A DNA stretch of 35,482 nt, taken from the NCBI GenBank assembly GCA_947259495.1, contig CAMYLV010000010.1, positions 1-35,482 on the forward strand, written 5' to 3'. Origin of the DNA: an uncultured Desulfobacterales bacterium. GTDB taxonomy: Bacteria; Desulfobacterota; Desulfobacteria; Desulfobacterales; JAHEIW01. Shown here one piece after another: positions 1 through 35,482 of this stretch (position 1 is the stretch's first letter; every line of letters begins with the position of its first letter). The notes below the pieces were generated by a model. That model saw nothing but the letters and a program-made list of their open reading frames with translations. It ran no database searches and was not told where the DNA came from. The position numbers and the translations under genes were made by a program.

Positions 1-218
1 AGCCATCCACGACCATACAACCAGATCATCTGACGCATGATTCGATCCCCGTTCCAGCGCGTGGTGATTTTCCATACCGGGAACAAAGCAGGAAAAAGAA
101 TTATGCTCAGCACCGTCCAGACCAGCATCAACGGCAAAACAGTCAAATTCATAAGAATCGTTATCCAAACGTCTGTTTGATGGCTGAATCGTAAGCATTG
201 CGGTCGCGAGATTTTCAT
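1..218 (-). CDS. Probable lysophospholipid acyltransferase, N-terminal fragment
   Basis: The reading frame starts at an ATG one base after the stop of the acyl carrier protein gene and runs off the left edge of the window, so only about 72 residues are visible. They show a short basic, polar N-terminus, one hydrophobic segment (about residues 20-45), then a basic stretch with the pattern RMIWLYGRGW. That layout is typical of the N-terminus of bacterial PlsC-like 1-acyl-glycerol-3-phosphate acyltransferases. The catalytic HX4D motif would lie outside the window, so the family call is an inference. Its position as last visible gene of an ACP/ketosynthase operon fits a role in transferring the finished acyl chain to a lipid acceptor. 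Confidence 0.6.
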   Translation of the reverse strand, partial: MKISRPQCLRFSHQTDVWITILMNLTVLPLMLVWTVLSIILFPALFPVWKITTRWNGDRIMRQMIWLYGRGW

Positions 219-219
219 A

Positions 220-477
220 CTAATTGTTTAATTCTTTTTTCTTATTGATCACAAAATCATGTATATCGCCTAAAGCGCGGATTTTCTGAATAGAATCATC
301 CTCGCGGATTTTGAATTGGAAGGCATTTTCCAAGACAACCACCATATCCACAATATCCAGGCTGTCCAGCTCTAAATCATCAAAGATTAATGCTTCCGGT
401 TTCATACTGTCACTACTCAGCTCGAACTCTTCGGCCAGACTTGTGTTAATTAAACCTATGATTTCCTGGTCAGTCAT
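220..477 (-). CDS. Acyl carrier protein
   Basis: This 85-residue acidic protein has the ACP fold signature. The phosphopantetheine attachment serine is S39 in the DSLD motif, followed by the hydrophobic helix DIVDMVVVLE, and the length is normal for a free-standing ACP. It would carry acyl intermediates as thioesters for the ketosynthases, ketoreductase and oxidoreductase encoded just upstream. Its start overlaps the end of the FabF-like gene by 8 bases and its stop is one base before the acyltransferase start, so translation is probably coupled. It is likely pathway-specific rather than the housekeeping AcpP, because no fabD/fabH/fabG housekeeping cluster surrounds it. Confidence 0.93.
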   Translation of the reverse strand: MTDQEIIGLINTSLAEEFELSSDSMKPEALIFDDLELDSLDIVDMVVVLENAFQFKIREDDSIQKIRALGDIHDFVINKKKELNN

Positions 478-1699
478 TTTGATATCTCCGTATTACGAGT
501 GACGAATTAACGCCGCCAAGGGCAAAATTATTTTTAATCGCTGTTTGAATGCTGGCTGTGCTCAATGTTCGAACATGGCGGATATTCGCGCATGATTCAT
601 CGACATTATCCAGATTCAGTGTCGGTATAAGACACCCCCGGTTCAGCATTTCCACCAAAGCTGCCAACTCCAGGGAACCGCTGGCGGCCATGGTATGGCC
701 CAGATGACCTTTCAATGAGCTTAGCGGCACCTTGCCGCCAAATAATTGATAAATGGCTTTGCTTTCAGCGATATCTCCCTGAAGCGTTGCAGTGGCATGG
801 GCATTGACATAGTCAATGCTTTCCGGAGTTAGGCCGGCGTCCTCCAGTGCCGTGCGCATACATCTCGCAATGGAGTCAGTATCCGGATTAGCGATGCTGG
901 AAGGATCCGAAACCGTCGCAAAGCCAATGATTTCAGCCAGGATGTTCACGCCCCGGGCGCTTGCCGACTCAAGAGATTCCAGAAGCAAAATACCGCTGCC
1001 CTCGGAGCAGACCACGCCGTCACGATCGCGGTCAAAAGGACGGGGCGTGCGATGGGGTTGGGCATTGAAATTGATCGATGCGGCATTCAACATGTCAAAC
1101 GTTCCCGTCGTCAGCGGGTGATATTCGTCAGCACCGCCGCAGAGCATGAACTGCTGCCTGCCCAAAGCAATCATTTCGTATCCATAGCCAACAGCCTGAC
1201 AGCCGGTCGAACAGGCCGCCGATGGTGATAGAATGCGGCCGGTAATTCCCAGTACCTGCGAAACATTGACGGCACAGGAGTGATTCATGATTTTAAAAAA
1301 AATTGTTGACTTGATCCGCTCCAGATCGCGCGTTGCTAAAAAATTTTTAAAAAACTCCTGGTTGGTCTGGGTGCTGCCGATAGTTGAGCCGATGGCAACA
1401 CCCATCTGACCGCTGGTGCATTCCGCCGCGCTCAATCCCGACTGTTGCAAGGCTTCCTGACTGGCCAGCGTGGCATAAACAGACATATTGGACATCGAGC
1501 GCCGGTACTTGCGGGGTATTTCTTTCGGGTCTATATCCGGCACCAGGCCGGCGACTTTGCTTCGGACCCCATTAATTGGGTCCAATTTGTCGACCTGCCT
1601 GACAGCACTGCGGCCGGCCATCAATGACTCGATCAGCAAATCCTGACCTTTGCCGTAAGGCGACACGGCTCCCATGCCTGTTATGACAACGCGTTTCAT
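470..1699 (-). CDS. Beta-ketoacyl-ACP synthase, FabF-like (KAS II type)
   Basis: The 409-residue protein is a condensing enzyme of the KAS I/II family. It has the N-terminal VVITGMGAVSP strand, the nucleophile C163 in AACSTGC, a first histidine H301 in NAHAT, and a lysine and second histidine (K330, H335) in LKGHLGHT. The complete Cys-His-His set predicts an active decarboxylating ketosynthase rather than a chain-length factor. The C-terminus keeps the glycine-rich loop FALGGVNSS. The ATG overlaps the TGA of the FAD oxidoreductase gene (ATGA), and the 3' end overlaps the ACP start. Together with the second ketosynthase at 3183-4403, it would extend the chain on the local ACP. Confidence 0.94.
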   Translation of the reverse strand: MKRVVITGMGAVSPYGKGQDLLIESLMAGRSAVRQVDKLDPINGVRSKVAGLVPDIDPKEIPRKYRRSMSNMSVYATLASQEALQQSGLSAAECTSGQMGVAIGSTIGSTQTNQEFFKNFLATRDLERIKSTIFFKIMNHSCAVNVSQVLGITGRILSPSAACSTGCQAVGYGYEMIALGRQQFMLCGGADEYHPLTTGTFDMLNAASINFNAQPHRTPRPFDRDRDGVVCSEGSGILLLESLESASARGVNILAEIIGFATVSDPSSIANPDTDSIARCMRTALEDAGLTPESIDYVNAHATATLQGDIAESKAIYQLFGGKVPLSSLKGHLGHTMAASGSLELAALVEMLNRGCLIPTLNLDNVDESCANIRHVRTLSTASIQTAIKNNFALGGVNSSLVIRRYQND

Positions 1700-3186
1700 C
1701 TATATTTCTGAATTTGTTTTAGAAGTTGTTTGTGTCCGATGATGAATCCGCAAACCAAAAAAGCCGAAATGATCGCACCCATAATCCCCGGTGCCACGAT
1801 GGCCTGACCGGCTAGATACAGATTTTTAGCCTTGGTCAACGGCAGTGGATTATATTGACCGATTTTATGCTTAACGCCATACATGCTGCCGAAGGGATTG
1901 TGGGTAAAATCCCTTAGGGTCAAAGATGTGGCACACTCGGCATGTTCAATATTTCCGGCAAGCTCCGGAATACTTCGTTCCATATGCTGTCTCAGTTTAA
2001 ATGCGATCTTTTCTTTAAACTGATAATATTCCAGGGGCCGCTTCCCCGAGATCGACTGGGACCAGGGTTCCGTATCGTTACGGGATGCGGGGACAATGCC
2101 GATCAATCCGGACTTTGTCACTTTGGAATCCTCCGGCAAGGAGCCGCATACATATAACGGCCGACTATTCAAGGGGTTATTCTCCCACAAACCGGTCAGG
2201 TTCCAATCGCTTGTCATCACCAGGTTATTGCGGATCAACATTTCGGGAACAGCACGACTGGCAATGTAAAGAATGTAGGCCGAGATGGTTTCCTCCAGTT
2301 GAAACAGACGCTTCCGGAAAGCCGGACGAAATGCAGATGTCGGCACCAGGTTTAATAATTCGATAGGATGGACAGTTGAAATGCAGCCACGGCAATTAAG
2401 AGTTTTGCCGTCCTGCAGGCGGATTCCCGCAGGCGAGGTATCGGGAGAAAAGATGATTTCGCTCACCCCTTGACCGCAATACACATCAACGTCCAATTTT
2501 TCCAGCTGTGATTCATATGCTTTTGTCAGAGAGCGTCCGCCCCCCTTGATGCCATGGACCGACTCGTAGTAGGAGCCGGCTATACACGCATGAAAGGCCA
2601 ACGGAACTTCCTCGGGTGGCACACCATGAAGCAGACAGTGAACCGAGAGCACCCATTTGAGGGCGGCATTGGTGGTAAGCCGATCTAAAAAATCTTTTAA
2701 GCTTGGACCGTGAAGGCCCTTAGGGGCACCGGAATCGAGAAAATCGGGGTTTAGATTAAGATAGGGAAAAGAATTGAACGTGTCTTTGACTGTTTGAAGG
2801 TATTCATTGATAGCGCTTGATTCCAGGGGAAACGCCTCAAGCAAACGTTCACGGATCCTTTCGTATCCGTAAGGAAAGCGCAGCTCAAAGCCCTCCTCTT
2901 GGCAGCGGATAAGGTCAAAGCCATCCGGATCAAAGGGCACTTTTTCCAATCTGTCGGAGAGTCCCAGATATTGGAACAAGGCGTCTAGTATTTCACCGTC
3001 GCCTAAACTGCCGGTGTAATGAAATCCGCTATCAAAATAAACGCCTTTGCGGGTAAATCCTCGGATTAGCGGGGCCGGTTTTTTGGCTTTTTCGACAAGC
3101 GCAACATGATAACCGTTTTGGGCCAGTATAATCGCTGTGGATAAACCTGAGACGCCGGCCCCGATAACGACGAAGTCGTACTTCAT
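1696..3186 (-). CDS. Phytoene desaturase/RetSat-like FAD-dependent oxidoreductase
   Basis: This is a 496-residue flavoprotein. A dinucleotide-binding GAGVSG motif lies at residues 9-14, after a beta strand, with an acidic residue (VALVEK) closing the second strand. A FTRKGVYFDSGFHY segment resembles the substrate-side motif of CrtI/CrtISO/retinol saturase enzymes. The C-terminal FAD-contact segment is YLAGQAIVAPGIMGA. I start it at the ATG at 3186 because this forms an ATGA overlap with the upstream stop and puts the Rossmann motif at the N-terminus; an in-frame start at 3210 would add only eight residues. Family members desaturate, saturate or isomerise polyene chains. In this operon the likely substrate is an ACP-bound or free acyl chain, which is inference. 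Confidence 0.88.
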   Translation of the reverse strand: MKYDFVVIGAGVSGLSTAIILAQNGYHVALVEKAKKPAPLIRGFTRKGVYFDSGFHYTGSLGDGEILDALFQYLGLSDRLEKVPFDPDGFDLIRCQEEGFELRFPYGYERIRERLLEAFPLESSAINEYLQTVKDTFNSFPYLNLNPDFLDSGAPKGLHGPSLKDFLDRLTTNAALKWVLSVHCLLHGVPPEEVPLAFHACIAGSYYESVHGIKGGGRSLTKAYESQLEKLDVDVYCGQGVSEIIFSPDTSPAGIRLQDGKTLNCRGCISTVHPIELLNLVPTSAFRPAFRKRLFQLEETISAYILYIASRAVPEMLIRNNLVMTSDWNLTGLWENNPLNSRPLYVCGSLPEDSKVTKSGLIGIVPASRNDTEPWSQSISGKRPLEYYQFKEKIAFKLRQHMERSIPELAGNIEHAECATSLTLRDFTHNPFGSMYGVKHKIGQYNPLPLTKAKNLYLAGQAIVAPGIMGAIISAFLVCGFIIGHKQLLKQIQKYR

Positions 3187-4403
3187 CCATCGAACCTCAA
3201 AATCAGACAAGAGTTTGTTCCGCCAAATCCGGCGGCATTACACATAATGGTTTCAGGTGGCCGCTGGATTGTTTCCGTCACAATATTCAATTTTCTAGAT
3301 TCTGCATCCGGTGTTTCAAAATTTAAATTTTTAGCGATAAATCCTTCCCGGGCCATAATAACCGAGTAAACCACGCTGGATGCGCCTGCCATCCAGAGTT
3401 CATGACCCGTCATGCCCTTGAGCGAAGATACCCATGGTGTTTGTGGTCCGAACACCTTAAATATGCTTTGCGCTTCCACCGAATCACCAACCGCTGTTGA
3501 GGTGGCATGCGCGCAGATATAATCAATATCGCCGGGTTGAAGGTGAGCCCGTGCCAACGTTTTTTGCATGGTCGTCCGCAGACCGTCATTGCTGGGAGCT
3601 GAAATATGAACGCCGTCTGAGGAAAATTCGTAAGCCGCTATTTTCCCTAAAATTTTGGCGCCTCTTTGTTTAGCCAGATCATACCGTTCCAATACAACGG
3701 CTGCCGCTCCACCGCTGGGAACCAAACCATCCCGGTTGGCGTCAAATGGGCGGCTGGCTGATGTCGGCTCCTCGGTGCGGGTGGAGAAGGCACCCAGGGC
3801 ATCAAAGCTGCACATGCATTCCCAATTTATTTCCTGGGCTCCCCCGCAGATGACGCGCTGCTGTCGGCCAAGGGTAATAAGATCCGCCGCCTGACCGATG
3901 GCATGTCCCCCGCTGGAACATGCCGAACTGATTGTCCAGCAGGCACCCTTCGTTTTTAGGATGGTATTAAGATTCATGGTAATATTAGAATTCATCGAGC
4001 GAAAAACGAGCCCACTGCCGATGGATTTGCTCTCCCCATGCTTGCGCAGCAGTGCCACCTGTTCTACCGCTGCCTGGCAGCTGGAATCACATCCGAATAT
4101 CAGCCCGGTTTCATGATTTTGAATGTCGTCCTCACCAAGTCCGGACATTGTCAATGCTTCGTCAACCGCCGCATAGGTTTGGATCGTAAAATCCGGCATG
4201 GTTTTGCGACGTTTGCGTGATAAGTAGTCGGTCGGGTTAAAATTTCGAACAGCGCCTGTCAGCGGACTGCGAAACCCCAGCTCCTGGCGCTTTTTATCGA
4301 TGACGATTCCAGATTTACCCTTGCGCAATGACGCCGAGACGCGGTTGGTATTGTTACCGAGGCAGGAAACGACACCGATACCTGTTATTGCTACTTCGTA
4401 CAT
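3183..4403 (-). CDS. Beta-ketoacyl-ACP synthase, FabB-like (KAS I type)
   Basis: This 406-residue condensing enzyme has nucleophile C162 in SSACSSGGH, H299 in CAHATS, and K329/H334 in LKGMTGHELWMAG. All catalytic residues are present. The C-terminal third (LNIVTET followed by NAAGFGGTNS) matches the FabB pattern better than the FabF pattern, and it is clearly different from the FabF-like protein two genes downstream, so the two probably have different chain-length or substrate preferences. A 120-base gap separates it from fabG upstream and contains a weak AGGA ribosome-binding site near the start. Its stop overlaps the start of the FAD oxidoreductase gene. Confidence 0.93.
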   Translation of the reverse strand: MYEVAITGIGVVSCLGNNTNRVSASLRKGKSGIVIDKKRQELGFRSPLTGAVRNFNPTDYLSRKRRKTMPDFTIQTYAAVDEALTMSGLGEDDIQNHETGLIFGCDSSCQAAVEQVALLRKHGESKSIGSGLVFRSMNSNITMNLNTILKTKGACWTISSACSSGGHAIGQAADLITLGRQQRVICGGAQEINWECMCSFDALGAFSTRTEEPTSASRPFDANRDGLVPSGGAAAVVLERYDLAKQRGAKILGKIAAYEFSSDGVHISAPSNDGLRTTMQKTLARAHLQPGDIDYICAHATSTAVGDSVEAQSIFKVFGPQTPWVSSLKGMTGHELWMAGASSVVYSVIMAREGFIAKNLNFETPDAESRKLNIVTETIQRPPETIMCNAAGFGGTNSCLILRFDG

Positions 4404-4525
4404 AAATTCCTACGGGTCCTTCAATGGAACACACCCTGCTATCGATGGGATGCGAGGTGCTGTTCTGGTGGTTTGGCAACAAGCAGCTGGCCTACTTACG
4501 ATCATTTCATCCGGGTAAAGCGAGA

Positions 4526-5254
4526 TTACATATAAATGCCTCCGTTGACACCAATGACTTGTCCTGTGATATACGAAGCGCTATCCGAGCTTAAAAAGCG
4601 GACAACATTGGCGACTTCATCAGCAGTTCCAAATCGCTGCAAGGGGATCAGCGGTAAGACTTTATCCTTGGGCACATCTTTAATCATTTCCGTTTCAATA
4701 AAACCCGGCGAAACCGCATTAACCAGAATGTTGCGTTTCGCAACTTCTGCCGCCAGCGCTTTGGTGGCGCCGATCAGGCCGGCCTTGGCGGTTGAATAAT
4801 TCACCTGGCCGGGCATGCCGCATTGTCCGGAAGTAGATACGATATTGATAATACGACCCTTCCGTTTCCTCAGCATGCCCATTATGACCCCTTTGGTGAT
4901 CTGAAAAAAACCATCCAGAGAAACTGATAGTACGTCCTTCCAATCTTGTTGACTCATCCAGATCATGAGCAAGTCTCTATTACAGCCGGCATTATTGACC
5001 AGAATGTCAGGTGTTTCTTTTTCCAGCAGTGGATACAGAACATTTTGGGTAGCGTCAGGGTCGGCAACATCAAATGGCAGCAGCCGGCACTGCCGGCCGG
5101 TTTCTTTAACTATTTTCTTGACTTGTTCCGCAGCGTCGTGATCTTTCCGGTAATTGATCCATATGTCAAAACCATCTTTGGCGAGGCCGGCAGCAATGGC
5201 CGCCCCGATTCCTTTGCTTGCCCCGGTCACCAGGGCAATTCTGCGATCACCCAT
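4526..5254 (-). CDS. 3-oxoacyl-ACP reductase, FabG-like SDR
   Basis: This is a classical short-chain dehydrogenase/reductase of 242 residues. It has TGASKGIG (10-17) for NADP(H), NNAG (87-90), and the catalytic set S140, Y153, K157. The C-terminal ITGQVIGVNGG is characteristic of FabG. I choose the ATG at 5254, preceded by AAGGGAAG at good spacing, over an in-frame TTG at 5278 that would overlap the lipoprotein gene. It should reduce the 3-ketoacyl product of the neighbouring ketosynthases. No dehydratase (FabZ/FabA) or enoyl reductase is visible in the window, so these steps are either encoded beyond the left edge or borrowed from primary metabolism. Confidence 0.93.
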   Translation of the reverse strand: MGDRRIALVTGASKGIGAAIAAGLAKDGFDIWINYRKDHDAAEQVKKIVKETGRQCRLLPFDVADPDATQNVLYPLLEKETPDILVNNAGCNRDLLMIWMSQQDWKDVLSVSLDGFFQITKGVIMGMLRKRKGRIINIVSTSGQCGMPGQVNYSTAKAGLIGATKALAAEVAKRNILVNAVSPGFIETEMIKDVPKDKVLPLIPLQRFGTADEVANVVRFLSSDSASYITGQVIGVNGGIYM

Positions 5255-5264
5255 TTTACTTCCC

Positions 5265-5855
5265 TTATTGATAGTCAATATCTATTACCTTGTGGTTATC
5301 ATTAAATTTAACGGCCATTGATTTCCATCGATTGCGCCAGTAAATCCAGGTGTTACTCTCTAAAGAAGGCGTTTGATGGGCAGCCGGGTAACCGAGGGCT
5401 ATTCGCACACCATTTTTTGTCATGCCAGGATAGGCTTTACCCTCTTTAATACCCTTTTGATCAATTCTAGATAGGCGATTTAATTTGACTTTTTGGGGAG
5501 ATGCAATCAATTCAATATATTGACTGCCACTCATGCCCATATTTCTTGGGTTGTATTCGAAAAAGATTTGGCGCCCATCCACCAATCTTTTAATTGTCAA
5601 TCCCCTGTGATAGCTGCCGAATTCAACGGCGGAGTTTACCGGTAAAATAAAATGTCCATTTCCGGAATCCGTCCAATTCGCATAACTGGCTTTGCTGTCG
5701 CGTATTCCTTGTTGGGCATGAATGTTGTTTTGAAGAAATAATTTTTTTCCTTCATGTGGCTTTAGGGAAGTCTGGGTTGCTCCGCTGCAGGCTTGAATAA
5801 TGATAAACAGAATAAAAATGGCGCCAAAACATATGTTGGATCGTTTTAAATGCAT
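5265..5855 (-). CDS. Outer-membrane lipoprotein with OmlA/SmpA (BamE)-like C-terminal domain
   Basis: The 196-residue product has a basic N-terminus, a hydrophobic segment and a lipobox-like IQAC with the modifiable cysteine at C23, so it is probably lipidated. The C-terminal part (about residues 137-196: YPGMTKNGVRIALGYP and a later WIYWRNRW) resembles the SmpA/OmlA fold, where a GMT motif starts the domain. The middle region is unassigned. It is the first gene of the ketosynthase operon, ten bases from fabG, with an AAGGAAAG ribosome-binding site and a sigma-54-type promoter upstream. A lipoprotein at the head of a lipid-making operon suggests that the product reaches the envelope. The specific role is unknown. 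Confidence 0.8.
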   Translation of the reverse strand: MHLKRSNICFGAIFILFIIIQACSGATQTSLKPHEGKKLFLQNNIHAQQGIRDSKASYANWTDSGNGHFILPVNSAVEFGSYHRGLTIKRLVDGRQIFFEYNPRNMGMSGSQYIELIASPQKVKLNRLSRIDQKGIKEGKAYPGMTKNGVRIALGYPAAHQTPSLESNTWIYWRNRWKSMAVKFNDNHKVIDIDYQ

Positions 5856-5964
5856 TGCTTTCCTTCTTTTCTTTTTTTGGTTTATATGGTTGTGATCCTA
5901 CTGGGCGATGCTCTAAAGGATCGGATGATAAAATCGTGTGCCGTATAAAATTGTTGTTAGAAAA

Positions 5965-5980
5965 TGCAATAAATATGCCA
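5965..5980 (-). promoter_or_regulatory. Candidate sigma-54 (-24/-12) promoter of the lipid operon
   Basis: Read on the minus strand the sequence is TGGCATATTTATTGCA. It matches the RpoN consensus TGGCAY-N5-TTGCA at every defined base with exact GG-to-GC spacing. It sits about 110 bases upstream of the lipoprotein ATG, in an AT-rich intergenic stretch. If real, the operon needs an enhancer-binding activator. No such activator gene lies in the window. Confidence 0.55.
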
Positions 5981-6132
5981 GTAGTTTTTCGAATTTAATT
6001 TTTCTAAGTTATTAAAATTATTAATAAATAAGAAGCAACGGTGTAAGCGGATGAAAAGCCTGAGGAGAAGCGTCCAAATTCACGGTCAATTTTATGACAT
6101 CTAGGGGTTCGGATTCATCAAATAGCGTTTGA

Positions 6133-6840
6133 AAATCGAAGAGGCGCCGCCATCTGATTTCCCTTGCATATAAGGTTGGCTGGCGGGTTTCAGGAATACG
6201 TAGCTTAACCTGGAGCCAGGTGGATCTTAACCAGGGTATCGTAAGGCTCGAGGCCGGAGGAACCAAAAATGCAGAAGGTCGCACCGTTTATCTCGATGAT
6301 GAATTAAGACAAATTTTCAAGCAACAATTCGCGACCAGAAAAAAGCAAAAAAAGTTAATCCTGTATGTTTTTCCAAACAAAGAAGGAGACGGCAAAATCG
6401 GTGATTTTAGAGGCGCCTGGAAGGCGTCCTGCGAAAAAGCCGGCATCGGTAAAAAGTTTTTCCATGACTTCAGGAGAACTGCGGTCAGAAATATGATTCG
6501 ATCCGGCATCCCCGAGCGGGTTGCCATGATGATATCCGGTCACAAGACCCGATCGGTATTTGATCGCTACAACATTGTCAGCGATTGGGTTTTCCAAACC
6601 GGGTGCTTCGCAGCCGGTTTCACCCGCAACGATTGGGGCACTTCGCGCCCCTGTATTTTACCGCCTGTGGCGGTAAAATCCAAGCCACCCGCTGTGCGGG
6701 TGGTCGTTGAACCGGATCTTCAAATGGCTGCAAAATTGCAGGAAGAATATTTGAAGTCCGCCACGGGCACAAAACAGGCACAATTGCTGAATTTTAAGAA
6801 AAAAAATGGATCAACCACTACATTAGACAATAGTGATTAA
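6133..6840 (+). pseudogene. Tyrosine recombinase (phage-type integrase), 5'-truncated, with in-frame hairpin insertion
   Basis: Only the C-terminal catalytic domain remains. The frame is open from a stop at 6130, and homology starts with GWRVSGIRSLTW (the first active-site Arg) and runs through TKNAEGRTVYL, HDFRRTAVRN (second Arg), SGHKTRSVFDRY (His and catalytic Tyr), and a tail with LQEEYLKSATGT. The first possible start, a GTG at 6220, lies after the first Arg. No N-terminal DNA-binding domain was found in any frame upstream. Between RYNIVSD and the expected DLQ, about 43 codons (6586-6714) made entirely of hairpins interrupt the protein without shifting the frame. The gene is probably dead. 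It lies 15 bases from tRNA-Leu, as expected for an island integrase. Confidence 0.82.
6586..6714. repeat. Hairpin-rich insertion inside the recombinase fragment
   Basis: About 129 bases hold four successive inverted repeats: AAACCGG/CCGGTTT, GGGGC/GCCCC, the 11-bp arms ATTTTACCGCC/GGCGGTAAAAT around TGT, and CCACCCGC/GCGGGTGG around TGT. The codon GAT occurs at both edges (6583-6585 and 6715-6717), which could be a 3-bp target duplication. The length is a multiple of three and contains no stop in the host frame. Confidence 0.7.
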
Positions 6841-6855
6841 CCTATTGATTTTACA

Positions 6856-6943
6856 TGGTGCCCGGGGCCGGAATTGAACCGGCACGGCACTTAGTACCGA
6901 GGGATTTTAAGTCCCTTGCGTCTACCATTTCCGCCACCCGGGC
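6856..6943 (-). tRNA. tRNA-Leu (anticodon UAA)
   Basis: On the minus strand the gene runs from GCCCGGGTGGCGGAAATGG to an encoded CCA. The acceptor stem is GCCCGGG paired with CCCGGGC. The anticodon loop CTTAAAA gives UAA, a long variable arm (CGGTACTAAGTGCCG) is typical of leucine tRNA, and the T arm is GCCGGTTCAATTCCGGC. All parts appear intact. The 3' end faces the recombinase fragment. Confidence 0.97.
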
Positions 6944-7001
6944 GATTATGCCGTTTTCCATTAATAATAATGTTCCAAAATACGGAAGGTCGGCATAAAT
7001 G

Positions 7002-7030
7002 ATTGTAAAAAAAACATTTCAATACCGCAA
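7002..7030 (-). promoter_or_regulatory. Candidate sigma-70 promoter for tRNA-Leu
   Basis: On the minus strand there is TTGCGG, a 17-base spacer, then TACAAT, with the -10 about 60 bases upstream of the tRNA 5' end. The -10 matches 5/6 and the -35 is weak. Confidence 0.4.
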
Positions 7031-7132
7031 CGTTTTTTTGACAACCAATATAAAGCTACAAGGTCTGATACCTGAAACGAGGCGGGTTTTCAAGAAAAAA
7101 TAAATGCAGGTTTAGCCGGCCTGTTGAAAGAT

Positions 7133-8644
7133 CTACAGAGCCGCGGATAAAATATGTTCAGGTTGTGAAAATTCAAAGCCTTTTTCATTAAACAGCTTCA
7201 AACAGGCACTGACCACCTGTTCGTCGTATAGCTTGCCCCTGTTGTTAAAAACTTCTTCCAGGGCCTTGTCCAGACCGATAGAGGGACGATATGGCCGATG
7301 GGAGGCCATGGTTTCGACAACATCGGATACACCCACAATGCGCGCTCCGATCAAAATCTCTTTACCCCCCAGTCCATTGGGGTACCCGGATCCGTCCATC
7401 CGTTCATGATGTTGCAAAAGGATCTGGGCAATCGGCCAGGAGAAATCAATCCCTTTTAAAATTTCATATCCCACCTTTGAATGTGCCTGAATCATTTTTC
7501 GCTCGATATCCGTTAGTTTCACCGGTTTGCTGAGGATTTCGGCCGGCAGTGAGATTTTTCCGATATCATGAATCGAGGCGGCCATATAAACGCCCTCGAC
7601 GTCTTCGGCAGGCAAATCGATTTCTGCGGCAATGGCCTGCGCCAGTTCGGCCACCCGGTGCTGGTGACCCGAGGTATACGGATCTCGCATTTCGACCGCC
7701 AGTGCCATGGCCTGAATGGTTCCGTCCATTACCTTTTTGATGTGATCCAGGCCGAGTTGCAGCTGCTGCTGCATGCCTTTGCGAGCGGTAATATCCCTGA
7801 GTGAGGCCAGATAGGCCTTTTGCCCTTTCCACTCGGTTTCCATGACCCGCATTTCAGCAACCATGGATTTGCCGTCGCCAGTCGTAATGTCCAGTTCGGT
7901 GGGTTTTTCCGGAGAAATCAAGTGCTCGAAGGTCTGACCGACAAAGTGCTTTGCTTTCGTTCCGAAAATGGATTCTGCCGCCGGGTTCATAAACCTCACA
8001 ATGGCGTTTTCGTCCAAAATCAAGATGCCATCGGCGTTGGCGTAGATCATACTGCTAAAATTGATTTCGCTCGTGTACAGCGCCTTTTCGGTTTTCCGGC
8101 GGGATTTGACTGCCTTGCGCAGCCGCCTGTTGGTTTTAACCAATGCATCTGTGCGCCTTTCCACCAAATTCTCCATATCCAGATGAAGTTTGCGCAACTC
8201 CGCTTCCGCCTGCCATTTTGCGCTCAAGGCTGTTGCAAATTGAAGGATTTCTTGCCGATGAAATGGCTTTTGAAGATATAACAATTTATCCGGGGTATCC
8301 CCTTGTTTTGCCGACAGCCCCGGGTCGGTGCGCATAAAGCCGCTGACCAGCATTATATTCGTATATGGATCCAGCTGCTGAATCTGTTGGGCTGTCCATT
8401 CCCCATCCGGGCCCGGTGGCATGTTTAAGTCAAGAAAAATAACCGCGTACGATTGGTTGAATTCCAGGGAAAGTCTAACAGCTTCAACCGCTTCTTTTCC
8501 CTGGGAGCAACAATCGAGTTCGAATACGGCAGATTTGCGACCTTTTGTTACATCTGAATTCAGGATTTGCTGATATAGATCCAGTATGGCCGGGTCATCG
8601 TCAACGGCCAGGATGCGGTATTTTGAGGTGGGGTAATCTGTCAT
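7133..8644 (-). CDS. Response regulator with REC, PAS and HD-GYP domains (probable c-di-GMP phosphodiesterase)
   Basis: The 503-residue protein starts with a receiver domain (about 8-140) with phosphoacceptor D72 in IFLDLNMPPGPDG and K126 in LQKPF. A predicted coiled coil (about 145-190) follows, then a PAS domain (about 196-285, with FMNPAAESIFG and the closing SLRDITARK). The C-terminal HD-GYP domain (about 300-490) has H-D at 359-360, HHERMDGSGYPNG at 412-424 and the GYP triplet at 420-422, so the metal and GYP residues expected of an active cyclic-di-GMP hydrolase are all present. It is a single-gene unit with no partner histidine kinase next to it. Transcription would start in the AT-rich region at 8645-8750, upstream of the first structured repeat. 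Confidence 0.93.
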   Translation of the reverse strand: MTDYPTSKYRILAVDDDPAILDLYQQILNSDVTKGRKSAVFELDCCSQGKEAVEAVRLSLEFNQSYAVIFLDLNMPPGPDGEWTAQQIQQLDPYTNIMLVSGFMRTDPGLSAKQGDTPDKLLYLQKPFHRQEILQFATALSAKWQAEAELRKLHLDMENLVERRTDALVKTNRRLRKAVKSRRKTEKALYTSEINFSSMIYANADGILILDENAIVRFMNPAAESIFGTKAKHFVGQTFEHLISPEKPTELDITTGDGKSMVAEMRVMETEWKGQKAYLASLRDITARKGMQQQLQLGLDHIKKVMDGTIQAMALAVEMRDPYTSGHQHRVAELAQAIAAEIDLPAEDVEGVYMAASIHDIGKISLPAEILSKPVKLTDIERKMIQAHSKVGYEILKGIDFSWPIAQILLQHHERMDGSGYPNGLGGKEILIGARIVGVSDVVETMASHRPYRPSIGLDKALEEVFNNRGKLYDEQVVSACLKLFNEKGFEFSQPEHILSAAL

Positions 8645-8754
8645 TATAACCAGCGCCTTAAAATATCACAGCTGATGGGGTGAATTCCGACTGAGCGAAA
8701 CACAACCATATTTAATATCAAAAATATATATTAATTACAATAACTTTTACCTGA

Positions 8755-8818
8755 GTTGAGCGTTTCAAATTTTAAAATGATTAAATATACTAGACAGGAA
8801 TTCTTTCAGTTTTATTTT
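8755..8818 (+). repeat. Direct repeat 1a of structured repeat element R1
   Basis: A 64-bp AT-rich unit starts GTTGAGCGTTTCAAATTTT and contains AGGAATTCT. It recurs 202 bp downstream with two mismatches. Its GTTTCAAATTTT (8762-8773) is the exact complement of 8820-8831 at the start of the core. Confidence 0.9.
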
Positions 8819-8819
8819 C

Positions 8820-8945
8820 AAAATTTGAAACCCTGCGGGATTGCCGATCTTACCGCAGCTACTGTGTCAAATGCCGTTCCGCATAGTCAACTATAGCGGA
8901 ACGACATTTTCCGTGTATATGCGGCAACCTCGACAATCGCTCGAC
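8820..8945. repeat. Structured core of repeat element R1
   Basis: This GC-richer core lies between the two direct repeats. A long imperfect palindrome has inner arms at 8869-8886 and 8891-8909 around the loop TCAA, and outer arms TTACCGCAGCTAC (8850-8862) and GTATATGCGGCAA (8915-8927). It ends with CGACAATCGCTC. It is clearly homologous to the core at 14571-14737. The gap 8645-9125 contains no credible protein gene. The element could be a MITE-like insertion, an RNA structure or both. Confidence 0.85.
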
Positions 8946-8956
8946 TCAGGCCCCAA

Positions 8957-9020
8957 GTTGAGCGTTTCAAATTTTAAAATGATTAAATATACCAGGCAGG
9001 AATTCTTTCAGTTTTATTTT
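8957..9020 (+). repeat. Direct repeat 1b of structured repeat element R1
   Basis: This is the second copy of the 64-bp unit, 62/64 identical to 8755-8818. It is followed directly by a short stretch (9025-9069) that resembles the sequence at 6951-6998 next to tRNA-Leu. Confidence 0.9.
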
Positions 9021-9125
9021 TGCACCGCTTTCCATTATAATGTCCCAAAATAAAAAGTGCGGCATAAATAAAAGGCTTGCGGGCTGCTGCTTGTCAAACC
9101 GCAATTCATCTGGTAATAATTTGAC

Positions 9126-9734
9126 ATGAATAAGCCGCATGGTCGACCCAGGTTAATTCTCGCCTCCAATTCCCCGCGGCGACGCTATTTATTGGCGCAA
9201 GCGGGGCTTACATTTTCTGTAATTCCAAGTAACATCGACGAGCACAAGGTGGCGATGTCGGATCCTGCTGTTTACGTCAGAACACTGGCCGAATCCAAGG
9301 CAATCGATATATCGGAAATGCATCCGGACAGCTGGGTCATCGGGGCCGACACGATTGTGCTCATTGAGCACCGGATTCTCGGCAAGCCGGATTCGAAAGA
9401 CGCGGCCAGAGACATGCTCAGGCGCCTGAGTGGTAAAAGCCATCAGGTGTTCACCGGTTATTGTATCTGTCGTAAACGGGAAGACCGGCTTTTCTCAGAT
9501 ACGGTAAAAACAGATGTGCGCTTTAAAAATCTCAGCGATCGGGAAATCGAATGGTATATTCAAACCGGCGAACCTTTTGACAAAGCCGGTGCTTACGGTA
9601 TCCAGGGCATTGGATCCTTTTTGGTGAAAAGCATCAATGGATCATATACCAATGTGGTCGGGCTGCCGGTCTGTGAGGTTATTGATTTTTTGATCAAAGA
9701 AGGTGTGCTAGCAGATGAATATCGCCTTTTTTAA
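9126..9734 (+). CDS. maf: Maf-family nucleotide pyrophosphatase
   Basis: The 202-residue protein is a full-length Maf/YhdE homologue. It has the N-terminal loop ASNSPRRRYLL (13-23), the general-base region IGADTIV with D75, the GKSHQVFTG strand, and DKAGAYGIQG in the C-terminal half. Maf proteins hydrolyse dTTP, UTP or modified nucleotides to monophosphates and have been linked to septum control. No strong ribosome-binding site is visible upstream of the ATG. YggS starts 29 bases downstream on the same strand and queH follows, so the three probably form one transcript. The promoter would lie within or after the R1 repeat. Confidence 0.95.
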   Translation: MNKPHGRPRLILASNSPRRRYLLAQAGLTFSVIPSNIDEHKVAMSDPAVYVRTLAESKAIDISEMHPDSWVIGADTIVLIEHRILGKPDSKDAARDMLRRLSGKSHQVFTGYCICRKREDRLFSDTVKTDVRFKNLSDREIEWYIQTGEPFDKAGAYGIQGIGSFLVKSINGSYTNVVGLPVCEVIDFLIKEGVLADEYRLF

Positions 9735-9763
9735 ACTGCATGCTTATTCTTTGAGAGCATGAA

Positions 9764-10447
9764 ATGAAAAAGCGACTGGATCAGATACATGAGCGTATAC
9801 GACGAGCGGCTGAAGCCTGTGGAAGGGATGTTGCTTCTGTCAGACTGGTGGCGGTCAGCAAGACCGTTGCGCCTGATCTTGTCCGGGAAGCCCTCGAGGC
9901 CGGCGTGACCATTCTGGGCGAAAATTATGTACAGGAAGCAGGTGAAAAATTTAAGGCCCTGCTACAATATCCGGTCTCCTGGCATTTTATCGGTCATCTG
10001 CAATCGAATAAGGCCAAATATGCGGTCAGGCTTTTTGATCTGATTCATTCGGTGGATTCGCTCAAACTGGCGCATGAACTGGATAAACAGGCCGCCAAAG
10101 TGGATAAAATCCAACAAATCCTGGTGCAGGTCAACATCAGCGGAGAAGATACCAAATCCGGGATTTCGGCTGATGAAACGATCGAGTTGATTTCAGAGAT
10201 CAGCCAATTGAAAAACCTGTCCATTAAGGGTCTGATGACCATGCCGCCTTATTTTTACCAGCCTGAAAAAGTTCGGCCGTTCTTCGCAGCGTTGCGAGAA
10301 CTGCGGGATCAGATCAAGGAGCGCTCAATTGCCAATGTCTGTATGGACGAATTGTCAATGGGAATGACCGGTGACTTTGAAGTCGCCATAGAAGAAGGCG
10401 CTACGCTGGTGCGAATCGGCACGGCTATATTTGGAGAAAGAAAATGA
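9764..10447 (+). CDS. yggS: Pyridoxal-phosphate homeostasis protein (YggS/PLPBP family)
   Basis: This 227-residue single-domain PLP-binding barrel has the lysine for PLP at K33 in VAVSKT. It also has GENYVQE, the HFIGHLQSNK signature, and the C-terminal SMGMTGDFEVAIEEGATLVRIG (split here: SMGMTGDFE then GATLVRIG), which holds the phosphate. Family members buffer free PLP and affect amino-acid and B6 metabolism without catalysing a known reaction. A GAGAG sequence sits at suitable spacing before the ATG. The stop overlaps the queH start as ATGA. Confidence 0.96.
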   Translation: MKKRLDQIHERIRRAAEACGRDVASVRLVAVSKTVAPDLVREALEAGVTILGENYVQEAGEKFKALLQYPVSWHFIGHLQSNKAKYAVRLFDLIHSVDSLKLAHELDKQAAKVDKIQQILVQVNISGEDTKSGISADETIELISEISQLKNLSIKGLMTMPPYFYQPEKVRPFFAALRELRDQIKERSIANVCMDELSMGMTGDFEVAIEEGATLVRIGTAIFGERK

Positions 10448-10974
10448 AAGTCCTCTTGCACATCTGTTGCGCGAACTGCGCCATTTATCCCATCAAAGCC
10501 ATGCGGGAAGAAGGGATGGAGGTGATGGGTTTTTATTACCGCCACAACATCCATCCTTACACCGAATGCGAAAAACGCCAGACAGCCCTTGAAGAATATG
10601 CCGAACGAATGGATCTGAAGGTCATTTATCAAGAAGGCTATGATCTGGAAGGATTTATCCAGAATGTCGCCTTTCGGGAATCCGAGCGCTGTAATTATTG
10701 CTATCATGACCGCTTGCGGTCAACAGCTCTGATCGCCAAACGCGGAAAATTCGACACCTACTCCTCAACATTACTTTACAGCAAAAAGCAGCAACATGAT
10801 CTGATCCGCTCGATGGGCGAATCCATCGGCAAATCGGTGGGCGTGCCGTTTCTATACCATGACTTTCGGGCAGGCTGGAAGGAAGGTATTGAATGTTCCA
10901 AACAAATGGGGCTCTACCGGCAACAGTACTGCGGGTGTATCTACAGTGAAAAAGAAAGATATTATAAAGAGTAG
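10444..10974 (+). CDS. queH: Epoxyqueuosine reductase QueH
   Basis: The 176-residue protein belongs to the DUF208/QueH family, which performs the last step of queuosine biosynthesis: reduction of epoxyqueuosine to queuosine in tRNA. The diagnostic cysteines are visible: HICCANC (C8, C9, C12), CNYC (C83, C86) and YCGCIYSE (C163, C165). They are expected to bind an iron-sulfur cluster and a metal. The length is typical. Translation is coupled to yggS through a 4-base overlap. No other queuosine gene is in the window. Confidence 0.95.
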   Translation: MKVLLHICCANCAIYPIKAMREEGMEVMGFYYRHNIHPYTECEKRQTALEEYAERMDLKVIYQEGYDLEGFIQNVAFRESERCNYCYHDRLRSTALIAKRGKFDTYSSTLLYSKKQQHDLIRSMGESIGKSVGVPFLYHDFRAGWKEGIECSKQMGLYRQQYCGCIYSEKERYYKE

Positions 10975-10978
10975 TTTT

Positions 10979-11160
10979 ATTGGTTTGATTTGTTTCATTA
11001 GTTCGATTGGCTGAATGGCTGTCTATGATGAACATTCGATCCTTAAACTATTCATTCTGTCGCGGCTAACTGCCGCTCCCACAGGAGGTTGAATTAGAAG
11101 CAGTAGCTTCAGCCACAACCGACTCGAACCAATTGAACTAATTGAACCAATCAAACCAAT
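10979..11160. repeat. Large inverted repeat around a GC-rich hairpin, 3' of queH
   Basis: The segment 10979-11010 is the reverse complement of 11129-11160 at 28 of 32 positions. The intervening sequence contains another palindrome-like element (GTCGCGGC and GCCGCTCCCACAGG, about 11057-11083). It lies between the end of queH and the M48 protease start and could terminate the maf-yggS-queH transcript. Confidence 0.7.
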
Positions 11161-11179
11161 TCAACATTTTTGAAATTTT

Positions 11180-13009
11180 ATGTTTGGAAATTTTTTATAC
11201 TTCATCATTGTTCTGCTGATTTATCTGACCTATCAGCCTTCGGAAGAGACTAATTTTAGCGGCTTCGAAGCGTTCACGTTTTTCATTGGCTTAATCGTAT
11301 TCTTTTTTTACTTTACATCTTTTTTGTTTCGCAGACTCGAGAAACGGATTTCGAACGGCGCGTTTGTTCAGCTTGATTCACAATTTCACGCTATTTTGAT
11401 GCGTCAATCCATCATGGCGATTCTGATTTTCGCCATCGACATTTATGGCCTCAACCTCTCATCTTTTCTGATCGGCATTCCGCCATTCGCAACCATACCG
11501 ACCCTTGAAGCATTATTGTTTCTGGGTCTTTTTGTCTTTTACCTGGCGCTTGTCTGGGCCTGTGCCTACGGCGCGTACAAAAAACTATATCGCAGCGACA
11601 TTTCCAAAAGAGCATATGTTGTTTCAAATATTACCTTTTCAATCCCGGTACTGCTCCCCTGGTTGATTCTTTCCGGATTAGCCGATCTGATCAAAGCTTT
11701 GCCGTTTGAATGGCCCGCCCGTTTTCTCGAGACCACCGAAGGTGAGATAACTTATTTCCTTCTTTTTCTCTTTGCGGTGGCGGTGCTCGGGCCAACGATG
11801 ATTCAGAAATTCTGGCGCTGCAAGCCGCTCGAAGCCGGTGAGCATCGCAAACGTATCGAAAGCCTGTGCCGGAAAGCGGGAATTGCTTATGCCGATATTC
11901 TTTACTGGCCTATTTTCGGTGGTAAAATGATCACGGCCGGCGTAATGGGGCTTATCAAAAAATTTCGTTATATACTGGTCACCCCTTCCCTGCTGCAATT
12001 GCTTGAACCCGAAGAAATCGATGCCGTCATTGCACACGAAATCGGACATGTCAAAAGAAAGCATCTCATATTTTACCTGTTGTTCTTCGTCGGCTACATG
12101 CTTCTGTCTTACGTGACATTTGATATCATTCTTTTTGGAATTGTTTATGCCGAGCCGGTTTACTGGTTGATCAACAAAACCGGATTCGACCAGACCACCA
12201 TTTTTTCGGCCCTGTTCAGCCTTGTTATCATCATTGTATTTTTAATCTATTTTCGCTTTATTTTCGGATTCTATATGCGCAATTTCGAACGACAGGCGGA
12301 TATTTTTGTCTACACGCTATTTGATTCTGCACAGCCCCTCATCTCCACACTGGAAAAAATTGTGACCACCAGCGGGCAATCTGCCGACCGGCCCAACTGG
12401 CACCATTTCAGTATAAGGGAGCGCATCGATTACTTAAAAAAATGCGAATTCGACACCCGCTGGATTCGCCGCCATGATCAAAAGGTTAAAAAAAGTATCG
12501 GCCTTTATCTTGTCGGAATGTTGCTGATCGGCATTGTCGGCTACCAGTTAAATATGGGCGTTATTGGCAATAAGCTAAATCAAAATATTTTGGAAAAAGT
12601 GATTGTCAGAGAACTGCAAAAATCCCCGGATAACCCCAATTTGTTCCGGCTCATGGGGGATTTGTACTACGAGCGCCAGGATTACCCGGGCGTCAAGTAC
12701 GCTTATGAAAAATCACTTGCGTTGCGGATAGACGACCCGCATGTGCTCAACAACCTGGCTTGGTTTTACGCAACCTGCGAGGAACCCTCGCTGCGCGACC
12801 CCGAGAGGTCCTTGCTTCTCGCAAAATTGGCGGTTGAACTCGAACAATCCTCCCAAATTTATGACACACTGGCCGAAAGTTATTTTGCAAACGGTTTGAA
12901 CCCGGAAGCCATCAAGGCCGGGGAGAAGGCGCTAAAACTGGCGAAAGACAATCGCGCTTACTATAAGAAGCAGCTGGAGAAGTTCAGGGAGGCCGCTTCG
13001 GCGAAATAA
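11180..13009 (+). CDS. M48-family membrane zinc metalloprotease with C-terminal TPR region
   Basis: The 609-residue integral membrane protein has about five hydrophobic segments in the first 205 residues. The cytosolic protease domain contains AHEIGHVKRKH (HEXXH: H286, E287, H290) and the third ligand region NFERQADIF (E370). Two further membrane segments lie between these motifs at about 297-320 and 340-363. A last membrane segment (about 496-512) is followed by a helical TPR-like tail (about 525-600, with NPNLFRLMGDLYYERQDYPG and PHVLNNLAWFYA). This is the Ste24/HtpX class, which cleaves membrane or misfolded proteins. The TPR tail after the protease domain suggests substrate or partner binding. 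It is a single-gene unit. Confidence 0.9.
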   Translation: MFGNFLYFIIVLLIYLTYQPSEETNFSGFEAFTFFIGLIVFFFYFTSFLFRRLEKRISNGAFVQLDSQFHAILMRQSIMAILIFAIDIYGLNLSSFLIGIPPFATIPTLEALLFLGLFVFYLALVWACAYGAYKKLYRSDISKRAYVVSNITFSIPVLLPWLILSGLADLIKALPFEWPARFLETTEGEITYFLLFLFAVAVLGPTMIQKFWRCKPLEAGEHRKRIESLCRKAGIAYADILYWPIFGGKMITAGVMGLIKKFRYILVTPSLLQLLEPEEIDAVIAHEIGHVKRKHLIFYLLFFVGYMLLSYVTFDIILFGIVYAEPVYWLINKTGFDQTTIFSALFSLVIIIVFLIYFRFIFGFYMRNFERQADIFVYTLFDSAQPLISTLEKIVTTSGQSADRPNWHHFSIRERIDYLKKCEFDTRWIRRHDQKVKKSIGLYLVGMLLIGIVGYQLNMGVIGNKLNQNILEKVIVRELQKSPDNPNLFRLMGDLYYERQDYPGVKYAYEKSLALRIDDPHVLNNLAWFYATCEEPSLRDPERSLLLAKLAVELEQSSQIYDTLAESYFANGLNPEAIKAGEKALKLAKDNRAYYKKQLEKFREAASAK

Positions 13010-13062
13010 ATTACGGTGGTTATCTGGAAGGTTCCAGTAGTTTACATCCGATAGTGATCGCA

Positions 13063-13148
13063 CCACGAAGATCACGAAGGTCACGAAGATCACAAATGCA
13101 GGATGAATAAATCGACACCCCTCTTCGGGTCCTTCGTGCCCTTCGTGG
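13063..13148. repeat. Intergenic palindrome with CACGAAG arms
   Basis: Left arm 13063-13088 (repeating CACGAAG) and right arm 13123-13148 (repeating CTTCGTG) are complementary at 22 of 26 positions. It follows the M48 gene and may serve as its transcription end. Repeats built on CCTTCGTG are widespread in environmental genomes (general knowledge). Confidence 0.75.
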
Positions 13149-13205
13149 TTGAAAGAGACTAACTTGGGCTTTCTGCATAACCGTATAAATTAATACTGAA
13201 AAAAT

Positions 13206-13281
13206 TTACAGGGTTTACAAGATTGTATGAATTTTCATCTTTTTATTCAAAAGATATCCTGGAAGTCCTGCTAATCCTGTC
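13206..13281. repeat. Second intergenic palindrome (ACAGG / CCTGT arms)
   Basis: TTACAGGGTTTACAAGAT near 13206 and ATCCTGGAAGTCCTGCTAAT to CCTGTC near 13256-13281 form a loose inverted repeat around an AT-rich loop, directly after the previous palindrome. The match is imperfect. Confidence 0.5.
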
Positions 13282-13294
13282 TAATAAAAATCAA

Positions 13295-13537
13295 TTATTT
13301 CTCAGCGTTTTCTCCATATGATTGTTTCAGATAAGCGTAAACTTTTCTGCCGCCGCCGACGATCAGCAGAATTCCGATCAAATAAAAACAAAAATAAATA
13401 AAGAACATATACGGCGCAAAATGTTCGATTTTCTTAATTTCAGGCATGATCTGAGGAATCCGAAAAAAAACGCCTATTCCGGCAACAAGGAGCAGGATGC
13501 CCCAGATGAATTGAAGCTTGTTTTTCTTATCCGCCAT
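13295..13537 (-). CDS. Small two-pass membrane protein
   Basis: The 80-residue product has a charged N-terminus (MADKKNK), two hydrophobic helices (about 10-26 and 43-63), and a basic C-terminal tail (GGGRKVYAYLKQSYG). An AGGTG ribosome-binding site precedes the ATG at normal spacing. I do not recognise a family. The topology, start signal and coding-like composition make it a likely real gene. It lies 144 bases downstream of the enoyl-CoA hydratase on the same strand, separated by a hairpin. Confidence 0.7.
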   Translation of the reverse strand: MADKKNKLQFIWGILLLVAGIGVFFRIPQIMPEIKKIEHFAPYMFFIYFCFYLIGILLIVGGGRKVYAYLKQSYGENAEK

Positions 13538-13630
13538 GACACCTATCGTCAGATAATATCTTTTTAGATTTCATCGCGATGGGAGCACTTCGCTAAGGAA
13601 CGCTTCGCATCAGGATGGAAGCAAGTGATC

Positions 13631-13679
13631 CATCACAATCCACTACCGGACTCCTTGCGATAGCAAGTCGCCTGTGATG
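13631..13679 (-). terminator. Candidate terminator hairpin after the enoyl-CoA hydratase
   Basis: Nested arms CATCACA/TGTGATG (13631-13637 and 13673-13679) and CTTGC/GCAAG around GATA lie immediately after the stop of the hydratase gene. There is no clear U-tract, so it may be a repeat rather than a true intrinsic terminator. Confidence 0.4.
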
Positions 13680-13681
13680 AG

Positions 13682-14473
13682 TTATTCTGCGAAATTGCCC
13701 TTAAAGGCCGCCTTTCTTTTTTCAAGAAAAGCCGAGGTGCCCTCTTTGGCATCTGAGCTGGCATAGCACATGCCGAAACCTTCAACTTCAATGTGAATTC
13801 CGGTCGCCAGATCGGTATTCAGTCCGTGGTTAATGGCGGCTTTGGCAGCCCTCAGAGAAACTTTACCCTTGGAAGCGATCTCCCGGGCGGTTTGCATGAC
13901 TTCTGCCATCAACTGATCCGGGGGTACCACTTTGTTGGCCAGTCCGATTTTTTCGGCTTCGGCCGCGGAGATCATTTTACCGGTGAAGACCAGTTCTTTG
14001 GCGCGATTCGCGCCGATTAACCGAGGCAGGCGCTGGGTGCCGCCGAATCCCGGAATCAAACCTAAATTGATTTCCGGCTGGCCGAATTTGGCGTTTTCCG
14101 ATGCATAAATAAAATCACAGGCAATTGCAATCTCGGTGCCGCCGCCCAGGGCAAAACCATTGACAGCCGCTATGACGGCAATCGGAAGCGCCTGCAGCCT
14201 GGCGAAAATCGCATGCCCATTTTGGGCAAAATTTTTAGCCGTCAGCGCATTATAAGTGGCCAACTCGGAAATATCGGCACCGGCCACAAACGCTTTGTCA
14301 CCGGCACCGGTGAGGATCAGAACCCGGATATCATCATCGGCGGCCACGACGTCCAGGGCCTGTGAAAATTCTTCCAAAAGTGCTGTATTCAGGGCATTGA
14401 GGGCCTTGGGTCGATTAAAGGTAATCGTCCCAACACCTTCTTCAACTTGATAAATGATATTTTCGTACGCCAT
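13682..14473 (-). CDS. Enoyl-CoA hydratase/isomerase (crotonase family)
   Basis: The 263-residue protein is a full-length crotonase. The oxyanion-hole segment is AGADISEL (65-72), and the two catalytic glutamates are E114 in ALGGGTEIAIACD and E134 in GQPEINLGLIPGFGGTQRL. Both glutamates being present predicts true hydration of 2-enoyl-CoA, as in beta-oxidation or butanoyl-CoA metabolism. The start is well supported: AAAGGAGG lies six bases before ATG. The gene stands alone, with repeat element R2 in its upstream region. A member of a benzoate or fatty-acid degradation pathway cannot be excluded. Confidence 0.95.
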   Translation of the reverse strand: MAYENIIYQVEEGVGTITFNRPKALNALNTALLEEFSQALDVVAADDDIRVLILTGAGDKAFVAGADISELATYNALTAKNFAQNGHAIFARLQALPIAVIAAVNGFALGGGTEIAIACDFIYASENAKFGQPEINLGLIPGFGGTQRLPRLIGANRAKELVFTGKMISAAEAEKIGLANKVVPPDQLMAEVMQTAREIASKGKVSLRAAKAAINHGLNTDLATGIHIEVEGFGMCYASSDAKEGTSAFLEKRKAAFKGNFAE

Positions 14474-14497
14474 ATGTTTCCTCCTTTAATTTCACCT

Positions 14498-14554
14498 AAA
14501 TTGAGCGTTTCAAATTAAAAATATAGGGAGTACTTTTCAATATTAAGGAATTCT
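14498..14554 (+). repeat. Direct repeat 2a of structured repeat element R2
   Basis: A 57-bp unit starts AAATTGAGCGTTTCAAATT and ends AGGAATTCT. It recurs 256 bp downstream with one mismatch. Its segment 14507-14524 is a perfect 18-bp inverted repeat of 14565-14582. It lies just upstream of the enoyl-CoA hydratase ribosome-binding site, so its orientation and structure could affect that gene. Confidence 0.9.
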
Positions 14555-14570
14555 ATCGATGTTAATATTT

Positions 14571-14737
14571 TTAATTTGAAACCCTGCGGGCTTGCCGACC
14601 TTGCCGCATCTACTGTGTCAAATGCCGTTCCGCATAGCGTACTATAGCGAAACGACATTTTCCGTGTAGCTACGGCAACCCTCCAGAGGCGGATCTTCGG
14701 TCCTCCAAAGGCGGATCTTTGACCTCGACAATCGCTC
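14571..14737. repeat. Structured core of repeat element R2
   Basis: This core is homologous to R1. The inner palindrome arms are 14620-14637 and 14642-14660 around the loop CGTA, and the outer arms are TTGCCGCATCTAC (14601-14613) and GTAGCTACGGCAA (14666-14678). Compared with R1 it carries an extra stretch of roughly 50 bases with two tandem copies of TCCTCCARAGGCGGATCTT-like sequence before the shared CTCGACAATCGCTC. No protein gene was found in 14474-14982. Confidence 0.85.
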
Positions 14738-14753
14738 AAATTAGGACGTATTT

Positions 14754-14810
14754 AAATTGAGCGTTTCAAATTAAAAATATAGGGAGTACTTTTAAATATT
14801 AAGGAATTCT
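14754..14810 (+). repeat. Direct repeat 2b of structured repeat element R2
   Basis: This is the second copy of the 57-bp unit, 56/57 identical to 14498-14554. After it comes AACGTTTTT-AAGACAACCA-CTATAAA (14827-14854), which resembles 7029-7054 upstream of tRNA-Leu. From there to 14982 I see only AT-rich sequence and a small TTACCC/GGGTAA hairpin (14963-14977) at the end of the EamA gene. Confidence 0.9.
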
Positions 14811-14982
14811 GTCCATTAATATTAACGGAACGTTTTTAAGACAACCACTATAAATTAAATGGAAATTTATTACAAATGCACAACATTATCAAAACACAAA
14901 ACCGGATCAAACGCTTAAGATATTTTTTCGTGCTTTCGGCCCCCAGTGTTTTTGTGGCTGTATTACCCGGCGGGTAAAGGAA

Positions 14983-15885
14983 TTATTCTTTATTGGCGCG
15001 GCTTTCGCTGGATGCAGCTATATAGATGGCTGAAAGAATGATGACACCACCGACGACTTTATAAACGCTGAGTCCTTCATCGAAAATTATATAGGCCAGA
15101 ATCGTGCTGCCGATAGGTTCGCCCAGCAGGCTCACAGCGATGAGGCCGGCACTGAGCCATCTCAACGCCCAGTTATACGTGCTGTGCCCGAGTATTTGTG
15201 CAACCAGCGCCATGCCCCAGAAAGCAGCCACCGTACCGGGGCTGAAACCGGTTATGGGCATTCTTAACAAAATCACAATGGTCCACAGGATGATCGCGGC
15301 GCTCCCGTAACATATAAAAATATACACCAACAGCGACAGTTTGCGCCGCAGATTGCGGCCTAAAAGCAGGTAAATCGCCGCGCATATACTGCCGGCCAAC
15401 GCCAGGCCGTCTCCCAAAAGGGCCTTGCCGCCGGTGGCAAAATCACCGTAACCGATAATGACACCGCCGATGACGCTGATGGCGATGCTATACACCGCCG
15501 CTCGTTTAACCCGTTCTTTAGCAATTAAGGGGGTCAGCAGACCGACCCAGAGGGGGTTGGTATTGACCAGCACAACGCTGTTGGCCACGGATGTATAGTC
15601 CAGAGAGGAAATCCAGGTAGCAAAGTGAAGGGCCAGAAAAAAGCCGGATATCACCGCCAGTTTCAGATCCCGCTGCGACAGCTTTCTTATTTCATCCCGG
15701 GCTTTCCACCATGCGATGGGTGCCAGAATAAGCGTCGCCAAACCCACCCGGTAAGCAGCAATCACCAGCGCCGGCGCATCCGCCAGGCGCGCGAATATAG
15801 CACCTGTGGATACAGCCAATGTCCCAATGATCAGGGCAAAATAGGGATTAAACGGGGGAGACATATCGGATGCTTTATCGGTCAT
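14983..15885 (-). CDS. EamA-family (DMT superfamily) transporter
   Basis: From the ATG at 15885 the product is 300 residues with about ten hydrophobic helices arranged as two EamA repeats, the usual size for this family of metabolite or drug exporters. An in-frame start at 16098 would add 71 hydrophilic residues overlapping the amidase gene and is unlikely. The chosen start is ten bases after the amidase stop, so it is probably cotranscribed with it. Conserved features include PYFALIIGTLAVSTGAIFAR in helix 1 and LLGEPIGSTILAYIIFDE in the second repeat (EP motif). The substrate cannot be predicted. Confidence 0.9.
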   Translation of the reverse strand: MTDKASDMSPPFNPYFALIIGTLAVSTGAIFARLADAPALVIAAYRVGLATLILAPIAWWKARDEIRKLSQRDLKLAVISGFFLALHFATWISSLDYTSVANSVVLVNTNPLWVGLLTPLIAKERVKRAAVYSIAISVIGGVIIGYGDFATGGKALLGDGLALAGSICAAIYLLLGRNLRRKLSLLVYIFICYGSAAIILWTIVILLRMPITGFSPGTVAAFWGMALVAQILGHSTYNWALRWLSAGLIAVSLLGEPIGSTILAYIIFDEGLSVYKVVGGVIILSAIYIAASSESRANKE

Positions 15886-15895
15886 GATCAGAAAG

Positions 15896-17974
15896 TTACC
15901 CCCGGGGTTGGGTCTGGCGAGGTCGTTTTCGCAAGGCAGTCGGGCTGGTTGCTTTGATATACTTTCGGATCCCTTGAACGATACCCTCAGCCAGCCGGTC
16001 CTGGAATTTGGGGCTAACCAGGCGCTTGCATTCGCGGGCGTTGCTGATAAATGCGGTTTCGATAAGAATGGACGGCATCTGGGCACCCAGCAGGACATAG
16101 AACGGCGCCTGCTTAACGCCTTTACTCTTTACGCGGCTATAGCGTTTATTTCTCAGGTGCCCAACCATGGCACTTTGAACATATGCAGCCAGACGGCTGG
16201 ATTCATTGATTTTGGCATTTTGCATCAGATCAAATAATATTTTTTGCAGATCGCTGATATTTTTAGTCGAGGTGGCATTTTCCATGGCGGCCACCCGGAT
16301 GGCTTCCTCATCGGTGGCCAGGTTCAAAAAGTAGGTTTCAAGTCCGTAAGCTCTGGGGTCGCGGGATGCATTGGTATGAATCGATATAAACAGATCGGCG
16401 CTTTTGGTGTTGGCAAATGCCGTGCGTTCCTCCAGGCTTAAAAATCGGTCCGAATTGCGGGTTAGGATGACTTCCAGTCCCAATTCCGACTTTATTTTTT
16501 TTGCCAGCCGTCTTGCAATTTGCAGGGAAACGTTTTTTTCATGCACGCCCTTGAGATAGCCCGGTGCGCCGTAATCTTTGCCGCCGTGACCCGGATCGAT
16601 GACGACCCGCTCAACCCCCAGCGCCAGTTGCTTGGCCAGCGAGCCGGGCGGAATTTTGCCGCCTTTTTTAGCCGTGGCAGAGGAACCGGGTGCGCGCTGT
16701 GGCCTGGCGGTCTTTGAGCCCCATACATCAATGACAATCCGAAAAGGATCTTTGAGTGAAAAAATTTTGTAGGTTTTAAAAGATTTAATATCGATCACCA
16801 CCCTGACGGAATCCTCTTTATACTGACCGGCACGGGCGTCACTCAGCAGATCGTCATGAATCGGAATGCTTTTGCGGATATTTTCACCCAGCCGGCTGTT
16901 GCTTAAATCAACGTAGAGGCGCTGTGGTTTGTTGATGGAGGGGTCCTTTTTAAGCAGATGGTGAAGGTAGGACGTTTCTTTGTCAACGTCGACGACGACC
17001 CGGGTATAATTGGGATTGGACCAAAAGCGCAGGTTGGTCACCATGACCCTCCCGCCAGGGGCGGACGGGTCCGAGGCTGTTTGATCACTTACAGAAGGGG
17101 CTTTGCGGGCCTTGCCGGTCTTGATTTTCTCGGCAATAGGATCGGTTCGGGCGACCGTTTTCTTTTTTACTGCCTCCGGTAGGGTTTTGATTTCAGCGCT
17201 GGCTTTGGCCTTATAGCGGCTTTCGGGAAATTGTGTGATGATCTGATTGAAAATAGCGGCTGCTGTTTCAAGATCATCTGCAGACCTTGAATAGGCATGT
17301 AGCTTCCGATGAAGGGATGCCGCCATAAAAAGACCCGCCGGGGCCCAGGGGCCTTTGGGATCCTTGTCATAGACGGACTGGAATTTATCAATACAGCGTT
17401 GCCAGTTGCTGCGGTATTTCATTTTACGGGCATTTTTACGAAGATCGCGGTAGCAGGCCTCGGCGCTGATGTAGGTATCTTTTGGTGTTGCTCCCTTCGC
17501 TGCGGTCGGTTTGGCTGCCGGCTCCGCTTTTTTTGAAATGACGGTTTTGCCCATCCTGCGAAGTTCAATACTGGCTTTTTGCCGGTAGCGGCTTTGAGGA
17601 TAGCGTTGAACAACCCGCTCAAAGAGGTCCCGGGCTTCGGATAGATCCGATGAATTGCCGGAAAACCGGGCCAGTGAACGATACATTTTAGCGGACATGA
17701 AAAGTCCGGCCGCCGCCCAGGGCCCGTCTGGATCCTGTTTGTAAACCGATTGAAATTTTTTAATGCACCGCACCCAATTATGGCGGTAATTTATTTTCTG
17801 GGGGTTCTGGCGCAGATTGCGATAGCAGGTTTCGGCCTCAAAATAGGCATCGCGGGGGGCTGCCAGCGAAAATCCTGCAAAAAGCAATACTGCAGCAACA
17901 ATCAACAGCGCAAGCGACCGCATCAGAAGTTTTCCAGCAAACAAAGCGGATTTTCGTTTTTCATCAAGCAGCAT
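15896..17974 (-). CDS. Periplasmic N-acetylmuramoyl-L-alanine amidase with duplicated N-terminal module and AMIN domain
   Basis: The 692-residue protein begins with a basic and hydrophobic signal region (cleavage probably near 38-40, SLAAP). Two similar modules of about 100 residues follow (about 41-141 and 164-265), each with a CYR-LR motif, a tryptophan and cysteine in the middle, and an FP/YP-SRY segment. A Lys/Ala-rich linker leads to an AMIN domain (about 308-418). The C-terminal Amidase_3 domain (about 455-674) has the zinc ligands H463 (DPGHGG), E479 (HEKN) and H533 (SIHTNA), and the catalytic E639 (IETAFISN). It should cleave peptides from murein during cell separation. The modules look like TPR/YbgF-type helical repeats. 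MutS lies 78 bases upstream. Confidence 0.93.
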   Translation of the reverse strand: MLLDEKRKSALFAGKLLMRSLALLIVAAVLLFAGFSLAAPRDAYFEAETCYRNLRQNPQKINYRHNWVRCIKKFQSVYKQDPDGPWAAAGLFMSAKMYRSLARFSGNSSDLSEARDLFERVVQRYPQSRYRQKASIELRRMGKTVISKKAEPAAKPTAAKGATPKDTYISAEACYRDLRKNARKMKYRSNWQRCIDKFQSVYDKDPKGPWAPAGLFMAASLHRKLHAYSRSADDLETAAAIFNQIITQFPESRYKAKASAEIKTLPEAVKKKTVARTDPIAEKIKTGKARKAPSVSDQTASDPSAPGGRVMVTNLRFWSNPNYTRVVVDVDKETSYLHHLLKKDPSINKPQRLYVDLSNSRLGENIRKSIPIHDDLLSDARAGQYKEDSVRVVIDIKSFKTYKIFSLKDPFRIVIDVWGSKTARPQRAPGSSATAKKGGKIPPGSLAKQLALGVERVVIDPGHGGKDYGAPGYLKGVHEKNVSLQIARRLAKKIKSELGLEVILTRNSDRFLSLEERTAFANTKSADLFISIHTNASRDPRAYGLETYFLNLATDEEAIRVAAMENATSTKNISDLQKILFDLMQNAKINESSRLAAYVQSAMVGHLRNKRYSRVKSKGVKQAPFYVLLGAQMPSILIETAFISNARECKRLVSPKFQDRLAEGIVQGIRKYIKATSPTALRKRPRQTQPRG

Positions 17975-18051
17975 TGCATCATTCCATCAAATGAGAAGCC
18001 ATTGCATTTTCTCGATTTGTATTCGGTCTCTCTGCGCGCTTTTCAGTTGTT

Positions 18052-20670
18052 TTAATTGGTAATGTTTTTGGCTTTTTCCTGGAGTTCGTTCAAGTAGTTG
18101 AGCGCCTCCAGCGGTGTCATCTTGGCGATATCCAGTTTGGACAACTTATCCACAAAAAATTGCGCTTTATTGTGAAACAAATCCATCTGCACTGCACCTT
18201 GCCGGGTATCTTTTAGATCGGAAAAGGAGTCTGCTAAATCCTGTTCCTGGTTTTCGATGCGGTATAGAATTTTTTTAGATCGGTTGATGACCCCCTCGGG
18301 AATTCCGGCCAAGCGGGCCACCTGAATGCCATAGCTGCGATTGGTGGCGCCTTCGACCAGTTTGCGCAAAAAAATTATTTCATCGTTCCACTCTTTGACG
18401 GCGATGTTGTAATTTTTAACCCGCTGTTTTTGCTGAGCCAATTCCGTTAATTCATGATAATGAGTCGCAAACAGGGTTTTAACACCGGTTTTATGCAAAT
18501 CGTGTAAATACTCGACCACCGCCCAGGCAATGCTCAGCCCATCATAGGTGCTGGTTCCGCGGCCGATTTCATCCATTATGATCAAACTGCGCTCACCGGC
18601 ATTGTTGAGGATATTGGCCGTTTCCTGCATCTCAATCATAAATGTGCTCTGTCCGTGGGACAGGTTGTCCAAAGCGCCGACCCGCGTGAATATCCGATCC
18701 ACGACACTGATGACGGCCTTTCGGGCCGGGATAAACGATCCCATTTGTGCCATAATGACCAGCAGTGCCACCTGGCGCAAGACAGTGGATTTTCCGGCCA
18801 TATTCGGTCCGGTGATAATCAGAATCTGGTTGGTTTCGTTATCCAATAAAACCGTATTGGACACAAACCGTTCGCCGGTTATCATTTTTTCAACAACCGG
18901 ATGCCGCCCGTCTTCAATATGGATATGACCTTCAATGGTCATTTCCGGTCGACAGTAATCATTTTGATCGGCAACCTCGGCCAGATTCAACAGGCAATCC
19001 AGGCGCGCTAAAAATTGAGCCGCAGCTTCGAGATTTTTATAATTTTGGACAACTTCCTGTCTGATCTCATTGAATATCTCAAGCTCAAGAGCCGCGCGTT
19101 GATCTTCTGCATTTATAACCTTTGTTTCAAAGGTTTTCAACTCATCGGTAATATAGCGCTCGGCGTTGACCAGGGTTTGCTTGCGCACATAGTTGGCCGG
19201 CACCTCAGACGCACGGCTTTTGGGCACTTCGATATAATATCCGAAGACTTTGTTATAGCGTACCTTTAAGGTGTTGATTCCGGTGGCTTCCCGTTCCTGA
19301 AATTCCAGATTGGCCAGGTAGCCTTTACCATCCTGGCTGATTTTGACCAGTTCATCCAACGCATCCCGGTAGCCTGGTTTTATCATTCCGCCTTCATTGA
19401 TGATCGGCGGCGCATCATCCCGGATCGCCTTTTCGATCACTTCCGCCAGTTCGTAAAGCGGGTTCAGGTTCTTATCCCACTGAAAAAGGGTGGATTTCAG
19501 CTTTAACACCATCTTTTGGATATGCGGTAACGTAAAAAGGGAGCGTTTCAGGGCAATCAAATCCCGTGCATTGGCATGCCCCATAACGATTTTAGTGCTG
19601 ACACGTTCGATGTCAAACACCGATTTCAAATGCTCGCGAATGCCTCGACGGGACTGGATGTTGTCTTTGGTTTCGGCAACCGCCTGGTGGCGGTCCCGGA
19701 TGTCTTCAAGCTTAATGAGCGGATATCGCAGCCACGATTTGAACAAACGTGCGCCCATGGCCGTTTGGGTATGATCGATAATACCGATCAGGGTGCCGCG
19801 CCGCGTAGCAGTATGAAGATTTTTTTCAAGTTCCAAATTGCGGCAACTGGAATCATCCACCAGCAGGTAATGGCCAAGGGAATAGGTTTCCAGACGCGTA
19901 AAATGCTCAATTTTTTGCTTCTGGGTTTCGCGAACATAAAAAACAAGTGCGCCGGCAGCCCGCACCCCGGCTAAAAGCCCTTCACATCCGAAACCCTCTA
20001 ACGATATCGTTTGGAACTGTTTGGTGAGCCGGTTATAACAGCGTTTGTAGTCAAATGCACTGTCATCCAGATAGGTAATGGCGCGCTCAATCTGGGCGCC
20101 CCGAATAGATGCCATCTGCGGATCGTTTTTGGCGGATTCCGGCAGCAGCATCTCCCGGGCGGATATGCGCAGTGATTCATCCGCAATCGCCGCCAGATCA
20201 TCCGATTCAACCAAACGGAAAAGACCGGTGGAAATATCCAGATAGGACAACCCGAAACCATCGCCATGACGGGCCAGGGCCAGAACAAAATTATTGGAAC
20301 GTTTGTCCAGAAAGGCATCATCAATGATCATTCCGGGCGTTATGACGCGCACCACATCCCTTTTGACAAGTCCTGTGGCAAGTGCCGGATCTTCAATCTG
20401 ATCGCAAACAGCCACTTTATACCCGTGATCGATCATACGGGCAATGTACCCGGAAACCGCCCGGTGGGGTACGCCGCACATGGGAATCGGAGATTCATCT
20501 TTTTTGTTTCTGGAGGTGAGCGTGATATCCAGGACCCGGGAAGCCACCTGGGCATCTTCAAAAAACATCTCGTAGAAATCACCCATTCGATAAAAGAGGA
20601 TCGTATCCGGATACGCCTCTTTAATCGAGAGGTACTGTTTTAACATGGGAGTTAATTTAGGTGGGCTCAT
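18052..20670 (-). CDS. mutS: DNA mismatch repair protein MutS
   Basis: The 872-residue protein is a full-length MutS. The mismatch-reading motif is in FYRMGDFYEMFF near the N-terminus, followed by connector, lever/clamp and ATPase domains. The Walker A motif is GPNMAGKST (about 621-629) and Walker B is IIMDEIGRGTSTYDG (DE at about 700-701). The late TLFATHYHELTEL motif and the C-terminal dimerisation segment are present. I start at the ATG at 20670; a TTG one codon upstream is also in frame. It heads a probable mutS-amidase-EamA transcript. MutL is not in the window. Confidence 0.97.
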   Translation of the reverse strand: MSPPKLTPMLKQYLSIKEAYPDTILFYRMGDFYEMFFEDAQVASRVLDITLTSRNKKDESPIPMCGVPHRAVSGYIARMIDHGYKVAVCDQIEDPALATGLVKRDVVRVITPGMIIDDAFLDKRSNNFVLALARHGDGFGLSYLDISTGLFRLVESDDLAAIADESLRISAREMLLPESAKNDPQMASIRGAQIERAITYLDDSAFDYKRCYNRLTKQFQTISLEGFGCEGLLAGVRAAGALVFYVRETQKQKIEHFTRLETYSLGHYLLVDDSSCRNLELEKNLHTATRRGTLIGIIDHTQTAMGARLFKSWLRYPLIKLEDIRDRHQAVAETKDNIQSRRGIREHLKSVFDIERVSTKIVMGHANARDLIALKRSLFTLPHIQKMVLKLKSTLFQWDKNLNPLYELAEVIEKAIRDDAPPIINEGGMIKPGYRDALDELVKISQDGKGYLANLEFQEREATGINTLKVRYNKVFGYYIEVPKSRASEVPANYVRKQTLVNAERYITDELKTFETKVINAEDQRAALELEIFNEIRQEVVQNYKNLEAAAQFLARLDCLLNLAEVADQNDYCRPEMTIEGHIHIEDGRHPVVEKMITGERFVSNTVLLDNETNQILIITGPNMAGKSTVLRQVALLVIMAQMGSFIPARKAVISVVDRIFTRVGALDNLSHGQSTFMIEMQETANILNNAGERSLIIMDEIGRGTSTYDGLSIAWAVVEYLHDLHKTGVKTLFATHYHELTELAQQKQRVKNYNIAVKEWNDEIIFLRKLVEGATNRSYGIQVARLAGIPEGVINRSKKILYRIENQEQDLADSFSDLKDTRQGAVQMDLFHNKAQFFVDKLSKLDIAKMTPLEALNYLNELQEKAKNITN

Positions 20671-20807
20671 CAATCAATCAAAACGACACAGCTTTTTAGC
20701 ATTAAAATACCAGGGTAGTTTCGGCACCAAAGTGGGGACTATGGCCAAATCTTGATGCAAGTGCAAACCGCACGTGTATTGGTTTTCATATTTAACTAAT
20801 TATATAT

Positions 20808-21299
20808 TTAATTTGAATTGGTTATATCAATTTTATCAAAGTATGGCTTTAAGTTTTTATAAGTGGCTTTAATGTGTTCCGGAATCACCCGAACCTCGCC
20901 AAATACGGTTAAGGCATTTGTATCACCAAACCAGCGCGGCACGATGTGAAAGTGCAGATGTTCCTCGACACCGGCCCCTGCGACCTTACCCAGGTTGAGA
21001 CCGATATTGAACCCATCGGGTTGCATGATCGTTTTTAAGATAGCCACTGATTGTTCGACAGTTGCCAGCAAATCGCCCATCTCTGACTTCTCGAGTTGAT
21101 CGAGGGTTGCGATGTGTCTTATGGGAGCCACCAGAAGATGGCCGTTAATGTAAGGAAATTTGTTCATGGTCACCATGGTCACCTGACCTTTATACAGCGT
21201 CAATTTATCCTGATCCGCCAATGCGGCACAGAAAATACAGCGCTTTTCTTTGTCTTTCAGAATGTAGTCAATTCGCCAGGGGGCCCACATGGTTTTCAT
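20808..21299 (-). CDS. HIT-family nucleotide hydrolase/phosphorylase
   Basis: The 163-residue protein has the histidine triad H114-x-H116-x-H118 in EEHLHFHIVPRW. It also has an N-terminal WAPWR motif and CIFC (21-24), a pattern common in diadenosine-tetraphosphate-type HIT proteins. It is expected to cleave dinucleoside polyphosphates or nucleoside phosphoramidates. It follows the dGTPase-like gene by 109 bases on the same strand and may share its transcript. Confidence 0.93.
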   Translation of the reverse strand: MKTMWAPWRIDYILKDKEKRCIFCAALADQDKLTLYKGQVTMVTMNKFPYINGHLLVAPIRHIATLDQLEKSEMGDLLATVEQSVAILKTIMQPDGFNIGLNLGKVAGAGVEEHLHFHIVPRWFGDTNALTVFGEVRVIPEHIKATYKNLKPYFDKIDITNSN

Positions 21300-21408
21300 G
21301 ACATAGACCTCAATTTATTTGTTATATCGCGCAATTATATTTGCATTTAATTTACGGTTTTTAGGTTTAAAACTCAAGCGCTTTTTTGGTCTTTTCGTTC
21401 ACACAGAG

Positions 21409-22578
21409 TTATAGTTGTTTAATTTCAGGGCGCATATCAACCGGGCACTGGTTCAGGAAATATGCATCTGTCATTCCGGCGATAAAATCACGCACAATCT
21501 CGGCACTGCTGTGGGTTTGAGTGTATGCCGCAGACATGCTGTTGAGAAATTGGCTAAAAATTCCAGACGACATATCTTGACCTCTGATATCAGAAAGATA
21601 TTTCTCAAAAAGAAAACCGAAGAGTTTATTTAACGCCGCAGAATATGTTTTTATTCTGGGGTTTAAATAGATTCGTTCCAGATTGAATTTTTTTAAACGG
21701 TTTAAGGCCGCCGATACATCCGAACTAAAAGTCACATAATGTTTTTGAAAGCTGTTCTGGATGATATCGGTCACCAGGTTGAAGACAATGGTACCGTTGG
21801 TGCGGCCCAGGCATTCGACACTATCGCGGGGCAATTCAGAGCGATCAATTAGATTCAGTCGAATGGCATCTTCGATGTCACGGCCAATATAGGCAATGGT
21901 GTCGGCGATTCGAACCACACAACCCTCGAGCGTCATGGGGATAAGGCTGATCAGGGGATCTTTAGTTTTGCTCTCCAGCTCGCGATCCAATGTATCAAAG
22001 GTCTTTTGGGTTGCCGGTCGCAGCCTTTGATTGTGCACTTCGCCGTCATGGCATAAAATACCATCAAGCGTTTGCAGACACAGATTCCAGCCCAGGCCTT
22101 TGCGTTCAACTTTATCCAGAAATTGAACGCTCTGCACGTTGTGTTGAAATGCACCGATGCCATAATTTTCGCACAACTCGGAGAGGTAACGCTCACCGTC
22201 GTGACCAAAGGGTGCGTGCCCGATATCATGTCCCAGGGCAATGGCCTCAATTAAATCTTCGTTTAAGCTCAGATACCGCCCGATGGTGCGCGCAATTTTT
22301 GAAACCAGCTGGACATGCAGAACCCGGTGCGTAATGTGATCATTTTTAATCAAGGAAAATACCTGGGTTTTATCGATGTAGCGGGCATAGGCGTGGGCGT
22401 GTAAGATGCGATCAACATCAATTGAAAAAGCCTGTCGATAGTCGGTATCCCTGTGTTCTTCCTGTGCCCGGCGAATCGCCTCCGAGTTACGGGCCGCCGG
22501 GCCGGACAATTGTTTTGCTTCCGCCTCATCCAGGACGCGGCGGGCACGCCCCATTATATCTTCATCATATTTCTTCAT
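21409..22578 (-). CDS. dGTPase-like HD-domain triphosphohydrolase
   Basis: The 389-residue protein matches bacterial dNTP triphosphohydrolases. It has a RYIDKTQVF segment, the metal-binding H84 in THR, the HD pair H117-D118 in LGHDIGHAPFGHDGE, and a later ADTIAYIGRDIEDA motif carrying the last metal ligand. The predicted reaction is release of triphosphate from dGTP or other dNTPs. The ATG overlaps the end of the ATP-grasp gene by 14 bases; an in-frame ATG at 22554 would avoid the overlap and lose only eight residues. It is the fourth gene of a tight operon. Confidence 0.9.
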   Translation of the reverse strand: MKKYDEDIMGRARRVLDEAEAKQLSGPAARNSEAIRRAQEEHRDTDYRQAFSIDVDRILHAHAYARYIDKTQVFSLIKNDHITHRVLHVQLVSKIARTIGRYLSLNEDLIEAIALGHDIGHAPFGHDGERYLSELCENYGIGAFQHNVQSVQFLDKVERKGLGWNLCLQTLDGILCHDGEVHNQRLRPATQKTFDTLDRELESKTKDPLISLIPMTLEGCVVRIADTIAYIGRDIEDAIRLNLIDRSELPRDSVECLGRTNGTIVFNLVTDIIQNSFQKHYVTFSSDVSAALNRLKKFNLERIYLNPRIKTYSAALNKLFGFLFEKYLSDIRGQDMSSGIFSQFLNSMSAAYTQTHSSAEIVRDFIAGMTDAYFLNQCPVDMRPEIKQL

Positions 22579-23344
22579 TTGCGATCATGGATTCCATTAA
22601 ACGATGGTAATCAAGGCCGGCTTCCCGGAAACCCTCTTTGCCGTATTTCATATTGGCTTCCAATACATAAAAGCGGCCGTTGTGTTCACAGATATCAATC
22701 CCGACATCATCCCAGCAGCACATACGGGCAATCTGCAAAGCCAAATCTCGGGCATCTTCGGGAACGGCATCCAGGCTGATGCGGCCGCCGACTGCCAGAT
22801 TGCTGCGATATTCATTTGGTGGGGCGATACGCCAGTAGGCGTGAACCAGGCGACTGCCAATGACCACCACCCGAATATCACGATCAATGGGCAGATACTC
22901 CTGGATATAGGCCGGGCTCACCTGCGCGAGGTAATCGCGAAGTTCTGAATCATTATGGATCAGGTAAACACCGCTTCCCAGGGCAGACCCGCGTGGGATT
23001 TTTGCAATGAACGGAAACGTGAAATGATTCAGAATGGATTTTTTCTGGCGCTTTCCGTAAAATACCCGCGTACGCGGATGCGGCAAATCAAGCAATTCGA
23101 ACAGTGCTGTTTGTTTTATTTTATCCTGCACGCATTTATAGGTATGATAGCTTGGAAAGGTAGGTTTGCCGATGGTGTCGAACAGGTCTGCATAAAAAGT
23201 CGTCGGGTAATAAATTTTGTTTGCCTGACGGATAAGCTCGGCTTCCCGGGGGCTGTAATCGGAGAAATTTGATCGCACCCCCAGTGTGCGTACATTTTTG
23301 CAATTTTTCAAACGCGCCTCAAGGGCGATGACTTCTTTTGACAT
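22565..23344 (-). CDS. RimK-like ATP-grasp protein
   Basis: The 259-residue protein has the ATP-grasp core of RimK-type ligases. FPFIAKIPRGSALGSGVYL (lysine and glycine loop) is the nucleotide clamp, with YIQEYLPIDRDIRVVVIG, the HAYWRIAP segment, and the metal-binding end GIDICEHNGRFYVLEANMKYG (split: GIDIC and YVLEANM). The N-terminus is shorter than in RimK. Such enzymes join amino acids to proteins, peptides or cofactors, and the acceptor here is unknown. It lies 12 bases after the Mut7-C gene and overlaps the dGTPase-like gene. Confidence 0.85.
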   Translation of the reverse strand: MSKEVIALEARLKNCKNVRTLGVRSNFSDYSPREAELIRQANKIYYPTTFYADLFDTIGKPTFPSYHTYKCVQDKIKQTALFELLDLPHPRTRVFYGKRQKKSILNHFTFPFIAKIPRGSALGSGVYLIHNDSELRDYLAQVSPAYIQEYLPIDRDIRVVVIGSRLVHAYWRIAPPNEYRSNLAVGGRISLDAVPEDARDLALQIARMCCWDDVGIDICEHNGRFYVLEANMKYGKEGFREAGLDYHRLMESMIANEEI

Positions 23345-23356
23345 TGGGTCGGACTT

Positions 23357-23836
23357 TCATGCGTTTGAACCGGTTTTATAGTCGAACAGCTGCCGGATTT
23401 TTTCAAGACTCCGGCAGGTATGGCTGCCGGGCCAAAAAATACGCTCACATTTAGGACATTGATTAAAATGATCGTGCGTTTCAAAAATATAATCCGGCAC
23501 CTGACCCAACAAGGCGGTTTTCTCAACCGTTACGATCGGCAGGTTGCATTGCAGACATCTGGAGAATGGTCGCGTTTGCGCAGCTTTTAAACCCAGTTCC
23601 CGAAAAATTTGATTTAACTGGAACTCCAGGTGGTCCGATTCAACAAAAATCAGTTTTCGGGTTGCAAACTGCTGGTAAATTCGCCGGGTACGGGTCAACA
23701 GAATACGATCACTTTCCAGACTGTCAATAAATCTTTTGCCAGACAATTCGGATTCAAACAGAGTATCAAAACCCAACAGGCGCAACCATTTGGTAAGTCT
23801 GCCGAGTGTTTTTTCTGCTGCAAAGCAAGGGATCAT
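23357..23836 (-). CDS. Mut7-C domain protein with two CxxC pairs
   Basis: From the ATG at 23836 (an in-frame TTG lies three codons upstream) the protein has 159 residues. The N-terminal half has the Mut7-C PIN-like pattern LGRLTKWLRLLGFDTL. The C-terminal half has a zinc ribbon with CLQC (94, 97) and CPKC (127, 130). The family usually has an acidic residue in VD before LG-L and another in TRD; here these are AE (E8) and TRT (T50), so nuclease activity is doubtful. The gene is between the DUF1232-DnaJ gene (17-base gap) and the ATP-grasp gene. Confidence 0.88.
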   Translation of the reverse strand: MIPCFAAEKTLGRLTKWLRLLGFDTLFESELSGKRFIDSLESDRILLTRTRRIYQQFATRKLIFVESDHLEFQLNQIFRELGLKAAQTRPFSRCLQCNLPIVTVEKTALLGQVPDYIFETHDHFNQCPKCERIFWPGSHTCRSLEKIRQLFDYKTGSNA

Positions 23837-23853
23837 GGAAGTCAATTTTTTTC

Positions 23854-24321
23854 TTAACCGCCCTTCCCGGTCAATTCCTGGTAAGCCTGCTGAATTTCCT
23901 TGAAACGCTTTTCAGCAAGTGTTTTAAATTCGTTGCCCAGGTGTTCCAATTTATCCGGATGGTATTTGCTTGCAAGTTCCCGGTAGGCGTGTTTTATCTC
24001 CTCGACGGACGCACTGCGGTCAATTCCCAATATGCGGTGCGGATCCCATGGTGTCACATCTTCGGCATATGGATCGTTTGAATCTGAGCGGTTATGACCG
24101 GAATAATCCCCGTGGCTACTGTCCTTATAGCTGCTGCCGGCATTTTGATAAAAGCGATAATGACGGGCAAACTTATTCTTGCGGGATGCAAAATATTTCC
24201 ACAACAGTATCCAGATGATTAAATCATCCAGCCAGCCCCAACCGACCAATAAATCCGGAACAACATCATACGGATTAAGGGTGTAAAGCCCTGCCAGTAT
24301 TATAAGAATCAGTTTCCACAT
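23854..24321 (-). CDS. DUF1232 membrane segment fused to a DnaJ (J) domain
   Basis: With the ATG at 24321 (a TTG five codons upstream is the alternative) the product has 155 residues. The N-terminal third is the DUF1232/YkvA pattern LNPYDVVPDLLVGWGWLDD with flanking hydrophobic stretches, suggesting membrane association. A polar Ser/His/Asp-rich linker (about 60-90) leads to a J domain with HPD at 121-123 (KYHPDK) and a helix IV-like end. It would recruit and stimulate an Hsp70 at the membrane. It is the first gene of the operon that continues with Mut7-C. Confidence 0.88.
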   Translation of the reverse strand: MWKLILIILAGLYTLNPYDVVPDLLVGWGWLDDLIIWILLWKYFASRKNKFARHYRFYQNAGSSYKDSSHGDYSGHNRSDSNDPYAEDVTPWDPHRILGIDRSASVEEIKHAYRELASKYHPDKLEHLGNEFKTLAEKRFKEIQQAYQELTGKGG

Positions 24322-24438
24322 GATTAGACATGGCAATTTTGTCGATTGGACGGATTTGCCATTCGCAGTGTTAAAGTAATACCGCCTGATTAGATTACCA
24401 GCCTTTTATCCTGCCGTAAGCGGGACAATTACCTTGCA

Positions 24439-25311
24439 TTAGCCGAACGGTTTAGCGGCCTGGTTATGCGCTTCGATGACATAACTGCCGATTTCATGGC
24501 CGATATGTCGGGCAACCACCGGACACTTTACTTTCAGCATGAAAAAAATAGGTCGGTCGACTGCATGCAATGTTTCATAGTTGCCCTGCCCTTTGGCAAT
24601 AACCAAATCAGTGCTGGCAAACTCTTTTTTGAAAGCCTGCGAACACTCCGACAACAAAGTTCCCGGTGCGTCCGAGCCGTTGTCAATCACACGAACCCGA
24701 TCCGTCATGCCGGTAAAGCGGGCGTCGTCCATAGTTACATCATTGATAATGGGTGCTGCTCTGACGACATAGGTAACCCGATCCGGGATCAGCTGTTCGA
24801 TAAACAAGCGATCAAACACAATTTCTCCACAATTGTCCCCCAGATAAAGAATCGAACTGGATGACTTAACAGCCCGATAAAGGGACCGTATGTTGCCTTT
24901 TAGGCTTACGGATAAGGCCAATTCGATGCTTGCGGTTACCTCAGAGGGTTCCAACATCCGACCGGTTCCAAAATCGATCATATTACCTGCCAGCGTCAGA
25001 CGGGCGGCCGCTTCAAACGCATTCTCGGCGGCAATCACCTGCGCCTTTAGTTGCGGATAAAGATCAAGCGCCAACTGGTTGAATTGCTGTTTAAGCGCTC
25101 GATAAGGATCTTGATTTCCACTTAAGCGCTGGATGAGGCGCTGAATCTGACGTCCCATGATGACGGGTTGATTTTCAAAGTCCATCTGACTGAGAATCGC
25201 AAGAGTTTCCCGCAGGGCTTGTGCATGCAGGTTCGGATCATCCGATGTCAGCTTGATGGTCTCCAGCGTTTGGCGGATATAACACGGGATACAGTCGGGA
25301 TGCGTTTTCAT
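24439..25311 (-). CDS. DUF89 family damage-control phosphatase
   Basis: The 290-residue protein belongs to DUF89 (ARMT1-like). It has an N-terminal CIPCYIRQ pair, the metal-binding GDNCGEIVFDRLFIE segment (about 158-172), INDVTMDDA, and KGQGNYETL. Family members are metal-dependent phosphatases that remove harmful phosphorylated side-products such as sugar phosphates or phosphopantetheine derivatives. The CxxC form is the prokaryotic subgroup. A sigma-70 promoter lies directly upstream. The DUF1232-DnaJ gene starts 118 bases after its stop and could be part of the same transcript. Confidence 0.92.
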   Translation of the reverse strand: MKTHPDCIPCYIRQTLETIKLTSDDPNLHAQALRETLAILSQMDFENQPVIMGRQIQRLIQRLSGNQDPYRALKQQFNQLALDLYPQLKAQVIAAENAFEAAARLTLAGNMIDFGTGRMLEPSEVTASIELALSVSLKGNIRSLYRAVKSSSSILYLGDNCGEIVFDRLFIEQLIPDRVTYVVRAAPIINDVTMDDARFTGMTDRVRVIDNGSDAPGTLLSECSQAFKKEFASTDLVIAKGQGNYETLHAVDRPIFFMLKVKCPVVARHIGHEIGSYVIEAHNQAAKPFG

Positions 25312-25359
25312 TGTTCAAAGTCACCTGAAACTAAAAGGTCCAAGGCCGAAATTCAGTCA

Positions 25360-25388
25360 AGTATAAAGAATCGTTGTAACGGGGTCAA
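25360..25388 (-). promoter_or_regulatory. Sigma-70 promoter of the DUF89 gene
   Basis: The minus strand reads TTGACC, a 17-base spacer, and TATACT, with the ATG about 50 bases further on. Both hexamers match 5 of 6 consensus bases. Confidence 0.65.
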
Positions 25389-25685
25389 TGAAAAGCGGGG
25401 TCACTGCCGGGCGGTAATACAGCCGCCCGGCTTCTAAAAAATAATTATTTCAACGCATTACCGATGCGCCGGACGGTTGTACCCGCCAAAATTAACATTC
25501 AAGAAAATCCATAATTTCCCGATAAAAGAAGCATGGTTTGGTTTCGAAAACCGTGCAGTGCCAGACGCGCTCCATTATAAAAAAATTAAAAATGTTTTCA
25601 ATATGTTAATGACTAATAATGCCATAAAGAACTTCGCCCTCGCGCATAATATGATACAATGAATAGGATACGAGGATAACGGAAT
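25389..25685. other. Intergenic region between divergent genes, with a strong hairpin
   Basis: The notable structure is a perfect 9-bp inverted repeat, GCCGGGCGG (25406-25414) and CCGCCCGGC (25423-25431), followed by an AT-rich stretch. A TACAAT-like -10 box about 30 bases before the kinase ATG may drive the plus-strand gene. A 61-codon open frame at 25477 lacks a ribosome-binding site and family features. Confidence 0.5.
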
Positions 25686-28154
25686 ATGAAAATGCGACAG
25701 GCGATTCTGCTGTTTTTGCTGGTTTTAATCGGTGCCGGTGCCTTGTTTTTAAACGACTATATGAAAAATGACGTCGTCGTGATGAAAAACGGCACCGTCA
25801 CCATCGTCAATAGGACCTGGGATTCCGGCAACTTTATTTTTTATCAGATTGATAGCCAGACGTTTGTCGCCAACAAAACAGAAATCGAACACTATGGAGA
25901 ACCGAATCTAAAATCCGTTCTGAAACATGCCAACTTTGAAATATCGCGCCATTTTAAAAATACCAACACTAAATTTCAAAATTTTGCCAAAGATACCAGC
26001 CATTCTTTCGGTCAGAAATTATTTTGGGTAATTGCAATCCTGGCAAGCACTTTTGCCTGCATAATCATCTTACTGGTCGTTCATTTGATCCTTAACAATC
26101 GCCAACCCGGCACAAGATCTGCGCCGCCGGCAAAAACGCAGTCAAAGGCGCGGGCGGTCATGCAGGCTGAAGATGCCACCGATGGGATCACGCGGTCCGA
26201 TATTCTTAAATACTTCTTGAATCTGTTCAGACTCCAGATAGGGGCCGATCCCGGCGCGCCAATGAAAACAAGATCATTGCCCGATAATGCTGCGGGGCCC
26301 AACACCGTCTATGAACTGCTGATCAAACATCACGGGGACTGGATGCGTCGCCGTATGAGTATCGGGCCGCTGGGCGAGGAGGCCGGCAGCAAAAGCAAAT
26401 GCTTCTATGTGATCTATGACGTTCATCTAGTGGTCAAAATACCGGCCAAACCGATCTCTGAATTTGAATACTATATCGAAAGCATAAAAAAAGAAGGCGA
26501 GATCGTCGATAAGCTCGCCCCCAAAGAGTGCATTATTCCAAGGGTTTCATCCATATTAAATTTGATTCACAAATGGCCCGGCAGCAGTCGTTTGCCGACT
26601 GAAAAACTCGAAGAAAAATATGTTGCCTGGCTTCGTCAAAACACCGACTACCAGAACTATCTGAAAATTAAAAATACCTTTGTCTTTTTTATGGATTTTG
26701 CAAAATACTATTTTCTGGGTCACATCATTGATAATCTGCACGAAGCCAAAGATGCGATCGCAGCGGAAGTCAGCGAAAACTCAGAGATCATTTTTGACAA
26801 TCAAAAGTTCTGTGGTCGATACGGCAAGGCCAAAGAATCCATTGGTATTGAAATCAGACAGGTGTATGATAATAGTCTGGCGGCCATTCGCCAGTTTCTC
26901 ACAGACTCCGGGGTGGCGTCGAATATTTCGCTGTTTCGAATTCAAAGCTGGTTCCTGACTCATCTAGCCGGCAAATCGGTCGCCCGCAAGGAAAGCGGTC
27001 TGTCTGAAAATCTGGTTGATGAATTAAATCTTCTGATAGAGCTCAATTTTTCAAAATATATGGACACTGTCTCGGCCTATCGCAACACTATTACAGCTTA
27101 CGTACTTAAGATCCGCTATGAACAGAACAAACCGCAAATGGCCGGTATCATAACTAACCTGCTGGATCTTCTGGCATGGCTGCGCAACAAACAAATTGCC
27201 ATGCGAGATCTAAAGCCCGATAATCTGCTGGTCGCCGGCAACCCTTCTAAATATCCATTATTTTTAATGAATGCCGATGAATATGAGCTGGGTATCATTG
27301 ATGTCGAGACCGCTGTGGATTTTGAACCCGCAAAGAATCGAAAAGTCAAACAGCCGCTGCTGGGCGGTACGCCGTTTTATGCAACCCCTTCGCATTTTTT
27401 CAGCAACGCTGTCCTTCTCGAGGCATTTAACAATTTACACAAGATATTGCACTTACAGGATTGGTACGCCATTCTGGTAATGATTTTTAAAACGATTACC
27501 GGTGAGTTGATGTTTCAACATACCGCGCGCTTGTTTGCCGATATGCGCAATAAAATAAAGTTCGGGCAAATGGAGGGCATGCTGGAAACTGAAATCGTCG
27601 CGGATGTTAGCCGTGCCTTTTGGCGCAGTGCACTGCTGGAATTCAAGGCCAAAATGAATCAAAAAGAAAACCTTCTAAAATCGCTCTTTTTCGCCGTTCC
27701 GGATACGGCCAAACAGATGTTTCGCAAAGTGCTCCATGATGATATTGAAGCCACTACAGAAAAAATAAAGCGCTGCGTTAGCAGTCAAACCGTTTTTGAA
27801 AGTCCTCAAAGTCAACAACGGCTGATCGATTCTACCCCCGTTAAAATCGAAGAGCTTCGGGTCGAATTTGAAAATAAAATTAAGTCCATGCGCAGCGCAC
27901 CCCGGGACCATTCCAAATCAATTGTGTTTTTAAAATACCTGCGTACGCTCAAACTGCATGTCGAGCAACAAAAGCAACTCTTAAAAAGGCTCGAGCGGCC
28001 AAGTCCAAAACTAACCGCATACACCCTGCTGGCATTTATGTTCAACAATCTTTACAAATCAATGTTTCGAGAAGAGTGGTGGGTGAAGGCAGGCGCTGAA
28101 AACAAATTGTCCGATGCGGATGTTGATGATGCTACGCTCGAGGCAGCCGCCTAA
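25686..28154 (+). CDS. Two-pass membrane protein with divergent protein-kinase domain
   Basis: The 822-residue protein has one membrane helix at 5-22, an approximately 85-residue segment probably in the periplasm, and a second helix at about 113-136. The cytoplasmic part has kinase-like motifs: a candidate ATP lysine K251 in LVVKIP, the catalytic loop MRDLKPDNLL (D508, N513), a DVE triplet in place of DFG (D539), and a GGTPFYATP activation-segment end. About 250 residues of helical sequence separate the N-lobe from the catalytic loop, far more than in usual Hanks kinases. The C-terminal ~230 residues are helical and Lys-rich. The key aspartates are kept, so activity is plausible. GAGG precedes the ATG. 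Confidence 0.8.
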   Translation: MKMRQAILLFLLVLIGAGALFLNDYMKNDVVVMKNGTVTIVNRTWDSGNFIFYQIDSQTFVANKTEIEHYGEPNLKSVLKHANFEISRHFKNTNTKFQNFAKDTSHSFGQKLFWVIAILASTFACIIILLVVHLILNNRQPGTRSAPPAKTQSKARAVMQAEDATDGITRSDILKYFLNLFRLQIGADPGAPMKTRSLPDNAAGPNTVYELLIKHHGDWMRRRMSIGPLGEEAGSKSKCFYVIYDVHLVVKIPAKPISEFEYYIESIKKEGEIVDKLAPKECIIPRVSSILNLIHKWPGSSRLPTEKLEEKYVAWLRQNTDYQNYLKIKNTFVFFMDFAKYYFLGHIIDNLHEAKDAIAAEVSENSEIIFDNQKFCGRYGKAKESIGIEIRQVYDNSLAAIRQFLTDSGVASNISLFRIQSWFLTHLAGKSVARKESGLSENLVDELNLLIELNFSKYMDTVSAYRNTITAYVLKIRYEQNKPQMAGIITNLLDLLAWLRNKQIAMRDLKPDNLLVAGNPSKYPLFLMNADEYELGIIDVETAVDFEPAKNRKVKQPLLGGTPFYATPSHFFSNAVLLEAFNNLHKILHLQDWYAILVMIFKTITGELMFQHTARLFADMRNKIKFGQMEGMLETEIVADVSRAFWRSALLEFKAKMNQKENLLKSLFFAVPDTAKQMFRKVLHDDIEATTEKIKRCVSSQTVFESPQSQQRLIDSTPVKIEELRVEFENKIKSMRSAPRDHSKSIVFLKYLRTLKLHVEQQKQLLKRLERPSPKLTAYTLLAFMFNNLYKSMFREEWWVKAGAENKLSDADVDDATLEAAA

Positions 28155-28270
28155 AACTGATTTTATTTGACAGCTCATTTCCAGCCATTGTATTCTAAGC
28201 ATCGTCAGCCCGGCATACATTTCGGATAAATCCCATAAAACCGTAGCTAACTAATTTTTGTGTACCGCAG

Positions 28271-28873
28271 ATGCAACACCACCCGGAAAGTCAACATTTA
28301 AGCCCCGAACAGGGGCGGCTGCTGGTCAAACTGGCACGCCAGACACTGGCCGAGCGATTCGCAAAAAAGATTCCGCAAAATGACATCGATGCACTGAATA
28401 TTGCCTTAAACGATCCTTGTTTTCAATCTGCCTGTGGAATCTTTGTCACGCTGACCCTCAACGGGCAACTCCGCGGATGTATCGGCAACCTCACATCTGA
28501 AGAACCCATACGAACCGGTGTTTGCCGAAATGCAATTAATGCCGCTTTTCATGACCCACGATTCGCACCGCTAAGTGCTGCCGAACTTGAACAAGTTGAA
28601 ATTGAAGTCAGTATCCTTTCCGAGCCCCGGCCCTTAGGATACCGCGACAGTGCCGACCTGCTTATGAAACTTTGCCCTCACGTCGACGGGGTGATCGCGC
28701 GGAAGGGCCATGCCAGCGCCACTTTCTTGCCACAGGTATGGGAGCAGCTGCCGCAACCGCAGGATTTTTTATCCCACCTGTGCATGAAAGCCGGACTCGC
28801 AGCCGATGCCTGGGAACGCTCCAAACTCGAAATTTCGACCTATCAGGTGCAACACTTCGAAGAACCCACTTGA
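28271..28873 (+). CDS. AMMECR1 domain protein
   Basis: The 200-residue protein carries the AMMECR1 fold with the hallmark LRGCIGNL (68-75), FVTLTLNG before it, FHDPRFAPLS, and VEIEVSILSEP. In prokaryotes these proteins often occur with Memo and a radical SAM enzyme (AmmeMemoRadiSam system), but neither partner is in the window. The biochemical role is not established. It lies 116 bases after the kinase gene on the same strand. Confidence 0.93.
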   Translation: MQHHPESQHLSPEQGRLLVKLARQTLAERFAKKIPQNDIDALNIALNDPCFQSACGIFVTLTLNGQLRGCIGNLTSEEPIRTGVCRNAINAAFHDPRFAPLSAAELEQVEIEVSILSEPRPLGYRDSADLLMKLCPHVDGVIARKGHASATFLPQVWEQLPQPQDFLSHLCMKAGLAADAWERSKLEISTYQVQHFEEPT

Positions 28874-28917
28874 ATTTTATATAAAAATTAATGAGACAAA
28901 AATAAAATTAAAAATCT

Positions 28918-28979
28918 CTGACGCGCATAAAATTTAGGCTGGTATTGAACAAACCTTCCTGCCGGCGGCGTTGCGTCAG
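28918..28979. terminator. Candidate bidirectional terminator between convergent genes
   Basis: CTGACGC (28918-28924) pairs with GCGTCAG (28973-28979), with GC-rich sequence inside the right part. It lies between the convergent AMMECR1 and metallopeptidase genes. There is no strong U-tract on either strand. Confidence 0.35.
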
Positions 28980-28981
28980 GA

Positions 28982-29884
28982 CTAAAGTTCATCTGACCTG
29001 TCGGGTTCATCGGCATAGGCTTTTTTGCGGAGCATCCGTCGAATGTATGCCAATATTGTCAACAGTGCGGCTGAAACGAACAAAATTTCATAGAGATGAA
29101 TGGACAGGTAGGTAAACCAGCTGATATTTTTTTTGAGATGGTAACGCCATTGACTTTCCAATTGATCAAATGAAATCGCAAAGCGCATCTCAACAGCGGT
29201 TTCGATCTCATATCCCTGCCGCAGCAGTTCCAGAAGATCCAGAACACCCTGTGGGCCGTAAGTGCGGCTGATGTATTCCACGACGCTTTTGCTCTGCTCA
29301 TAGGCCAGAATGAGGGCATTTTTTTCCGGTGGAAAGCGGTGCTTTATTTTTGCCAGATCAAAATATTGGTCGGACAGGATGGCAGCCGGCAACAGCGCAC
29401 GCCGCGTGTCCATAAGGATATCGGCCAAACCATCGCTGGCCCACTGACAAATGCCTTCGTCCAGCCAGCGGGGCAGCCGGTCGCCTTTGATGTGATGATG
29501 AAGCAGCAGGTGGCACAATTCATGTTTGATGGTCGCCTGCAGGCTAAAAGGCGAAGTCGTCATCCTGGTGTTATCGATGAACATGGCGTTTTTGTGCGGT
29601 AGCGCGTAGGCAACAACCAACGAATGACCGGTCAACTGCTCAAATCTTTTATGATCATCGATCAATACAAGGGTGGGTCGAAATTCCACCGGCCATTGAA
29701 TCATAGTTTCGAGCTCCTGTTTGGTACCGGCATACACAGACAGGATCTGGCGGGCTGTTTGCTCGAGACCCGCATCATAAACCACCGTCAGTTCTTGAGA
29801 ATCCAACATGGATGGCTCGAGCGCCGCCAGCGCGACCGCACTCATCAAAATAAATAAAACGGATAAAATTAGACGTGCGCGCAT
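28982..29884 (-). CDS. Exported membrane-anchored gluzincin metallopeptidase (peptidase MA-like)
   Basis: The 300-residue protein has an N-terminal signal segment (1-21), a periplasmic domain with HELCH (H121, E122, H125) and the downstream third-ligand motif WLDEGICQWAS (E143), and a C-terminal membrane helix (about 258-280) with a basic cytoplasmic tail. This arrangement is typical of the MA-like peptidases that resemble M61/M1. The substrate is unknown. It is transcribed alone, divergent from the MaoC gene. Confidence 0.88.
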   Translation of the reverse strand: MRARLILSVLFILMSAVALAALEPSMLDSQELTVVYDAGLEQTARQILSVYAGTKQELETMIQWPVEFRPTLVLIDDHKRFEQLTGHSLVVAYALPHKNAMFIDNTRMTTSPFSLQATIKHELCHLLLHHHIKGDRLPRWLDEGICQWASDGLADILMDTRRALLPAAILSDQYFDLAKIKHRFPPEKNALILAYEQSKSVVEYISRTYGPQGVLDLLELLRQGYEIETAVEMRFAISFDQLESQWRYHLKKNISWFTYLSIHLYEILFVSAALLTILAYIRRMLRKKAYADEPDRSDEL

Positions 29885-30035
29885 GTGAATCTGCCAAAGT
29901 CTATTTGAGCAATGGTTCTTGAAGGTCCGCTTTGTTGGACAATATCAAAAAATGTGGTAAAAGCCAGATCGGTGTATCGTATTTTGGGAAACACTATCCA
30001 GCCTTAATTCATTAGAAGCTATCACAAAAATGCAT

Positions 30036-30072
30036 CTAACCCGCCTGCAGCGGACAGGCGCCCAAGGGTTTT
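30036..30072. repeat. Intergenic hairpin in the divergent region before MaoC
   Basis: Nested arms AACCC/GGGTT and CGCCTG/CAGGCG surround the loop CAGCGGA. It lies in the 250-base region between the metallopeptidase and MaoC starts and could be a small dispersed repeat. Confidence 0.5.
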
Positions 30073-30134
30073 GTTAAAAACAGATTTTCAAATCCTTTAG
30101 CGCTAAATTTTAATTTTATATCCCAGGAGCGGTT

Positions 30135-30608
30135 ATGTCAGAAATTCGTGCCCGAACGATTCAAGGTTTACGGGTGGGCGACACATTTACTATTTCGCGG
30201 CGATTCACCGAAGCGGATGTGAAGACATTTGCCGATATTACCCGTGATTACAATGCCGTCCATTTTGATTCGCGCTTTGCCGCAGCCAAGCATTTTCGCG
30301 ACCGGATTTGCCATGGCCTGCTGGTGGGCAGCCTGCTGACAGAAGTCGGGGGCCAGATCGGCTGGTTGGCGTCGGTCATGAATTTTAGATTCAAGCAGCC
30401 CGTTTATTTTGAGGATACGATTACCTGCAAATTTACCATCACCCATATAGACGAACGTCAGCGTGCCAGAGCAAAAGCACTCTATTTAAACCCTGACGGC
30501 GACACCGTTCTGGAAGCCGAACTGGAGGGCATCCTGCCGGACAAAACTGAACGCCAAATTCTGGATGACATGGTGACTGAAGGCGATCCTACCAATAAAA
30601 TGCGCTAG
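30135..30608 (+). CDS. MaoC-like (R)-specific enoyl-CoA hydratase
   Basis: The 157-residue hot-dog protein has the hydratase signature with D38, N40 and H43 in ADITRDYNAVHFD, followed by HGLLVGSLLTEVGG and a hydrophobic strand FRFKQPVYFEDT. The predicted reaction is hydration of trans-2-enoyl-CoA (or enoyl-ACP) to the (R)-3-hydroxy product. AGGAG precedes the ATG. It is alone on its strand, so its pathway cannot be read from context. A dehydratase of this class is also the activity missing from the lipid operon, but it lies 24 kb away and a link is not supported. Confidence 0.93.
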   Translation: MSEIRARTIQGLRVGDTFTISRRFTEADVKTFADITRDYNAVHFDSRFAAAKHFRDRICHGLLVGSLLTEVGGQIGWLASVMNFRFKQPVYFEDTITCKFTITHIDERQRARAKALYLNPDGDTVLEAELEGILPDKTERQILDDMVTEGDPTNKMR

Positions 30609-30641
30609 TCCACGCGTACATTATTTCGAATAAAACTCAAA

Positions 30642-30698
30642 GCCAAAAAGAAGGCCGTGGAGGCGTCTGTGTTTGCCACCCACGGCCTGCATTTTGGC
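30642..30698. terminator. Bidirectional terminator-like hairpin between MaoC and bactofilin genes
   Basis: Two stacked stems, GCCAAAA (30642-30648)/TTTTGGC (30692-30698) and AGGCCGTGG (30652-30660)/CCACGGCCT (30680-30688), separate the convergent genes. Both arms are perfect and no real gene overlaps them. Confidence 0.65.
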
Positions 30699-30822
30699 CA
30701 AACAAGGCTATTATCTGATCGTTACTTATGCCGCCAGGCTTCGAGACGCCCCTTTTCGACCACAACATTGATCTTCTCGGCGAAAAACTGCTGTCCGCCT
30801 CCTCCGGTGACGTCATCGACGA

Positions 30823-31221
30823 TCAGCCCGCTGTTGGTGCAGCATTTGCGCTCGGCGGCGAATTCGATCCGGATTGCGGTCTCGCAGATCTGATCATGAT
30901 GGAACGGCCTTCAAATACGGCACCTTCTTTAATGTCGATAGACGCTGCGGTGCAATCCCCGATGAGCTTGCCGGAAGGATGGATCTCCAGTTGCTGGTGA
31001 GCCTTCACGTTACCGGTGACCTCGCCTTGGATTACGATATTCTTGGCCTCTAAATCGGCCTCAACGATGCCGGTATTGCCGACAAAAATATTGCCGGACA
31101 GGGCAATTGCGCCTTTAATGTAGCCTTCCACATGCAGATTTTCAGGTCCTTGAATCTCACCTTCAATTCTGACATTTTTACTCACCAGAGATGTGGAGTC
31201 TGCAGTCTTAACTTTTTGCAT
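30823..31221 (-). CDS. Bactofilin (first of a pair, downstream gene)
   Basis: This 132-residue protein is a bactofilin (DUF583). A short polar N-terminus leads to a beta-helix built from repeated strands such as VRIEGEIQGPENLHVEG, IFVGNTGIVEAD, IVIQGEVTGNV and LEIHPSGKLIGD. A Ser/Pro/Ala-rich tail ends it, as usual in the family. Bactofilins polymerise without nucleotide into membrane-associated filaments that organise cell shape or envelope machines. AAAGGAG lies upstream of the ATG. The upstream neighbour 31303-31767 is a second, distinct bactofilin, so the two may copolymerise. Confidence 0.93.
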   Translation of the reverse strand: MQKVKTADSTSLVSKNVRIEGEIQGPENLHVEGYIKGAIALSGNIFVGNTGIVEADLEAKNIVIQGEVTGNVKAHQQLEIHPSGKLIGDCTAASIDIKEGAVFEGRSIMIRSARPQSGSNSPPSANAAPTAG

Positions 31222-31302
31222 TAAAAGTGCTCCTTTTATAATTTGATCATATCCGATTCAGATTTGGGGGGATCGCGCCTGGAACCGAATGTCGCACGGC
31301 AC

Positions 31303-31767
31303 TCATTTTTGATCGGGTCCCGATGGGCCTGGTTTTTGAGGTGCCGGCGCCGCATCAGCCGCATCGGGTTTGGATGCCTGCGCTGATCGGCCGCTCATGG
31401 TGATTTCACCATCAAAAAAAGCGCCTTCCGCGATGGATAATTTGGGGGTTACAATCTGCCCCTCAATGCGAGCCGTTTTGTCCAGGTGCAACCGTTGCTG
31501 GGCAGCCAATCTCCCCTCTACACTACCGTTGACGGATATGACGTCTGCTTTGACCTCACCTTTAATTTTGGCCGGCTGCGCAATTTTTACACGGCCGCGC
31601 AAATTGAATTCACCGTCAAAGCCGCCCATGATAATGACGTTGCCATTTCCCGACACACGACCCTTGATCGTCAGGTTTTTGCCAAAATAGGAGGTTTCAT
31701 TCTGCGATAAGGCCGTCTGGCTGCGTTGCGATTTGATGTCTATTTTCTTCTTAGCGAACAGTGGCAT
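31303..31767 (-). CDS. Bactofilin (second of a pair, upstream gene)
   Basis: From the ATG at 31767 (a TTG immediately upstream is possible) the protein has 154 residues. An N-terminal MPLFAKKKID stretch could contact the membrane. The beta-helix follows (YFGKNLTIKGRVSGNGNVII, VKIAQPAKIKGEV, RLHLDKTARIEGQIV), then a long Pro/Ala/Lys tail. GAGGAG precedes the start. An 81-base gap separates it from the other bactofilin gene, on the same strand, and no peptidase or lytic enzyme is next to the pair. Confidence 0.93.
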   Translation of the reverse strand: MPLFAKKKIDIKSQRSQTALSQNETSYFGKNLTIKGRVSGNGNVIIMGGFDGEFNLRGRVKIAQPAKIKGEVKADVISVNGSVEGRLAAQQRLHLDKTARIEGQIVTPKLSIAEGAFFDGEITMSGRSAQASKPDAADAAPAPQKPGPSGPDQK

Positions 31768-31770
31768 CAA

Positions 31771-32188
31771 TTTGCTCCTCTTTGCAATTGGTTTCTCAGA
31801 AATCCGGTTAACGGTACAATTTCATTATATATCAAAATGCAAAAAATCAACAGCTAGTCTTTTGCAGCTCTTCATTTTTTGTTCTGAAAATAGATGGCTC
31901 GCAGGGCTTCCGTGCTGCTATGGCGCTTTTCTGCTAATGTCGCGCAGCAACTTTATGAAAACAAACCCGTATTTGCCCGGTTGTTGATGAAGTGATGTTG
32001 CTTCCTGACAATGGCACTGTTTTATGCTATACCCTAATTGATCGTAAACAAAATTCAAAACAAAGGTAGACAACTACAGCAAAGCCCTTGGGCGCCTTAA
32101 AGCTGGGGCAATCCTCCAGAGGCGGCTCTACGACATCGACTTTCAATCAATACGGAGCACCCAGGAATTTACCAGTGGTATTCTGATT
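31771..32188. other. Intergenic region between divergent bactofilin and pcm genes
   Basis: No credible gene is present. On the plus strand 32005-32033 reads CTGACA, a 17-base spacer and TATACC, a possible sigma-70 promoter for pcm. At 32107-32147 there is GGCAATCCTCCAGAGGCGG and a CGACATCGAC element resembling the insertion in repeat R2 (14677-14729). Confidence 0.5.
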
Positions 32189-32917
32189 ATGAAAAAAATT
32201 ATTCTGATACTTGTTGGAGTCCTGTTGAGTGCGTTTGCTGGATATGCCGATCGGGTCTCAGATGGATCTGACATAAAAAATGCCCGGCATCACATGGTGC
32301 AGACCACCATCAAAGATCGGGGCATATCGGACCCCCGGGTCCTCGCAGCCATGCAAGCCGTACCCCGACACCGTTTTGTGCCGCACAACCTTTTAACTGC
32401 CGCCTACGCAGATCAGCCGCTGCCAATCGGAGAAGGACAGACCATCTCCCAACCTTATGTGGTGGCGTTGATGACCGAAATCCTGGGTCTCACCCGCAAC
32501 CAGCGCGTCCTGGAAATCGGAACCGGTTCCGGCTATCAGGCGGCGGTTCTGGCTGAAGTGGTCAATCCGGTTTACACGATCGAAATCAAGAAAAAACTTT
32601 ACGATCGGGCCAGCAAGACCTTAAAATTGCTTGGCTATGACAACGTCAACATCCGGCATAGCGATGGCTATTTTGGTTGGCCGGAAGCAGCTCCATTTGA
32701 TGCCATTATGATCACCGCGGCCATCGATCATATTCCGCCGCCGTTGCTTAAACAGCTGAAAGACGGTGGCAGGCTGACATTGCCGCTGGGCAACCCGTTT
32801 AGCTACCAGAATCTAGTTTTGGTAACCAAAAAGGGCGATGATCTTATCGTCAAGCAAATTACCGGCGTTCTATTTGTGCCCATGACCGGCCATGCGCTAA
32901 AGAAACCCACACCCTGA
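32189..32917 (+). CDS. pcm: Exported protein-L-isoaspartate O-methyltransferase
   Basis: The 242-residue protein begins with a signal peptide ([20 protein letters not shown]) and then a full Pcm domain. It has PRHRFVP, the post-region [11 protein letters not shown], the AdoMet-binding [16 protein letters not shown], and a late LFVPMTG. The enzyme methylates damaged isoaspartyl residues with AdoMet. The signal peptide would place it in the periplasm, where AdoMet is normally absent, so how it is supplied is not clear. The membrane SpeE-like gene begins six bases after the stop. Confidence 0.92.
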
Positions 32918-32923
32918 TTGCCA

Positions 32924-35323
32924 ATGATTTTCAGCGCTGTTTTCCTGATTGGTTTTTCAACCCTGGCCTTTGAGGTCCTGCTGGCCAGAATTTTTTCGAT
33001 CTCCCAGTGGAACCACCTCTCGTTTATGGTCATTGCTATTGCCCTGTTTGGCTTTGCAGCCAGCGGAACTTTTCTGAGTATTTTCAATCTCCGTCGGGGG
33101 GATCGTCGCCCCCATTCTGTGTCCAACCTGCAAGCCACTACCATCTGGGTGGCTCTCTATACGTCCACTACCCTACTGGCATTTGTGGCTGTAAACAACC
33201 TGCCCCTGGATTATTTCCGGCTGCCGGTTGAGCCCATACAAAGCCTTTATGTGTTGGCCGCTTTTGTCGTTCTGGCGTTGCCGTTCTTTTTTTCAGGCGG
33301 CATGGTAGCCTTCGCTTACACCCGCATGCCAGAAAATACCGGTCTGATATATTTTGCCACCATGTGCGGCTCAGCCTGCGGGGCTGTATTTCCGGCATTG
33401 CTGCTTCCTTTTTTCAGTGAAGGTCAGCTGGTTGTCGTTTTTGCCCTCACACCACTGCTGGTGGTGCCGGTCAGTTTTGTTCATCTGCCAGGAATCCGGA
33501 GGGCCGGGACGCGGCAACAATCGCCGCAGATTCGCTGGACGATCTTTTGTTGCTTCATCATCTGTGCCGCCCTATTTCTGGTGTCACCTTATGGTCAGCG
33601 CCTGATTGAAGTGCAACCGTCACCGTACAAAACCCTTTCCCAGGTCCTGCAATTTCCAGAAACCCGCATCAAACAAACCTTCAACACGATCAGGGGGCGC
33701 ACCGACCGGGTCAGCAGTCCCTATATCCGCTTTGCGCCGGGTCTGAGTTTGCGCTACATGGAAAGTCTGGCGCCCCAGGCAGCGATCTTTAAAGACGGTG
33801 ACAATCAGCTGGTTTTACATCCGCCGGATGTCCGGCAGAGCGTTCAATTTGCAACTTATACCCTTCCTTATAGCGGCTATGCGCTGCATCCCGGCGCACA
33901 AAACGCCCTGGTCATTTTGCAAAACGGCGGATCGGCCATGGCATGCGTTCTGGCTGCCGGAATCCATGATATCACCCTTGTGGCTGAGAATCCGGTCTCG
34001 GCCGAAATCATCAGCCGTCATTACGGCCGTGAAGTCGTTTCCCGCCCACCCCGGTCCTTCTTATCCAGGATAGGCAAGCAGTTTGATATCATTCAGGTGG
34101 AAAACTGGGGAACATCGATTCCGGGGTCGGCTGCCCTCAATCAGGATCACCTGTATACCAGTGACGCGTTTTACCAATACCTGAAGCACCTGACACCGGA
34201 CGGGTTGATCATCGTCTCGCGCAGGCTGCTGCTGCCGCCGGCCGATAGTCTGCGCCTGTGGGCAGCCGCCTATGAGGGCTTAAAGAAGACGGCCGCCAAA
34301 AATCCGGCAAACCATCTGGCAATTCTGCGCAACTGGGACACCTTTGTTCTACTGATATCCAAGCAACCGCTTCGCAACACGGCTCGCCTGAAAGCATTTG
34401 CTACTGTGCGCAATTTTGATATGGTCTTTCTGGCTGGCATGCTATCGGATCAGGTCAATCGTTTCAATCAATTCGATGCACCCTACCACTTTATTGAAAT
34501 AAATCGCCTGGCGGCCGCCTACCGCGAAGGAACGGAAAATGCGTATTTCAGATCCTACCTGCTGGATGTCCGACCCCAATCGGACAATCGTCCCTTTCCG
34601 GGCCGCTACCTGAAATGGTCGAAAGTCAAATCGCTTTACCGGACTCTGGGCAGTCGTCTGTATGCCCTGCTGATGTCGGGTGAAATTGTGGTGATGGTGG
34701 TTTTCATCGAAGCCTTGCTGATCAGTGGGCTTTTGCTGTTTTTGCCGCTTTTTTTTGTTCGCCGGCGCATCCAAAAGCCATCCCGAGCGCAGGTGCTCTA
34801 TTTTTTCGGTGTTGGCGCCGGTTTTATGTTTGTCGAGTTATTTTTTATAAAAAAATATATTCTTTTATTTGGTGATCCGGTGATTAGTTTTAGCGTTGTG
34901 GTCGCCGGGGTTCTCATATTTTCGAGTCTGGGGGGTGCCTGGGCCCAGAAAAAAGAAAAATCTGTCCTAAAAACGGCCCTTTTCATTTTACTCGGGACAC
35001 TGTTGATGACTTATGTTGCGCTGGATCCGTTAGTGGAACTGCTGCTGCACAACGCGCCCATCTGGCAATATACGGGGGCCCTGCTGGTCTTGGGCCCTAT
35101 CGGGTTCCTGATGGGGCTGCCCTTTACCATCGGCATGCGTGATATGTTATCCACCGCCGCCCAGCGCGCTTATGCCTGGTCGGCAAATGGCTGCGCGTCG
35201 GTTCTGGCATCGATTGCGTCCGCCCAGATCGCTCTGATGTTCGGCATCGGCTTCATCCTGGGTTGTGCCATCGTGGCCTATGGGGTTGTTATGTTCAGCT
35301 GGCAGCAAATGAACAAGACTTGA
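32924..35323 (+). CDS. Multi-pass membrane protein with spermidine-synthase-like domain
   Basis: With the ATG at 32924 (a TTG two codons upstream is the alternative) the product has 799 residues. About six N-terminal membrane helices start with FLIGFSTLAFEVLLARIFSI, the pattern of membrane SpeE-like proteins. A soluble Rossmann-like middle (about 340-470) follows, then another six or so helices at the C-terminus (after about 585). In the Rossmann part the usual GGGDG motif has become QNGGSAM and the following acidic residue is E in LVAEN, so polyamine synthase activity is unlikely. It is coupled to the exported pcm gene by a 6-base gap. Confidence 0.82.
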   Translation: MIFSAVFLIGFSTLAFEVLLARIFSISQWNHLSFMVIAIALFGFAASGTFLSIFNLRRGDRRPHSVSNLQATTIWVALYTSTTLLAFVAVNNLPLDYFRLPVEPIQSLYVLAAFVVLALPFFFSGGMVAFAYTRMPENTGLIYFATMCGSACGAVFPALLLPFFSEGQLVVVFALTPLLVVPVSFVHLPGIRRAGTRQQSPQIRWTIFCCFIICAALFLVSPYGQRLIEVQPSPYKTLSQVLQFPETRIKQTFNTIRGRTDRVSSPYIRFAPGLSLRYMESLAPQAAIFKDGDNQLVLHPPDVRQSVQFATYTLPYSGYALHPGAQNALVILQNGGSAMACVLAAGIHDITLVAENPVSAEIISRHYGREVVSRPPRSFLSRIGKQFDIIQVENWGTSIPGSAALNQDHLYTSDAFYQYLKHLTPDGLIIVSRRLLLPPADSLRLWAAAYEGLKKTAAKNPANHLAILRNWDTFVLLISKQPLRNTARLKAFATVRNFDMVFLAGMLSDQVNRFNQFDAPYHFIEINRLAAAYREGTENAYFRSYLLDVRPQSDNRPFPGRYLKWSKVKSLYRTLGSRLYALLMSGEIVVMVVFIEALLISGLLLFLPLFFVRRRIQKPSRAQVLYFFGVGAGFMFVELFFIKKYILLFGDPVISFSVVVAGVLIFSSLGGAWAQKKEKSVLKTALFILLGTLLMTYVALDPLVELLLHNAPIWQYTGALLVLGPIGFLMGLPFTIGMRDMLSTAAQRAYAWSANGCASVLASIASAQIALMFGIGFILGCAIVAYGVVMFSWQQMNKT

Positions 35324-35348
35324 CCCGGAAAGGATCAAACATTTACCA

Positions 35349-35482
35349 TTGAAAAAGATACCGATTCAGGTGGAATGTTATGCCGGATATCGGGCAGAAG
35401 AGACCCCGCGCGCCATCGGGTTTAAGTCCCGCAAAATCCGTGTCAAAAATGTGCTCGATCGCTGGCTGGCTCCCGCGCACCG
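35349..35482 (+). CDS. Unidentified protein, N-terminal fragment
   Basis: An open frame from a TTG at 35349 to the right edge encodes about 44 residues, including IPIQVECYAGYRAEETPRA and KNVLDRWLAPAHR. GGAAAGGA lies 14 bases upstream, rather far. The pattern resembles small cytoplasmic proteins of unknown function. The gene continues beyond the window. Confidence 0.55.
   Translation, partial: MKKIPIQVECYAGYRAEETPRAIGFKSRKIRVKNVLDRWLAPAH

Follow-up and report, generated by a model that had tools for sequence, protein, structure and literature searches.

A lipid operon at a contig end in an uncultured Desulfobacterales bacterium is probably the first part of an aryl-polyene-type gene cluster

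Genes and junctions of the operon

The window, by which we mean the whole stretch of 35,482 nucleotides analysed here from the genome of an uncultured Desulfobacterales bacterium (G000), carries seven genes on the minus strand at positions 1-5855, all confirmed as present, followed by an integrase remnant and a tRNA gene:

5265..5855, minus strand: lipoprotein-like secreted protein (LPP), with a sub-cut-off Pfam BamE match at the C-terminus
4526..5278, minus strand: FabG-type 3-oxoacyl-ACP reductase (Pfam SDR), likely start ATG 5254
3183..4403, minus strand: KS1, a FabB-like ketosynthase (Pfam KS domains; C162/H299/H334)
1696..3210, minus strand: CrtI-like FAD enzyme, the flavoenzyme (Pfam Amino_oxidase/FAD), likely start ATG 3186
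470..1699, minus strand: KS2, a FabF-like ketosynthase (Pfam KS domains; C163/H301/H335)
220..477, minus strand: acyl carrier protein, ACP (Pfam PP-binding; DSLD site)
1..218, minus strand: PlsC-type acyltransferase, N-terminal fragment (72 codons) cut by the contig end
6220..6840, plus strand: tyrosine-recombinase (integrase) remnant, Pfam match over residues 1-119, the remainder on a dispersed repeat
6856..6943, minus strand: tRNA-Leu (TAA), which the integrase remnant adjoins

From the coordinates and the sequence, the flavoenzyme gene is joined to both KS1 and KS2 by ATGA overlaps, KS2 and the ACP gene overlap by 8 bases, and 1 base separates the ACP gene from the acyltransferase. The flavoenzyme start is most likely ATG 3186 and not TTG 3210, because homologous frames (e.g. 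L036, L075, L076) begin there. The FabG protein has the YxxxK motif in its translation and is 45% identical to E. coli ApeQ; it passes two NCBIfam FabG cut-offs, and its top-scoring model is FlxB of the flexirubin clusters of Bacteroidota, at 316 bits under a cut-off of 340. The ACP is 38% identical to ApeF. The BamE match of the LPP reaches 20.7 bits against a Pfam cut-off of 23.2, and the protein shares 59% identity with the LPP of the relative G430 and 49% with that of L106. The acyltransferase fragment has no Pfam acyltransferase match of its own; it takes its name from the acyltransferase of the closest relative, with which it is 70% identical across 54 residues.

We built a ketosynthase tree, a quick build with one housekeeping FabF and with E. 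coli FabB/FabF left out, in which KS1 and all 19 further KS1 rows fall into a single clade, and KS2, 40% identical to E. coli ApeR, groups with ApeR (SH-aLRT 99). The original prediction of a seven-gene operon with overlapping genes and intact active sites is borne out by the reading frames, the Pfam matches and the residues of the ketosynthases, ACP and FabG, and its view of a dedicated lipid operon pairing two different ketosynthases is upheld by the separate clades of KS1 and KS2.

The first base of the window is also base 1 of contig C10, and the genes that seem to be missing from the operon are therefore a contig-end effect; the lack of a visible dehydratase, radical SAM enzyme or ammonia-lyase is thus uninformative about the cluster. 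Ordinary FAS-II was rejected because no enoyl reductase (FabI/K/V) occurs in the visible operon or, by Pfam, in the selected cluster proteins of relatives that were scanned. A Pfa-type PUFA synthase was likewise rejected, since the operon has no large multidomain PfaA-type protein, its ketosynthases all stand alone, and the scores against the NCBIfam PfaA model are 66 and 46 bits against a cut-off of 1010. The sole match of an enoyl-reductase-family type in the scanned proteins is the generic SDR match of FabG.

Related loci and the other half of the cluster

An alignment-based search of genome contigs gave 98 relatives, of which the best 80 were kept. These represent 77 distinct loci, selected by flavoenzyme likeness and partly non-independent (L140/L179 and L154/L155 each share a genome). 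KS1, the flavoenzyme and KS2 are consecutive in 62 of the 77 loci, that is, neighbours among the frames matched by the reference set and less than 600 bases apart, and a further 7 run into a contig end on one side, so that the grouping is not due to chance; L124 was left out because its flavoenzyme is hidden by the overlap rule.

Past the acyltransferase, the relatives show in full or in part the order AT-[Lig-HAL]-DH1-LolA-MMPL-DUF3261-DH2-TE-KS5-CLF-rSAM. Many of them carry ApeP/ApeI-like dehydratases, LolA, an MMPL exporter, a thioesterase, extra ketosynthases and B12 radical-SAM proteins downstream, some also carry an AMP-binding ligase and an aromatic ammonia-lyase, and L119, L148, L155 and L159 hold LolA, MMPL, DUF3261, thioesterase and a ketosynthase with chain-length factor all together. 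In Pfam scans of selected cluster proteins, the best match of each of three DH1 proteins is ApeP-like and below its cut-off (E 2e-5, 0.002 and 0.13), and the best matches of two DH2 proteins are FabA, over its cut-off, and ApeI-like, below it. Reference locus L093 has four proteins with both Radical_SAM and B12-binding matches, though for one the Radical_SAM match is under its cut-off, and radical-SAM-scored frames also occur in relatives. The relatives nearest to the window are G430, with 60% flavoenzyme identity, and G024; in both we located the other half of the cluster elsewhere in the genome.

This cluster kind is common to many anaerobic bacteria and widespread in Desulfobacterota. The earlier statement that the operon matches neither known type exactly, for want of a dehydratase and a radical SAM, is not supported, as relatives carry both just beyond the point at which the contig ends. 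The left flank, which might have proved to be an ordinary FAS-II or PUFA gene set, is aryl-polyene-like as far as the relatives show, and their genes for synthesis and export of this kind suggest a polyunsaturated chain for the envelope, one of the products that had been predicted.

Comparison with aryl polyene and ladderane-like clusters

Homologues of 9 of the 18 proteins of the aryl polyene (APE) locus of E. coli CFT073 are found in the window or its relatives. ApeQ, ApeR and ApeF correspond to FabG, KS2 and ACP of the window, ApeK, ApeM, ApeD and ApeO to TE, MMPL, AT and KS5/KS3 of the reference locus L077/L093, ApeJ to both GT2 and LpxL there, and ApeI to DH2 in L113, with the AT-ApeD and DH2-ApeI matches weak at 24 and 17 bits. 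For ApeA, B, C, E, G, H, L, N and P there is no phmmer match at E 0.01 among the proteins compared, and for LolA, CLF, DUF3261 (a family annotated at the E. coli locus and also present in relatives) and DH1 the only tie to APE is therefore Pfam family or position. Relative to the E. coli locus, the window and its relatives add KS1, the lipoprotein-like protein, the CrtI-like flavoenzyme and B12 radical-SAM proteins; for the last two, the APE locus has no counterpart. In a 2021 study (PMC8253772), the corresponding E. coli parts were given roles in making the APE and in its proposed transport to the outer membrane.

We conclude that the operon is probably the cut-off first part of an aryl-polyene-type iterative type II FAS/PKS cluster that makes a polyene acyl chain for an exported envelope lipid. 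The window itself shows only FabG, two ketosynthases, ACP and the acyltransferase fragment as APE-type parts; the dehydratases, LolA and MMPL of its cluster, and the equivalence of its missing part to that of the relatives, are presumed from the relatives.

The kind of cluster was already known, clusters that look alike by description having been reported in 2009 from Desulfotalea and Geobacter; what is of interest here are the missing starter genes and the carotenoid-enzyme look-alike. The FAS-II clusters of Desulfotalea psychrophila, Geobacter, Pelobacter and Kuenenia, proposed for ladderane or PUFA synthesis in the main text of Rattray et al. (PMC2649909), are alike by description only, their common parts being FabF paralogues, a phytoene-dehydrogenase-like enzyme, radical SAM, a phenylacetyl-CoA-ligase-like protein, a glycosyltransferase and an Mmp-like membrane protein. 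A phytoene-desaturase-like enzyme lies beside FabF paralogues in the window and in 62 of the 77 loci. That main text has no word beginning with "lyase", whereas an aromatic ammonia-lyase frame is present in 28 of the 77 loci here.

It is possible, though in our judgement unlikely, that the cluster instead makes non-conjugated polyunsaturated fatty acids or hydrocarbons, with the CrtI-like enzyme inserting double bonds into a FAS-II chain, a product that Rattray et al. proposed for Desulfotalea. The window clade is without a lyase, as this would allow, and the same main text describes a Desulfotalea cluster syntenic with that of K. stuttgartiensis, similar clusters in Geobacter and Pelobacter, and C31:8/C31:9 hydrocarbons with no ladderanes in D. 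psychrophila (PMC2649909). However, the APE-type DH, TE, LolA, MMPL and KS/CLF-like genes could both yield and keep a polyene with no desaturase needed, and the C31:9 hydrocarbon of Shewanella depends on a Pfa synthase and OleABCD, according to PMC6463001. In the expression experiments of PMC4790861, CrtI homologues of K. stuttgartiensis made no lycopene in E. coli, a result that does not count against a PUFA or hydrocarbon product. Celluxanthene, an anaerobic aryl polyene, was rejected as the product of this system, since the passages of PMC12144888 describe a type I PKS; those of PMC12758564 and PMC7356697 hold nothing decisive on the cluster.

The CrtI-like flavoenzyme

By profile, the solved structures nearest to the flavoenzyme are CrtI (4dgk) and a gamma-carotenoid desaturase (4rep), at 71-72 bits, and by fold the nearest is 4rep (TM 0.76-0.77). 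The prediction of a CrtI-like enzyme is confirmed in the fold, yet among the best 25 of 62 NCBIfam matches no carotenoid model is over its cut-off: CrtD scores 100 bits against 550, crtI_fam 82 against 238 and the isomerase 59 against 587. The enzyme is thus like the carotenoid desaturases CrtI and CrtD in fold, with weak sequence kinship, and differs from them in lying far below their cut-offs and in its place between ketosynthases. Of 22 genomes with the cluster that were checked for SQS_PSY, 3 have it and 19 do not; the window's own genome is one of the three, with one protein (68.5 bits) on contig C8, not near the operon. The scores far under the cut-offs and the lack of carotenoid-pathway genes among the neighbours led us to reject a carotenoid desaturase role. 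The flavoenzyme is probably a member of a non-carotenoid CrtI-fold family that acts on a carrier-bound polyene.

Distribution of the starter cassette

The starter site is covered in 45 loci, of which 22 lack both ligase and lyase, 20 have both and 3 have one; the other 32 of the 77, L124 included, were left out of this table because no AT-to-DH1 span was found by the script. A readable lyase motif occurs in 28 of 30 frames (the 28 from the 77 loci plus those of L037 and L080), 27 with RSH and L037 with HHL, at what we take to be the selectivity position of the lyase. Tyrosine aminomutase, which also reads RSH, and histidine ammonia-lyase are among the best solved relatives of the lyase, so that its substrate may be His or Tyr. 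To judge by its AMP-binding_C_2 match, the AMP-binding ligase is presumably like phenylacetate-CoA ligase. We found no mention of this starter-cassette pattern in the literature searched, mostly outside subscription journals.

In the flavoenzyme tree (72 rows, 48 labelled by hand), the window sits in a lyase-free clade, and its smallest starred sets, of 2, 4 and 7 rows, hold no HAL-positive row; the lyase-free set includes L129, which has a ligase. No lyase frame was seen in the cluster pieces of G430 and G024, the lyase of G024 on contig C412 being rejected as the cluster's because it adjoins uvrA, apart from those pieces. Since the clusters of the window clade are without an ammonia-lyase, the window's polyene chain is probably not begun on a lyase-made aromatic acid.

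It seems quite improbable that the window copy nevertheless makes an aryl polyene proper, on an aromatic starter supplied by genes outside the cluster or past the contig end. E. coli offers a precedent, with an acyl-ACP synthetase, no lyase in the gene table and a predicted 4-hydroxybenzoate starter (PMC8253772, gene table and accompanying text); three ligase-like proteins, scoring 110-130 bits, are encoded elsewhere in G000, and L129 keeps its ligase within the window clade. Against this, and as a further difference from the E. coli locus, searches of six lyase-free relatives (G430, G024, G350, G359, G415 and G287) gave no cluster-type ligase, the best scores there being 86-150 bits compared with 531 in G360. 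None was found in G000 either, but its assembly also lacks the rest of the cluster. The presence in G000 of an ammonia-lyase for the pathway, outside the operon, was also rejected: its only PF00221 protein, on contig C33, is most likely hutH, because its score is like those in G001 and G002 and genes for urocanase, formiminotransferase and an amidohydrolase lie nearby. G001 and G002 have PF00221 matches with no close cluster found, and ligase paralogues of 134-152 bits are also present in the two ligase-positive genomes.

The genomic island and the missing part

In a comparison of positions 5801-13000, the sequence that the window shares with G001 and G003 begins at about the tRNA-Leu gene, and no close copy of the operon was found in three other members of the genus; the operon is probably placed on an island at this tRNA. 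Searches of G000 gave one partial match of 32 bits for a relative's MMPL, no match for a relative's DH1 (without a positive control), and only three ketosynthases, none of KS5/KS3 type. As no real MMPL or DH1 orthologue and no such ketosynthase was found in G000, the rest of the window's cluster may be unassembled or truly lost.

The integrase fragment interrupted by a repeat beside the tRNA, together with the later cluster genes not found in the assembly, would fit a decayed or non-functional remnant, which we nevertheless consider very unlikely, because the six complete genes are all open and close to their orthologues, both ketosynthases and the ACP keep their catalytic residues, and the missing part starts exactly at the contig end.

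Proposed pathway

From the gene content and order, homology, trees and cassette pattern, we infer the following course of synthesis and export for the aryl-polyene-type cluster. ACP-bound chains would be extended by the ketosynthases and reduced by FabG, after which ApeP/ApeI-like hotdog enzymes, whose genes lie further along the cluster, would dehydrate them; with no enoyl reduction the double bonds would remain. The CrtI-fold flavoenzyme, translation-coupled between KS1 and KS2, may act on the polyene by isomerising, desaturating or saturating its bonds. Transfer of the chain to a lipid carrier would fall to the PlsC-type acyltransferase and GT2/LpxL-like enzymes, and LolA and the MMPL exporter would carry the lipid-linked chain to the outer membrane.

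More tentatively, and with doubt as to the whole, we suggest that the "ladderane-like" clusters of Desulfobacterota could represent one aryl-polyene-type pathway with a swappable cassette of ligase and aromatic ammonia-lyase, for which the flavoenzyme tree implies four or more gains or losses. In this view the product of lyase-free members such as the window's would be an envelope lipid with a non-aromatic polyene, and the flavoenzyme would act on an ACP-bound non-isoprenoid polyene, as an isomerase or saturase rather than an O2-type desaturase. Linking the cluster part by part to aryl polyene machinery turns a vague annotation into testable chemistry, and a starter cassette that comes and goes makes it possible to compare clusters with and without the lyase as a matched set.

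PMC9902471 reports antiSMASH "ladderane" clusters, of function not known, in Desulfobacterota and other non-anammox phyla, and many of them are presumably of this kind. KS1-, flavoenzyme- and FabG-like genes also occur together in the Bacteroidales loci L177, L178, L180 and L181.

A truncated operon of a known kind

The original prediction of a compact operon at the left end of the window is confirmed, as seven genes on the minus strand with C-H-H retained in both ketosynthases (FabB-like KS1 and FabF-like KS2) and DSLD in the ACP. From KS1 to the PlsC-type acyltransferase (AT) the genes are tightly packed: two junctions overlap by ATGA and one by 8 bases, and the remaining one has a gap of 1 base. 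The contig belongs to a 69-contig assembly and the window starts at its first base, so that what looks like the operon's left end is the contig edge; the operon is real and truncated by the contig end, and its chemistry is what we infer. Its GC content (0.488) is close to that of the remainder of the window (0.478). The features discussed here are:

5855 to 1, minus strand: lipoprotein-like protein (LPP), FabG, KS1, CrtI-like flavoenzyme, KS2, ACP and AT fragment, in this order
6220-6943: integrase remnant (Pfam match ending at residue 119), left of the tRNA-Leu and directly at its 3' side, together with that tRNA
6856-6943: tRNA-Leu(TAA)

Passages of Rattray et al. 2009 (PMC2649909) describe look-alike clusters in D. 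psychrophila, Geobacter and Pelobacter, suggested for polyunsaturated lipids and likened to the present one by description only, and the Cariaco study (PMC9902471) reports antiSMASH 'ladderane' clusters of unknown function in Desulfobacterota; this kind of cluster is therefore already known. What we add is a part-by-part link to aryl polyenes (APE) and a starter cassette that comes and goes; on this basis the window is assigned to a variant lacking the lyase.

Conserved gene order

Searches with the flavoenzyme covered 40 relatives, 395 genomes of the phylum and genome_contigs (77 loci, from the best 80 of 98 relatives). Matches at E <= 1e-45 occur in 40 of the 395 phylum genomes, the window's own among them, and no close copy was found in three other members of the genus (genomes 97, 91 and 79% complete; best E 5.4e-13, 5.2e-10 and none). 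The nearest relatives are G430, at locus L116 (flavoenzyme 60%, KS2 68%, ACP 76% identity, AT fragment 70% over 54 residues), and L106 (53%, 67%, 65%, and 43% over 61), evidently the contig of locus L036 of genome G024, as each measures 18,163 bases. Both genomes, G430 and G024, carry the remainder of the cluster elsewhere in their assemblies: a second dehydratase (DH2), a thioesterase (TE), KS5, CLF, radical SAM, GT2, LpxL-like, KS3 and KS4 genes.

The flavoenzyme is directly preceded by KS1 and followed by KS2 in 62 of the 77 loci; the trio is cut on one side by a contig end in 7, the flavoenzyme was lost through our script's overlap rule in 1, and its neighbours differ in 7 (FabG/KS2 in two, a DH1-scored frame/FabG in three, KS1/FabG in one, KS2 only in one). 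Beyond AT the order, full or partial, is [ligase-lyase]-DH1-LolA-MMPL-DUF3261-DH2-TE-KS5-CLF-radical SAM. Of the 77 loci, many of which are short contigs, those with a matched frame number 59 for AT, 51 for DH1 (including 3 possibly spurious Bacteroidales frames), 46 for LolA, 42 for MMPL, 32 for DH2, 30 for ligase, 28 each for lyase and TE, 22 for DUF3261, 15 for KS5, 13 for rSAM1 and 11 for CLF. Pfam matches on the reference proteins (Acyltransferase, LolA, MMPL, 4HBT, ketoacyl-synt, AMP-binding, Lyase_aromatic, B12-binding with Radical_SAM, GT2, Lip_A_acyltrans, DUF3261) support these names; DH1 weakly matches ApeP-like, and DH2 matches FabA or ApeI-like.

In G430 (CP070697.1, a MAG 'chromosome') the cluster is split over four places (L116, L188, L189, L190), the breaks falling within genes and leaving KS1, MMPL, rSAM1 and rSAM2 short; runs of X in the L188 and L189 translations suggest stretches of N, and the four-place arrangement may reflect mis-joining in the assembly and not biology. 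KS1-, flavoenzyme- and FabG-like genes lie together in four Bacteroidales MAG loci (L177, L178, L180, L181), of which two have a TE-like gene as well.

The starter cassette

Among the 45 of 77 loci where our script spans AT to DH1, the cassette of AMP-binding ligase and aromatic ammonia-lyase is complete in 20 and absent in 22, with lyase only in 2 and ligase only in 1. On a flavoenzyme tree of 72 rows, 48 bearing a lyase label, accounting for this label takes 8 changes, of which well supported branches force at least 4. The smallest well supported sets that include the window (2, 4 and 7 rows) hold no lyase-positive row; within them L129 carries a ligase and L112 has no label. PF00221 was found in 7 of 24 genomes, and in just two of these, G360 and G006, it lies within the cluster. 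A cluster-type ligase was not found in the window's genome, nor in six relatives free of the lyase (scores of 86-150 bits, compared with 531 in G360). One lyase (L037:13556-15142), lying upstream of FabG and not after AT, has HHL in place of RSH at what we take to be the selectivity position, the sole case among 28 read.

Kinship with aryl polyenes

The APE locus of E. coli encodes 18 proteins, with which we compared the cluster (phmmer, E 0.01). In the window FabG matches ApeQ (45%), KS2 and KS1 match ApeR (40% and 33%) and ACP matches ApeF (38%); among relatives, L077/L093 match ApeD, ApeJ, ApeK, ApeM and ApeO, and L113 matches ApeI. Together 9 of the 18 are matched, and ApeA, B, C, E, G, H, L, N and P are not. 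At the same threshold and against the same 18 proteins, the flavoenzyme, LPP, lyase, ligase, radical SAM, FabH-like, CLF, LolA, DUF3261 and DH1 proteins had no match; weak blastp matches (4-5e-4) of the lyase to ApeQ and of FabH-like to ApeR were set aside. A quick tree of 58 ketosynthases resolves KS1, KS2, KS3 and KS5 into one clade apiece and groups ApeR with KS2 (SH-aLRT 99).

The flavoenzyme

The predicted structure (mean pLDDT 90) is closest in fold to the gamma-carotenoid desaturase 4rep (TM 0.76-0.77), with CrtI 4dgk third, and 4dgk and 4rep are also the best solved relatives by profile search (71-72 bits). No carotenoid model reached its cut-off among the best 25 of 62 NCBIfam matches, and K. 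stuttgartiensis homologues made no lycopene, as stated in a passage of PMC4790861. These data fit an enzyme acting on another polyene, which it may isomerise, desaturate or saturate. Two relatives have another CrtI-like gene, a distant one, a few kb away from the cluster (L036:14228-15871, L074:14570-16222).

A probable tRNA-Leu integration site

Over the stretch compared (5801-13000), sequence common to the window and genomes G001 and G003 starts at about the tRNA-Leu, on whose far side G001 has different genes and G003 a contig end; in the assembly of genome G002 this tRNA lies at the ends of contigs. A 421-aa Phage_integrase protein is encoded at a tRNA-Leu(TAA) in G002. We infer that the operon belongs to an island that was gained at a tRNA hotspot and whose far end the assembly does not include. 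Dispersed short repeats occur at 6583-6721, 6943-7057 and 8749-8980; the first sits inside the integrase remnant, starting about where the Pfam match ends, and the G002 integrase lacks 128 bases there. Among the matches listed, copies of these repeats are many in G000-G003, at about 73-98% identity.
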